A stretch of 58,942 bases of DNA from Candidatus Acidiferrales bacterium. Lineage in GTDB: Bacteria; Acidobacteriota; Terriglobia; Acidiferrales; UBA7541. Positions 1 to 58,942 of this stretch are shown in pieces. The DNA lies in contig DASYYH010000001.1 in the NCBI GenBank assembly GCA_035934015.1, positions 1 through 58,942 on the forward strand, in the 5' to 3' direction. Made by a program: the position numbers and the translations under genes. Numbering within the stretch: position 1 is the first letter of the stretch; every line of letters begins with the position of its first letter. A model generated the notes under the pieces. The model saw only the letters and a program-made list of their open reading frames with translations. It ran no database searches and was not told where the DNA came from.

Positions 1-308
1 GTACCATTGTGCTGGGCAGGACGCATTGAATCCAACCCTGTTGAAGGGTCTTCGTTGGCTTCTGAGTGATGACGCCTTGGATCCAGCTAGGATAAGACAG
101 GCTCTCGAGAGCTCCGATGCGATCTTCCGCAAGTTCGGTGCTGCCGCCGCCGCCCGGTTGCACAAACAGCAGAAAGAGCCGCTCGTTTGCGCTTCGGCGG
201 TCCCTGATCCTGACATCTCCATTTTTGCGAGTCGTTTACTGGCGGGTTAGTTTGAGATTGGTGGCGCACGCTAAGCGATACGTTCAGGGGATTTTGCGAA
301 GTGGGTGG
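1..308. other. Left edge, no supported gene
   Basis: No reading frame here resembles a protein I recognise, and the short frames present overlap each other on both strands without a convincing ribosome-binding site. The G+C is ordinary. The stretch lies next to an RHS fragment and a REP-like hairpin, so it is probably decayed accessory DNA. It contains GGTGGCGCA near 260, a partial copy of the motif that starts the hairpin at 309. Confidence 0.4.
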
Positions 309-334
309 CGCACCCTTTGATGTTTAAGGGTGCG
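309..334. repeat. REP-like hairpin
   Basis: CGCACCCTT at 309-317 and AAGGGTGCG at 326-334 form a perfect 9-bp stem around an 8-base loop. It sits directly before the RHS fragment, and a partial copy of its GGTGGCGCA lead-in occurs near 260. A compact GC-rich palindrome in non-coding DNA beside recombination-prone genes is typical of dispersed REP-type repeats. Only one full copy lies in the window, so repetition in the genome is an inference. Confidence 0.4.
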
Positions 335-344
335 GATCTTTTTG

Positions 345-527
345 ACGTACACGCAGCCAGACAATTTGAGCATCAGCGTGACCACGGCCAATCAAATCAG
401 CGGCTACACGTACGATGCAGCCGGGAATCTCGATACGATTCCGGGCACCGGCGGCATCACCTTCACGTACAATGCGGAAAACGAACTGACCACTTCGTCA
501 GCGGGCGTGAATTACACCCGAGTTTAT
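345..527 (+). pseudogene. RHS/YD-repeat protein fragment
   Basis: This frame contains GYTYDAAGNL followed about 17 residues later by FTYNAENEL, the tandem YD-repeat signature of RHS/wall-associated repeat proteins, which build large beta-barrel shells around polymorphic toxins. Only about 60 residues remain. There is no proper start, and after the sequence GVNYT the frame runs into about 35 residues with no RHS character before a stop near 638. Intact family members exceed 1,000 residues, so this is an internal scrap left by recombination. RHS genes often shuffle C-terminal modules and leave such fragments. It abuts the broken tRNA-Ser, which fits the edge of a rearranged island. Confidence 0.7.
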
Positions 528-689
528 CCTGAGCGTGTTACAGTCAAGTGCGCGAGAGGACAAAACCTTCCACTGTCACAGAACTGTCACACTAGACGGC
601 ATAAAACAGGCAAAAATCAGCGAACTTCAAAAAACTGAAAATCGCGCTATCTGACGGCTGGCAAAGGGATTTAGTCGAATTTTCCGTCA

Positions 690-720
690 GTTAGCAAAAC
701 GGCGATTTAGCGTTAGCAAA
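690..720. repeat. Direct repeat at tRNA-Ser break (possible att core)
   Basis: GTTAGCAAA is present at 690-698 and 712-720, 22 bp apart. The right copy is the anticodon loop of the truncated tRNA-Ser. A short direct repeat at the point where a tRNA gene is interrupted is what an integrase core site or a failed or secondary integration would leave. No integrase gene is visible in the window, so the assignment stays inferential. Confidence 0.4.
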
Positions 721-751
721 CCGCCGCCTTCAGCCTCTCGGCCACCTCTCC
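713..751 (-). pseudogene. 5' half of tRNA-Ser(GCU), broken at anticodon loop
   Basis: Read on the minus strand from 751 the sequence gives acceptor strand GGAGAGG, TG, D-arm GCC-GAGAGGCTGAA-GGC, G, anticodon strand GCGGT and loop TTGCTAA with anticodon GCT. The D-arm equals that of E. coli tRNA-Ser(GCU) as I remember it. The stem should then continue ACCGC, but the next bases are CGCTA, and no variable arm, T-arm or CCTCTCC acceptor strand follows down to position 1. The tRNA is therefore cut exactly at the 3' side of the anticodon loop, a favoured crossover point for tyrosine integrases. GTTAGCAAA occurs at 712-720 and again at 690-698. Confidence 0.75.
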
Positions 752-868
752 GCGGTCGGCAAATTGAATGGCCTGCAAAGTATAGCATCATCGAATGTTT
801 TCCGTCTCGGCCAGACGCGCGCACATTGGAGGATGCGCCACCGCGCTTTTTCCTCGCTGTGTGTCGAC

Positions 869-893
869 TTATGAGTCTGATGTAGACTCATAA
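869..893. promoter_or_regulatory. Perfect palindrome, likely operator
   Basis: TTATGAGTCT at 869-878 and AGACTCATAA at 884-893 are perfect 10-bp inverted arms separated by GATGT. There is no T-run, so it is not an intrinsic terminator. The AT-rich dyad looks like a binding site for a dimeric regulator. It lies about 85 bp upstream of the MutS-like gene. The half-site AGACTCATA recurs at 19669-19677 between the -35 and -10 boxes of the hsp20 promoter. The GAGT/ACTC cores recall the HspR HAIR element, but the spacing is 9 rather than 7 bases. Confidence 0.5.
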
Positions 894-975
894 CGCTTGC
901 GAAGCAGATCGTCGGACCAACATCACTCAAAAACGAGCAGACGAGGAATTGCTGTGAACGGAGAGGCTGAACCCA

Positions 976-2766
<1,791 letters not shown>

Positions 2767-2943
2767 ATTGCGGCCAGCGACCCTCGAACGGATTTTATGG
2801 CGCAAGACAATTCCTTACCCTGAGCAATCCTCGAAACGAAGCGAACTCACGGAATCCCGCTTTGATGCGAAGGCCCGCGGTGATTCAAGACTTCGCATGA
2901 TTCCCTTGCTGCTACGTAAATCTCTAGCTAGCATAGCGGCTCC

Positions 2944-3741
2944 ATGCCGCTGGCGATCGAACACATAAGGCGAATGCGCGGCGGTGCGCAATCACACCTG
3001 ATGCGGTGCGAGGACGAAAACTATTACATCGTTAAGTTTCAAAACAACCCACAAGGAACGCGGATTCTGGCGAATGAATTGCTGGGAACACGGCTGGCGG
3101 CAAGGATTGGGCTGGCGGTTGCGACGGCAGCGGTCGTCGAAGTGCGTCCGGAGATGGTGGCGCTGACCGAGGACCTAGTAGTCCAGCTGGGTCGCGGGCG
3201 CATTCCCTGCGCGGCCGGGCTGCAATTCGGCTCGCAGTATCCGGGCGAGCCGGCGAGGACGCCCGTTTACGACTTCCTGCCTGATGAGCAGTTGCGCGAG
3301 GTCGAGAATCTCGCGGATTTCGCGGGTGTGCTCGCTTTCGACAAATGGACTTGCAACACGAACGGGCGTCAGGCGATTTTTCTGCGCGCGCGGGACAGTG
3401 AGCGGTACCGCGCGGTGATGATCGACCATGGATTCTGCTTTAATGCCGGTGAATGGAATTTCCCGGATGCGCCCCTGCGCGGAATCTACGCTCGATCCAG
3501 AGTGTATGAAGGAGTGGGCGACTGGGAGGCCTTCGAGCCCTGGCTTGCGCGCATCGAGCAACGGATTACGGAAGACGTGCTGGACGAGATCGCCCGGGAG
3601 ATTCCGCCCGAGTGGTATAATTTCGACCAGGAAGCACTCTACCGCATGATGGAGCAACTTTTGCGCCGGCGAAAGCGGGTGCGGGAACTGATTCAGAGCG
3701 CGAAAAATTCCACGCACGTGCCTTTCCCCAATTGGACGTGA
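2944..3741 (+). CDS. HipA-like kinase-fold protein
   Basis: This 265-residue protein resembles the small HipA-like kinase family. YYIVKF at residues 27-32 would supply the ATP-binding lysine (K31). AFDKWTCNTNGRQ at 131-143 corresponds to the catalytic loop, and MIDHGF at 159-164 to the metal-binding Asp. In HipA the catalytic loop carries N-x-D; here it reads N-T-N, so the presumed catalytic Asp is Asn140. This suggests reduced or altered kinase activity, although the alignment is by eye. The stop is three bases from the next start, so it is co-transcribed with the DUF3037 gene. Whether the pair is a toxin-antitoxin system is unknown. The 178 bp upstream hold no visible gene. Confidence 0.75.
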   Translation: MPLAIEHIRRMRGGAQSHLMRCEDENYYIVKFQNNPQGTRILANELLGTRLAARIGLAVATAAVVEVRPEMVALTEDLVVQLGRGRIPCAAGLQFGSQYPGEPARTPVYDFLPDEQLREVENLADFAGVLAFDKWTCNTNGRQAIFLRARDSERYRAVMIDHGFCFNAGEWNFPDAPLRGIYARSRVYEGVGDWEAFEPWLARIEQRITEDVLDEIAREIPPEWYNFDQEALYRMMEQLLRRRKRVRELIQSAKNSTHVPFPNWT

Positions 3742-3744
3742 ATC

Positions 3745-4566
3745 ATGCCCGAACGAAACACGCTGACGTACCGCGTCTTGCGCTATACGCCGAATCTGAT
3801 CCGCGATGAGTGGGTCAACATCGGCATTGTGCTCGAAGATCCGCGGAAACAGCAGGCCCGCGCGCGGCTGATTGAAGAATCCTCCGAATTGGCGCGTGTA
3901 CGCAGGTTGCACCCGGCTGCCGATGAAAACCTGCTGCGCTCCTTGCCCTCGGAGTTCGATACGCAGCTGGCGGCCACGGGCGCGAGCGGAGCGTGGATCG
4001 AAAGGATGGAACAAACCCTTTCGAACACGCTGCAGCTCAGCCCGCGCAAGGCTGTTCTGGCCGAAGATTTCGAGGCGGAACTTGACCGCTTGTACCGCGA
4101 CCACGTCGCCGTGCCCCCCCGCCAGAGCCGCGGCGCCGCCATTCTGGAAAGCACGCGCGCCTGGATTCGCACGCGCCTCAACGACATTTTCAGGCGCCAC
4201 CGCATCCTGGCGAAAATGGAAAAAAACGTAAAGGCGGAGCAATTCACGCAGCCGGGGGATCCGCTGCGCATCGATTACGCTTACCGGTACAACGGCACAC
4301 GCGGATATCTGCAGGCATTTTCGCTCGGCCGCGATCCCGCACAGGCCAAGGTACTCGCGTACACGGCGGAGCGTATTCGCGCGCGGCAGGCTCGCCCAGG
4401 CGAGCAGGCGAATTCGGAATTCACGGCCATCACGGAAGCCGCGCCAGAACGCGATAACCCGCGCCATCAGTTCATTGTGCGGCTTTTTGACGAACAGAAG
4501 ATTGCCATGGTTCCTCTGGCGCAGGCGGAGATCTTTGCTGAGCGCCTGCGGGTCCAGCTGCGGTAG
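3745..4566 (+). CDS. DUF3037 domain protein
   Basis: This 273-residue protein begins with LTYRVLRYTPNLIRDEWVNI followed by GIVLEDP, the hallmark opening of DUF3037 (residues about 6-30). The remainder is rich in Arg, Glu and Ala and probably helical. It starts three bases after the HipA-like gene, and the two families commonly occur as neighbours, so they likely form a functional pair. No catalytic motif, signal peptide or membrane segment is seen. The biochemical role of DUF3037 is not known to me. Start ATG 3745 is the first available in frame and matches the conserved N-terminus. Confidence 0.8.
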   Translation: MPERNTLTYRVLRYTPNLIRDEWVNIGIVLEDPRKQQARARLIEESSELARVRRLHPAADENLLRSLPSEFDTQLAATGASGAWIERMEQTLSNTLQLSPRKAVLAEDFEAELDRLYRDHVAVPPRQSRGAAILESTRAWIRTRLNDIFRRHRILAKMEKNVKAEQFTQPGDPLRIDYAYRYNGTRGYLQAFSLGRDPAQAKVLAYTAERIRARQARPGEQANSEFTAITEAAPERDNPRHQFIVRLFDEQKIAMVPLAQAEIFAERLRVQLR

Positions 4567-4586
4567 CGCTTCGCGATATTCCCGCA

Positions 4587-4625
4587 CAAAAGAAAAGCGG
4601 GGCGAGAACGCGAATCCCGCCCCGC
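4587..4625 (-). terminator. Intrinsic terminator of the dehydrogenase operon
   Basis: On the minus strand GCGGGGCG (4618-4625) pairs with CGCCCCGC (4597-4604) to give a perfect 8-bp GC stem, followed by TTTTCTTTTG. It lies just past the stop of the E2 gene at 4648 and ends the minus-strand operon. It also separates it from the convergent DUF3037 gene. Confidence 0.8.
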
Positions 4626-4647
4626 CGGAGAGACTGGCTGGGGAACC

Positions 4648-6033
4648 CTACAGGACGCTCTCGCTCCAGTTCTCGAGGAAGTGTTTGATCTTCCCCATGA
4701 ACTGGTGGGCGATGGCGCCGTCCACCACGCGGTGATCGTAACTCAGCGTCAGATAGACCATCGAGCGGATGGCGATGGCGTCGTCCACAACCACCGGCCG
4801 CTTTTCGATCGTTCCGAGGCCCAGAATCGCCACGTTCGGCTGGCTGATCACCGGCAAGCCCATGAGGCCGCCAAAAACGCCGGGATTGGTGATCGAAAAA
4901 GTCCCTTCCTGAACCTCCTCGGGCTTGAGGCGCTTCGAGCGGGCGCGCTCGGCAAGGTCGTTGATGGCGCGCTGCAAACCGAGGAAATTTTTCTCCTCGG
5001 CGTTCTTCACCACAGGAACGATCAGCCCCCAATCGAGAGCCACGGCGATGCCGATGTTGCATTCGCGGTGGTAAACGATGTTGGTTCCATCCACGGACGA
5101 ATTCACCGTGGGGAAGGCACGCAAACCCTCGACGGCGGCGCGGATGAAGAACGGCATGAAGGTGAGCTTCGAGCCGGTCGTGCGCTCGAATTCGTCCTTC
5201 TTCTGGTTGCGCAGCTTGACCAAGCCCGTAACGTCCGCTTCGTCGATGGAATAGACGTGCGGAGAAACGCGCTTCGAGAGCACCATGTGTTCAGCAATTT
5301 TCTGCCGCATCACGGACATGGGTTCGACGCTGTAATTTCCAAAGTACATGCGCTCACGCGGCACGGCCGACTCGAAAGCTGCGTGTGCTTGCGCCCCTCC
5401 CGCCGGCGGTACTGCTGCCGGACGCGCCGCAGAGGCATATGCGGCTGCGGGAGATTGCTGGCCCCGCGCGCCGCCGCCTTCGATGGCGGAAAGAATGTCG
5501 CGTTTGCTGACTCGGCCACCCGCACCTGTTCCGGGCACTTGCGTCAAATCGATGTTGTTCTCCCGGGCAAGGCGCCGAACCAGGGGTGAGCTGCGAATTT
5601 TTTCTGTGCCGGGACGCTGCGGCGGAGCCGCCGTACCCGCCGCCGCAACGGGAGCCGGACGCGGCGCCGGAGCCACTGGAACGGGTTTCGCCGCCTCGGC
5701 CTTGGTTGGTTCGCCCAAGTGCATGGGTTCCTCTTTCGCCTGCGGCTTTGCAGGCGCCGGTGCGGGCGCCGCCGTTGCAGCGCCAGCGCCAGCGCCATCG
5801 CCGTCAATCACGCCGACGACGGTCTGAATCGGTACCGTCTGGCCCTCGGAGACTTTGATCTCCTTCAGCACTCCGGCTGCGGGCGATGGAATTTCCGCGT
5901 CCACCTTGTCAGTGGAAATCTCGAAGAGCGGCTCGTCGCGCTCGACCTTCTCGCCGGGCTTCTTCAGCCACTTGGTGATTGTCCCCTCAAAAATGCTTTC
6001 CCCCATCTGAGGCATGATTACGTTCGTTGACAT
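4648..6033 (-). CDS. 2-oxoacid dehydrogenase E2, lipoyl acyltransferase
   Basis: This 461-residue protein is the core acyltransferase of a pyruvate- or branched-chain-type dehydrogenase complex. A lipoyl domain occupies about residues 1-78, with the lipoylated lysine in EISTDKVDAEI (K43). A long Ala/Pro linker follows, then a peripheral subunit-binding domain at about 147-184 (SSPLVRRLARENNIDL...GRVSKRDI). The catalytic domain follows from about 225, ending in SYDHRVVDG (His434, Asp438). A single lipoyl domain is typical of branched-chain or 2-oxoglutarate E2s, but the substrate cannot be fixed from sequence alone. It is last in the operon after E1 alpha and beta, and its lipoyl group would be supplied by the lipB product encoded in the same cluster. 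Confidence 0.93.
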   Translation of the reverse strand: MSTNVIMPQMGESIFEGTITKWLKKPGEKVERDEPLFEISTDKVDAEIPSPAAGVLKEIKVSEGQTVPIQTVVGVIDGDGAGAGAATAAPAPAPAKPQAKEEPMHLGEPTKAEAAKPVPVAPAPRPAPVAAAGTAAPPQRPGTEKIRSSPLVRRLARENNIDLTQVPGTGAGGRVSKRDILSAIEGGGARGQQSPAAAYASAARPAAVPPAGGAQAHAAFESAVPRERMYFGNYSVEPMSVMRQKIAEHMVLSKRVSPHVYSIDEADVTGLVKLRNQKKDEFERTTGSKLTFMPFFIRAAVEGLRAFPTVNSSVDGTNIVYHRECNIGIAVALDWGLIVPVVKNAEEKNFLGLQRAINDLAERARSKRLKPEEVQEGTFSITNPGVFGGLMGLPVISQPNVAILGLGTIEKRPVVVDDAIAIRSMVYLTLSYDHRVVDGAIAHQFMGKIKHFLENWSESVL

Positions 6034-6063
6034 CAGTCTCTCCTTCGAATCAAAACCCGAATC

Positions 6064-7038
6064 TCAATACGCGGCCAGCTCGCGCGCCGCGGAAAGAATA
6101 TCGTTCACGTTGGGCAAAAAGCGCTCTTCGAGCGGCGGCGAGAATGGCACCGGCGAATCCTTCGCCGTCACGCGCAGAACCGGCCCATCCAAATCCTCGA
6201 ACGCTCCTTCGCAGGCCACTGCGGCGATTTCGCCGGCAATGCCGCCAGTGCGCGTGTCTTCATGAACAATCAGCAGTTTGTTCGTCTTCTTCACCGACTG
6301 CAAAATCGTTTCTTTGTCGAGCGGCAGCAGCGTGCGCAGGTCGATGACTTCCACGTCGACTCCCTCCCTGGCGAGCGTCTCCGCCGCTTCGAGAGAGCTA
6401 TGCATCATCGCCGCATAAGTGACGATCGTCAGATCGCGGCCCTCGCGCCGGACGATGGCTTTGCCGATGGGCACCGTGTAATCGTCCTCGGGCAGCTCTT
6501 CTTTGATCCGCCGGTACAAGAATTTGTGCTCGAGAAATAGCACAGGATTGTTGTCGCGGATTGCGGACTTGAGCAAACCTTTCGCGTCGTAGGCGGTCGA
6601 GGGATAAATCACCTTCAACCCCGGCGTGTGGACGAAGTACATCTCCGGATTCGCGGAATGGAAAGGCCCGCCGTGAACGCCGCCGCCCGAGGGTCCGCGC
6701 ATCACCATCGGCACCGGAGCGCCCCAGCGGTAGTGCGATTTGGCCACAAAATTCGTAATCTGATTGAAACAGCAAGCGATGAAATCGATGAACTGCAGTT
6801 CGGCGATAGGCCGCAAGCCCTGATAGCTCATGCCCACGGCTGCGCCGATGATCGCCGTTTCGCTGATGGGCGTGTCGATGACGCGCTCCCAGCCAAAACG
6901 CTCGAGCAAACCCGCCGTCACTTTGAATGCGCCGCCGTAAACGCCGATGTCTTCTCCGATGGCCACGACTGCCGGGTCGCGTTCCATCTCTTCGAAAATC
7001 GCCTGGCGAATCGCCTCGAGCATCGTGACCGGCGCCAT
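6064..7038 (-). CDS. 2-oxoacid dehydrogenase E1 beta subunit
   Basis: This 324-residue transketolase-like beta subunit pairs with E1 alpha to decarboxylate a 2-oxoacid on thiamine diphosphate. Recognisable elements are VVAIGEDIGVYGGAF near residue 24, the cofactor-proximal ISETAIIGAAVGM, and RGPSGGGVHGGPFHS. The C-terminal domain contains IVTYAAMMHSSLEAA and LLIVHEDTRTGG. FLYRR...LPEDDYTVPIGKA resembles branched-chain 2-oxoacid dehydrogenases, but pyruvate is also possible. Its ATG overlaps the TAA of the E1 alpha gene (TAATG), so translation is coupled and equal stoichiometry is favoured. E2 follows 30 bp downstream. Confidence 0.92.
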   Translation of the reverse strand: MAPVTMLEAIRQAIFEEMERDPAVVAIGEDIGVYGGAFKVTAGLLERFGWERVIDTPISETAIIGAAVGMSYQGLRPIAELQFIDFIACCFNQITNFVAKSHYRWGAPVPMVMRGPSGGGVHGGPFHSANPEMYFVHTPGLKVIYPSTAYDAKGLLKSAIRDNNPVLFLEHKFLYRRIKEELPEDDYTVPIGKAIVRREGRDLTIVTYAAMMHSSLEAAETLAREGVDVEVIDLRTLLPLDKETILQSVKKTNKLLIVHEDTRTGGIAGEIAAVACEGAFEDLDGPVLRVTAKDSPVPFSPPLEERFLPNVNDILSAARELAAY

Positions 7039-8303
7039 TACTTTCTCCCCTCTTTGCCCTTGGGGCCTCTGCCGAAGGGAACACGCGCGGGAACCTTGGG
7101 CTTTTCTGGACGCCCATTCGACTTGCCCGCTGATTTTTGCGCTGCAGCAATCGTTCTCGAAGACTTCGCTCCGTTGCCGCCATTCGCGCCCGCTGCCGCG
7201 GATTGCTTCGTCATCGTGGACGCCAAATCAAATCCGCCGAAATCGGTGACTTCCCATTCCGGCTTCACGCTCGATTGCGGCGGCGTGACTTCTTTTTTAG
7301 ACCGCTTCCATTCGGCTTCGATCGTGTGGCAGCCGTCGCAGTAAACGCCCTGTTCGGCCAGTTCCGGGGGCGGAAAGGGGGATTTCTCGGCGACGTCGAG
7401 AGCTGCCTCCAATTCCTTCTCGATGCGCGCCGCGAATTCAGACTTCGTTTTCTCATCCCAAAGATTGTTTTGGGTAAGATATTTTTCGTAGCGCGCAATC
7501 GGATCCCGCGCTTCCCAGTATTCAAACATTTTCTTCGGCACGTACTCCGCCGGATCGTGCTGCGCGTGGCCCTTCATGCGCATGGTCTTCGACTCGATCA
7601 GCACCGGCCCTTTGCCCGCGCGGCAGCGGTCCACGGCTTCCTTCGTGGCCTGGTAAACGGCGACCACATCATTGCCGTCCACGATAGAGCTTGCGATGCC
7701 GTAGGCCTTCGCGCGGTCGGCCAGATCGTGAATCGGTACCTGTTTTGCCACGGGCGTCGAATAAGCCCACTGATTGTTTTCGACAACGAGCACAAGCGGT
7801 GCGTGCTGCGTCGCGGCGAAATTCAATCCTTCGTGGAACGCTCCTGTGGACGTCGCGCCGTCGCCGACCCACGTCATGGCCACGATGTTTTGGCCGAGAT
7901 AGCGTCCCGCGATGGCGACGCCGGTCATCACCGGAACCAGATCGCCAAGCATGGAAATCGGCGAAACGACGTGCCGCCCCTTGAGATCCCCGAAGTGGCT
8001 CGTGCCGTCCTTGCCCTTTGTCGGCGAATCGTAGCGCGCCATGTATTGCATCAGGATATCGGCCGGTTTGTAGCCCTTCACGAGCAGGCCGCCGACGTTG
8101 CGAATCATCGGCGCAATCCAGTCGCGCTTCTCAAGCGCATACGCCGTGCCCACGGAGGTTGCCTCTTGTCCCAGATTCGAATACAGCCCGCCGACAACTT
8201 TGTTTTGCCGAAACAGCCGGACGAGCTGCTCATCCAGCATGCGGTTCAACTTCATGTAGTAATAAAGTTCGAGGTGCTGATCCCTCGTGAGCGGATAGCT
8301 CAT
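7038..8303 (-). CDS. 2-oxoacid dehydrogenase E1 alpha subunit, extended C-terminus
   Basis: This 421-residue thiamine diphosphate-binding subunit carries the GDG...NN cofactor motif (GDGATSTG at 147-154, NN at 176-177) and KTMRMKGHAQHDPAEY, which corresponds to the phosphorylation-loop region. Typical bacterial E1 alpha proteins end near residue 320-360. Here GVYCDGCH at 318-325 is followed by a low-complexity Ser/Lys/Ala/Gly/Pro-rich tail of nearly 100 residues. The CxxCH could bind zinc or simply be fortuitous; no export signal accompanies it, so a haem role is unlikely. It is third in the operon, between lipB and E1 beta, and its stop overlaps the E1 beta start. Confidence 0.92.
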   Translation of the reverse strand: MSYPLTRDQHLELYYYMKLNRMLDEQLVRLFRQNKVVGGLYSNLGQEATSVGTAYALEKRDWIAPMIRNVGGLLVKGYKPADILMQYMARYDSPTKGKDGTSHFGDLKGRHVVSPISMLGDLVPVMTGVAIAGRYLGQNIVAMTWVGDGATSTGAFHEGLNFAATQHAPLVLVVENNQWAYSTPVAKQVPIHDLADRAKAYGIASSIVDGNDVVAVYQATKEAVDRCRAGKGPVLIESKTMRMKGHAQHDPAEYVPKKMFEYWEARDPIARYEKYLTQNNLWDEKTKSEFAARIEKELEAALDVAEKSPFPPPELAEQGVYCDGCHTIEAEWKRSKKEVTPPQSSVKPEWEVTDFGGFDLASTMTKQSAAAGANGGNGAKSSRTIAAAQKSAGKSNGRPEKPKVPARVPFGRGPKGKEGRK

Positions 8304-8398
8304 ATTCTGCTCCCTGCGCGACTTCCCATTATCCTACTCCGGCTCGTTCCGCGATACCGCCGAGTTCTCATTTTTGGGCTCGTGGCACTGCTTCTTTT

Positions 8399-9175
8399 TC
8401 AGGTGCCCACGTGCGCCACGGGCGTTTCGTGTTCCCGCAAAACCTCTTCCAATGTTTCGCGCGCTACCAATTGCATCTTGCGTCCGAAAATCTCTCCTAG
8501 ATGGAAAACAATTCGCGGCGCAACTTCCTCGCGGCTGACTGCTCGCCCCAGCAATCGCTCGAGCGACGTCGCTCGCTTATCGGGAATGCCGCACGGAACG
8601 ATCAAATCGAAGTAGCGCAAATCCGTCGAGACATTGTAAGCGAATCCGTGCGAAGTAACCCATCGGCTCAAATGCACGCCAATGGCTGCGAGCTTTTCTG
8701 ACGCATTACCATTCATGCCGCCGGAAAGAACATCGACCCAAACGCCCGTCAAGCCCGCTTTACGACCTGTCTCAATTCCGAATTCCGCCGTCGCGCGGAT
8801 CATCGCCTCTTCCAACTGGCGCACATACCATGCAACGTCACGCCGGATCGCGGCGAGATTCAGGATTGGATAGCCAACGATCTGTCCCGGCCCGTGATAG
8901 GTGATGTCGCCCCCGCGATCGGTAGCGTGAAATTCGACGCCCATCTGCCGCAACAAATGTGACGATGCCAGCAGATTTTCCTGATGCCCGTTGCGCCCGA
9001 GCGTGATGACGTGCGGATGCTCGCACAAAAGTAAAACGTCCGGCACAGCATCGGCTCTGCGCGCGGCAACGAGCTTCCGCTGCAAATCGAAGGCGGGACC
9101 GTATTGCATCAGTCCCAAATCGACAACCCAGCACGTTTTGTCGTGCGCCGTCACTTCTCTTTCATCCTTTGGCAA
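8399..9175 (-). CDS. lipB: Octanoyl-[ACP]:protein N-octanoyltransferase
   Basis: This 258-residue LipB transfers octanoate from acyl carrier protein to the lipoyl-domain lysine of E2-type proteins, the first step of lipoate assembly. The family signature DRGGDITYHGPGQIVGYPI lies at residues 86-104. The active-site Cys is in IVPCGIPDK (C195), and the conserved Lys is in EKLAAIGVHLSRWVTSHG (K161). The length is slightly above the usual 210-250. It lies between lpdA and the E1 genes, so the modifying enzyme is co-expressed with the complex it modifies. The lipoyl synthase LipA gene is not in the window. Confidence 0.95.
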   Translation of the reverse strand: MPKDEREVTAHDKTCWVVDLGLMQYGPAFDLQRKLVAARRADAVPDVLLLCEHPHVITLGRNGHQENLLASSHLLRQMGVEFHATDRGGDITYHGPGQIVGYPILNLAAIRRDVAWYVRQLEEAMIRATAEFGIETGRKAGLTGVWVDVLSGGMNGNASEKLAAIGVHLSRWVTSHGFAYNVSTDLRYFDLIVPCGIPDKRATSLERLLGRAVSREEVAPRIVFHLGEIFGRKMQLVARETLEEVLREHETPVAHVGT

Positions 9176-9208
9176 CCCGCTCCCGCACGTTGCGACACTG
9201 CAAGCATC

Positions 9209-10606
9209 CTAAGCGTTGATCGTCAAGCCCATCACGGAATTGAACGCGTCGCCCATCGCTTCCCAAACGGTCGGATGCGCGTGGATCATCGCCATCATGT
9301 CGTCAATCGTGCCTTCGAGCTGCAATGCGGTTGTCGCCTCAGCGATGATTTCCGTCGAGAGCGAACCAATCGAATGCACGCCCAGGACCTCATTGTACTT
9401 CTCGTCCGCCACGACTTTGATGAATCCTTCATGACGTCCCAAAATCGATGACTTGCTGTTCCCCACGAATGGGAATTTCCCTGTTTTCACTTTGTGGCCG
9501 GCATCGCGCGCCTGCTTTTCGGTTAATCCAATCGACCCGATTTGTGGATCACAGAAGGTACAATTCGGACAGCGCAGGCGGTCGAAAGGCTGCACCGGTT
9601 TTCCGGCCATACGCCCAACGGCAATAATTCCCTCCATCGAAGCGGCGTGCGCCAGTTGCGGCAGGCCGGCGACGATGTCGCCGATCGCGTACAGATGCGG
9701 CTCGGCGGTTTCCATGTAGCCATTGGTGTGAACAAATCCGCGTTCGACCTTCGCGGCAGTTTTCTCCAAGCCAACATTTTCTGTGACCGGCCTGCGCCCG
9801 ACCGCAATTAACACTTTTTCGGCGGAAATGTTCTGAAGTTTGCCGGCCTTGTCCTTGAATGCGACGCTCATGCCTTTCGCATCCTTCTTCACCGATTCAA
9901 CGCCGGCTTCCAGTTCAAATCGAATGCCGCGCTTGCGAAACGCTTTGCCCAGCTCCGCGGAAATTTCTTCATCCTCGAGCGGCACCATGCGTGGCAGCTT
10001 TTCGAGAATCGTGACGTCCGTGCCAAATGTTTTGTAAATCGAAGCGAACTCCACGCCCACTGCGCCAGCGCCCACAATGACAAGCGACTTGGGAATCGAA
10101 GGCATATCGAGCATGCCGCGATTGTCCAGAATGTCCTGGTTGTTGATGGTGATGCCAGGCAGCGAGCGCGAATCGGAGCCCGAGGCGAGCATAATGTTGG
10201 CAGCTTCAATTTCCGTTTTCTTGCCGTCCTTCTCCACGGAAACGCGCCCCCGTCCGACAATTTGGCCCCAGCCTTGCATCGACTCCACTTTGTTTTTCTT
10301 GAAGAGAAACTCGATGCCCTTGGCGTGTTTATTGACGATCTTCGTCTTGCGCGCGATCATCGCCGGCCAATTCACTTTCACTTCTTTGACTTCGAAGCCA
10401 AATTCCGACGCGCGCTGGAAATCCTCGTACAATTCAGCATGGTGAAGCAAAACCTTGGTCGGAATGCAGCCGATGTGCAGGCAGGTGCCACCGAGAAACG
10501 GATCTTTCTCGATGACGACGGTCTTCAGGCCCCATTGTCCCGCGCGAATTGCCGCGACGTATCCTCCGGGGCCGCTTCCTATGATGGCAAGATCGTATTT
10601 GGCCAA
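9209..10606 (-). CDS. lpdA: Dihydrolipoyl dehydrogenase (E3)
   Basis: This 465-residue FAD disulfide oxidoreductase regenerates oxidised lipoamide on E2 with NAD+. It shows the N-terminal dinucleotide motif IGSGPGGYVAAI (9-20), the redox disulfide GGTCLHIGCIPTK (C42, C47), and a second Rossmann motif VIVGAGAVGVEFA for NAD. The C-terminal HAHPTVWE provides the catalytic His-Glu pair (H444, E449). The central RCPNCTFCDPQ carries one more CxxC than usual, which may just be variation. It is the promoter-proximal gene of the lpdA-lipB-E1-E1-E2 cluster. The 257 bp upstream, shared with the divergent CPBP gene, should contain its promoter. Confidence 0.96.
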   Translation of the reverse strand: MAKYDLAIIGSGPGGYVAAIRAGQWGLKTVVIEKDPFLGGTCLHIGCIPTKVLLHHAELYEDFQRASEFGFEVKEVKVNWPAMIARKTKIVNKHAKGIEFLFKKNKVESMQGWGQIVGRGRVSVEKDGKKTEIEAANIMLASGSDSRSLPGITINNQDILDNRGMLDMPSIPKSLVIVGAGAVGVEFASIYKTFGTDVTILEKLPRMVPLEDEEISAELGKAFRKRGIRFELEAGVESVKKDAKGMSVAFKDKAGKLQNISAEKVLIAVGRRPVTENVGLEKTAAKVERGFVHTNGYMETAEPHLYAIGDIVAGLPQLAHAASMEGIIAVGRMAGKPVQPFDRLRCPNCTFCDPQIGSIGLTEKQARDAGHKVKTGKFPFVGNSKSSILGRHEGFIKVVADEKYNEVLGVHSIGSLSTEIIAEATTALQLEGTIDDMMAMIHAHPTVWEAMGDAFNSVMGLTINA

Positions 10607-10863
10607 ACTATTCCTCCCTGGCGGGCGCTCGGCCCGCTCGCGCTGTTATTCTGAAGGGGATTCATCGCTGCGGGACACAGCGCACCACGTTCGACCCGCG
10701 CAAAGATGGAATTCTATCAGTCGCGCGGGAGTGCCGCAACCGCACAAGAGCCCCGCTCTTTTCTGGCCCCCTCGGCACCATTCACGTATGATTTTGAATT
10801 GAGCTGAATTTAGTCGCAGGCAGTTCGGGCGGCGTTAATGTAGCGCGCCGCAAGGAGTTACAG

Positions 10864-11826
10864 ATGGCAATGCCCCCACAGGCGACACAATCAGCGCCGC
10901 CCCCGAATGGCTCGGTGGGAATCGAAGATCGCATCACAAACGTTTTTGTTTCTCGCGAAGGCATCCGCGCGGGCTGGCGATGTCTGATTTTCGCCGCCAT
11001 ATTCTTCGTTGTCCTGACCATCGCCGCTGTCCCGATTCTGGTTGTGTACATGAAGCAAAATCCCGGCATCATCCCGAAAACCCTTCCATTTACGGCTCCT
11101 TATATGTTGGCTGAGGAAGCAGCGACGGTTATCGGTCTGATTGCCGCTGCCCTGTTAATGTCGAAAATCGAAAGTCGCCCTCCAGGACAGTACGGATTGC
11201 CGCTGCGCGAGGCTTTCGGGCGTCGTTTCTGGGAAGGCGTGATTTGGGGCTTCGTCGCCATCGCCGTTGTCCTCTTGTTGATCGCTGCGTTTCACGGATT
11301 ATCCTTCGGGAAAATCACGCTTTCGGGAGCAACATTAGTCAGCTACGCAGTGCTGTGGGGGCTTGCGTTTCTTCTGACCGGCTTCTCCGAGGAATTCTTG
11401 TTTCGCGGCTACAGCCAATTCACGCTTACGCAAGGAATGGGATTCTGGCCAGCAGCCATCCTGCTTTCGTTGCTTTTTGGCGCCTTGCATTTGAGCAACG
11501 CGGGCGAGGGCTGGGCTGGCGCACTTTCCGCCGCGACGATTGGTTTCTTCTTTTGCTTTACGCTCCGCCGCACCGGCACAATCTGGTTCGCCGTCGGTCT
11601 CCATGCCGCATGGGATTACGCGGAAACCTTCGTGTTCGGCGTGCCGAATAGCGGCCTCGTCGCGCCCGGCCAGTTGCTGCACTCCGCGTTTCACGGTCCT
11701 CAGTGGCTGACCGGAGGAACGGTCGGCCCTGAAGCCAGCGCGGTGTGTTTCGTTGTCATGGGGTTATTGTTTCTCGCTTTTCATTTTGCATACCCGCCAC
11801 AGCCCGCCGATTCGCGGCGCGCCTGA
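10864..11826 (+). CDS. CPBP-family intramembrane metalloprotease
   Basis: This 320-residue polytopic membrane protein carries the CPBP (CAAX protease/bacteriocin-processing) motifs: GFSEEFLFRGY (EExxxR), FGALHLSN with the second metal-ligand His, and GLHAAWDYAETF for the third motif. Hydrophobic segments occur near residues 38-60, 75-95, 120-145 and through the C-terminal half. The N-terminus is Pro-rich and cytosolic-looking. Members cleave within or near membranes, some acting in bacteriocin immunity or prenyl-protein processing; the substrate here is unknown. Start ATG 10864 is supported by AAGGAG eight bases upstream. It is divergent from lpdA. Confidence 0.87.
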   Translation: MAMPPQATQSAPPPNGSVGIEDRITNVFVSREGIRAGWRCLIFAAIFFVVLTIAAVPILVVYMKQNPGIIPKTLPFTAPYMLAEEAATVIGLIAAALLMSKIESRPPGQYGLPLREAFGRRFWEGVIWGFVAIAVVLLLIAAFHGLSFGKITLSGATLVSYAVLWGLAFLLTGFSEEFLFRGYSQFTLTQGMGFWPAAILLSLLFGALHLSNAGEGWAGALSAATIGFFFCFTLRRTGTIWFAVGLHAAWDYAETFVFGVPNSGLVAPGQLLHSAFHGPQWLTGGTVGPEASAVCFVVMGLLFLAFHFAYPPQPADSRRA

Positions 11827-11973
11827 TCGTTTCGCGGAGTAACCGATTTCATTCTCGCGTCATCTAACCAACTCCTGAGTAAGCGCTGGCTGGCCGAATT
11901 GACAATGGAAAGAGCCGCCGCTACAATCGTCTGATTTAGTTGTGGGGCCGGTGGCCCTCTGAGGACCCGAACC

Positions 11974-12330
11974 GTGGATAAGAAGAGGCTGGACTACTAC
12001 AAAAAGAAACTTCAAGCGCGCCGCGAAGAACTGCTGAAGGCCATTGCCCGTACCGGCCAGGAAGGCCGCGAAGCCGATGAAGATCCCACTGTGGACCTCG
12101 CCGACAAAGCCGCCAACTCCTACACCAAGGAATTCCTCTTCGGCCAGACGCACAATGACCGCGCGCTCCTCGCCTTGGTCGATGAAGCCCTGGAGCGCAT
12201 CCGCGAGGGAACCTTCGGGCAATGCGTTCAGTGTGAGGAGGAGCTTCAACAGAAGCGCCTTGAAGCTGTGCCTTGGACGCGCTACTGCATCTCCTGTCAG
12301 GAAAAACAGGAGAAAGGTTTGCTGACCTAA
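11974..12330 (+). CDS. DksA/TraR-type zinc-finger protein
   Basis: This 118-residue protein has an N-terminal coiled-coil and a C-terminal four-cysteine zinc finger, CVQCEEEL...RYCISCQ, as in DksA/TraR proteins. These bind the RNA polymerase secondary channel and alter initiation, often with ppGpp. DLADKA near residue 40-50 fits the acidic DxxDxA coil-tip motif used by DksA. The protein is shorter than E. coli DksA (151). GTG 11974 is taken as start, with a GAGGA-like element about 12 bases upstream. An ATG start is not available nearby in frame, so the start is moderately certain. comF follows after 176 bp. Confidence 0.88.
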   Translation: MDKKRLDYYKKKLQARREELLKAIARTGQEGREADEDPTVDLADKAANSYTKEFLFGQTHNDRALLALVDEALERIREGTFGQCVQCEEELQQKRLEAVPWTRYCISCQEKQEKGLLT

Positions 12331-12506
12331 CCAGGTTTTCTGAATCCCCTGCCGTGAACCCTCGCGTGGTTCGGTGTGCATTCCGCGAGCAACCGTCCCG
12401 CACCGATTCACCGATCCCGTCCACACCTCGCGACGAAAACGCTATGTCCAGATGATGCAGATTAGTATAAATTTAAGTCGTCTTGCATCGGTAAATAAGA
12501 CCATCC

Positions 12507-13316
12507 GTGAAACTTCGCCACGCCATCGATGCCCTCTCGTCAGTTTTTTTCCCGGCGCCCTGCCAGATCTGCGATCAAATTCTCGATACCGCGAGTTTGC
12601 TGCCCATTTGTGAAGATTGCCTGACTTCTCTCAAGCCATTTCGCGGCCCTTGCTGCTTGTCCTGCGGCCGCCCATTCGTCTCCGAGGTCGCCCTCGATGC
12701 CGCCGAACCGCGGTGTTTCGCTTGCCGCCGAGGCGTATACGCGTTTGACCTCGCGCGCAGCTATGGCGAATACAGTGAACCCATGGCGCGCGCCATCAGT
12801 TTGCTCAAGTACGAAAATCTTATGCCCCTAGGGCGCTGGTTCTCGGCGCGCCTGAAAGAACGCATTCGCTCCGAGCCGGAAACTTTCGTCGCGGACGTCC
12901 TTGTGCCGGTTCCCTTGCATCCCGCGCGGCTGCGGGAGCGTGGCTACAACCAAGCCGAATTGATTGCTCGTCCTCTGGCCCGCAGTCTTGCCTTGCCGCT
13001 TGGCACCTACCTCCTGGTTCGCACCAAACCTCGCCCAGCTCGCCTCTTGCTGTCGCGCCGCGAGCGATGGCTCACGGTCCGTGGCGCTTACGAAATGCGC
13101 AAGGGCGCGCGAGTTGACAACCTTCGCGTGTTGCTGATAGATGATGTATTTACGACGGGCGCTACGCTTGATGCCTGCGCCCGGGCTTTGAAGGCCGCCG
13201 GAGCGAAATCCGTAATTGGCTTGACGGTGGCCAGAGTGGTTTCGAGCGGAAGCGCTTTTTCCGGCAGGGTGGGCCAACCGGTCCAAACCGCAGAGGTTCG
13301 CGCTGCATCTAATTGA
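12507..13316 (+). CDS. ComF-family phosphoribosyltransferase-like protein
   Basis: This 269-residue ComF homologue has a cysteine-rich N-terminus (CQICD, CEDC, CCLSCGRPF, CFACRRG) that probably binds zinc, then a type I phosphoribosyltransferase fold with VPVPLHPARLRERGYNQAELIA and the PRPP-binding motif VLLIDDVFTTGATLDACA. ComF is needed for DNA uptake in several naturally competent bacteria, though its exact reaction is unsettled. No other competence genes are nearby. Start GTG 12507 gives the expected N-terminus a few residues before the first CxxC. The upstream 176 bp hold no gene that I can support. Confidence 0.9.
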   Translation: MKLRHAIDALSSVFFPAPCQICDQILDTASLLPICEDCLTSLKPFRGPCCLSCGRPFVSEVALDAAEPRCFACRRGVYAFDLARSYGEYSEPMARAISLLKYENLMPLGRWFSARLKERIRSEPETFVADVLVPVPLHPARLRERGYNQAELIARPLARSLALPLGTYLLVRTKPRPARLLLSRRERWLTVRGAYEMRKGARVDNLRVLLIDDVFTTGATLDACARALKAAGAKSVIGLTVARVVSSGSAFSGRVGQPVQTAEVRAASN

Positions 13317-13385
13317 TGAGCATCGGATTGCGCTAGTTGTGGTTTAGGCGCCTCTCGCGAGGCGAGCCGTTTCGAGCTGAAACTT

Positions 13386-14021
13386 ATGGATCATCGGCAC
13401 AAACCGGCGAACGTTCTTCGGCCACGGCCAAAGATTTCGATGACTGGTAACTTGTCCGGTGGAGGAGCAATTCGTCCGGAGCAAACCTCCGCGCCTCGCC
13501 GGGCGTCCTTGATGCAGGCCCCGGTGCTCGTACTCAATGCCACCTTCGAGCCCATCAACGTAACAGCCGTTCGCCGCGCTCTGGTGCTGATGCTCAAAGG
13601 CGTAGCTCAGGCGGAAGAGACACAGTCCGGGGAAGTTCACTCCACGACGCGAGCCGTTCCCGTGCCGTCGGTCATCCGCTTGCTGAGCTATCGGCACATC
13701 CCGCAGCAGAGCCGGGCCCTTTCGCGGAAAAACATCCTTTTGCGCGATCGCAATACCTGTCAGTTCTGCGGCCAAGCTTTTTCGGCTTCCGAACTTACTT
13801 TGGATCACGTCCTGCCGCGCTCACGCGGCGGCCGCTCTTCGTGGGAAAATCTTGTGGCCTGCTGCTACCAGTGCAATAACCGCAAGGGCGACCGCACGCC
13901 GGAAGAAGCCGGCCTCAAGCTGGCTCGCCGTCCCCGGCCTTTCACGCTTCACACTTCGCGCCAGCTTATGCGTTTGATTGGACATAAGGACGAGAAGTGG
14001 CGGAAGTACTTGTTTTATTGA
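13386..14021 (+). CDS. HNH endonuclease family protein
   Basis: This protein of up to 211 residues ends in a classical HNH domain: [31 protein letters not shown]. The two CxxC pairs bind a structural zinc, and the His/Asn/His residues form the beta-beta-alpha metal nuclease site. A conserved N-terminal block, [15 protein letters not shown], starts near residue 44. This stand-alone chromosomal HNH family is common in Acidobacteriota, Actinobacteria and Cyanobacteria; its physiological target is unknown. Starts at 13386, 13440 and 13512 are all possible since none has a strong ribosome-binding site; the most upstream is reported. The following 208 bp to the next stop are empty. Confidence 0.85.
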
Positions 14022-14229
14022 GATCTGCTACCCCACAGCAAATAAAAATCCTTTCGAATCGCTATTTCCTTATGTCATCCATTGGCCGTGGCAACCTATG
14101 CGGATTTTTCGCATCTATATATGTAAATTCACTTCTAGGACACACCCCGGGAAGCAAGCGCAGGGTAACCTGAGGCTACTTCCCTTCTACTTTTCCGGGG
14201 CTTTGCCGAAAGACCTTTTGCCTTGCGGT

Positions 14230-15717
14230 TTACTGCCGGAAAACCACTTTCACGCCTCGTCGCCAGTTCTCGTTTAATCCAATGCGCGAGATCTGCATTT
14301 CCGGCGAGAGATATCGCAAGATGACTTCGTTTGCAGGATGGAACCGCAGACTCGGCGCCACCAACCAGACCAACGGCGGCTCGTTCTTAAATTCGATTCC
14401 CGGGAAATAGCCATAGCGATGGAAATTGCCTTCGGCCAGATGCCGCCGTACGCGCAGCCAGTAATCCACGGCCTGCAGCGGAAGCTGTAAATCCTCCGAC
14501 GCTTTTAATTCGATCACCACGAGCCGCCCTTGCCTCGTGACGCCGAGCAGGTCAATTACGCCTCGATCGCCTGCGGCAAGCGCCGGCACTTGAGAGTAGA
14601 AATATCTTGGGTCGAGTTGCGCATCCAGCCGTGTTGGATCAGCGCGCACCACTGCCTCGAGCCAGCGCTCCGGCGCGGCGCGGTAAAGCGGTTCATGCGT
14701 GTTTGTCGCGACTGGGCTTCGCTTCAGTGCCAGTTCGTCGAGCAGGGCTTTCAACTTGCCCGCATTCGCATTGCCAAGCGGCTGGCACTCGTCCCCAGTT
14801 CCGAAGAGCACTTGCCCCTGACCCCAACGCGCGAATTCTAGCCCGCGAAAACGGAAAGAGACGTCCCGTGTTCCGCGCGGCACGGAAACTTCAATTGAAT
14901 CCGGTTCTTCCGGTAGAAGTCCGCGAACACGGTCAATGGCATCCTGGGCCGCGGCGAGGGTCATCTCCACTTCGCCGCGCGGCGTGAGCCAACTTTCCAC
15001 ATTTCCGTGCCTTGAGGAGTCCATCTTGGCGGTGCGCCCGCCGCGCTCACTGTATTCGTATACATCGAGCCCGACCGTTACTCGCAGCGCATGGGAGCGT
15101 TCCAGCGTGACGCGCCCATGCCCCTCCGGAAGAAATAGCCGCAAGCCTTCGACCGCGCGGCGTTCCGCATGGCTGCGCGTCCAATCGAGCCACAGCAGGC
15201 CGAACGCAAGCATGTCCTCAAAGGCCGCCGCACTCTCTGAGCGTGACGCGCCCATCACGGCCCAGGATGACCGTCCTTCCGTCATCACGGCGCGTGCATA
15301 CAGCGGCGAAAAAGACCGCTTCAAGTCCGCCGCTGTAGTTAGCGTTTCGACGCGCGCGTCAGGAAATTGCTCCGCCAGCATCCTCGCGAACCGCGCGCGA
15401 AATTGTTCGCGCATCGTGCGCGCCGCCGGGCGTTTGTTTTCGGAGCCGAGAAACTCCAAACGCGCCGGTTTGGCGCGTCCAAATCGCTGCACTTCCAGTT
15501 GAATGTGGGATCGCTGGCAGGCGGTAACCCGCACGATTCGTCGCACGAGATTGCCTTCGGAAGACCACAGATGAATCAGCGCCTGTTTCCCCTGGGGCCG
15601 AACTTCGCTTCGAAAACCATCGAGCGCCGCGAGCCACTCCCCGTCTTCGTGCACTTCCACGGGACCCGAAGCAGTGAGTTGCTCGAGGGCTTGCTCGAGA
15701 TGGCTCCAATCATCCAT
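14230..15717 (-). CDS. Unknown protein with PD-(D/E)XK nuclease-like C-terminus
   Basis: I do not recognise this 495-residue protein as a named family. Its C-terminal 110 residues contain RGVIDLLGVTRQGRLVVIELKAS, a D-(x)n-E-x-K arrangement of the PD-(D/E)XK nuclease fold found in restriction and repair nucleases, followed by AVDYWLRVRRHL. The N-terminal part is rich in Arg and Glu and has no signal peptide or membrane segment. It is the last gene of the minus-strand group queA, metallophosphoesterase, membrane protein and this gene, with only 44 bp before it. A DNA-maintenance role is plausible from the fold, but not shown. Confidence 0.6.
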   Translation of the reverse strand: MDDWSHLEQALEQLTASGPVEVHEDGEWLAALDGFRSEVRPQGKQALIHLWSSEGNLVRRIVRVTACQRSHIQLEVQRFGRAKPARLEFLGSENKRPAARTMREQFRARFARMLAEQFPDARVETLTTAADLKRSFSPLYARAVMTEGRSSWAVMGASRSESAAAFEDMLAFGLLWLDWTRSHAERRAVEGLRLFLPEGHGRVTLERSHALRVTVGLDVYEYSERGGRTAKMDSSRHGNVESWLTPRGEVEMTLAAAQDAIDRVRGLLPEEPDSIEVSVPRGTRDVSFRFRGLEFARWGQGQVLFGTGDECQPLGNANAGKLKALLDELALKRSPVATNTHEPLYRAAPERWLEAVVRADPTRLDAQLDPRYFYSQVPALAAGDRGVIDLLGVTRQGRLVVIELKASEDLQLPLQAVDYWLRVRRHLAEGNFHRYGYFPGIEFKNEPPLVWLVAPSLRFHPANEVILRYLSPEMQISRIGLNENWRRGVKVVFRQ

Positions 15718-15761
15718 GAAGGGGTTGCCGTATTCAGTTTCGCCGGTTTTCCACGGAAACT

Positions 15762-16247
15762 CTATTCGAGGTCGAGTCCCGTGATGTGGATCGCCGGAAA
15801 CACATGATTCCAGGAATCCGGAATCGTCTCGAAGCCAATCTGAAAATCCCGGTTCTCGCCGCTTCCGAGCGGCATTGTTCCGTCGCCCACGATGCGATGC
15901 TTCTCGCTCAGCACGAGCTTATGACTTGCGTCGTAGAACTCCACCGTGACCTGCGCCGCTCGCACCGTGCGCGTGCCTTTGTTTGAAATGTTCCCGTTTA
16001 GGTAGATGACTTTTTGATGAAACATGTTCTCGAACGCCGACATATTCAAGTTATCGAAGATGAGGTTTGGCGCGTAGGCTTGCTCTGCGGCGCCAAAAAC
16101 CAGCGGCGCCTGCTTTTCCGGCGGCGCGCCATTCGGCGAAGATCGCATCGCAAGATAAAATCCTCCGAAAATCACGAGCACAATCACAACGCCGATCAGA
16201 AACGCCGCGCCGAAGCGTCCCTTATCCTGATTCTCGTCGGAAATCAT
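15762..16247 (-). CDS. Single-pass membrane protein, FxLYD/DUF2393-like
   Basis: This 161-residue protein has a short basic cytosolic start, one membrane segment at about residues 12-33 and an external beta-rich domain. KVIYLNGNISNKGTRTVRAA followed by VTVEFYD matches the look of FxLYD/DUF2393 domains, in which a conserved region compares gained or lost residues after a transmembrane anchor. No enzymatic motif is present. It sits between a metallophosphoesterase and a nuclease-like gene on the same strand with short gaps, so it is probably in that operon. Function unknown. Confidence 0.6.
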   Translation of the reverse strand: MISDENQDKGRFGAAFLIGVVIVLVIFGGFYLAMRSSPNGAPPEKQAPLVFGAAEQAYAPNLIFDNLNMSAFENMFHQKVIYLNGNISNKGTRTVRAAQVTVEFYDASHKLVLSEKHRIVGDGTMPLGSGENRDFQIGFETIPDSWNHVFPAIHITGLDLE

Positions 16248-16309
16248 CGTTTCGCCCTGATCCTCTTCTTTGCTCTTTATTTCTTCCGCTGCCTCGCGCT
16301 GCCCTCAGC

Positions 16310-17056
16310 CTAACGGCCAAACGAAAGCCGCAAAATCAGCGGCTCCGGCAGCCCGGCCTTCTCCATGCGCTGCTGGACCGATTCCACTTCGTATGGCACG
16401 CGCCAGAACTCCACGTCGTTGCGCTCCGTGTCGGCAATCGCAAATGCCGCGCGAGGATCGCCGTCTCGCGGCTGCCCGATCGAACCTGGGTTGAGCAAGT
16501 AACTTGTTCCTTTCTCTAGCCCGAGCGTCATGAATTTTTCGCCGTCCGCAGGACGAAAACGCAATGCCTGCACTTTGTTGTCCGCGCCCAGTGAGAACCC
16601 GCCCTGCAAATGCGTGTGCCCGAAAAACGTCAACGGCGAGGGCGCTTCCAGAAGCGAATCGAGCGCCTGCGCGGGTGCAACGACGTATTCATCTTCATCG
16701 GGAATCGCTCCGTGTACCAGTGAAAAGCCGTTTACCGAAACCGGACCTGTCGGCAATTTTTCCAGGTATTCCCGGTTCTCCGGGCGAAGCTGCTCTCGCG
16801 TCCACATCACCGCCGCGCGTGCAATGGGATTGAAATCATCCGCGCTGGTCAGCCCGCAACCCACTTTGTCATGATTCCCGCGAATCGTCACGGCATCCAA
16901 TTCGCGGATCCGGTCGATCACTTCATTCGGGTCTGGCCCGTAGCCGACAACGTCACCAAGACAAACGGCCTTTTCCCACTTGCCCTTCGCTTCTGCAAGC
17001 GACGTATCCAGCGCCGTCAGATTGGCGTGAATGTCGCTCAAGATCAGGAACCTCAT
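16310..17056 (-). CDS. Metallophosphoesterase (YfcE/calcineurin-like)
   Basis: This 248-residue protein carries the standard metal-binding motifs of calcineurin-like phosphoesterases: MRFLILSDIHANLTAL (D-x-H), CLGDVVGYGPDP (GDxxGYG), IRGNHDKV (GNHD), LVHGAIPD and FGHTHLQGG (GHTH). The GYGPDP variant is typical of a bacterial subfamily of small phosphodiesterases whose substrates are unassigned. The start ATG 17056 lies directly before the first motif, as in homologues. It follows queA by 96 bp and is likely cytosolic. Confidence 0.88.
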   Translation of the reverse strand: MRFLILSDIHANLTALDTSLAEAKGKWEKAVCLGDVVGYGPDPNEVIDRIRELDAVTIRGNHDKVGCGLTSADDFNPIARAAVMWTREQLRPENREYLEKLPTGPVSVNGFSLVHGAIPDEDEYVVAPAQALDSLLEAPSPLTFFGHTHLQGGFSLGADNKVQALRFRPADGEKFMTLGLEKGTSYLLNPGSIGQPRDGDPRAAFAIADTERNDVEFWRVPYEVESVQQRMEKAGLPEPLILRLSFGR

Positions 17057-17152
17057 CGGGGCGCGCCCTCTTTCATAGGAACTGGATTATAGACGATGCC
17101 ACTCCCCGTTGCACGATGGCAACGGCTCGGACGCCGGGAAAATCCAATCGCG

Positions 17153-18259
17153 TCAGCGGATCCACATGCAATCTCCATAGCTATAGAAACGATATCGCGC
17201 CTCAACCGCATGCTCATATGCGCGCAATACAAATTCACGCCCTGCAAACGCAGCCACCAGCGCCAATAAACTCGATTTCGGCAGATGAAAATTCGTCAGC
17301 AATTGATTGACGGCGCGAAATGGTTTGCCAGGAAATAGAAAAATATCCGCCTCGGCGCGCCCTGCGTGAACCACTCGATTGCCGTTCGCCGGTGTACGAG
17401 CGGCTTGTTTCTCGGCGGCGTCTTCCAGGCAGCGAACCACGGTCGTGCCAATGGCCACGATCGGCCTGCCCTCCGCGCGAGCCCGCTCCACTGCCGCCGC
17501 CGTGGACTCGGAAATTTCATAAGACTCCGTGTGAATCCGGTGCTCCTCCAGCCGCTCCGTGCGAATTGGCTCGAAGGTTCCCAGGCCCACATCCAGCGTA
17601 ATCTCCGCGATTTCGATTCCGCGCTCGCGCATTCGCGAAAAAATCGTCGGTGTGAAATGCAGCCCCGCCGTGGGTGCCGCAACAGCTGTGCCTTGCCGTG
17701 CGAAAATCGTCTGATAACGCTCACGATCCATCGGAGCATCTTCGCGCTTGATGTAGGGCGGCAGAGGAATATGCCCGAGCCTTTCGATTTCCGCCCGCAG
17801 ATCGCCCGCGCCACGGAACTTCAGTCTTCGCACACCGAAATCCCCGCGTCCGATCACTTCCGCTTCCAGTTCGCTGTCCCCAAAATAAATCACCTCGCCA
17901 ACGGGAATTTTGCGCCCTGGCCGCACCATAGCTTCCCATTCGTCCGCTCCACACGAGCGCAACAACAATACCTCTATCTTTGAACGCAGGTTTTCCCCGC
18001 GAATCGGGTTATTCTTCCCCAAGGGTTGCGCGTGAATTCCTTTTCGATGCCCCCAGAGCCTCGCGGGAAGGACGCGCGCGTCGTTGATCACCACCAATTC
18101 GTCGCCACGAAGCAGCTCCGGAAATTCCCGAAACTGGCGGTCCTCCCATTCCCGCGTTTTCCGTTCAAGAACCAACAGACGCGAGGCGTCCCGTTCTTCA
18201 AGCGGCCACTGTGCAATCCGCTCCGGAGGCAAGTTGTAGTCAAAGTCGCTAAGGTTCAT
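17153..18259 (-). CDS. queA: tRNA preQ1 ribosyltransferase-isomerase
   Basis: QueA transfers and isomerises the ribose of S-adenosylmethionine onto preQ1 in the anticodon of tRNA (Tyr, His, Asn, Asp), making epoxyqueuosine. The N-terminus MNLSDFDYNLPPERIAQ and the internal LPARLWG, GRKIPVGEVIYF, TAGLHFTP and LTNFHLPKSS are family hallmarks. The open frame extends 28 residues further upstream, to 18343, but that extension has no QueA character. ATG 18259 gives 368 residues, close to E. coli QueA (356). The enzyme is cytosolic. No other queuosine genes (queC-F, tgt) lie in the window. Confidence 0.95.
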   Translation of the reverse strand: MNLSDFDYNLPPERIAQWPLEERDASRLLVLERKTREWEDRQFREFPELLRGDELVVINDARVLPARLWGHRKGIHAQPLGKNNPIRGENLRSKIEVLLLRSCGADEWEAMVRPGRKIPVGEVIYFGDSELEAEVIGRGDFGVRRLKFRGAGDLRAEIERLGHIPLPPYIKREDAPMDRERYQTIFARQGTAVAAPTAGLHFTPTIFSRMRERGIEIAEITLDVGLGTFEPIRTERLEEHRIHTESYEISESTAAAVERARAEGRPIVAIGTTVVRCLEDAAEKQAARTPANGNRVVHAGRAEADIFLFPGKPFRAVNQLLTNFHLPKSSLLALVAAFAGREFVLRAYEHAVEARYRFYSYGDCMWIR

Positions 18260-18447
18260 CGTAGTGCCTGCTGCGGGCCTTGACTCAAAAGGCTGCGCTC
18301 GGCATTGGCGCGTGTGCCCGAAGTATGCTATGACATCTTCCAAAGAAACCCGGTCGCCCCCGAAATCGTCATTTCGGTGGCTAGTGTGCGTGGCCTGCGG
18401 ACCGCTATTGTAGCGAAGCTCCTAATGGAATGCTTCACCGAGGCTTT

Positions 18448-19611
18448 ATGGCCAAAGGCCTGGTAACGATTAGCCAGCGCGGCGCTGACCGCATTCGTAC
18501 TGGTCATCTATGGGTCTATCGCAGCGATGTGCGCTCCGCCGAAGCCGAAAGCGGCGACATCGTTCCGGTCAAGGACGAGCGTGGCAACTTCGTCGGCCAT
18601 GCCTTTTATAGCACGCGCTCGCAGATCGCCGTTCGCCTCCTCACGCGCGACGATGTCGCCGTTGATCGCGCATTTTTCGTCGCCCGCATCCAGGCCGCCG
18701 CTGAATTTCGCAAGCTTGTCGTCGAAAATACAGAAGCCTGCCGCCTCATCTACAGTGAAGCAGACTTGCTCCCATCGCTGATTGTCGACCGCTACGCCGA
18801 TTTCTTCGTCATCCAGACCCTGAGTCAGGGAACAGAGCGCCGCAAAGAGGAGTTCGTCTCGATTCTCACGGAACTTTTCTCGCCTCACGGCATCCTGGAG
18901 CGAAATGATCCGCGCGTCCGCGAACTCGAAGGCCTCGACCGCCGCGTTTCGCTCCTCTCCGGAGAGGTTCCGGAGGAAGTCGTCGCATCGCGAAATGGCG
19001 TTCGCTTTGTCCACGATCTGTACAAAGGGCAAAAGACAGGCGCATTTCTCGACCAGCGTGAAAACCACGCCGTCGCGGCCACCTACGCATCTGGCGAAGT
19101 CCTTGATTGCTTCACCTATCATGGCGGTTTCGCTTTAACCATCGCTTCCCGCGCTGCACATGTCGAGGGCGTCGATCTTTCCAATGCTGCCATCGCCATC
19201 GCTCGCCGCAATCAGGAGCTCAATCAAATCTCCAATGTGACCTTCCGAGAGGCCAATTCCTTTGACGTCCTCAAGGCCTATGACGAGTCCGGCCGCAAAT
19301 TCGATATGGTTATCCTCGATCCTCCTGCCTTCGCCAAAAACCGCGACAGCGTCCCATCCGCTATCCGTGGCTATAAGGAAATCAACCTTCGCGCCATTAA
19401 GCTCCTCAAACCTGGTGGAATTCTCGTTACATGCTCTTGCTCTTACCATATTCAGGAACCGCTGTTTCTTCAGATCGTGGCGGAAGCCGCCAACGACGCT
19501 CGTAAACTGCTTCAAATCGTCGAACGCCGCACGCAAGCTCGCGACCACACGATCCTTCTGACCATGCCTGAAACTCATTACCTTAAGTGTCTGATTTTCA
19601 GAGTATTATAG
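18448..19611 (+). CDS. Class I SAM-dependent rRNA methyltransferase, RlmI-like
   Basis: About 387 residues with an N-terminal PUA domain (LVTISQRGADRIRTGHLWVY), a central RNA-binding linker and a C-terminal Rossmann methyltransferase. The SAM loop is EVLDCFTYHGGFAL, and VILDPPAFAKN is the catalytic motif IV. CSCSYHIQEP carries the nucleophilic-type cysteines of m5C enzymes. The closest characterised relative is RlmI, which methylates C1962 of 23S rRNA, so that activity is likely but not proven. A start at 18430 is also possible; 18448 follows a GAGG element and matches the PUA start. The short spacer to hsp20 contains a promoter, so the two are separately expressed. Confidence 0.9.
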   Translation: MAKGLVTISQRGADRIRTGHLWVYRSDVRSAEAESGDIVPVKDERGNFVGHAFYSTRSQIAVRLLTRDDVAVDRAFFVARIQAAAEFRKLVVENTEACRLIYSEADLLPSLIVDRYADFFVIQTLSQGTERRKEEFVSILTELFSPHGILERNDPRVRELEGLDRRVSLLSGEVPEEVVASRNGVRFVHDLYKGQKTGAFLDQRENHAVAATYASGEVLDCFTYHGGFALTIASRAAHVEGVDLSNAAIAIARRNQELNQISNVTFREANSFDVLKAYDESGRKFDMVILDPPAFAKNRDSVPSAIRGYKEINLRAIKLLKPGGILVTCSCSYHIQEPLFLQIVAEAANDARKLLQIVERRTQARDHTILLTMPETHYLKCLIFRVL

Positions 19612-19657
19612 GTATTGCACACAGTAAAATGCTGTTTCTAAAGGAATAAGAAAATAT

Positions 19658-19686
19658 TTGACATTTATAGACTCATATTATATAAA
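19658..19686 (+). promoter_or_regulatory. hsp20 promoter with embedded operator half-site
   Basis: TTGACA at 19658-19663 and TATAAA at 19681-19686 are 17 bp apart, a near-consensus sigma-70-type promoter about 40 bp before the hsp20 start. AGACTCATA at 19669-19677 inside the spacer is identical to one arm of the palindrome at 869-893. The other arm is only loosely preserved (TATTTGACA for TATGAGTCT). A repressor bound here would block polymerase, a usual arrangement for heat-shock control. Confidence 0.65.
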
Positions 19687-19722
19687 TGCAATGCAGTTAG
19701 ATTCTAATTTGGAGGCTTTAAG

Positions 19723-20178
19723 ATGAATTCAATCTCTCGTTGGGAGCCTTTTCGCGGCAGTTCCTCGCTCCAAGAACAGTTCAATCGCCTTTTTGAGAAC
19801 CGATTCGCCGGGGGAACAGATGAGCAAACTTTGACCGCCTGGGCACCGGCAGTTGACGTCTTCGAAACCGAGAATGAGCTGGTGATCAAGGCCGACCTGC
19901 CGGAAGTGTCCGAAAAGGAATTGGATGTCCGGGTCGAGAACAACATGCTGACGATCCGCGGAGACCGCAAGTTTGAGCAAAAAGTAAAAGAGGAGAACTA
20001 TCTGCGCATGGAGCGGGCCTATGGCTCCTTCAGCCGCAGCTTTTCCCTGCCAAACACGGTGAACACCGAAGCGATTCACGCGGACTATAAGGAAGGGGTA
20101 CTGACCGTCACCTTGCCGAAGCGCGCGGAGTCCAAGCCCAAGCAGGTGAAGATCAACATCACGAACGGGAAGAACTAA
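19723..20178 (+). CDS. Small heat-shock protein Hsp20
   Basis: This 151-residue alpha-crystallin-type chaperone binds unfolding proteins and holds them for refolding by ClpB/DnaK. WEPFRG at the N-terminus, AVDVFETENELVIKADLPEV opening the alpha-crystallin domain, MERAYGSFSRSFSLP and DYKEGVLTVTLPK are standard features. Start ATG 19723 follows GGAGG by seven bases. It is directly upstream of clpB, separated by a hairpin, and a strong promoter lies in front, so the two chaperones form a stress module. The cytosolic location is inferred from lack of a signal peptide. Confidence 0.95.
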   Translation: MNSISRWEPFRGSSSLQEQFNRLFENRFAGGTDEQTLTAWAPAVDVFETENELVIKADLPEVSEKELDVRVENNMLTIRGDRKFEQKVKEENYLRMERAYGSFSRSFSLPNTVNTEAIHADYKEGVLTVTLPKRAESKPKQVKINITNGKN

Positions 20179-20204
20179 CCAAACAGGAGTCCTTCTGTTT
20201 CGAG

Positions 20205-20232
20205 GGGGTCGGAATCGCGGGATTTCGACCCC
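20205..20232 (+). terminator. Hairpin between hsp20 and clpB
   Basis: GGGGTCGGAAT (20205-20215) pairs with ATTTCGACCCC (20222-20232) over 11 positions with one G-U, closing a six-base loop. No T-run follows, so it is at best a partial terminator. It may instead stabilise the hsp20 message or reduce read-through into clpB so that the small chaperone is made in excess. Confidence 0.5.
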
Positions 20233-20289
20233 TGTCGTTCGCTCGAGTCTTTGAACCGGCGTTAGAATTGGAAATTGGGAGGAACGTAC

Positions 20290-22905
20290 ATGCTGCGTTT
20301 AGACAAATTGACCGTGAAAGCTCAGGAAGCGCTGCAATCCGCGCAAGAACTCGCGGCTTCTTCCGGTCAGCAGCAAATCGAGCCGATTCATTTGCTGGCG
20401 GCCCTGCTCGAACAGGGCGAAGGCGTCGTGGCGCCTTTGCTCGCCAAGCTCGGCGCCCAGCCCGATGCGCTCAGTGCCGAAGCTCGCCGCGAAATCGAGC
20501 GCTTGCCGAAAGTTTCTGGAGCCGCACAGCAATATCTCAGCCCGGCATCGAACGACGTTCTGTCTCGCGCTTTTGATGAAGCCGCCCGATTCAAAGATGA
20601 GTACGTCTCCACCGAACACATTCTCCTTGCCATTGCGGGGCTCGACCGCGACCCTGCCGGCCAGTTGCTCGCGCGCAACGGCGCCAGCCATGATGCTATT
20701 CTTCAGGCGCTTGTCAGCGTGCGCGGGAGCCACCGCGTCACAAGCCAGAACCCGGAAACGACCTATCGCGCTCTCGAACAATATGCGCGCGACCTCACTG
20801 ATCTCGCCCGCCGCGGCAAACTCGATCCTGTCATTGGCCGCGACGAAGAAATTCGTCGCGTCATGCAGATTCTCGCTCGCCGCACGAAGAACAATCCGGT
20901 CTTGATTGGCGAGCCCGGCGTGGGCAAGACGGCCATTGTCGAAGGCCTTGCCCAGCGCATCGTCTCTGGCGATGTGCCCGAAGCCCTGAAACCCAAGCGC
21001 ATTGTGGCTCTCGATTTGGCATCTCTTGTGGCTGGCGCGAAATACCGCGGCGAATTCGAGGACCGCTTGAAAGCCGTCCTCAAGGAAGTTACCGAATCCG
21101 AAGGCCAGATCATCCTGTTCATCGACGAGCTCCACACTCTTGTCGGCGCGGGCGCTGCGGAAGGCTCAATGGACGCCTCGAATATGCTCAAGCCTGCTCT
21201 GGCGCGCGGCGAACTCCGCGCCATCGGCGCCACCACGCTCAACGAATATCGCAAGTACATCGAAAAAGATCCCGCGCTCGAGCGCCGCTTCCAGCCAGTG
21301 ATGATCCCCGAGCCTTCCGTCGAGGACACTATCGCCATTCTGCGCGGCCTGAAAGACCGCTATGAAATTCATCATGGTGTTCGCATTCAGGATGCCGCCA
21401 TTGTAGCCGCCGCGATACTTTCGCATCGCTATATTTCCGACCGCTTTCTGCCCGACAAGGCCATCGACCTAGTCGACGAAGCCGCTGCCGGCTTGCGCAT
21501 GGAATTGGACTCCATGCCCGCGGAAATCGACGAAATCGAACGCAAGATCCTGCACATCGAAATCGAGCGCCAGGCGCTCTCAAAAGAATCCGACGCGCAT
21601 TCCCGCGAACGTCTCGCCACGATTCAAAAAGAACTCTCGGCCCTGCGCGAAAAATCAAGCGCGCTCAAGGCTCAATGGCAAATTGAGAAAGACGCCATTG
21701 CCCGCATTCGCAAGATCAAAGGCGAAATCGAAAACCTGAAAACCGAAGAGCAGCGCCTCGAACGCGCCGGCGAGCTCGCCAAAGTCGCCGAAATTCGTTA
21801 CGGCAAACTTGCCGCTGCCGAGCGCGAATTGCAGAAAGCGCAGGACGACCTGAAGAAGCGCCAAAAGGGCCGCGCCATGCTGAAGGAAGAAGTCGGTGAA
21901 GAAGATATCGCGCGCATCGTGGCCAAATGGACTGGCATTCCCGTCGGGCGCCTTCTCGAAGGCGAAGTCCAGAAGCTCGTCCACATGGAAGAGCGCCTTC
22001 GGCAGCGTGTGATCGGCCAGGATGATGCGCTCGCTCGTGTCGCCAACGCCGTCCGCCGGAGCCGATCCGGCCTTTCTGACCCGCACCGTCCGATTGGCTC
22101 GTTCCTGTTCCTTGGTCCGACCGGTGTCGGCAAGACCGAGCTCGCCCGCGCCCTCGCTGAATTTCTTTTCGACGACGAGCGCTCCATGGTCCGTCTGGAT
22201 ATGTCCGAGTACATGGAGAAGCACTCCGTCGCGCGCATGATTGGCGCGCCTCCGGGATATGTCGGCTACGAAGAGGGAGGCCAGCTCACCGAGCAGGTGC
22301 GCCGCCATCCCTATTCCGTCGTTTTGCTCGACGAAATCGAGAAGGCACATCCCGACGTCTTCAATGTTCTGCTCCAAATTCTCGAAGATGGCCGTCTTAC
22401 CGACGGCAAGGGTCGCACCGTCGATTTTCGCAACACGGTTATCGTGATGACTTCCAACATCGGCTCCTCCGCGATTTTCGAGCTGGTCGCCAGCGACCCC
22501 AAGCGCGCTCGCGCCGAAGCCATGGAAGCGCTCCGCCAGATTTTCCGGCCGGAGTTCTTGAATCGCGTGGACGACATCGTTATTTTCCAGCCGCTCGGCA
22601 AAGAACAGCTCGATCGCATTGTTGCGCTCCAGCTCGTGCAGTTGGAAAAGATGCTTGCAGCCAAGCACGTAACGCTGCGCCTCGCGCCCTCAGCACGCGA
22701 ATTGCTGCTGCGCGAAGGTTACGATCCGGCGTATGGTGCGCGGCCGTTGCGTCGCGCGATTCAGCGCCTTGTGCAGGATCCGCTGGCTCTTGAAATTCTC
22801 GACGGCAAAATTCTTCCCGGCGACGAAGTCCTCGTCGAACCAGATTCAAAGACCGGCGAGATGAAATTCAAGCGCACCGAGGCAAAAATCGGTGCAGCGC
22901 GATAA
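20290..22905 (+). CDS. clpB: Disaggregase ATPase ClpB
   Basis: This 871-residue hexameric AAA+ protein extracts polypeptides from aggregates together with DnaK and small heat-shock proteins. Domains in order are the Clp N repeat (1-145), AAA1 with Walker A GEPGVGKT at about 207, the middle coiled-coil domain (about 400-525) characteristic of ClpB as opposed to ClpA/C, and AAA2 with GPTGVGKT at about 609 plus the C-terminal small domain. Length and the middle domain make the assignment firm. ATG 20290 is preferred over upstream codons because GGGAGGA lies seven bases before it. It follows hsp20 and precedes htpX, giving a proteostasis cluster. Confidence 0.97.
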
Positions 22906-22977
22906 AACGGCAGCAATGGCTCGATTGACGCTGAACATCAGGCACTCTAAACTGGTTGTGCGGCTTACGGAGAATCC

Positions 22978-23838
22978 ATGAAGACCATCAAGACCCTGTT
23001 TCTTCTCACATCGCTTACCCTCTTGCTTGTCCTCGGTGGCAAAGCGATTGCCGGAACGCGCGGCATGACCTTCGGCCTCATTCTTGCCGTGGTCATGAAC
23101 GGCGTCTCCTACTTCTTCTCCGATAAGATCGCCCTGATGTCCAGCGGCGCTCAGCCGGTCACGCGCGAGCAGGCACCGCGCCTTTACGCCGTCATGGAGC
23201 GCCTCGCCGCCAAGGCGGGTTTGCCTATGCCGAGACTCTATGTCAGCCCGCAGCCTGCTCCGAACGCATTCGCCACTGGCCGTAATCCGCATCATGCCGC
23301 CGTCTGCGTCACAGCCGGACTGATGCAAATCATGAACGATGACGAACTCGAAGGCGTCATTGCCCACGAGCTTTCTCACGTGCGCAATTATGACATCCTC
23401 ACATCTTCCATCGCCGCCACGCTCGCTGGCGCTATCACCTGGGTTGCGGAAATGGGCCGCTGGGGCTTGATCTTTGGCGGTTACGGCGGGAACTCGCGCG
23501 ACGGCGAAGGCGAAGGCAATGCCATCACTGCGATCCTGATGCTCATCCTGGCGCCTCTTGCTGCACTCTTGCTCCAGCTGGGCGTTTCGCGCCAGCGGGA
23601 ATATCAAGCCGACGCCTCTGGCGCCAAAATGGTCGGCCATCCATTCGGCCTGATTAGCGCTCTCCAGAAACTCGAGGCTTACAACAAGAAAATCCCCATG
23701 CAGATTTCCTCTTCGACATCTGCTCTGTGCATTGTCGCGCCGCTGCAGGCCCGCCAGATGTTCGCCAATCTCTTCAGCACGCATCCTCCGCTGGACGATC
23801 GCATCGCCATCCTGAAAAACATGCATATCACGCGTTAG
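22978..23838 (+). CDS. htpX: Membrane protease HtpX, M48 family
   Basis: This 286-residue zinc protease is anchored in the inner membrane and degrades damaged membrane proteins alongside FtsH. Two N-terminal hydrophobic segments (about 7-25 and 30-48) precede the catalytic motif VIAHELSHVRNYD (HExxH). Further hydrophobic stretches follow near 145-165 and 180-205, and EYQADASGA provides the third zinc ligand. PNAFATGRNPHHAAVCVTAGL is also conserved in HtpX. It lies 72 bp after clpB in the same direction. Heat- or envelope-stress control is likely from this context. Confidence 0.95.
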   Translation: MKTIKTLFLLTSLTLLLVLGGKAIAGTRGMTFGLILAVVMNGVSYFFSDKIALMSSGAQPVTREQAPRLYAVMERLAAKAGLPMPRLYVSPQPAPNAFATGRNPHHAAVCVTAGLMQIMNDDELEGVIAHELSHVRNYDILTSSIAATLAGAITWVAEMGRWGLIFGGYGGNSRDGEGEGNAITAILMLILAPLAALLLQLGVSRQREYQADASGAKMVGHPFGLISALQKLEAYNKKIPMQISSSTSALCIVAPLQARQMFANLFSTHPPLDDRIAILKNMHITR

Positions 23839-24089
23839 CCGCTTGCCTCTTTGCACGGTTGCCGGGTCATTGAACTAGCCGATTTCTTCTCTGAGAATAA
23901 TCCACAGGGTGAAGGTAAAGATTTCAGAGCTGTGTTATCTTGGCCGCACGCTGCCCCTTAGTACAGCTTCTTGTAACTATAAGATAATAAAAACGATACA
24001 TTGGTCTTCACGCCGTCTGGAAGATTGGCCATCCCCGTGCTTCCTCCCTCTCTAGGCAGGGGGATTGAAGTCCAAGGAGAGACGACGAC

Positions 24090-24959
24090 ATGTTAGAACA
24101 ACGCGAAAATTCAGTGGTTACGCCGGAACAACCGGCGACTCCCCGGTGGGTGGGAATTGGTGTTGCATTGCTGGCTGTGGTTTCCCTGATAGCTTTGGGC
24201 ATCGGCTGGACAGCTGAGAACGCCACGAAAAGTACCGACAAGGCGCTGGCGGCGCAGTTGCAGACCGATAATCAAGCGCAGACGGTCCTGGAACAGCGGC
24301 TGCAGCAAGCCGAAGAGACCAACGCACAGATGCAAGGCGAATTGAGCGTCATCACCAATCGCCTCAAGCTGACCCAAGGCGAACTCGCCAATACGCGAGT
24401 CCAGGCGAAGCATGTTAAGGCGGACAACGAGAAGCAGTTCGCCGCCGTAGCACAGCAAGAGCAGCAATTGAACACGCAATTGGCCACCAAGGCGAGCTCG
24501 GATGATCTGAACAAGCTCGGCACGGATGTCAATGGCGTGAAGACCGCTCTGGACACCACCAACCAGAACCTGCAAATGACGAAGGACCAATTTGGCAATC
24601 TCATCGCCCGCAACCATGACCAGATCGAAGAACTCCGTCGCATGGGCGAGCGCAACATCTACGAGTTCACCGTCAGCCGCAGGGGCGTCAAGCAGCATGT
24701 CGGCGATCTGACCGTTGAGCTCCATGCCACCAACGTCAAGAGGCAGATGTTCACGTTGACGATCCTCGTTGACGACAAGCAGTTCGAAAAGAAAAACCGT
24801 TCCGCCGACGAACCGATTTACTTCTATACGCATGAGTATCAGACGCCGCTCGAGATGGTCGTGAACTCCGTAGGCAAGAACAAAGTCACGGGCTACCTGA
24901 GCGTGCCGAAGAATGCGGTGCCTGCCGCGGCGCCAGCAGCGAGCGGGACAGGCCAGTAG
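24090..24959 (+). CDS. Membrane-anchored coiled-coil protein, unknown
   Basis: I cannot assign this 289-residue protein to a characterised family. After about 20 polar residues a single membrane segment runs from about 21 to 40. A long Gln/Ala/Leu-rich coiled coil follows (about 45-190), with heptad-like QLQ/LEQRLQQAEE patterns. A C-terminal beta-rich domain (IYEFTVSRRG...VELHATN) ends in a Pro/Ala tail. The topology suggests a periplasmic rod. A GGAGAG sequence precedes ATG 24090 by about nine bases. The 250 bp upstream have no gene; a strong terminator follows the stop. Confidence 0.65.
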   Translation: MLEQRENSVVTPEQPATPRWVGIGVALLAVVSLIALGIGWTAENATKSTDKALAAQLQTDNQAQTVLEQRLQQAEETNAQMQGELSVITNRLKLTQGELANTRVQAKHVKADNEKQFAAVAQQEQQLNTQLATKASSDDLNKLGTDVNGVKTALDTTNQNLQMTKDQFGNLIARNHDQIEELRRMGERNIYEFTVSRRGVKQHVGDLTVELHATNVKRQMFTLTILVDDKQFEKKNRSADEPIYFYTHEYQTPLEMVVNSVGKNKVTGYLSVPKNAVPAAAPAASGTGQ

Positions 24960-25015
24960 ACACGAGTTACCCCTGAATACGCCTCGCGTCGGGAAACTGG
25001 CGAGGGGCGGCGAGC

Positions 25016-25057
25016 TGAAAAGGGAGGCGTTCTGAGGGCGCCTCCCTTTTCATTTTT
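25016..25057 (+). terminator. Strong intrinsic terminator
   Basis: TGAAAAGGGAGGCG at 25016-25029 pairs perfectly (14 bp) with CGCCTCCCTTTTCA at 25039-25052, followed by TTTTT. It lies between the coiled-coil membrane protein gene (+) and the small basic protein gene (-), ending the former and possibly serving both directions. Confidence 0.9.
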
Positions 25058-25064
25058 CTGGAGA

Positions 25065-25235
25065 CTATTCCGCTTTCGAGAGGGATCTCATTTTCCGGCG
25101 CAGGAATATCTTGGCCAGTGCGGGGAGTTTGTCGTGCGGCAGCTTGCCTTGCTCGTAAAGCTTCATCTTGGCCTTCGCGGACTTCCGCTTGCGATGATGC
25201 CGCTTCCAGGCCAGAAACCGCTTGTCGCTTGCCAT
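25065..25235 (-). CDS. Small basic protein, unknown
   Basis: This 56-residue, strongly basic protein (MASDKRFLAWKRHHRKRKSA at the start) contains many Lys and Arg and no cysteine, hydrophobic segment or known motif. The start at 25235 is chosen because GGAGGA lies a short distance upstream and the upstream part of the frame looks non-coding. The charge suggests nucleic-acid or ribosome binding, but this is inference only. It is a single-gene unit facing the terminator at 25016-25057 and divergent from nagA. Confidence 0.6.
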   Translation of the reverse strand: MASDKRFLAWKRHHRKRKSAKAKMKLYEQGKLPHDKLPALAKIFLRRKMRSLSKAE

Positions 25236-25350
25236 GCATATCCTCCGTTCAATCGATGAGTCTATTGATTGTAACCGAGCGTGATATTCTTGCAACCCCG
25301 CGTCACGTTTTTCCGCGCAAGTTTTCCACTTCGTCTAAGATGAGTGCGTC

Positions 25351-26526
25351 ATGCCTCCGTTGATTATTCGCGCCGGCCGCGCCTTTACGCCGCAGGAAGA
25401 AATCCTTGATGCGGCTATTGTCGTCGAGGACGGGAAAATCGCTTCCGTTGGCCGCCGCGACGCCATTCACGCTCCCGCCGGCACCAAGGAATTTCTCGCG
25501 CGCGATATGATTCTCGTGCCGGGCTTTGTTGACATTCACATTCACGGCGCCGGCGGCCATGACGTCATGTCCTCCACCGACGAGGCCCTCAGCGCCGTCG
25601 CGCGCACGGTCGCCGCGCATGGCACGACGTCGCTTGTCGCCACCACGGTCACCGCTCCGCCCGACGAAACTCGTCGCTGCCTGGAAGAAATCGCGCGCTT
25701 CATCAAAAGCCCGGCAAACACCTCTGCTCCTGCGATTCCTACGGCTGAAATCGTCGGCATTCATCTCGAAGGTCCGTTCATCAGCTCGACCAAGCGCGGC
25801 GTCCATCCGCCCGGCGCTATCGCCAAGCCCTCTATCGCTCTCTTCGACCGCTATTTTGAAGCTGCCGACGGAACGGCCAAGATCCTCACGCTTGCGCCGG
25901 AAATCCCCGGAGCCCTGGATCTCGTCGAACGCGGCTACGCCAAAGGCCTCGTCGTCGCTCTCGGCCACACCGACGCAACCTATGAACAGGCGCACACCGC
26001 CATTTTTCGCGGCGCTCGCCATGCCGTTCATGTCTTCAACGCCATGCGCAACTTTTCTCATCGCGAAACTGGCGTCCTCGGCGCTGTGCTCACGGACGAA
26101 TCCGTCACCGCCGAAATCATCGCCGACGGCATTCACGTCGACGACCCTGCGATTCGCCTCTTGCTCGCCGCCAAGGGCACGAATCTCGTTATTCTCGTCA
26201 GCGATGGCATCTCCGCCACGGGCATGCCCGACGGCACATATCGCCTCGGCACATTCGACGTCACCGTCTCGCGCGGCGTTTGCCGCAATCGCGAAGGCAA
26301 ACTCGCCGGAAGCACGCTGACTCTGGACCGCGCCGTCCAGCACATGGTTCACCTCGGTGTGCCGATCATCGAAGCGATCCGCATGGCCACGTTCAATCCC
26401 GCGCGCCGCGTTGGCCTCGAATCGCGCAAAGGCATTCTCGCGCCGGGCGCGGACGCCGATTTCGTTCTTCTCACTCAGGAATTGAAAGTCGCAAATGTAT
26501 ACACCCGTGGCGTGGCGCTTTCCTGA
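25351..26526 (+). CDS. nagA: N-acetylglucosamine-6-phosphate deacetylase
   Basis: This 391-residue amidohydrolase removes acetate from GlcNAc-6-phosphate, feeding amino-sugar and cell-wall recycling. Key motifs are FVDIHIHGAGGHD (metal-site His residues), IVGIHLEGPFIS with the metal-binding Glu, LVVALGHTDATYEQA, AVHVFNAM with substrate-contact His, and ILVSDGISATGMPDG holding the catalytic Asp. The C-terminal NPARRVGLESRKGILAPGADADFV is typical. The gene stands alone: no nagB, nagC or PTS gene is nearby. It is cytosolic. The start at 25351 lies just before the conserved LIIRAGR. Confidence 0.93.
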   Translation: MPPLIIRAGRAFTPQEEILDAAIVVEDGKIASVGRRDAIHAPAGTKEFLARDMILVPGFVDIHIHGAGGHDVMSSTDEALSAVARTVAAHGTTSLVATTVTAPPDETRRCLEEIARFIKSPANTSAPAIPTAEIVGIHLEGPFISSTKRGVHPPGAIAKPSIALFDRYFEAADGTAKILTLAPEIPGALDLVERGYAKGLVVALGHTDATYEQAHTAIFRGARHAVHVFNAMRNFSHRETGVLGAVLTDESVTAEIIADGIHVDDPAIRLLLAAKGTNLVILVSDGISATGMPDGTYRLGTFDVTVSRGVCRNREGKLAGSTLTLDRAVQHMVHLGVPIIEAIRMATFNPARRVGLESRKGILAPGADADFVLLTQELKVANVYTRGVALS

Positions 26527-26543
26527 ACACCACACTTACCTGA

Positions 26544-26801
26544 TTACGAATTCAGTGGAATTTTCAACTCTTCGGTGAGTTTGTAAGGATCGAAGGGGCT
26601 GTTTGCAAAGTACCGTCCGTCAACTTCGAGCGTCGGCACTTTGCGCCGTCCGTCATTGACGCGCATCACGAGTTCCTCTGCTTCCGGTGACTTGTCGATA
26701 TTCACTTCGCGAAATGGAATCCCACGGTCTTTGAGGAATGATTTTGTCCGCCGGCAGTCGCCGCACCAGAACGTTGTGTATATCGTGACCTCGGATGTCA
26801 T
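26544..26801 (-). CDS. Glutaredoxin-like thiol-disulfide protein
   Basis: This 85-residue thioredoxin-fold protein has the active-site CGDC in TTFWCGDCRRTKSFL near residue 13 and the cis-Pro loop KVPTLEV. The size and motif are those of class I glutaredoxins and mycoredoxins; the CGDC variant with following Arg-Arg resembles NrdH/mycoredoxin-like proteins. The reductant and substrate are unknown. It is convergent with nagA (17 bp between stops) and upstream of atpC on the opposite side, with about 100 bp of empty DNA. Confidence 0.88.
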   Translation of the reverse strand: MTSEVTIYTTFWCGDCRRTKSFLKDRGIPFREVNIDKSPEAEELVMRVNDGRRKVPTLEVDGRYFANSPFDPYKLTEELKIPLNS

Positions 26802-26902
26802 TCCTAACTCGCTTTAGTCTTTAACCAACTGTAAAGATGCGGCAGAACTGGCTTCGATTCAACCTTGCAGATTGGAATGTCGCGGGAATAACACGAGTAA
26901 TG

Positions 26903-27340
26903 CTACGAATGGCTCGCGGCCACGGAAGATGCGCCGCCTTTGGAAGCGGCATAGAGCCGCGTCAGCGCGCGATTCAGGGCAAGGTTTGCGCGGTCCCAAT
27001 CGTCAGCCGATGGCCCCTTGCCCAGCGCCGCTCGCGCGCGTTCCATCGCTGCGCGTGCACGCTCGACGTCCACTTCTTCGGCGCGCTCGCATACATCGGC
27101 GAGCACAATCACGCGCCCGGGCAATACTTCCGCGTAGCCGTTCATCACCGCCGCGTAGTGAAGCTGCGAACCCTTGCGATATACCAGCGTGCCGATGCCA
27201 AGCTCCGTCAGCAACGGCGTGTGCCCGGGCAGAACTTCGAGGTAACCCTCCTTGCCGGGTACCTCCACGGAATCCACCGTCTCGCTCAGCACGTACCGCT
27301 CCGGCGTGACGATTTCCAGTTCGATGTGCTCCGGTAGCAT
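26903..27340 (-). CDS. atpC: F1 ATP synthase epsilon subunit
   Basis: This 145-residue subunit has an N-terminal beta-sandwich opening with IELEIVTPERYVLS, then VPGKEGYLEVLPGHTPLLTELG, and a C-terminal helical pair. Epsilon forms part of the central stalk and inhibits ATP hydrolysis through its C-terminal helices. It is the last gene of the ATP synthase operon, 30 bp after atpD. The C-terminal Ser/Ala-rich tail is a few residues longer than average. Confidence 0.93.
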   Translation of the reverse strand: MLPEHIELEIVTPERYVLSETVDSVEVPGKEGYLEVLPGHTPLLTELGIGTLVYRKGSQLHYAAVMNGYAEVLPGRVIVLADVCERAEEVDVERARAAMERARAALGKGPSADDWDRANLALNRALTRLYAASKGGASSVAASHS

Positions 27341-27370
27341 TTTTCGCGCGCCGCTCGCTCCTTTTCCGTT

Positions 27371-28852
<1,482 letters not shown>

Positions 28853-29776
28853 CTAGGACGATGCCGCAAACGCGGCGCCGCTTACGATTTCTATGATTTC
28901 CTTCGTGATGCTCGCCTGCCGGATTCGGTTCATATCCAGCGTCAAATCCGTGATCAACTCTCCCGCGTTCGTCGTTGCCGCATCCATCGCCGTCATCCGC
29001 GCCGCGTGCTCCGCCGCTGCCGATTCCAGCAGAACGCGGAAAACTTCCGTTTCCAAATATCGCGGCACAAGATCCGCAAAAATCTCCTCGGGTGGCTCTT
29101 CGTAAATGTAGTCGACCGTTCCCGCCAGCTTCGCGCTCTCCGCCGCGTGCTCTGCGGTTTCCGTCGCAAATTTTTCGCCTGTGCGCTCATGCAACAAGAG
29201 CTCCGGATCGAGCGGCAGCAGTTTTTCCACAACCAGTTTCTGCACAATCACGCTTTTGAATTCGTTATAAATGGCGTAAACCGCATCGGCTTCGTGCAGC
29301 GCGTAAATTTCCGAAATCCGTTTGGAAATTTCTTCCGCGTGCCGGAATTCCACGTGCATCGAAACGTTTTGCCATTCCCCGGCGAGCTTGCCCCGTCGGC
29401 GCCGCAAATTTTCCACGCCTCGCCGCCCCACAGCGATCACTTGCACTTCCTTCCCGTGTTGTTCGCGCAGAAATTCGCTCGTCTTTCGCAGTACGTTCGT
29501 ATTGAACGCACCGCAAAGCCCTTTGTCCGACGTCACCACTACCGCTAGGATGCGCCGCTCTTCGCGCCGTTCCAGCAGCGGATGCTGTGGCTCGGAAACG
29601 CGCTGCATCGCCGATCGCAGCACGCGGCGAATCTCCTTCGCATACGGCCGCGCGCGAAACACACCCTCCTGCGCGCGCCGCAGCTTCGCCGCAGAGACGA
29701 ACTTCATCGCCCGCGTGATTTGCTGCGTGTTTTTCACGGACCGGATGCGCCGGCGATAATCGAGCAGGGTGGGCAT
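28853..29776 (-). CDS. atpG: F1 ATP synthase gamma subunit
   Basis: This 307-residue central-stalk subunit has the conserved start LLDYRRRIRSVKNTQQIT, the motif VVTSDKGLCGAFN, and the C-terminal RMTAMDAATTNAGELI that forms the rotating coiled coil with LTLDMNRIRQASIT. It is 15 bp upstream of atpD and 18 bp after atpA. Its length is slightly above the usual 285-295, with the extra residues in the middle (around EPPEEIFADLVPRY), as in several Gram-negative lineages. Confidence 0.95.
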   Translation of the reverse strand: MPTLLDYRRRIRSVKNTQQITRAMKFVSAAKLRRAQEGVFRARPYAKEIRRVLRSAMQRVSEPQHPLLERREERRILAVVVTSDKGLCGAFNTNVLRKTSEFLREQHGKEVQVIAVGRRGVENLRRRRGKLAGEWQNVSMHVEFRHAEEISKRISEIYALHEADAVYAIYNEFKSVIVQKLVVEKLLPLDPELLLHERTGEKFATETAEHAAESAKLAGTVDYIYEEPPEEIFADLVPRYLETEVFRVLLESAAAEHAARMTAMDAATTNAGELITDLTLDMNRIRQASITKEIIEIVSGAAFAASS

Positions 29777-29794
29777 TCGAACTCTCGGCGCCGA

Positions 29795-31339
29795 TTAATT
29801 CGCGGCTGGAGCCTCCGCCGGTTTCAGGGTAGCGACAAATTGCTCCTTGAACTGCTCGAGCGCCTTGGAAATCTCGCCGCGCAGCGCATCATCGAGCGCC
29901 TTCTTCTCCTTGAGCGTTTTCAGCAAGCTGCTGAAATTCGTGTCGAAGAAGCTGTACATCTCTTTTTCGAAGCGCCGCACTTCTTCCACCGGCAGGCTGT
30001 CGAGGTAGCCGTTCGTGCCCGCGAAAATCACGAGCACCTGCCGTTCCACTGCAATCGGCTGGTACTGATCCTGCTTCAGCAATTCCGTCAGTCTCTGCCC
30101 GCGGCCCAGTTGCGCTTGCGTTGCTTTATCCAGTTCCGATCCGAACTGCGCGAACGCCGCCAGTTCGCGGAATTGCGCCATGTCCAGTCGCAGCGTGCCC
30201 GCCACCTGTTTCATCGCTTTGATCTGCGCGTTGCCGCCGACGCGGCTTACGGAAATGCCCGCGTTGATCGCCGGACGGATGCCGATATTGAACAAATCCG
30301 ATTCCAGATAAATCTGCCCGTCCGTGATCGAAATCACGTTCGTCGGAATATACGCCGAGACGTCTCCCGCCTGCGTTTCAATCACGGGCAGCGCCGAAAG
30401 CGACCCGCCGCCAAGTTCCTTGCTCATCTTCGCGGCGCGTTCCAGCAACCGCGAATGCAGGAAGAACACGTCGCCCGGATACGCCTCGCGTCCGGGTGGC
30501 CGCCGCAGCAACAGCGAAATCTCGCGGTACGCCTGCGCATGTTTCGAAAGGTCGTCGTAAAAGCAAATGGCGTGCTTCCCGTTGTCGCGGAAAAATTCTC
30601 CAATGGCGCACGCCGCAAATGGCGCGATGTACTGCATCGTCGCCGGTTCCGAAGCCGTCGCCGCCACCACGATGCTGTGCTCCATGGCGCCGGCGTCCGT
30701 CAGCGTCTTCACCACTTGCGCCACGGTCGACCGCTTTTGTCCAATCGCGCAGTAAATGCAAATCAAATTGCCGCCGCGCTGATTGATAATTGTGTCCAGA
30801 ATGATTGCCGTCTTGCCCGTTTGCCGGTCGCCGATAATCAGTTCGCGCTGTCCGCGTCCAATCGGAATCATCGCATCAATGGCTTTGATTCCCGTCTGCA
30901 CCGGCTCGCGCACCGGCTGCCGGTCAAGAACTCCCGGTGCCAGACGCTCGATGGGGCTGCGCTGCTTCGTCGCGATCGGTCCTTTATCGTCGAGCGGCTC
31001 GCCAAGCGGATTCACCACGCGGCCAATCATCCCTTCGCCCACGGGCACGGACATAATCGTCTTCGTCCGCCGCACCGTGTCGCCTTCGCGAATCGCCGTG
31101 TAATCTCCCAGCAGCACCGCGCCCACCTGGTCTTCTTCCAGGTTCAGCGCGATTCCCGTCACCTCGTGCGGAAACGCCAGCATCTCGCCAGCCATGGCTT
31201 TGTCGAGCCCGTGGATGCGCGCGATGCCGTCGCCGACGGAAATCACCGATCCCACTTCCTCGACCGCCATCACCTGCTGATAGTTTTCAATCTGCTCGCG
31301 AATGATTTTTGTGATCTCGTCAGCCTTGATTGTCGCCAT
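29795..31339 (-). CDS. atpA: F1 ATP synthase alpha subunit
   Basis: This 514-residue subunit carries the non-catalytic nucleotide site [18 protein letters not shown], the catalytic arginine region [19 protein letters not shown] (reads VSRVGG here), and the N-terminal crown [13 protein letters not shown]. It alternates with beta in the F1 hexamer. It follows atpH directly, with only eight bases between the genes. Length and all motifs are standard. Confidence 0.97.
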
Positions 31340-31347
31340 TCCTGCTC

Positions 31348-31884
31348 CTATTGCGATTCCAATCGCGTGCGCAGCCGGTTGAGCCGTTCGCGCACCGATC
31401 CGTTATAAATTGTCGAGCCAATTCTTACCGTCGTTCCGCCGATGAGCGACGGATCCAGCCTGTATTGCGCCTGTATTTTCTTCTGCGTGATTTTTTCGAG
31501 CGTTTGCGTCAGCCGCGTCTTCTCTTCGGCGGAAAGCTCGTGCGCCGACGCAACCATCGCATCTGCGATTCCCATCCGGCTGTTCATCTCCGCTTCGAAC
31601 GATTGCCGGATTTCGCCGAGAACCCCCGTGCGTCCGTGGTCGATCAGCACGAAGAAAAAATTCTTCACTTCCGCATGCGAACCCATTTTCGCGGCCAGCT
31701 CCGCAATCACGGCCTTCTTCTTGTCCGGGCCAATCGCCGGAGTCCCCAGCAAATTTCGCAACTCTGCCGATTGTCCAACGATGTGTACGAAGTCCGCCAA
31801 ATCCTGCCGGATTTTCGCAGCGTCCTTGTTCTGAAAAACGGCGTCCGCCAGCGCCGCGGCATAGCGTTGCGCAATGGCGCTCAA
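31348..31884 (-). CDS. atpH: F1 ATP synthase delta subunit
   Basis: This 178-residue peripheral-stalk subunit begins [16 protein letters not shown] and ends in the conserved [20 protein letters not shown] followed by LNRLRTRL. It joins the b-type stalk to the top of F1. The start codon is TTG at 31884; it overlaps the TGA stop of the preceding b-type gene (TTGA), so translation is coupled and the rare start is credible. No ATG exists at a suitable position nearby. Confidence 0.93.
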
Positions 31885-32471
31885 TTCGCGCTCCCCTGCA
31901 AATCCGCGACAAACCCGCGGAAAAGCCCCGCTTCCACTGTCGGCGTCATTTGCTGTTGCAGCAGCGCCTCGGCGCGCTCCACCGCCATTCGCGCCGCAAT
32001 CGCCTTCAATTCCAGTTGCGCCGCGCGTTCCGCCGCGCGAATTTCCATCTGTTCCGCCTGCTCGATGCGCTTGGCTTCTTCTTGCGCCAGCGCGCGGATG
32101 CGCTCCACTTCCGCCGCGCTCTCCTTTTTCGCCCGTGCGCGAAGTTCCTCGACCTGTTTTTCGAGCGTCGCCATTTTCGTCTCAGCTTCGCGCTGCTGGC
32201 GCTCTGCTTCTTCGCGCGCGCGCGTGCTCTCCGCAATCGCCGCACCGATTACTTCTCGCCGGTGACGGAACGCTGGCGGCGTCTTCTTCGCAAACGCCCA
32301 GATCAGCACCGCCGCAAAAATCCCAAAATTGATCCAGCGATAGACCCACCCCGTCGTGCTGTTCGCTTCATCCGCCGGGTTCGATTGCGCCAGCACCGGC
32401 GCTGCATAAAGCGCCGCCATGAACGCCATCGCGCTCAACCACGCTCCAAGGCGTCCGACTCGCCGCATCAT
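31881..32471 (-). CDS. atpF: ATP synthase b-type subunit with N-terminal extension
   Basis: This 196-residue protein has the single membrane segment and long Arg/Glu/Ala-rich helix of a peripheral-stalk b subunit (membrane part at about 42-60). Unusually, residues 1-28 form a second hydrophobic stretch ending in APVLAQS, which looks like a cleavable signal peptide, so the mature N-terminus would lie outside. It is the second of two consecutive b-type genes; the ATGA overlap with the previous stop and the TTGA overlap with atpH show tight coupling. It probably forms a b/b' heterodimer with its neighbour. Confidence 0.88.
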   Translation of the reverse strand: MMRRVGRLGAWLSAMAFMAALYAAPVLAQSNPADEANSTTGWVYRWINFGIFAAVLIWAFAKKTPPAFRHRREVIGAAIAESTRAREEAERQQREAETKMATLEKQVEELRARAKKESAAEVERIRALAQEEAKRIEQAEQMEIRAAERAAQLELKAIAARMAVERAEALLQQQMTPTVEAGLFRGFVADLQGSAN

Positions 32472-32926
32472 CGCGCGTCCTTCACGGGTCGCTGCTCGAG
32501 AATCATCCTTGCGATCTGTCCCGCCATCACGCCGCTTTCACTTTCAAGTTGCTTCCTCGCCGCCTCGAATTCCCGCTCGATCCGTTCTTTTTCCTTGCGC
32601 ACTGTGTCCTGCGCCACGCCTCGCGCCGCGCGCAGCACTTTCGCGCGCTCCTCGAGAGCCGTTTGTCGCACCGCTTCCTGCTCCGTAAACACACCGGCGC
32701 GCGCTTTGCGCAAAGCCTCTTCGTACGCCTCGGTCTTGTCTTTTGCCGCCGCCTGAACAGCCTCCGCGTCCTTGCGCGCCTGACTGATCCGCGCGTTTCG
32801 TTCCGCTAGCACGCGCTCCATCGGTTTGAAAAAATTCGCACGCAAAAACCAGTAGAAAAGAAGGAATAAAAGGATGGTCGGGATCGACTTGAGGAACAGC
32901 GCTTCGAGCTGTTGCAGGATCTGCAT
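32468..32926 (-). CDS. ATP synthase b-type subunit (b/b')
   Basis: This 152-residue b-type subunit has an N-terminal membrane segment (TILLFLLFYWFLRANFF, about 16-32), the conserved KPMERVLAERNARI, and a long charged coiled coil. It heads the visible ATP synthase operon: b, b', delta, alpha, gamma, beta, epsilon. Two distinct b genes instead of one are known from photosynthetic bacteria and several other phyla. The a and c subunits (atpB, atpE) are not upstream, so the F0 rotor and channel must be encoded elsewhere. About 210 bp with no gene precede it and should hold the promoter. Confidence 0.9.
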   Translation of the reverse strand: MQILQQLEALFLKSIPTILLFLLFYWFLRANFFKPMERVLAERNARISQARKDAEAVQAAAKDKTEAYEEALRKARAGVFTEQEAVRQTALEERAKVLRAARGVAQDTVRKEKERIEREFEAARKQLESESGVMAGQIARMILEQRPVKDAR

Positions 32927-33138
32927 CGCACACTATTGCGAACGCCGCATCGCCTCCCTGGATTTTCTCCGCAATCGGCGGCTCGACGCCGCCGTCAGGC
33001 ACACATTTCACTCACCGCAGAGCCAGCAATTATCGCATCCCTTCTCCGCCTCGTCAACCGCCCTCAAATCCTGGTGGCGCCCGAAGTTGCCACAAATCAG
33101 GGCCGTTGCTGGCCATAGATGCCCTAATTCTCCTTTTG

Positions 33139-34086
33139 TTAGGTATGCCTGTTTGTTCCTGAGCCTCCGTAGCGTTCCCATCGGCCCCCAAGGCTCTCGT
33201 CAGAATCTCTAAATACGGAATACCGGAATGAAAAATAGGTTTTGTGTATCTCCTTGGTTTGCTCGAAAAAAGGGTCTTGATACCAAACATATCCGTAAAC
33301 CAGCAGAAATGCCTTCTCGTTCTGAAGGAGTTGCAATTCCTCAACGCTAAGGCTTCTCTCGGCGTGAAGGAAAGTCACGATCTTGAACGGCGCGCCCTCG
33401 CGCCCCTGCGGCAATGGGCGGGGGTCTCGATTCCAAGGCGGTTCGCCGTAATCGAATGCGTACTTCATCCGCTCTTCATCGCAAATTTCAAGCATCGCGG
33501 TAGATCGGGTTATCCAAGCGGGAGTGTTTCCAAAGTTTCTAAAGTTAAGAACCGCGTTCAATGGTTGCCTAGAAGCAACCATCTGCGTTACCAAACTCCA
33601 GTAATCTTTACCAGGAGGATCAAAGCTACTCAACATAATCCACGGGCGCTCATTGTTTATGACGGCCTGAGCATTCAAGAATGCGGCTTTGGCACTGTCC
33701 CTAGCGGCTTCAGCAGCAGTCTCGGCGTGCGCAGTTTGTTCCTTAATTTTGTCTAGGGTTCCGAGGGCTATTCTGGCACCAATGAAGCCAATAATGGCTA
33801 GAGCGAGCGTACCAATCGCCATGAGTATATTGGAAATTCTGGCCCACCAGTCAGCTTTGGTTTCGTTTGTATATATGTTCTGGTTGTGCTCTTCGACGGG
33901 GGGAGATTGGAGCGGCGCGCCCTGATTGCCATCACGAGATGTACCTACTGGCGGATCAGGCTTTTTGTCCTGGCTGGTCCGATTCTGGCTAGACTGGGCA
34001 GCCTTACCCGACGAGGGATCCAGTGCGATCGTCGTAACGGACAGAGCGAGAAGCGCCAAGATAATAGGCAGACCTATCTTCTTCAC
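33139..34086 (-). CDS. Membrane protein, unknown, accessory-like
   Basis: This 315-residue protein has an N-terminal signal or anchor segment (about 4-22), a Pro/Gln/Ser-rich linker, a membrane segment at about 85-108 (ISNILMAIGTLALAIIGFIG), a short Ala-rich coil and a C-terminal domain of about 190 residues with no match I recognise. Its base composition is visibly AT-richer than the surrounding operons, which hints at recent acquisition. The start is GTG at 34086 with only a weak ribosome-binding site. A dyad at 34121-34140 lies about 35 bp upstream and may control it. Confidence 0.6.
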   Translation of the reverse strand: MKKIGLPIILALLALSVTTIALDPSSGKAAQSSQNRTSQDKKPDPPVGTSRDGNQGAPLQSPPVEEHNQNIYTNETKADWWARISNILMAIGTLALAIIGFIGARIALGTLDKIKEQTAHAETAAEAARDSAKAAFLNAQAVINNERPWIMLSSFDPPGKDYWSLVTQMVASRQPLNAVLNFRNFGNTPAWITRSTAMLEICDEERMKYAFDYGEPPWNRDPRPLPQGREGAPFKIVTFLHAERSLSVEELQLLQNEKAFLLVYGYVWYQDPFFEQTKEIHKTYFSFRYSVFRDSDESLGGRWERYGGSGTNRHT

Positions 34087-34686
34087 GCCGACACTGTACC
34101 ACCCTTTTTCGCCGAATTACTGTTGACAACTCTGTCAACATCTGCCATGCTTGGAAAAACATGTCTAACTGCTTTATTTTCGCCGCTCAACCCAGTCCCC
34201 GGGGCCGCCGGTGGCCTCTCGCCGCCTAGCCCTCTCGATACTGTCCGATTCCGAAATTTGCCCTCGAAAACTCAATTCTAATCGCTTGTCCTATGAAGAA
34301 TTAGAACTGACCTTAACTTACACAAAACAAACAACCGGACCTCGTTCTAATCGCGGATTCTTTCGACTTTTTGAAAAATTTTACGAAATCGGACACCGCC
34401 CTTGCCGAACCACCAAAGCTACGCCGCACCCTACGCCGATCGCCCCTCCCGGCCGGCCGCGGAACTCGTGCCGCTCGGCTCCGCGGGCCCCGTTCGGGCC
34501 CACTCGTCGCCACACTCGCCGCACTGCCAGCCGCATCTCGGATGGTGGGTCAGTTGGAATTTTCTGGATCGTGACACAAGAAGTCAAAATTCCGACTGGC
34601 CCACTGCCGCAATCTCCCCGCCATTTCGCGCGGCCCCCGGGGATGCTATGCTTGTTCGCTCGTTTCCAATTCAAAGGAGAGTCCGT
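34087..34686. other. 600-bp region without a supported gene
   Basis: Between the GTG of the orphan membrane protein and the ATG of the acyl-CoA dehydrogenase no reading frame is convincing. The stretch holds a perfect dyad at 34121-34140, an inverted repeat CAATTCTAAT/ATTAGAACTG at 34273-34282 and 34300-34309 with one mismatch, and a GGGCCC-CGTTC-GGGCCC hairpin near 34485. The left two thirds are AT-rich and the rest GC-rich, suggesting a junction of two DNA types. A non-coding RNA is possible but not supported. Confidence 0.5.
34121..34140. promoter_or_regulatory. Perfect dyad, likely operator
   Basis: TGTTGACA-ACTC-TGTCAACA is an 8-bp perfect inverted repeat with a 4-base spacer, a size suited to a dimeric helix-turn-helix repressor. 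TTGACA within each arm also equals a -35 box, so binding would overlap promoter elements. It lies 35 bp upstream of the divergent membrane-protein gene. No regulator gene adjoins it. Confidence 0.5.
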
Positions 34687-35859
34687 ATGCCCGCTTTCGC
34701 CGGAGTCGATTTTCTCGACTTCGATTCCCTCCTCACCGATGAGGAAAAACTCTCGCGCCAGACCGCGCGCAAATTCGTCGACGACGAAGTCCTGCCCATC
34801 ATCGAGCAGTACAACCGCGACGCCAAATTCCCTATGCAGCTTGTCCCCACCATCGCCGAGCTCGGATTTTTCGGCGCCAACTTGAAAGGTTACGGCTGCG
34901 CGGGAATGTCCAACGTCGAATACGGCCTGGTCATGCAGGAGCTCGAGCGTGGCGATTCCGGCCTCCGCAGTTTCGCCTCCGTGCAATCTTCTCTCGTGAT
35001 GTACCCCATCTACGCCTTTGGCTCCGACGCGCAAAAAGAAAAGTGGCTCCCCCAGCTCGCTTCGGGAAAAGCCATCGGCTGCTTCGGCCTCACGGAACCG
35101 CAATTTGGCTCGAATCCCGGCGGAATGCTCACGCGCGCCGTGCACCAGGGCGGCAGCTACATCCTCAACGGCGAAAAAATGTGGATCACCAATGGTTCGC
35201 TCGCCGATGTCGCCGTGATCTGGGCGAAATGCGAAGATGAAAAAATTCGCGGCTTTCTCGTCGAAAAAAATACGCCGGGATTCAAGTCCTGGGACGTTCA
35301 CGGCAAATGGTCGCTCCGCGCTTCGACCACTTCTGGCCTTTCCATGTCCGATTGCAAAATCCCGGCGGAAAATCTTCTTCCCTCCGTCGAAGGTCTGCGC
35401 GGCCCGCTCTCCTGCCTCAATCAGGCTCGCTATGGAATTGGCTGGGGCGGCATTGGCGCGGCAATGGCCTGCTACGACACGGCGCTGCGTTATGCCAAAG
35501 AGCGCAAGCAATTCGGCAACAAGCCCATCGCTTCGCATCAGCTGGTGCAGGAAAAACTTGTCTGGATGATTACCGAAATCACCAAAGCGCAGTTTCTGGC
35601 CCTTCAAGTTGGCCGTTTGAAGGATCAGAACCGCGCGCATCCCTCTCACATATCCATGATGAAAATGAACAACGTCTCCATCGCGCTCGAAACGGCGCGC
35701 AAGGCACGCGAAGTTTTGGGCGCGAATGGCATCGTGGACGATTACTGCATCATGCGCCACATGACCAATCTCGAATCCGTCTACACCTACGAAGGCACCA
35801 ACGACATCCACAAATTAATCATCGGTGAGCGCATCACCGGAATCGCGGCTTTCGAATGA
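34687..35859 (+). CDS. gcdH: Acyl-CoA dehydrogenase, glutaryl-CoA dehydrogenase type
   Basis: This 390-residue flavoprotein carries LTEPQFGSNPGGM, the flavin-contacting WITNGSLADVAVIWAKCED, and the C-terminal YTYEGTNDIHKLIIGERITG. The catalytic base is Glu369, matching glutaryl-CoA dehydrogenase in position and context. The enzyme oxidises and decarboxylates glutaryl-CoA to crotonyl-CoA in lysine and tryptophan breakdown; a different short-chain substrate cannot be excluded. ATG 34687 is chosen because AAAGGAGA lies eight bases upstream; the frame is open another 95 residues without homologous character. Its stop overlaps the next start (ATGA), coupling it to the DUF711 gene. Confidence 0.88.
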   Translation: MPAFAGVDFLDFDSLLTDEEKLSRQTARKFVDDEVLPIIEQYNRDAKFPMQLVPTIAELGFFGANLKGYGCAGMSNVEYGLVMQELERGDSGLRSFASVQSSLVMYPIYAFGSDAQKEKWLPQLASGKAIGCFGLTEPQFGSNPGGMLTRAVHQGGSYILNGEKMWITNGSLADVAVIWAKCEDEKIRGFLVEKNTPGFKSWDVHGKWSLRASTTSGLSMSDCKIPAENLLPSVEGLRGPLSCLNQARYGIGWGGIGAAMACYDTALRYAKERKQFGNKPIASHQLVQEKLVWMITEITKAQFLALQVGRLKDQNRAHPSHISMMKMNNVSIALETARKAREVLGANGIVDDYCIMRHMTNLESVYTYEGTNDIHKLIIGERITGIAAFE

Positions 35860-37145
35860 CTCCCCTAACTCTCATTCAGTCCCGCGCCAGATGCTATCCC
35901 TTCGCCTGCGGAATCCTGGCCACGGTCGTGTTTGTGCTTTCATTTTTCTTCGGCGCGACGGCTCGCGCCGCTTCACCAGCCGATAACCGTCCCAAAGTGC
36001 GCGCGATCACTGCTTTCATCTCTCTCGATCCCGCACATTACGAAACGCAAATCGCCGAAACGATGGTTGCCCTGAAGAAGATCAAAGCTGCTTATGAAAA
36101 GGCCGGTTTCGAAGTTCAGACGCTTCGCATCACCACGCAGCCGTTTCCCGAATACACGCGCAATCTTTCCGATGCGCAGGCGCTCGATTTTTTGAAAAGA
36201 TATGACGCGCTCGCCGCGAAAGATGGGTTCGACGCTTCCATCGGCGCGGCCATGCTCAGCAAGGGTGATGATCTTCGCGAAGCTCGCCTGCTCGGCCAGA
36301 TCATCGCCTCGACAAAAATTCTCGAAGGCAATATCGTCATTGCCGCCGACGACGGAATTCACTGGGACGCGATTCCCGCCGCGGCGAGTTTGATTCACTA
36401 TCTCGCCGTCAACAGCGCCGGCAGTCTGGGCAATTTCCGCTTCGCCGCCATCGCCATGGTTCCTCCCAACACGCCGTTTTACCCGGCGTCCTACCAGATG
36501 AACGGCAATCGTTCTTTCGCCGTCGGCTTGCAATCCGCCAACGTTGTTGCTGTGGCTCTGGCTTCCACGCGCGACCCGCAAAAAGCCCAACTAGCCATCG
36601 AAAATTCTCTCGGCAAATGGGCACGCGAAATCGAAACCGTCGGCGAGCGCGCCGGCGAAGAAACGGGCTGGAAATATTCTGGCATTGATCTTTCACCTGC
36701 GCCGCTGAAAGACGTCTCCATCGGCACGGCCATTGAGAATTTCACGGGCCAGCCGATGGGTTCGAGTGGAACGCTCGCCGCCGTCGCTCTCATCACCGGT
36801 GCTTTGAAAAAAATTCCCGTCATGCGCACCGGCTATTCCGGCTTGATGCTTCCTGTGCTCGAAGACTCCGTCATCGCGCAGCGCTGGAGCGAAGGCCGAT
36901 TGTCGACGGATTCGCTGCTCCTTTTTTCTTCCGTCTGTGGCACTGGGCTCGACGTCATCCCGATGCCCGGCGATACGACCGAAGCGCAGATCGAACCGAT
37001 CTTGAAAGATGTCGCGAGCCTGGCGTACAAATGGCACAAACCGCTTTCTGCGCGGCTGCTGCCTGTCGCGGGCAAGAAGGCCGGAGAGCAAACGGAATTT
37101 CAGGATCCATTCATGGTCAATGCGAAAATTCAACCGGTGCCGTGA
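35856..37145 (+). CDS. DUF711/UPF0210 family protein with export signal
   Basis: This 429-residue protein belongs to the DUF711 (UPF0210) family: KVRAITAFISLDP, FDASIGAAMLSKGDD, SGTLAAVALITGALKKIPVMR, YSGLMLPVLEDSVIAQR and CGTGLDVIPMPGDT fit it. Its N-terminus differs from the usual cytosolic members: residues 15-39 form a hydrophobic stretch ending in ATARAAS, a clear signal-peptide cleavage pattern. It would therefore be periplasmic or secreted. The start overlaps the gcdH stop, so the two are translationally coupled. The family activity is not established. glpX follows after 46 bp. Confidence 0.85.
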   Translation: MTPLTLIQSRARCYPFACGILATVVFVLSFFFGATARAASPADNRPKVRAITAFISLDPAHYETQIAETMVALKKIKAAYEKAGFEVQTLRITTQPFPEYTRNLSDAQALDFLKRYDALAAKDGFDASIGAAMLSKGDDLREARLLGQIIASTKILEGNIVIAADDGIHWDAIPAAASLIHYLAVNSAGSLGNFRFAAIAMVPPNTPFYPASYQMNGNRSFAVGLQSANVVAVALASTRDPQKAQLAIENSLGKWAREIETVGERAGEETGWKYSGIDLSPAPLKDVSIGTAIENFTGQPMGSSGTLAAVALITGALKKIPVMRTGYSGLMLPVLEDSVIAQRWSEGRLSTDSLLLFSSVCGTGLDVIPMPGDTTEAQIEPILKDVASLAYKWHKPLSARLLPVAGKKAGEQTEFQDPFMVNAKIQPVP

Positions 37146-37191
37146 ACGGCCATGACGCAAGAATTTCCGTTGAGAATCCGCCGGAGCAAAT

Positions 37192-38175
37192 ATGGAAAAT
37201 AAACTGAGTCTGGAGTTTCTGCGCGTTGTCGAACAGGCCGCCATCGCCTCGGCCCACACTATGGGCCAGGGTGACCGCCACAAGGCCGACCAGGTGGCCG
37301 TCGAAGCCATGCGCCGCGAAATGGACACCGTCGGCATGGATGGCACGATCGTCATCGGTGAAGGCGAGCGCGACGAAGCGCCCATGCTCTTCATCGGTGA
37401 AAAAGTCGGCTTGGCCGCAAAGCACAAGGATAATTATCCCGCTGTGGACATCGCCGTAGACCCGCTCGAAGGAACAAATCTCTGCGCCACGGGCGAGCCG
37501 AACGCCATCACCGTTCTCGCCGCCAGCGAAAGGGGTGGGTTGCTTCACGCACCCGACCTCTACATGGAAAAAATCGTCGTCGGACCCGCCTGCCGAGGCG
37601 CGGTCGAACTCGATGCGCCGGTAAAAGACAATTTGAAGGCCATCGCAAGGCGCCTCGACCGCCTCGTCGAAGATCTCGTCGTGATTGTTTTGGATCGCCC
37701 GCGCCACGAAAAGCTCATCAACGATATTCGCAGCGTCGGAGCGCGCATTCGGCTGATCGGCGATGGCGATCTTTCCGCCGGAATTGCCGCCGCGGTGGTT
37801 GGTTCGGGGGTGCACGCCGTGATGGGCACAGGAGGAGCGCCGGAAGGCGTGCTCACAGCCGCAGCTCTGAAATGTTTGAATGGCGAAATCATCGCGCGGC
37901 TCGTTGTCTCCAAGCCCGAACAGCAAGAGCGGCTGGCGAAAATGGGCGTCGCGGATGCAAAGAGGATTTACAAGACAGACGAGCTTGCTCCAGGCAAAAA
38001 AATCATTTTTGCCTGCACCGGCGTGACCGAAGGCAACATTCTGCGCGGCGTGCGTTTCTTTGGCGAGGGCGTGCGCACCCATTCCCTGGTCCTCACCTAC
38101 GACGACCGGCAGGTGCGCTTCATCGATAGTGTACATCTGAACAAACGGCCGGATGCGAAGGTTCGGTTTTTCTGA
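37192..38175 (+). CDS. glpX: Fructose-1,6-bisphosphatase class II
   Basis: This 327-residue metal-dependent phosphatase makes fructose 6-phosphate in gluconeogenesis. The metal and substrate motifs [16 protein letters not shown] and [16 protein letters not shown] are present, together with [19 protein letters not shown] and [17 protein letters not shown]. The length matches bacterial GlpX (about 320-336). The start ATG 37192 lies before [17 protein letters not shown], as in homologues. No class I enzyme is visible. It follows gcdH and the DUF711 gene, possibly in one transcript, but the functional link is unclear. Confidence 0.96.
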
Positions 38176-38247
38176 GGGAGACAGCTAAACTAAGCTCAAG
38201 TTGCGCGGGGGCCCACCTAAACGCCGCAATATAAGGGAGCGCGAACC

Positions 38248-38370
38248 ATGCCCGCAAATCTGAGCTCATCCCAGCCGAAGAGCGACACAAATCGCAACAA
38301 ACGACTGATTGCCCTGGGTGCCGTGCTCGTGATTGCCTTCATCGTGTGGATCATCACCATGCTCCGCTAG
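38248..38370 (+). CDS. 40-residue single-pass membrane peptide
   Basis: An ATG at 38248 opens a 40-residue frame ending in TAG at 38368-38370. A polar N-terminus (about 18 residues, SSQPKSDTNRNKR) is followed by one hydrophobic segment, LIALGAVLVIAFIVWIITML, which reaches the last residues. A GGGAG element lies about eight bases before the start. Its composition is typical of real small membrane proteins and not of chance frames. It follows glpX by 72 bp and is likely expressed from the same or a nearby promoter. Function unknown. Confidence 0.65.
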   Translation: MPANLSSSQPKSDTNRNKRLIALGAVLVIAFIVWIITMLR

Positions 38371-38565
38371 AAGGCGAATGCTGTAGTGCAAGCTCTCGAT
38401 TCGCGCAACAAAACGCGCACTTGCGGGTAGTTCAATGAAAGAATGGCGAGCGGCAGCGGCGGCCTAGTCGCAAAGTGCCGTCGTCAGCGTGACTTTCAAC
38501 GGCTCGCCGACACTCACATGGATTCGAATACTTTGCCGGTAGAGAAGAGGCTTCATGGCGTGCTT

Positions 38566-38591
38566 GCGGCGACGCCCAAGGGCGTCGCCGC
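38566..38591. repeat. Perfect 12-bp-arm palindrome downstream of the XRE gene
   Basis: GCGGCGACGCCC and GGGCGTCGCCGC are perfect inverted arms separated by AA. It lies about 25 bp past the stop of the zinc-ribbon XRE gene (minus strand) and within an otherwise empty 240-bp gap. It may be a stem that stops transcription without a T-run or a REP-type repeat. A DNA-binding site is possible but less likely given the tight GC arms. Confidence 0.45.
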
Positions 38592-38614
38592 GCCAATATT
38601 GATTGGGAAGCCGC

Positions 38615-39226
38615 TCAGCGGTGTGCGGCCGCCATGGACGGCGGATGCCGGCGCGGCAACTGCGGCATCTTCGACTGCGGGATCGGCTGCACCGGTGCGC
38701 GCATCACGGCACTGTTGCTGACGTGGTCGCTGATAGCCTGCAAACGCTTGAGAATGGACTGCCATTGCGCCCAATCGAGCTGGCGCAGGAACGGCCGCAG
38801 TCCCTGAATGAAAGGATCCTCGAGAAGCGTCTGACCCGTGGACTCGGGCACAAAGAAACGGTTGAGTCCGACGCCAAGCGCTTCGGAGATTTTCTCGAGC
38901 GTGCCGAGGCTAGGCGTCATCTGGCCGCTCTCGATGCGCGAAAGATAAGAACGCGAAACGCGCGAGCGAGATTGCAGCTGGCTCTGCGTCATGCCGCGGG
39001 ACTCGCGCAACTGGCGAATGCGCTGGCCGATGTTCTCGACCGTCTCGCGATTCGGCCACTCACCCGAGGACTGCGCTTCATCGCCCTGAGCGTCCTGAAG
39101 CGAAGGAGTCGGGATGACGAAAGTCACCTTCGGAGGCAACAGGCGCAGGCAGCGGCGACAGTTATCGGTACGGGTGCGATATTGAACGAGTCCGCAGACA
39201 CCACAGCGGACGACTTCTCGGTCCAT
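38615..39226 (-). CDS. XRE-family regulator with N-terminal zinc ribbon
   Basis: This roughly 203-residue protein starts with a CxxC-11-CxxC ribbon (CGVC, CRRC; residues 8-26) followed by a helix-turn-helix of the Cro/C1 type at about 68-122 (LRESRGMTQSQLQ, SRSYLSRIESGQMTPSL). The remaining C-terminal part is helical and Pro/Arg-rich at the end. The frame extends to GTG 39313 upstream, but only ATG 39226 has a GAGGAA sequence in front. Such zinc-ribbon/XRE fusions suggest a regulator that senses metal or redox state or just uses zinc for folding. The target is unknown. The glpX/microprotein genes are convergent and the HD gene is divergent. Confidence 0.8.
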   Translation of the reverse strand: MDREVVRCGVCGLVQYRTRTDNCRRCLRLLPPKVTFVIPTPSLQDAQGDEAQSSGEWPNRETVENIGQRIRQLRESRGMTQSQLQSRSRVSRSYLSRIESGQMTPSLGTLEKISEALGVGLNRFFVPESTGQTLLEDPFIQGLRPFLRQLDWAQWQSILKRLQAISDHVSNSAVMRAPVQPIPQSKMPQLPRRHPPSMAAAHR

Positions 39227-39521
39227 GTCCGAGTTGACTTCCTCAACTTTCTTTTCTACCACCGGTCTTCCTCGCAGACTTTTCCGGCGGTGCGAAGAGG
39301 AGGAACGTTTCACAGAGGGAAGGCAGAAACTGGCGCGAGCGACATTCTCTCCATCGACCTATCCTGAGTCAAGTCTTTTTTTGTCTATCCCCTGCCTGAG
39401 CGAGAAATTCTATTCCTAATCCGACTTCAAAAGCAATCGTCGCGTAATTTCGAGCACGTAAATCGCCGGAAATCAGACTTTTTTGATAGGCTAGGGAGTT
39501 TTCTGACTAAGGGAGGACAGC

Positions 39522-40103
39522 ATGGGGAGCCTGCCGAGTCGCGAAGAAGCCTGGAAACTGCTGTGCGAATATACGCAAAGCGAAAATCTGCGCAAACACG
39601 CACTGGCGGTCGAAGCGTGCGTGCGCGCCTATGCACGGAAACAAGGAGCGGATGAGGACCTCTGGGGACGAGCGGCGCTACTGCACGATTTCGATTACGA
39701 GCGCTGGCCGAACGCCGAGCATCATGCGGACAAAGAACATCCCTTCGAGGGGGCGAAGATTTTGCGTGAGCGCGGCTATCCGGAAGAAATGATTCACGCG
39801 ATTCTGGCGCACGCCGATTACACGGGCGTGAAACGGGAGTCGGCGCTGGATCATACGCTCTTTGCGTGCGACGAGCTTTCGGGTTTCCTGACGGCCTGCG
39901 CGCTGATCAAGCCGAGCAAGAAAATCGCGGATGTGCGAGCGGACTCCGTGAAAAAAAAGCTGAAGGACAAAGCGTTTGCGCGGGGCGTGAATCGCGACGA
40001 TGTGCGCAATGGCGCGGAAGAGCTTGGCGTGCCGCTCGAAGAGCATATTCGTTTTTGCATCGAAGCGATGCGCGGTGCGGCCGAATCGCTGGGCCTGGCC
40101 TAG
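39522..40103 (+). CDS. HD-domain phosphohydrolase-like protein
   Basis: This 193-residue HD-domain protein contains the metal-binding set ENLRKHALAVEA (first His), ALLHDFDYE (His-Asp), AILAHADYTG and a downstream Asp in TLFACDELSG. HD proteins hydrolyse nucleotides or act as phosphodiesterases; the substrate here is not known. It starts with a GGGAGGA sequence about six bases before ATG 39522 and lies 67 bp before the DUF721 gene, forming one group with gatC and gatA. The name HDIG family is used for similar proteins. Confidence 0.85.
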   Translation: MGSLPSREEAWKLLCEYTQSENLRKHALAVEACVRAYARKQGADEDLWGRAALLHDFDYERWPNAEHHADKEHPFEGAKILRERGYPEEMIHAILAHADYTGVKRESALDHTLFACDELSGFLTACALIKPSKKIADVRADSVKKKLKDKAFARGVNRDDVRNGAEELGVPLEEHIRFCIEAMRGAAESLGLA

Positions 40104-40169
40104 AGCGTTTTCCCCCTCCTTCCGCGAGCCGGGTCTGGCATGCCTCGCTGTGTTAGAATCGAAAATCTT

Positions 40170-40532
40170 ATGGAGAAAGCTTCGGAAATTCTGGGACGAA
40201 CGCTGCGGCGGATGGACGATCCCGCGGCGGCCCGGGCATGGCTGGATTCCACGTGGACGACGCTGGTGGGGAAAGCCATGGCGTCGCACATCGCACCATT
40301 GGCGTGCGGAAAAGGAGTGTTGCGCGTCGAAGCGGATTCGCGCGAATGGCAGAATCAAGCAAAAGCGATGAGCAAAGAGATTTGCGAACGCGTGAACCGC
40401 TCCTGGGGCGGAGTTCTGATTCAAGAAGTTCGCGTCGAGTGCGCGCCGCGGAGTGGCAAGCGGCCGGCGCACGAAATCGATAATGAACATACTCCATTCA
40501 TCCGCCGGAAGGCTGCGCGCCACACGTCATGA
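40170..40532 (+). CDS. DUF721/DciA-like protein
   Basis: This 120-residue protein fits DUF721: TLRRMDDPAAARAWLDSTWTTLVG, then HIAPLACGKGVLRVEADSREW and the helix following it. The family includes DciA, the ancestral loader of replicative helicase DnaB, so a role in replication initiation is likely, though members are divergent. The frame extends ten codons upstream (40140); ATG 40170 fits homologues. Its TGA overlaps the gatC ATG (ATGA), so the genes are coupled. The basic C-terminus may contact DNA. Confidence 0.8.
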   Translation: MEKASEILGRTLRRMDDPAAARAWLDSTWTTLVGKAMASHIAPLACGKGVLRVEADSREWQNQAKAMSKEICERVNRSWGGVLIQEVRVECAPRSGKRPAHEIDNEHTPFIRRKAARHTS

Positions 40533-40831
40533 AGATCAGCCGTGAAGATGTGCTGTACGTCGCCGAACTAGCGAACCTGGAATTGAGCGAAGCGGAAGTA
40601 GAAACTTTCCGGCAGCAACTCGACGAAATACTCACATACATCGACAAATTGAAGCAGCTTGATGTGTCGTCGGTCGGGCCAATGGCGCAAGTGCTGTACG
40701 GCGCGGCGGAACCGGGTGCGGAATTGCGCGAGGACGTTGTGCAGGAATGCGATGTCGCAAGGGCGATTCTCGAACAGGCGCCGGAGGCGAAGAAGCCGTA
40801 TTTCCGCGTTCCTAAAGTGATCGAACGATGA
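40529..40831 (+). CDS. gatC: Asp/Glu-tRNA amidotransferase subunit C
   Basis: This 100-residue GatC has KISREDVLYVAELANLELSE followed by FRQQLDEILTYIDKLKQLD, the family signature. GatCAB converts Glu-tRNA(Gln) and Asp-tRNA(Asn) to the amidated forms where GlnRS or AsnRS is missing. GatC stabilises GatA. Its start and stop overlap its neighbours by ATGA on both sides, making DUF721-gatC-gatA a coupled unit. gatB is not nearby. Confidence 0.95.
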   Translation: MKISREDVLYVAELANLELSEAEVETFRQQLDEILTYIDKLKQLDVSSVGPMAQVLYGAAEPGAELREDVVQECDVARAILEQAPEAKKPYFRVPKVIER

Positions 40832-42273
40832 GCGCGGCAAATCATTGGACGATTCCCAAGATTCGCGCGGCGCTTGAGACCAGGCAATTTTCCGCGCGCG
40901 AACTGACTGCCGAATTTTTCTCACGCATCGAAAAGAAAAATCCGGAACTGAATGCTTTCCTGACGCTTTCGCCGGAGCGCGCTTATGCGCAAGCCGACCG
41001 CGTGGACGCAATGCGAGCGCGCAGCGAAAAACTGCCGGCACTGGCGGGCGTTCCCCTGGCGATTAAGGACGTGATCAGCACGCGCGGCGTGCGCACAACC
41101 TGCGGCTCGCGCATTCTCGAGAATTACGTTCCGCCCTATGACGCAACGGCCGTAGAACGATTGGAGAGCGCCGGCGCGGTGATCCTCGGAAAAGCAAACT
41201 GCGATGAATTCGCAATGGGCAGCTCAAATGAAAATTCGGCTTATGGCCCCGTGCGAAACCCTCTCGCGATGGACCGCGTGCCGGGCGGATCGAGCGGCGG
41301 ATCGGCCGCAGCAGTTGCGGCGGGACTGGCTGTGGGAGCGCTGGGCACAGAAACGGGAGGGTCTATCCGGCAGCCTGCGTCGCTCTGCGGCGTTATCGGC
41401 CTGATGCCGACCTATGGCCGCGTTTCGCGCTCTGGGCTGATTGCCTTTGCATCTTCGCTCGACCGCATCGGGCCTCTTGCGACCACCGTGAGCGATGCGG
41501 CGGCATTGCTGAGCGCCATTGCCGGGCGCGACGAGAATGACTCGACTTCGGCGAATGTGCATGGCTCCGATTATTTCGAAGAAATGTCCAAGCCGGTGAG
41601 GGGCGCGCGCATCGGCATCCCTGCGGAATATTTCGCCGAAGGAATGGACCCACAGGTGCGCGAGAAGGTGGAAGCCGGGATTGGGCTGCTGAAGACACTT
41701 GGTTGCGTGCCGGTCGAACTGCACATGCCGCATACGGACTATGCAATCGCCACCTACTATATCGTGGCGACGGCAGAGGCGAGCTCGAATCTGGCGCGGT
41801 TTGATGGCGTGCGCTATGGCCTGCGCGCGAAAGGCGAAACGCTCCGCGATATGTACAAGAAGACACGCGGACAGGGCTTTGGGGCGGAGGTGAAGCGACG
41901 GATTATGCTAGGGACGTACGCGCTTTCTTCCGGCTACTACGATGCATACTATCTGCGGGCGCAGAAAGTTCGCGCTCTCATCGCCCAGGACTTCACACGT
42001 GCTTTCGAGCAAGTGGACGCGATTGTGACGCCGACGTCTCCTTCGCCTGCCTTCCGGCTGGGAGAACGCACCAATGATCCGCTACAGATGTATCTTGCTG
42101 ATATATATACAGTTACAGGATCTCTGGCAGGTATTCCGGCGATCTCCGTGCCTTGCGGCAAAACTTCGGAGGGCCTGCCCATCGGGTTGCAGGTCTGCGG
42201 ACCGCGATTCGGCGAATCGCGCGTTCTGCAACTTGCCCATGCGTTTGAGCAGGCAGGCGGATTTGTGATTTAG
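40828..42273 (+). CDS. gatA: Asp/Glu-tRNA amidotransferase subunit A
   Basis: This 481-residue amidase-signature enzyme releases ammonia from glutamine for tRNA amidation. It shows the catalytic Lys in LAIKDVIS, then GGSSGGSAAAVAAG (cis-Ser), and the nucleophile region GTETGGSIRQPASLCG. DEFAMGSSNENSAYGP is also characteristic of GatA. The length matches the family. The start overlaps the gatC stop. The C-terminal FEQAGGFVI is a usual ending. The operon lacks gatB, which should be encoded elsewhere. Confidence 0.96.
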   Translation: MSAANHWTIPKIRAALETRQFSARELTAEFFSRIEKKNPELNAFLTLSPERAYAQADRVDAMRARSEKLPALAGVPLAIKDVISTRGVRTTCGSRILENYVPPYDATAVERLESAGAVILGKANCDEFAMGSSNENSAYGPVRNPLAMDRVPGGSSGGSAAAVAAGLAVGALGTETGGSIRQPASLCGVIGLMPTYGRVSRSGLIAFASSLDRIGPLATTVSDAAALLSAIAGRDENDSTSANVHGSDYFEEMSKPVRGARIGIPAEYFAEGMDPQVREKVEAGIGLLKTLGCVPVELHMPHTDYAIATYYIVATAEASSNLARFDGVRYGLRAKGETLRDMYKKTRGQGFGAEVKRRIMLGTYALSSGYYDAYYLRAQKVRALIAQDFTRAFEQVDAIVTPTSPSPAFRLGERTNDPLQMYLADIYTVTGSLAGIPAISVPCGKTSEGLPIGLQVCGPRFGESRVLQLAHAFEQAGGFVI

Positions 42274-42471
42274 GTCGAATTCGCAGAATACAGAAAACGC
42301 AAGTCCTTCCAAAAACTGTATCCACATCCAATAGATGGGCAAATTATTTCCACTCCGCCGGACCAATCGCGTCTCTTTGTGAGGGTGCCCTCTGATGGCT
42401 GGAGACGACGAAAGACTTTAGCTACATGGGATTACAGAAGCTTCCAAACAGGAGTCTGGCGCATCAAAGAA

Positions 42472-42768
42472 ATGGAAGCGAAGTTGCTCAAGGTTCTAGT
42501 AAGCAGTGCCGATCGCTTAGGTGGGTCGGTATCTGGGAGGATCAAGGCTTTGGTTACAATCCCATCCACTCAGAAGCTCTTCACGGAAGATGAGGTTTCC
42601 CGCCTCACCGGGATTTGCCTAGAGCACTTGCGCATCCTGGCGGAGGCCAAGCATCTCGGCTCGCTGATTCGGGCGGCAGGGGCGGCCAGCGCCGAGGCCG
42701 GGAAATGGCTCTTCACGAATTCGGAATTGATGATCCTGAACGTGCTCTGCCCGCGCTGCGACCACTAA
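42472..42768 (+). CDS. Small protein, unknown
   Basis: This 98-residue protein is mainly helical, with a heptad-like region TEDEVSRLTGICLEHLRILAE and an unusual C-terminal CPRCDH. I know no family for it. Two CxxC-like cysteines near the end could bind a metal. ATG 42472 is proposed as the start; AGGAG lies 18 bases upstream, which is far, and a start upstream at 42379 (GTG) without a ribosome-binding site is possible. It lies about 200 bp after gatA, and 200 bp empty DNA follows. Confidence 0.45.
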   Translation: MEAKLLKVLVSSADRLGGSVSGRIKALVTIPSTQKLFTEDEVSRLTGICLEHLRILAEAKHLGSLIRAAGAASAEAGKWLFTNSELMILNVLCPRCDH

Positions 42769-42965
42769 ACCGCGCCGGTAACAGGATTCCCCGCTTGTTG
42801 AACCTCACTGCTATTGATTTTTCGCTCCTGCATTTGTGCGCGTTTCTGCGAAGCGGCAGGATTTGCCAGCGATTCCGCGCGGGATTAAACTCTTTTCAGA
42901 AAACACGGGGTTGCAAAAGCGCATCCCAAGGGGCAAGCAGCTTTTCGTCCCGGGAATAAGGAACG

Positions 42966-43880
42966 ATGCGAATCTCTCGCGAATTGCGAAATACGATTTC
43001 TGCACTCATTCTTGCGCTCGTGAACGCAGCGTTTTGCGTTTCCGCCCCGGCGCGCCAGACCATGGACAGCAAGCAGCAACAAGAGGCGCCAGCCCCAACT
43101 GCGTCGAACAGCAAGAAACTGGTGATGAAGGACGGCACAGTCCAAAAGGTCTCTGGCTACCAAATCGAAGGCGATCGCGTGCGGTATTTCAGCGTGGACC
43201 GTTCGGAGTGGGAAGAAATTCCTGCAGCAATGGTTGACTGGGACGCCACGAAGAAGGCTGATGCCGCAGAGGCTTCGCAGGAAAACGCGCTCACGGCGAA
43301 AATCAGCGCGGACGAGGTCGCCAAAACGATACCGATGGACGTCGATGCGAGCCTGGAAGTTCTTCCGGGCGTTCTGTTGCCGTCGGGTGACGGCTTGTTC
43401 GCTCTGGATGGCCAAACGATCGTCTCCTTGAAAGAGACCGAGGCAACAAGCAAGCTGGACAAAGGAAAACTGCTGGAACGAGTCCTCATACCTGTTCCCG
43501 TAGTGCCCACCCGGCGCACAATTCTCCTGAAAGGGACGCGCGCGGACATTCGAGTCAAATCGTTCACGCCGGAGTTTTACTTCCGCACAAAAGAGCCGGG
43601 CGAACCGGAGGTGCAGCTGTTCCACGCGCAAGTGAAAGACGGCATGCGGCGGGTGGAGAGCATTGATACGCTCTTTGACAACCAGCAGCAGAAAGCCAAG
43701 ACCGTTTCCATGCAGGAATGGAAAGTGGCGAATGGCGTGTATCGCTTTACGCTGAGCCAGCCGCTCGTTCCCGGCGAATATGCGGTTACGGAAATCTCGC
43801 CCGACGAAGGCGTCAGCATGCTTCTGTGGGACTTCGGAATTGATGCTCCACCGCGCAAGAAATCAAAGAAGAAAAAATAG
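42966..43880 (+). CDS. Secreted protein, unknown
   Basis: This 304-residue protein begins with a basic stretch and hydrophobic core (ISALILALVNAAFCVSA) that looks like a signal peptide ending near residue 28-30. The mature part is Lys/Asp/Glu-rich and includes LVMKDGTVQKVSGYQIEGDR, resembling short repeats used for ligand or peptide binding, and a beta-rich C-terminal half ending in a Lys-rich tail. No enzyme motif is visible. It is convergent with the hybrid kinase gene (17 bp between stops). Location outside the cytosol is inferred. Confidence 0.65.
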   Translation: MRISRELRNTISALILALVNAAFCVSAPARQTMDSKQQQEAPAPTASNSKKLVMKDGTVQKVSGYQIEGDRVRYFSVDRSEWEEIPAAMVDWDATKKADAAEASQENALTAKISADEVAKTIPMDVDASLEVLPGVLLPSGDGLFALDGQTIVSLKETEATSKLDKGKLLERVLIPVPVVPTRRTILLKGTRADIRVKSFTPEFYFRTKEPGEPEVQLFHAQVKDGMRRVESIDTLFDNQQQKAKTVSMQEWKVANGVYRFTLSQPLVPGEYAVTEISPDEGVSMLLWDFGIDAPPRKKSKKKK

Positions 43881-43897
43881 GCTTTGCATATCCCAAC

Positions 43898-46198
43898 TTA
43901 CTTCCGAACGGCAGAAGGCACACTGATAAATTTCTCCAGCGCTGCGACAAGTTCTGATAACTGAAAAGGCTTCTGCAGCACGTTTGCATCTTTCTCTTCG
44001 AGAGCCGCGATCTCGGCCGAGTTGAGCAGCTCGCCGGACATGAAAAGGAATCGCGGATTTTTTTTGCCGGTTCTTGCCATAACGCGCTCGAAGAGCTCCG
44101 TCCCGCTCGTCTTGCCAAGGTTAAAATCGCAGAGAACAACGTCATAAGCGCGCGAAGACAAATGGTTCCATGCTTCTTCGGAACTGGAAACGGCGTCGAC
44201 TACAGCGGCGCGCGCCGCGAGCCCCTCTTTAATCAACTCGCGGATTCCTTCCTCGTCGTCCACGACGAGAATCGAGCAGTCCTTCAGTCCATTACCATTT
44301 GACGCGGAGGAAGGCTCTTGCGGAGACCGGGCGGCCTGAGATGCCGGCAGGAGTATGCGAAAGCGAGCCCCGCCGCCGGCGGAGGGCAACGCTTCCAGCG
44401 TGCCGCCGTGCTCTTTGACGATCACCAAGCTGATTGTCAGCCCCAATCCTGCGCCACCGCTGGGACGGCGCGTGGTGAAAAAAGGATCGAAAATCTTCAA
44501 ATGAATTTCCGGCGGGATGCCCGGACCATCATCTTCGATCATTACTTGCAGCTTTTGATCGGAGTTGCTGACGAGGATCTTCAGACTGCCGTGATGGCGC
44601 ACGGAGGAAATCGCCTGTTCTGCATTTGTGAACAGGTTCACAAAGACCTGGACGATGTGATTCGGATCCGCGGCGACGAGTGGCAAGTCTTTTTCCACCT
44701 TAAACTCGACGATGATATTGCGAGCCTCCAGGGAGCCGCGCTGCAATTCGAGCGCGCGGGCAACCAGATCCTCCAAACGCACGTTTTGGCTCTTGAGGCG
44801 CGAGGGCTGGGAAAAAGTGAGCAATCCTTGAACGAGATCCGCAGCCTTGCGCGCCTGTTTGCGAATGAGTTCGACGTGACGCCGTGAAGCGTCGTCGCCG
44901 GCGCGATCATAAAGCAGGTCGCTTACTCCGAGAATGGCGGTGAGCGGATTATTCAGTTCGTGAGCCACGCCGGAAACCATTTGCCCAATCGCGGCGAGTT
45001 TTTCGGATTGAACCAACTGCTGTTCGATACGCTTTGACTCCGTGACATCACGCGCGGAGGCGACGATGCCGATGACCTTCCCCTCCGCGTCGGTGAGCGG
45101 GCTGGCGCTGGCGCGAAACGTCCTCCAGTGGCCGTCTTTATGACGCGTGCGATATTCGACCGTGCTGACTCCGCTGTCGCCGCCAATCAACCCCCGAAAG
45201 AACTGGATGACGGCCTGCCGGTCCTCCGGATGAGGGCGGTGTTCCAGGTTTTCCCCGAGATATTCTTCGGGAGTGTAGCCGAGGAATTCCTGGACGCGCG
45301 GACTGGCGAAGGTGTAGCGGCCCTCGGTATCGAGAACCACGATGACGTCCGGAAAACAAGCGATGAGCCGGCGAACGAATTCCTGCTCCTCGCGCAGACG
45401 GCGTTCGATTTCGAGCCGCTCCGAGATGTCGACCAAGGAACCCTGAAATCGAACTAGTTGGCCGGAGGCGTCGCGGATGGCCACGGACGAACTGAGGACG
45501 CGAATCAGAGAGCCATTTTTGCGGCGCAGGACAATTTGCCGGTCGCGCAGCGCCCCAGCCTTGCGGATTTCATCGAGCAAGGAACTGCGCTGAGACGCGT
45601 CGGCTAGATGGCCGCTCAAGTTTTTCGCAAGCACTTCTTCCTTCGTTTTATACCCCAGCATACGCACCATGGCGGGATTGACGTCCAGTAGATTGCCCTC
45701 GGGATCGCTGAAATAGACGCCCTCGTGAAGAGTCTCGAAGAGATCGGTGAAACGGGATTCCGTGACGCGCTGGCCGGAAATGTCGCGCGCGAGGCCGCTG
45801 GCGCCAACGACTTTTCCTTCTTCGACGACCGCGTAGAACACACAATCGTAGAAGCACACCTCGTTCGAATGTCTCCAGCGAATGCGCAGCACGCCGGTCC
45901 AGAAGCGCTTCTCGATGAATTGCGCCACGGCAGGCTCGATTTCCGCGCGCGTCGGCTCGGCCAAAAACTCTTGCAGCGGATGATCGACGATGGAAGAGAA
46001 CGGCAGCCCGACGACCGAGGCAAATTCGCGGTTGATGACACGCAAACGGCCATCGAGAGAAACGTTGAAGGCGATACGATCGAAGCTGTCAATTAGCTCG
46101 CAAAAAGCCTGGCGGGACTTCGCAACCAGAGAAAACAGCTCTTGGCGCTCAACACTTTTGGACGCGCTATTGGCGGTTCGTTTTTTCTTGTCTGCCAT
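43898..46198 (-). CDS. PAS-domain hybrid histidine kinase with receiver
   Basis: This 766-residue cytosolic sensor contains three PAS-type domains (about 20-140, 150-265, 275-390), each of which may bind a ligand or cofactor. A HisKA domain follows with phosphoacceptor VAHELNNPL (about H413), then a HATPase domain (NLFTNAEQAI, DDGPGIPPEI, GAGLGLTIS), and a C-terminal receiver with VVDDEEG and phosphoacceptor Asp in LCDFNLG (about D691). No membrane segment is present in this form. GTG 46258 would add a 20-residue hydrophobic leader, but ATG 46198 has AGGA upstream. There is no separate response regulator nearby, so output goes through a phosphotransfer partner elsewhere. Confidence 0.92.
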   Translation of the reverse strand: MADKKKRTANSASKSVERQELFSLVAKSRQAFCELIDSFDRIAFNVSLDGRLRVINREFASVVGLPFSSIVDHPLQEFLAEPTRAEIEPAVAQFIEKRFWTGVLRIRWRHSNEVCFYDCVFYAVVEEGKVVGASGLARDISGQRVTESRFTDLFETLHEGVYFSDPEGNLLDVNPAMVRMLGYKTKEEVLAKNLSGHLADASQRSSLLDEIRKAGALRDRQIVLRRKNGSLIRVLSSSVAIRDASGQLVRFQGSLVDISERLEIERRLREEQEFVRRLIACFPDVIVVLDTEGRYTFASPRVQEFLGYTPEEYLGENLEHRPHPEDRQAVIQFFRGLIGGDSGVSTVEYRTRHKDGHWRTFRASASPLTDAEGKVIGIVASARDVTESKRIEQQLVQSEKLAAIGQMVSGVAHELNNPLTAILGVSDLLYDRAGDDASRRHVELIRKQARKAADLVQGLLTFSQPSRLKSQNVRLEDLVARALELQRGSLEARNIIVEFKVEKDLPLVAADPNHIVQVFVNLFTNAEQAISSVRHHGSLKILVSNSDQKLQVMIEDDGPGIPPEIHLKIFDPFFTTRRPSGGAGLGLTISLVIVKEHGGTLEALPSAGGGARFRILLPASQAARSPQEPSSASNGNGLKDCSILVVDDEEGIRELIKEGLAARAAVVDAVSSSEEAWNHLSSRAYDVVLCDFNLGKTSGTELFERVMARTGKKNPRFLFMSGELLNSAEIAALEEKDANVLQKPFQLSELVAALEKFISVPSAVRK

Positions 46199-46372
46199 TT
46201 TTGATCCTATGAACACGGCCAATGCCAATAGGAGTGCCGGAAAGGAGCGCCGCACCAAGGCCGATCTGTCGCTTTATTTTAGGCACGCGGCTTGCGCGAA
46301 GGAATGGCAAAGAACGCAGAGTTTCCATAAGGTCAATTACCGAAGACAGGCCGCCGGGCGAATCAAGCAGAC

Positions 46373-46403
46373 AAAAAAAACGGCGTGCCGGACCGGCGCG
46401 CCG
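46373..46403 (-). terminator. Terminator of the rpoBC operon
   Basis: On the minus strand ACGGCGCGCCGG and CCGGCACGCCGT form an almost perfect stem with one C-A mismatch, followed by TTTTTTTT at 46380-46373. It lies about 30 bp past the rpoC stop and closes the ribosomal protein/RNA polymerase operon. Confidence 0.9.
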
Positions 46404-46431
46404 TCAGAATTGCCCGAAACTAAATCTTCGT

Positions 46432-50619
<4,188 letters not shown>

Positions 50620-50632
50620 GGGCTAACCTCCC

Positions 50633-50651
50633 GTCCCGGCAACGCCGGGAC
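50633..50651 (-). promoter_or_regulatory. Hairpin in the rpoB-rpoC spacer before the rpoC ribosome-binding site
   Basis: GTCCCGGC at 50633-50640 and GCCGGGAC at 50644-50651 form a perfect 8-bp stem with a 3-base loop. On the minus strand it lies between a T-run and the GGGAGG that serves the rpoC TTG start. The orientation is wrong for a terminator, so it may protect or expose the ribosome-binding site and set the beta:beta' ratio. Confidence 0.5.
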
Positions 50652-50691
50652 AAAAAATTCGTTGTCAACCTCCCCAAAAAACAGGGGGGAA

Positions 50692-55128
<4,437 letters not shown>

Positions 55129-55213
55129 GCTGGCTTACCTCATCCCTTCCGGGGAAAGAACCGGAATCGAGCCGTGCCGACACCACAGCTGCGAGTCCGG
55201 GCAGGACGCGTGA

Positions 55214-55290
55214 CGAGATGGAGCATCTCGAAAAGACACGCGCATGGACGGATTCCTTTGTCGCCGGGCGAATTTTCGCCGCCGGCGTCA
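55214..55290 (-). promoter_or_regulatory. rplL-rpoB spacer with two hairpins
   Basis: The 163-bp spacer contains CGAGATG-GAG-CATCTCG at 55214-55230 (perfect 7-bp stem, 3-base loop) and, near 55263-55285, a GC-rich interrupted stem around GCGAATTTTCGC. In E. coli this spacer carries an attenuator and RNase III site that lower rpoBC relative to rplJL. A similar function is plausible here; only the inverted repeats are seen directly. Confidence 0.5.
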
Positions 55291-55677
55291 CTACTTGATC
55301 TCGACCTTGGCTCCCGCTTCTTCGAACTTCTTCTTGATCGTGGCGGCTTCGTCCTTGTTGATGCCCTCTTTCACGGGCTTGGGCGCGCCGTCCACCAGGT
55401 CCTTCGCTTCCTTCAGGCCCAGGCTGGTGACTTCGCGAACCGCCTTGATCACGTTGATCTTGTTTGCGCCGACTTCCGTGAGAACGACGGTGAATTCCGT
55501 CTTCTCCTCCGCCGGAGCCGCGCCCGCCGCGCCGCCACCGCCGCCAGCCATCACGACCGGAGCAGCCGCTGCGGCAGAAACGCCGAACGTCTCTTCCATT
55601 TTCTTGACCAAGTCCGACGCTTCCAGAAGCGTCAGGCCCTTGATCTCATCCAGGATTGTTTCCACTTTGCTCGCCAT
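55291..55677 (-). CDS. rplL: 50S ribosomal protein L7/L12
   Basis: This 128-residue acidic stalk protein has the N-terminal dimerisation helices ([22 protein letters not shown]), an Ala/Gly/Pro-rich flexible hinge, and the C-terminal factor-binding domain ([22 protein letters not shown], then [19 protein letters not shown]). It recruits translation GTPases. It is 33 bp after rplJ and 163 bp before rpoB. Confidence 0.97.
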
Positions 55678-55710
55678 CGCCTTTTCCTATCCTCCTAAAA
55701 GTTAAACTCG

Positions 55711-56277
55711 TTATTCCGCTTTCGCTGCCGGAGCGGCCTCTCCGCCGCCCGAGCCGAACTTGCCAGCCTTCGCGGCTTCGCTCGTTACCACTGCCAGATT
55801 GCGCGGCACCGCGGCCACTGCCGTTGCCAAGCGCTGCGCCGGTGCATTGAGCAGGAACATGATCTTGCTGATCAATTCTTCCTTGCTAGGCAACTGCGCC
55901 AGTTGCTGAATTTCTTGGATCGAAATGACGCGTCCCTCGACCCAACCTGCGCGGAACTGAAACGCGGGAACATCTTTCGCAACTTTCGTCAGCACCTTGG
56001 CCAGCGCGACGGGATCCGTCATGGTGTAAGCGATTGAGTTCGTGCCCGCGAGATTCTTCAGCAGCGGCTCAATCGGCGTCCCGGCTCCGGCGCGCTCCGC
56101 CAGCGTGTTCTTCACGACTTCGTAATGCCCGCCTGCCTTTTCCACTGCGCGCCGCAACTGCGTATCTTGTTCAACAGTGATGCCCTGGAACGTCGAAAGA
56201 ATCACGGTGGATACATTCGCCAGTTCAGAGCGAAGCGAGTTCGCCTTTTCTTTCTTCTCAGCCTTCTTCATTCCCAT
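55711..56277 (-). CDS. rplJ: 50S ribosomal protein L10
   Basis: This 188-residue stalk base protein has the conserved RNA-binding N-terminal domain (STVILSTFQGITVEQDTQLRR, and KNTLAERA). The C-terminal helix anchors L7/L12 dimers. AAGGAG lies six bases before ATG 56277. Only 21 bp separate it from rplA, so the long leader used for L10 autoregulation in E. coli is absent or lies in rplA. The C-terminal Gly/Glu/Ala tail is slightly longer than usual. Confidence 0.94.
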   Translation of the reverse strand: MGMKKAEKKEKANSLRSELANVSTVILSTFQGITVEQDTQLRRAVEKAGGHYEVVKNTLAERAGAGTPIEPLLKNLAGTNSIAYTMTDPVALAKVLTKVAKDVPAFQFRAGWVEGRVISIQEIQQLAQLPSKEELISKIMFLLNAPAQRLATAVAAVPRNLAVVTSEAAKAGKFGSGGGEAAPAAKAE

Positions 56278-56298
56278 GTACAGCTCCTTCAGAACCTT

Positions 56299-57012
56299 TT
56301 AGGCCGCGGTCGCCATCGCCGCATCGACTTCGGAATGATCGATCAAAATGCCCGGGCCCATCGTCGACGTGAGCGTCACGCGGCGAATGTATTTGCCCTT
56401 TGCGGCAGCGGGCTTGGCCTTGGAAACAGCGCTCAGAAGCGCCATGGCGTTCTCTGCAAGCTGCGGCGCTCCAAAACTGATCTTTCCGACCGGTGAGTGG
56501 ATGATTCCCGTCTTGTCGAGCCGGAATTCCACTTTGCCGGCTTTGATTTCCTTCACGGCGCGCGCGATTTCAAATGTAACCGTGCCCGTCTTCGGATTCG
56601 GCATCAAGCCGCGCGGCCCGAGCACTTTGCCCAAGCGTCCGGCGGACTTCATCATGTCCGGCGTGGCGATGACGGCGTCGTAGTCTGTCCAGCCGCCGGC
56701 GATTTTCGTCACCATGTCTTCTCCGCCGACGAAATCCGCTCCCGCTTCTTCCGCTTCGCGCACTTTTTCGCCCGAGGCAATCACCAGCACGCGCTTTGAT
56801 TTTCCCAGGCCGTGAGGAAGCACAACCGTTCCGCGCACCATCTGGTCCGATTGCTTCGGATCAACGCCGAGGTTGATAGCCAGCTCGACCGTCTCGTCGA
56901 ACTTCACGAAATGAGCCTTCTTCAGCAGCTCCGCCGCTTCGCCGAGCTTGTACGCGCGCGTTTCCACAAGTTTGCGCGCATTCTGGATTTTCTTTCCGCC
57001 GACCTTGCCCAT
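56299..57012 (-). CDS. rplA: 50S ribosomal protein L1
   Basis: This 237-residue protein binds 23S rRNA at the mobile L1 stalk and helps move deacylated tRNA out. Characteristic segments are [47 protein letters not shown] and [15 protein letters not shown]. It lies eight bp after rplK. In many bacteria L1 also represses its own operon by binding the leader; no mimic site was identified here. Confidence 0.96.
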
Positions 57013-57020
57013 TGCTTCTC

Positions 57021-57449
57021 CTAACCTTCGACTTCGATTCCCATGTTGCGCGCCGTGCCCATCACCGTGCGCACCGCCGATTCCAAGCTCATCGTATTCA
57101 GATCCACCAATTTCATCTTGGCGATTTCTTCCACCTGCTTGCGCGTAACCTTGGCGACTTTATTGCGGTTTGGCTCCGGCGAACCCTTCACAATCCCTGC
57201 CGCGCGCTTCAGAAGTTCGGAGGCCGGCGGCGTCTTGGTGATGAACGTGAAAGTCCGATCGCTGTAAATCGTAATCAGCACCGGAATGATCATCCCTTCC
57301 GGCTCTTTGTTCGTCTTGGCATTGAACTGCTTGCAGAAATCCATGATATTCACGCCCTGCGGACCGAGCGCAGTACCCACAGGCGGCGCCGGCGTAGCCT
57401 TCGCGGCCGGCAACTGCAACTTCACCATTGCTTGAACTTTCTTTGCCAT
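57021..57449 (-). CDS. rplK: 50S ribosomal protein L11
   Basis: This 142-residue protein forms the GTPase-associated centre with 23S r[43 protein letters not shown] and the C-terminal [20 protein letters not shown] are conserved. It is the thiostrepton-site protein and is needed for RelA activation in other bacteria. It follows nusG by 42 bp and precedes rplA by eight bp. Confidence 0.97.
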
Positions 57450-57491
57450 CTTGACTCCCTTGCAATAACCCCGAAACCGCGCTGCTTCCGG

Positions 57492-58025
57492 CTACGCGAC
57501 CTTCTCCACTTGCGCGAAATCCAGTTCGACCGGCGTTGAGCGTCCGAAAATCGTCACACTCACTTTCAGTGTGCTGCGGTCCGAGTTCACTTCCTCGACC
57601 ACGCCCGTGAAATTCGCAAACGGCCCATCCACGATGCGCACAGACTCATTGCGGTCAAACGTGAGCTTCGGCCGCGGCTTTTCCGCCGTGGTCGTCGCGC
57701 GATTCAGAATATTCTCGACTTCTTCCTCGCTCAGCGGCGTGGGCGTCTGCCCCGATCCGACGAATCCCGTAACGCGCGGCGTCGAGCGCACGACGTGCCA
57801 CGTGTAGTCATCCATATCCATCTCGACCAGCAAGTACCCCGGATAACACATTCGCGGGGAGATCACTTTCTTGCCGCCACGCACTTCGACCACGGACTCG
57901 GTGGGGATGACCATCCGCCCAATCTTGTCCTGCAGACCGAATGCCGCCACGCGCCCTTCGAGGCTTTCCTTCACCTTATTTTCAAAGCCCGAATAGGTGT
58001 GAACGATGTACCACTGCTTGGCCAT
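57492..58025 (-). CDS. nusG: Transcription antitermination factor NusG
   Basis: This 177-residue factor binds the clamp of RNA polymerase, suppresses pausing and links to Rho or ribosomes. The NGN domain covers about 1-115 ([38 protein letters not shown]), and the KOW domain is C-terminal ([14 protein letters not shown]). It lies 13 bp after secE. Length is standard. Confidence 0.97.
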
Positions 58026-58038
58026 GCCGCTTCCTTGC

Positions 58039-58338
58039 TCAGTGCTTAAAATAGTTGAGTACCACCGTTTCCAGCCGGCTGAACACGCTGTCCGTCAGCA
58101 GAAAAAACAAACCGAAAAAAGTCACTGTGACGATCACCACGCCCGTCAACGAAATCACGTCCTGCCGCGTAGGCCAGACGACCTTCGCCATTTCCGACCG
58201 CACGTCGTGATAAAACTGCTTCCAGCGGCGCGGAATCGAGGTCAATCGCCCGAAGGATGACGCAACGGCGCTCTCCCCGTTTCCCCCGTTGCCGCCGCCG
58301 TGAATGCTGTCGTCTCTCACCTTGAGTGCTTCTGCCAT
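58039..58338 (-). CDS. secE: Preprotein translocase subunit SecE
   Basis: This 99-residue protein has a polar N-terminal extension, the conserved amphipathic FYHDVRSEMAKVVWPTRQD and one C-terminal membrane segment (TGVVIVTVTFFGLFFLLTD). SecE clamps SecY in the SecYEG channel. It lies between tRNA-Trp and nusG, the common arrangement. The single membrane segment is the minimal bacterial form. Confidence 0.94.
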   Translation of the reverse strand: MAEALKVRDDSIHGGGNGGNGESAVASSFGRLTSIPRRWKQFYHDVRSEMAKVVWPTRQDVISLTGVVIVTVTFFGLFFLLTDSVFSRLETVVLNYFKH

Positions 58339-58407
58339 GGTTTCAATTCGTCCACCCCAACTTCACTTGCCGCCTGCTACTTCCCTTCGCCCGCCGCCCG
58401 CAAAATC

Positions 58408-58482
58408 TGGCAGGGGAGGAGGGATTCGAACCCCCACATCCGGTTTTGGAGACCGGCGGTCTACCGTTGAACCTACTCCCCT
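58408..58482 (-). tRNA. trnW: tRNA-Trp (anticodon CCA)
   Basis: On the minus strand AGGGGAG at 58482-58476 pairs with CTCCCCT near 58418-58412. The anticodon stem CCGGT/ACCGG closes the loop CTCCAAA with anticodon CCA, and GGGGGTTCGAATCCC forms the T-arm. Discriminator G and a genome-encoded CCA end the molecule at 58408. The gene sits between rpmG and secE, a conserved position in many bacteria. Confidence 0.97.
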
Positions 58483-58549
58483 TTACCCTGAGGGCTGCAT
58501 GGCGGCCCGAAGGGTTCCGTTTTTTTCGATTCGGAATTCAAAAAACCGC

Positions 58550-58699
58550 CTACTTCACTTCTTTGTGCGGCGTGTGCTTTTTGCACGTATTGCAATATTT
58601 CGACGTCTCCAGCCGCTCCGGATGCTTCTTCCGGTTCTTCATGGTCGTGTAATTCCGGTTTTTACATTCGCCGCACTGCAATGTAATGATTTCTCGCAT
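58550..58699 (-). CDS. rpmG: 50S ribosomal protein L33
   Basis: This 49-residue protein reads [19 protein letters not shown] at its start and has CGEC and CNTC, the four cysteines of the zinc-binding (C+) form. It stands between the partial tuf and tRNA-Trp genes. ATG 58699 follows an AGGAT-like sequence about nine bases upstream. The small size fits L33 exactly. Confidence 0.96.
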
Positions 58700-58716
58700 A
58701 ATCCTCTACCTGAACC

Positions 58717-58942
58717 TTACTCGATGATATCGGTGACAGCGCCGGCGCCGACGGTGTGGCCGCCTTCGCGGATCGCGAACCGCAATCCCTTCTCCAAGGC
58801 TACCGGCGTGATCAGACTCACTTCCACGCTTACATTGTCCCCAGGCATCACCATCTCCACTCCCTGCGCCAGCTTCACGTCCCCCGTCACGTCCGTCGTC
58901 CGAAAGTAAAACTGCGGCCGGTACCCCGTGAAAAACGGCGTG
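58717..58942 (-). CDS. tuf: Elongation factor Tu, C-terminal part
   Basis: About 74 C-terminal residues of EF-Tu are encoded up to TAA at 58717-58719; the gene continues beyond the window. [32 protein letters not shown] and [20 protein letters not shown] are typical of domain 3, which contacts aminoacyl-tRNA. It is the first visible gene of the minus-strand translation/transcription operon, 18 bp before rpmG. Confidence 0.96.

What the first reader, a model, noticed from the sequence alone, without database searches (positions are those of the whole stretch)
690..751. tRNA-Ser(GCU) cut exactly at the anticodon loop
The 5' half of a normal tRNA-Ser, including acceptor strand and D-arm, ends at TTGCTAA. 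The expected ACCGC and everything after it are missing, and GTTAGCAAA is repeated 22 bp further on. Anticodon loops are crossover sites for tyrosine integrases. Normal integration rebuilds the tRNA, so a half gene suggests imprecise excision, a deletion across the island, or a second copy that was sacrificed.
Basis: partly seen in the sequence, partly recalled or inferred. Interest (0 to 1): 0.6.

Follow-up and report, generated by a model that had tools for sequence, protein, structure and literature searches.

The report
Leftover tRNA half beside mobile element
The half tRNA gene is most likely the host's original front half, pushed aside when a mobile element inserted at the anticodon loop and rebuilt the gene elsewhere with its own copy of that half; this is an uncommon but known style of insertion, here seen in a family of elements in acidobacteria.

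Summary
In detail: bases 713-751 (minus strand) are the 5' half of tRNA-Ser(GCU), ending at the 3' edge of the anticodon loop. It is not imprecise excision or a sacrificed copy. The only intact tRNA-Ser(GCU) is on contig C24, and a tyrosine integrase gene ends 4 nt before it. The two 5' halves share an identical 40-bp run. Same-genus G001 has window-type genes on one side and C24-type genes on the other side of one intact tRNA-Ser(GCU). So an element carrying an integrase and a spare 5' half integrated across the anticodon loop, rebuilt the tRNA at its integrase end, and left the host's half and promoter at its other end. The layout recurs: 14 of 17 distinct integrase loci abut a tRNA-Ser; 20 of 30 loci with the conserved element end carry a tRNA-Ser half; one contig spans a 25.4-kb element. 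Displaced 5' tRNA fragments are known but uncommon (159 of 3919 islands). The window's own element is not assembled through, and excision, transfer and promoter use are untested.

The parts
713..751 (-). displaced host 5' half of tRNA-Ser(GCU), ending at the 3' edge of the anticodon loop (one attachment-site copy)
   Evidence: identical over tRNA positions 1-39 to the intact gene G000:C24:19207-19296; homology to relatives G003 and G001 ends at exactly 713
779..784 (-). likely -10 box (TATACT) of the host's original tRNA-Ser promoter, now stranded with the half gene
   Evidence: TATACT also precedes the intact tRNA-Ser(GCU) in both same-genus relatives G003 and G001; the strict promoter scan found nothing here and my scoring of G001 preferred another hexamer; inferred
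752..975 (.). host flank between the tRNA and the divergent MutS-domain gene
   Evidence: matches G003:C52 throughout (window 713-2790); in G001:C40 only 713-792 matches here, and the match resumes at 1141 inside the MutS-domain gene
976..2766 (+). host MutS-domain gene, neighbour of the original tRNA-Ser(GCU) site
   Evidence: Pfam MutS_V; next to tRNA-Ser(GCU) in G003 and G001
686..696 (-). 5' arm of the conserved inverted repeat of the element end
   Evidence: 11 pairs, 86.6% of 231 cells paired over 21 element ends, 7 of 11 pairs with two-sided changes
645..655 (-). 3' arm of the same inverted repeat
657..674 (-). highly conserved 18-mer in the loop of the inverted repeat, a tag of this element family
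   Evidence: 28 of 399 genomes of the class hold it with at most 1 mismatch, reversed-string control 0; 24 of 30 loci read are element ends by arm repeats or tRNA half
572..591 (-). pair of direct arm-type repeats (TGTGACAGT, 11 bp apart), probable integrase arm-binding sites
   Evidence: same motif inside the integrase 3' end at the other end of the element; the exact spaced pair had three distinct hits in the window, C24 and seven other loci scanned, each at an element end
534..542 (-). third arm-type site (TGTAACACG)
   Evidence: a related site, inverted relative to the pair in G043 and G045, at the same spacing in G043, G045 and G041
1..712 (.). end of the integrated element, as far as the contig reaches; beyond the arm sites it holds an RHS-repeat fragment
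   Evidence: element-end alignment of four genomes; RHS_repeat; bases 353-537 are 95% identical to C11:370032-370215; how far left the element reaches is not known

Best explanation
The half gene is the displaced 5' fragment of tRNA-Ser(GCU) left by site-specific integration of a mobile element. The element carried a tyrosine integrase gene followed, 4 nt after its stop codon, by its own copy of the tRNA 5' half. Strand exchange across the 7-bp anticodon loop joined the element's 5' half to the host's 3' half. That remade the single tRNA-Ser(GCU) gene directly behind the integrase (contig C24), while the host's 5' half and promoter stayed at the far end of the element (this window). The rebuilt tRNA must then be transcribed from element DNA: either a promoter inside the integrase 3' end or read-through from the integrase gene. 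Shown: both junctions, the 40-bp duplication, the uninterrupted site in relatives, recurrence across genomes, and matching arm repeats at both ends. Inferred: that C24 and C1 are the two ends of one element, that the integrase did it, that the element can still move, and which promoter drives the tRNA.
For: (1) The only intact tRNA-Ser(GCU) among 46 typed tRNAs is C24:19207-19296; a tyrosine integrase (PF00589, 1.9e-35) ends 4 nt before it on the same strand. No orphan 3' half exists in the assembly. (2) attL and attR share exactly tRNA positions 0-39; in three other paired elements the run is -1..39, 0..39 and 1..40. (3) Uninterrupted site: G001:C40 matches window genes on one side of its tRNA-Ser(GCU) and, on the other side, C24 in blocks (19200-19297, then 8147-9331, 6859-8054, 1964-3210) in the same order; G003's match to the window stops at 713. 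(4) 14 of 17 distinct integrase loci lie directly upstream of a tRNA-Ser on the same strand. (5) 20 of 30 loci found by the 18-mer of the element end carry a tRNA-Ser 5' half at the same place. (6) G045 (=G171) holds half and intact gene in direct orientation on one contig, 25.4 kb apart, integrase at the intact end. (7) Arm-type repeats at fixed offsets in both ends, matching within an element: G045's differ from the others in the same way at both its ends.
Against: The middle of the window's own element is not assembled: C24 and C1 both end inside it, so their linkage is inferred from G001. On the C24 side of G001 about 9.9 kb of C24 (9332-19199) has no match of any length in the stretch compared, and directly beyond the tRNA only 7 bp (G001) or 15 bp (G003) match, so the 3' flank is supported by blocks further out. 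The integrase frame runs off C24, so its N-terminus is unseen. No reads, circular form or excision product could be examined. 3 of 17 integrase loci have no tRNA-Ser behind them: a distant Moraxella relative, the first of a tandem pair in G302, and a broken one about 20 bp from a contig end, where it cannot be tested. A displaced half with this element end was found by pattern in 3 of 9 genomes of integrase loci, and the 18-mer in 4 of the 9 genomes that had the integrase in the class search. 10 of 30 loci with the 18-mer lack a recognisable half: 4 have arm repeats, 6 look like chance.
Confidence: 0.94

Rival explanations
1. Imprecise excision or a deletion across an island destroyed one of two tRNA copies.
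For: Only half a gene is visible in the window.
Against: The element end next to the half is intact and conserved in other genomes, with arm repeats and inverted repeat. The missing 3' half is accounted for in the rebuilt gene on C24, and no orphan 3' half exists in the assembly. Whether relatives have a second tRNA-Ser(GCU) was not searched.
Confidence: 0.02
2. Misassembly or chimeric join at about 712.
For: The genome is a draft of 28 contigs, and the window's left end holds RHS-like sequence repeated elsewhere in it.
Against: The same junction (tRNA-Ser half, short spacer, inverted repeat) occurs in other genomes: 20 of 30 loci read, the window included.
Confidence: 0.01
3. The element does not rebuild the tRNA and instead carries a separate complementing tRNA, as in tRNA-dependent lysogeny of mycobacteriophages.
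For: A half gene without its 3' part is what that mechanism leaves (abstract and passages of PMC10865867).
Against: Here the shared core is 40 bp, not about 10. The intact gene has the integrase directly on its 5' side and, on its 3' side, C24 genes that follow the same tRNA in G001, though the first 9.9 kb has no match there.
Confidence: 0.02
4. The half gene is itself functional, for example a trans-spliced or regulatory tRNA half made from the stranded host promoter.
For: A TATACT box shared with relatives still stands 27 nt upstream of the half.
Against: No separate 3' half exists in the assembly; a complete gene exists; some halves in relatives look decayed (L141, L150).
Confidence: 0.01

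Closest known systems
Genomic islands with a displaced 5' tDNA fragment (Islander database, PMC4383910)
   Same: Tyrosine integrase, regenerated tDNA at one end, displaced fragment in direct orientation at the other; 159 of 3919 islands have a 5' fragment and 2083 an anticodon-centred site (passages read).
   Different: A specific family, seen here only at tRNA-Ser genes, with the integrase stop codon 4 nt before the tRNA in 7 of 14 loci and shared arm repeats and inverted repeat.
pTN3-type integrative plasmids of Thermococcales (PMC5495485, PMC8371274)
   Same: Attachment site is the 5' half of a tRNA gene (41-bp identity); the rebuilt tRNA is separated from its original promoter, and the review says it is expressed from the integrase promoter (passages and one section read).
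   Different: pTN3 integration disrupts its integrase gene; here the integrase frame stays unbroken up to the rebuilt tRNA. Archaeal versus bacterial integrase; tRNA-Leu versus tRNA-Ser.
tRNA-dependent lysogeny phages (PMC10865867)
   Same: A tyrosine integrase breaks a host tRNA gene and the host then depends on element DNA for that tRNA (abstract and passages read).
   Different: Those phages do not rebuild the tRNA and carry a separate one; here it is rebuilt.

Membership tests
tyrosine-integrase island in a tRNA gene | integrase gene at one end, next to the regenerated tRNA | tested here: met
   C24, 4 nt from stop codon to tRNA; Pfam Phage_integrase
tyrosine-integrase island in a tRNA gene | displaced tRNA fragment in direct orientation at the other end | tested here: met
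   window 713-751, same sense once the contigs are placed by G001, linkage inferred; on one contig in G045
tyrosine-integrase island in a tRNA gene | uninterrupted site in relatives | tested here: met
   G001:C40 on both sides (C24 side in blocks) and G003:C52 on the window side; in G002 and G004 the contig ends too close to the MutS-domain gene to tell
tyrosine-integrase island in a tRNA gene | excision to a circle and reintegration | not testable with these tools
   no reads or culture
common 3'-fragment subtype | element restores the 3' end; host promoter kept | tested here: not met
   the duplicated part is the 5' half; the host upstream region stays with the displaced half
5'-fragment subtype | element restores the 5' half; displaced 5' fragment upstream of the tRNA | tested here: met
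tRNA-dependent lysogeny | tRNA not rebuilt; core of about 10 bp | tested here: not met
   40-bp identical core and rebuilt gene
pTN3-type | integrase gene split by integration | tested here: not met
   the integrase frame is unbroken up to the tRNA in C24 (from the contig end) and in L050-L053, and overlaps it by 14 nt in L054

The most novel reading that the evidence does not exclude
In this element family the last 100 or so bases of the integrase gene are a composite switch: coding tail, integrase arm-binding sites and the only promoter of a tRNA-Ser that the cell cannot spare. Integrase bound at the arms could then govern the tRNA as well as recombination, and the cell could not lose the element except by precise excision. 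Remnant loci where only the integrase tail and the tRNA were detected (4 of 14) would be domesticated tRNA promoters. The covarying inverted repeat with its highly conserved loop at the other end would be a further, undescribed control site.
Probability: 0.3. Interest if true: 0.6.

Novelty: new member of a known kind. Interest (0 to 1): 0.42.

Why it matters
It turns a puzzling half tRNA into a clean example of the uncommon 5'-replacing mode of tRNA integration, in a phylum where my paper searches listed no description of it. The host's only assembled tRNA-Ser(GCU) has been handed to element DNA, which should make the element hard to lose. The 18-mer of the element end gives a simple tag for finding related elements in draft genomes; the one complete relative carries a DarTG pair and other defence-like genes.

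Tried and rejected
Rfam at gathering threshold gave only the tRNA-Trp at the other end of the window. Viral contigs: two distant integrase hits (34% and 27% identity) and no exact copy of the 18-mer, so no sign of a known phage. Plasmid and phage collections: 921 and 78 records with integrases, none at 60% identity or more (best listed 35.8% and 36.1%). Solved structures: XerA-type and other tyrosine recombinases, apart from one chain with an unrelated title. The integrase N-terminus is not found elsewhere in the genome, so the middle of the element could not be recovered; five weaker integrases there (27-36%) were not counted in the family, nor were the two viral hits, a 28.7% match in G003, nor short pieces in L096, L131 and L163. 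The MutS-domain gene gave 12 loci outside this genome; only those of G003:C52 and G001 show the tRNA-Ser; in G002 and G004:C169 the contig ends 2 and 217 bp beyond the matched stretch, and the others (more distant genomes and second copies) show none. Promoters: the sigma-70 scan found none on the host side (window 500-1000) and two overlapping 9-of-12 matches upstream of the rebuilt tRNA against 0.3 expected. My own scoring over 14 loci gave a mean of 7.9 against 5.5 for integrase-body pieces, but several loci do not exceed their control maxima; this is support, not proof. The displaced half of the second element, at tRNA-Ser(UGA) on C23, was not found in this genome. The search table counts a stop (TAA) inside the C23 integrase; on reading, its stop merely lies 28 nt before the tRNA. 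Paper searches were judged by titles and abstract openings; passages of PMC9897764, on tRNA gene fragments left by integration, were also seen. Williams 2002 is not held; I rely on how PMC8371274 cites it. PMC7192596 is not held.

Full report
What is there. On the minus strand, window bases 751 to 713 are the first 39 nt of a tRNA-Ser(GCU); the sequence then departs at exactly the 3' edge of the anticodon loop. The window is the whole of contig C1 of a draft genome of 3.37 Mb in 28 contigs, rated 98.6% complete. ARAGORN and Rfam see only a tRNA-Trp in the window. The half is not chance: the genome holds one other copy of its sequence, identical over 40 bp.

Where the rest is. All 46 tRNA genes found by the Rfam model were typed. 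The serine genes are GCU on C24, UGA on C23, and GGA and CGA on C26. The only intact tRNA-Ser(GCU) is C24:19207-19296, and a 31-base 3'-half pattern with up to 3 mismatches occurs nowhere else. Four nucleotides before its first base ends an integrase gene on the same strand (Pfam Phage_integrase, 1.9e-35), which runs off the end of C24. The 40 shared bases are tRNA positions 0-39; upstream of them C24 has integrase DNA and the window has host DNA; downstream C24 has the true 3' half and the window has element DNA.

Uninterrupted site. The MutS-domain gene beside the half was searched in 41 genomes and found in 10, this one included. In same-genus G003 and G001 a complete tRNA-Ser(GCU) stands in that place; in same-genus G002 and G004 the contig ends 2 and 217 bp beyond the matched stretch, so they cannot tell. 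G001:C40 matches the window on one side of its tRNA and C24 on the other, the latter in blocks: the tRNA with 7 bp beyond it, then nothing for 9.9 kb of C24, then blocks between 9331 and 1964 in the same order. In G003 the match to the window stops at exactly 713, and the match to C24 covers the tRNA and 15 bp beyond; G003 has a 28.7% integrase-like match further downstream. So C1 and C24 were most likely neighbours, and the element lies between them.

Recurrence. The integrase was searched in genome contigs (10 loci), in 299 genomes of the class (9 with a match at 1e-60) and in 89 of the family (7). By matching coordinates several handles are the same genomes: G041/G187, G042/G209, G043/G275, G044/G013 and G045/G171. 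That leaves 17 distinct loci; weaker matches were not counted (see Tried and rejected). Of the 17, 14 have a tRNA-Ser directly downstream on the same strand: 2 GCU, 11 UGA, 1 CGA. The other three are a distant Moraxella integrase (34% identity), the first of two integrases in tandem in G302, and a broken copy in G314 whose stretch ends about 20 bp on. In 7 of the 14 the stop codon leaves 4 nt before the tRNA; in the rest the gap is 3 to 44 nt, or an overlap of 14 nt in L054. In 4 of the 14 (L056-L059) only the C-terminal 48 to 110 or so residues of integrase were detected, abutting the tRNA.

The other end. Nine genomes of integrase loci were searched for 5' halves; displaced halves with this element end were read in 3 (G043, G045, G041), and G043 has a further half with a different end. 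Aligned with the window the three share the element end: an inverted repeat (imperfect in G041), an 18-mer in its loop, then arm-type repeats. The 18-mer with at most one mismatch occurs in 28 of 399 genomes of the class; the reversed-string control gave none. It is present in 4 of the 9 genomes that had the integrase and absent from the other 5. 31 places were listed and 30 became loci, all read: 20 have a tRNA-Ser 5' half just upstream (the window among them; L140 and L145 of these show no exact arm repeat). Of the 10 without, 4 (L132, L150, L153, L159) have arm repeats, and L150 shows a decayed half; 6 have neither and look like chance. The inverted repeat was counted on 21 of the 24 element ends, leaving out L150, L153 and L159: 86.6% of 231 cells pair, 7 of 11 pairs show two-sided changes (8 of 500 shuffles reach that; none reaches the percentage paired), and the best slid version pairs 50.6%.

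Arms. Inside the integrase 3' end TGTGACA-type repeats sit about 100, 89 and 50 nt before the tRNA. By the motif expressions used, 8 of the 14 loci have all three, 5 have two and L093 has one. The same pair and a third site stand about 160, 171 and 209 nt into the other end (the first copy in G043 and G041 is a variant seen in the alignment). In G045 both ends carry a changed version (GGTCACA), which ties the two ends together. The exact spaced pair was scanned in the window, C24 and seven other loci: three distinct hits (window, C24, C23), each at an element end.

One whole element. In G045 (=G171) the half (C46:49747) and the intact gene (75171) lie on one contig in direct orientation, 25.4 kb apart, with the integrase at the intact end. 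19 of the 20 reading frames picked in this stretch were scanned. Pfam and PADLOC name a RepB-type primase, a type II/IV secretion ATPase, DarT and DarG, an ArdC-type protein, helicase-nuclease proteins like those of defence systems, two glycosyltransferases and a Mutator transposase. It looks like an integrative island or mobilisable element with defence cargo; no conjugation set was seen among these 19. The window's own element is not assembled through: C23 and C24 both stop at the same codon of two similar integrase genes, and their first 141 bases are identical, which suggests that the assembler broke at a repeat.

How it works, most likely. The element's attachment site is the tRNA 5' half with its 7-nt anticodon loop. 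The integrase, probably bound at the arm repeats, exchanges strands across the loop, so the element's half joins the host's 3' half. The host keeps a complete tRNA but loses its own promoter from it. Upstream of the rebuilt gene there is a promoter-like match (TACAAT with a -35-like hexamer overlapping an arm repeat); across 14 loci the best scores exceed integrase-body controls on average (7.9 against 5.5). That this drives the tRNA is inferred. That the tRNA cannot be spared is general knowledge, not a result of these calls.

Known or new. Islander counts 159 islands with a 5' tDNA fragment among 3919 (passages of PMC4383910). The archaeal pTN3 family uses the tRNA 5' half, with the tRNA then expressed from the integrase promoter, and the reviewing authors call this seldom met in bacteria, citing Williams 2002 (PMC8371274, one section read; PMC5495485, passages). 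The mode is therefore known. My searches listed no paper describing this acidobacterial family, but listings were judged by titles and abstract openings and most subscription papers are not held. I file it as a new family of a known kind. That the host is an acidobacterium follows from the named records whose genomes belong to the window's family (with the handle matches above).

Noticed in passing
G000:C23:336367-337430: A second integrase of the same family (86% identical) abuts tRNA-Ser(UGA) in the same genome; its displaced half was not found in the assembly.
   Followed up: partly
window 645-696 and 20 related element ends: Covarying 11-bp inverted repeat with a highly conserved 18-mer in its loop, less than 20 nt from the crossover site; function unknown (directionality-factor site, hairpin, or other).
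   Followed up: partly
L161 (G003:C304) 7983-8225: 243 bp of the host's MutS-tRNA spacer plus the tRNA half, 98.8% identical to G003:C52, sit before an element end although C52 still has the intact gene; mixed strains in the assembly or a captured host segment.
   Followed up: partly
L131 (G288:C152) 1170-1367: A decayed integrase tail lies just before a displaced half, as if one element had inserted into the tRNA rebuilt by an earlier one.
   Followed up: no
L082/L081 (G043:C5:37031 and 19150): Another displaced tRNA-Ser(UGA) half with a different element end; the next tRNA-Ser downstream has a different 5' half, so either they are unrelated or the element replaced it with a foreign half.
   Followed up: partly
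window 330-638: RHS-repeat fragment in the element end; bases 353-537 are 95% identical to a stretch on C11.
   Followed up: no
C24:9332-19199: About 9.9 kb of C24 between the rebuilt tRNA and the next G001-like genes (efflux-type and rhodanese genes among them) has no match in the G001 stretch; perhaps a further insertion on the 3' side or a loss in G001.
   Followed up: no
L032 1447-1539 (C24 tRNA): The variable arm of the rebuilt tRNA-Ser(GCU) has one base that differs from G003 and seems to leave a G-A mismatch (read by eye).
   Followed up: no
L077 6174-7930: DarT and DarG toxin-antitoxin pair in the complete 25.4-kb element of G045.
   Followed up: partly
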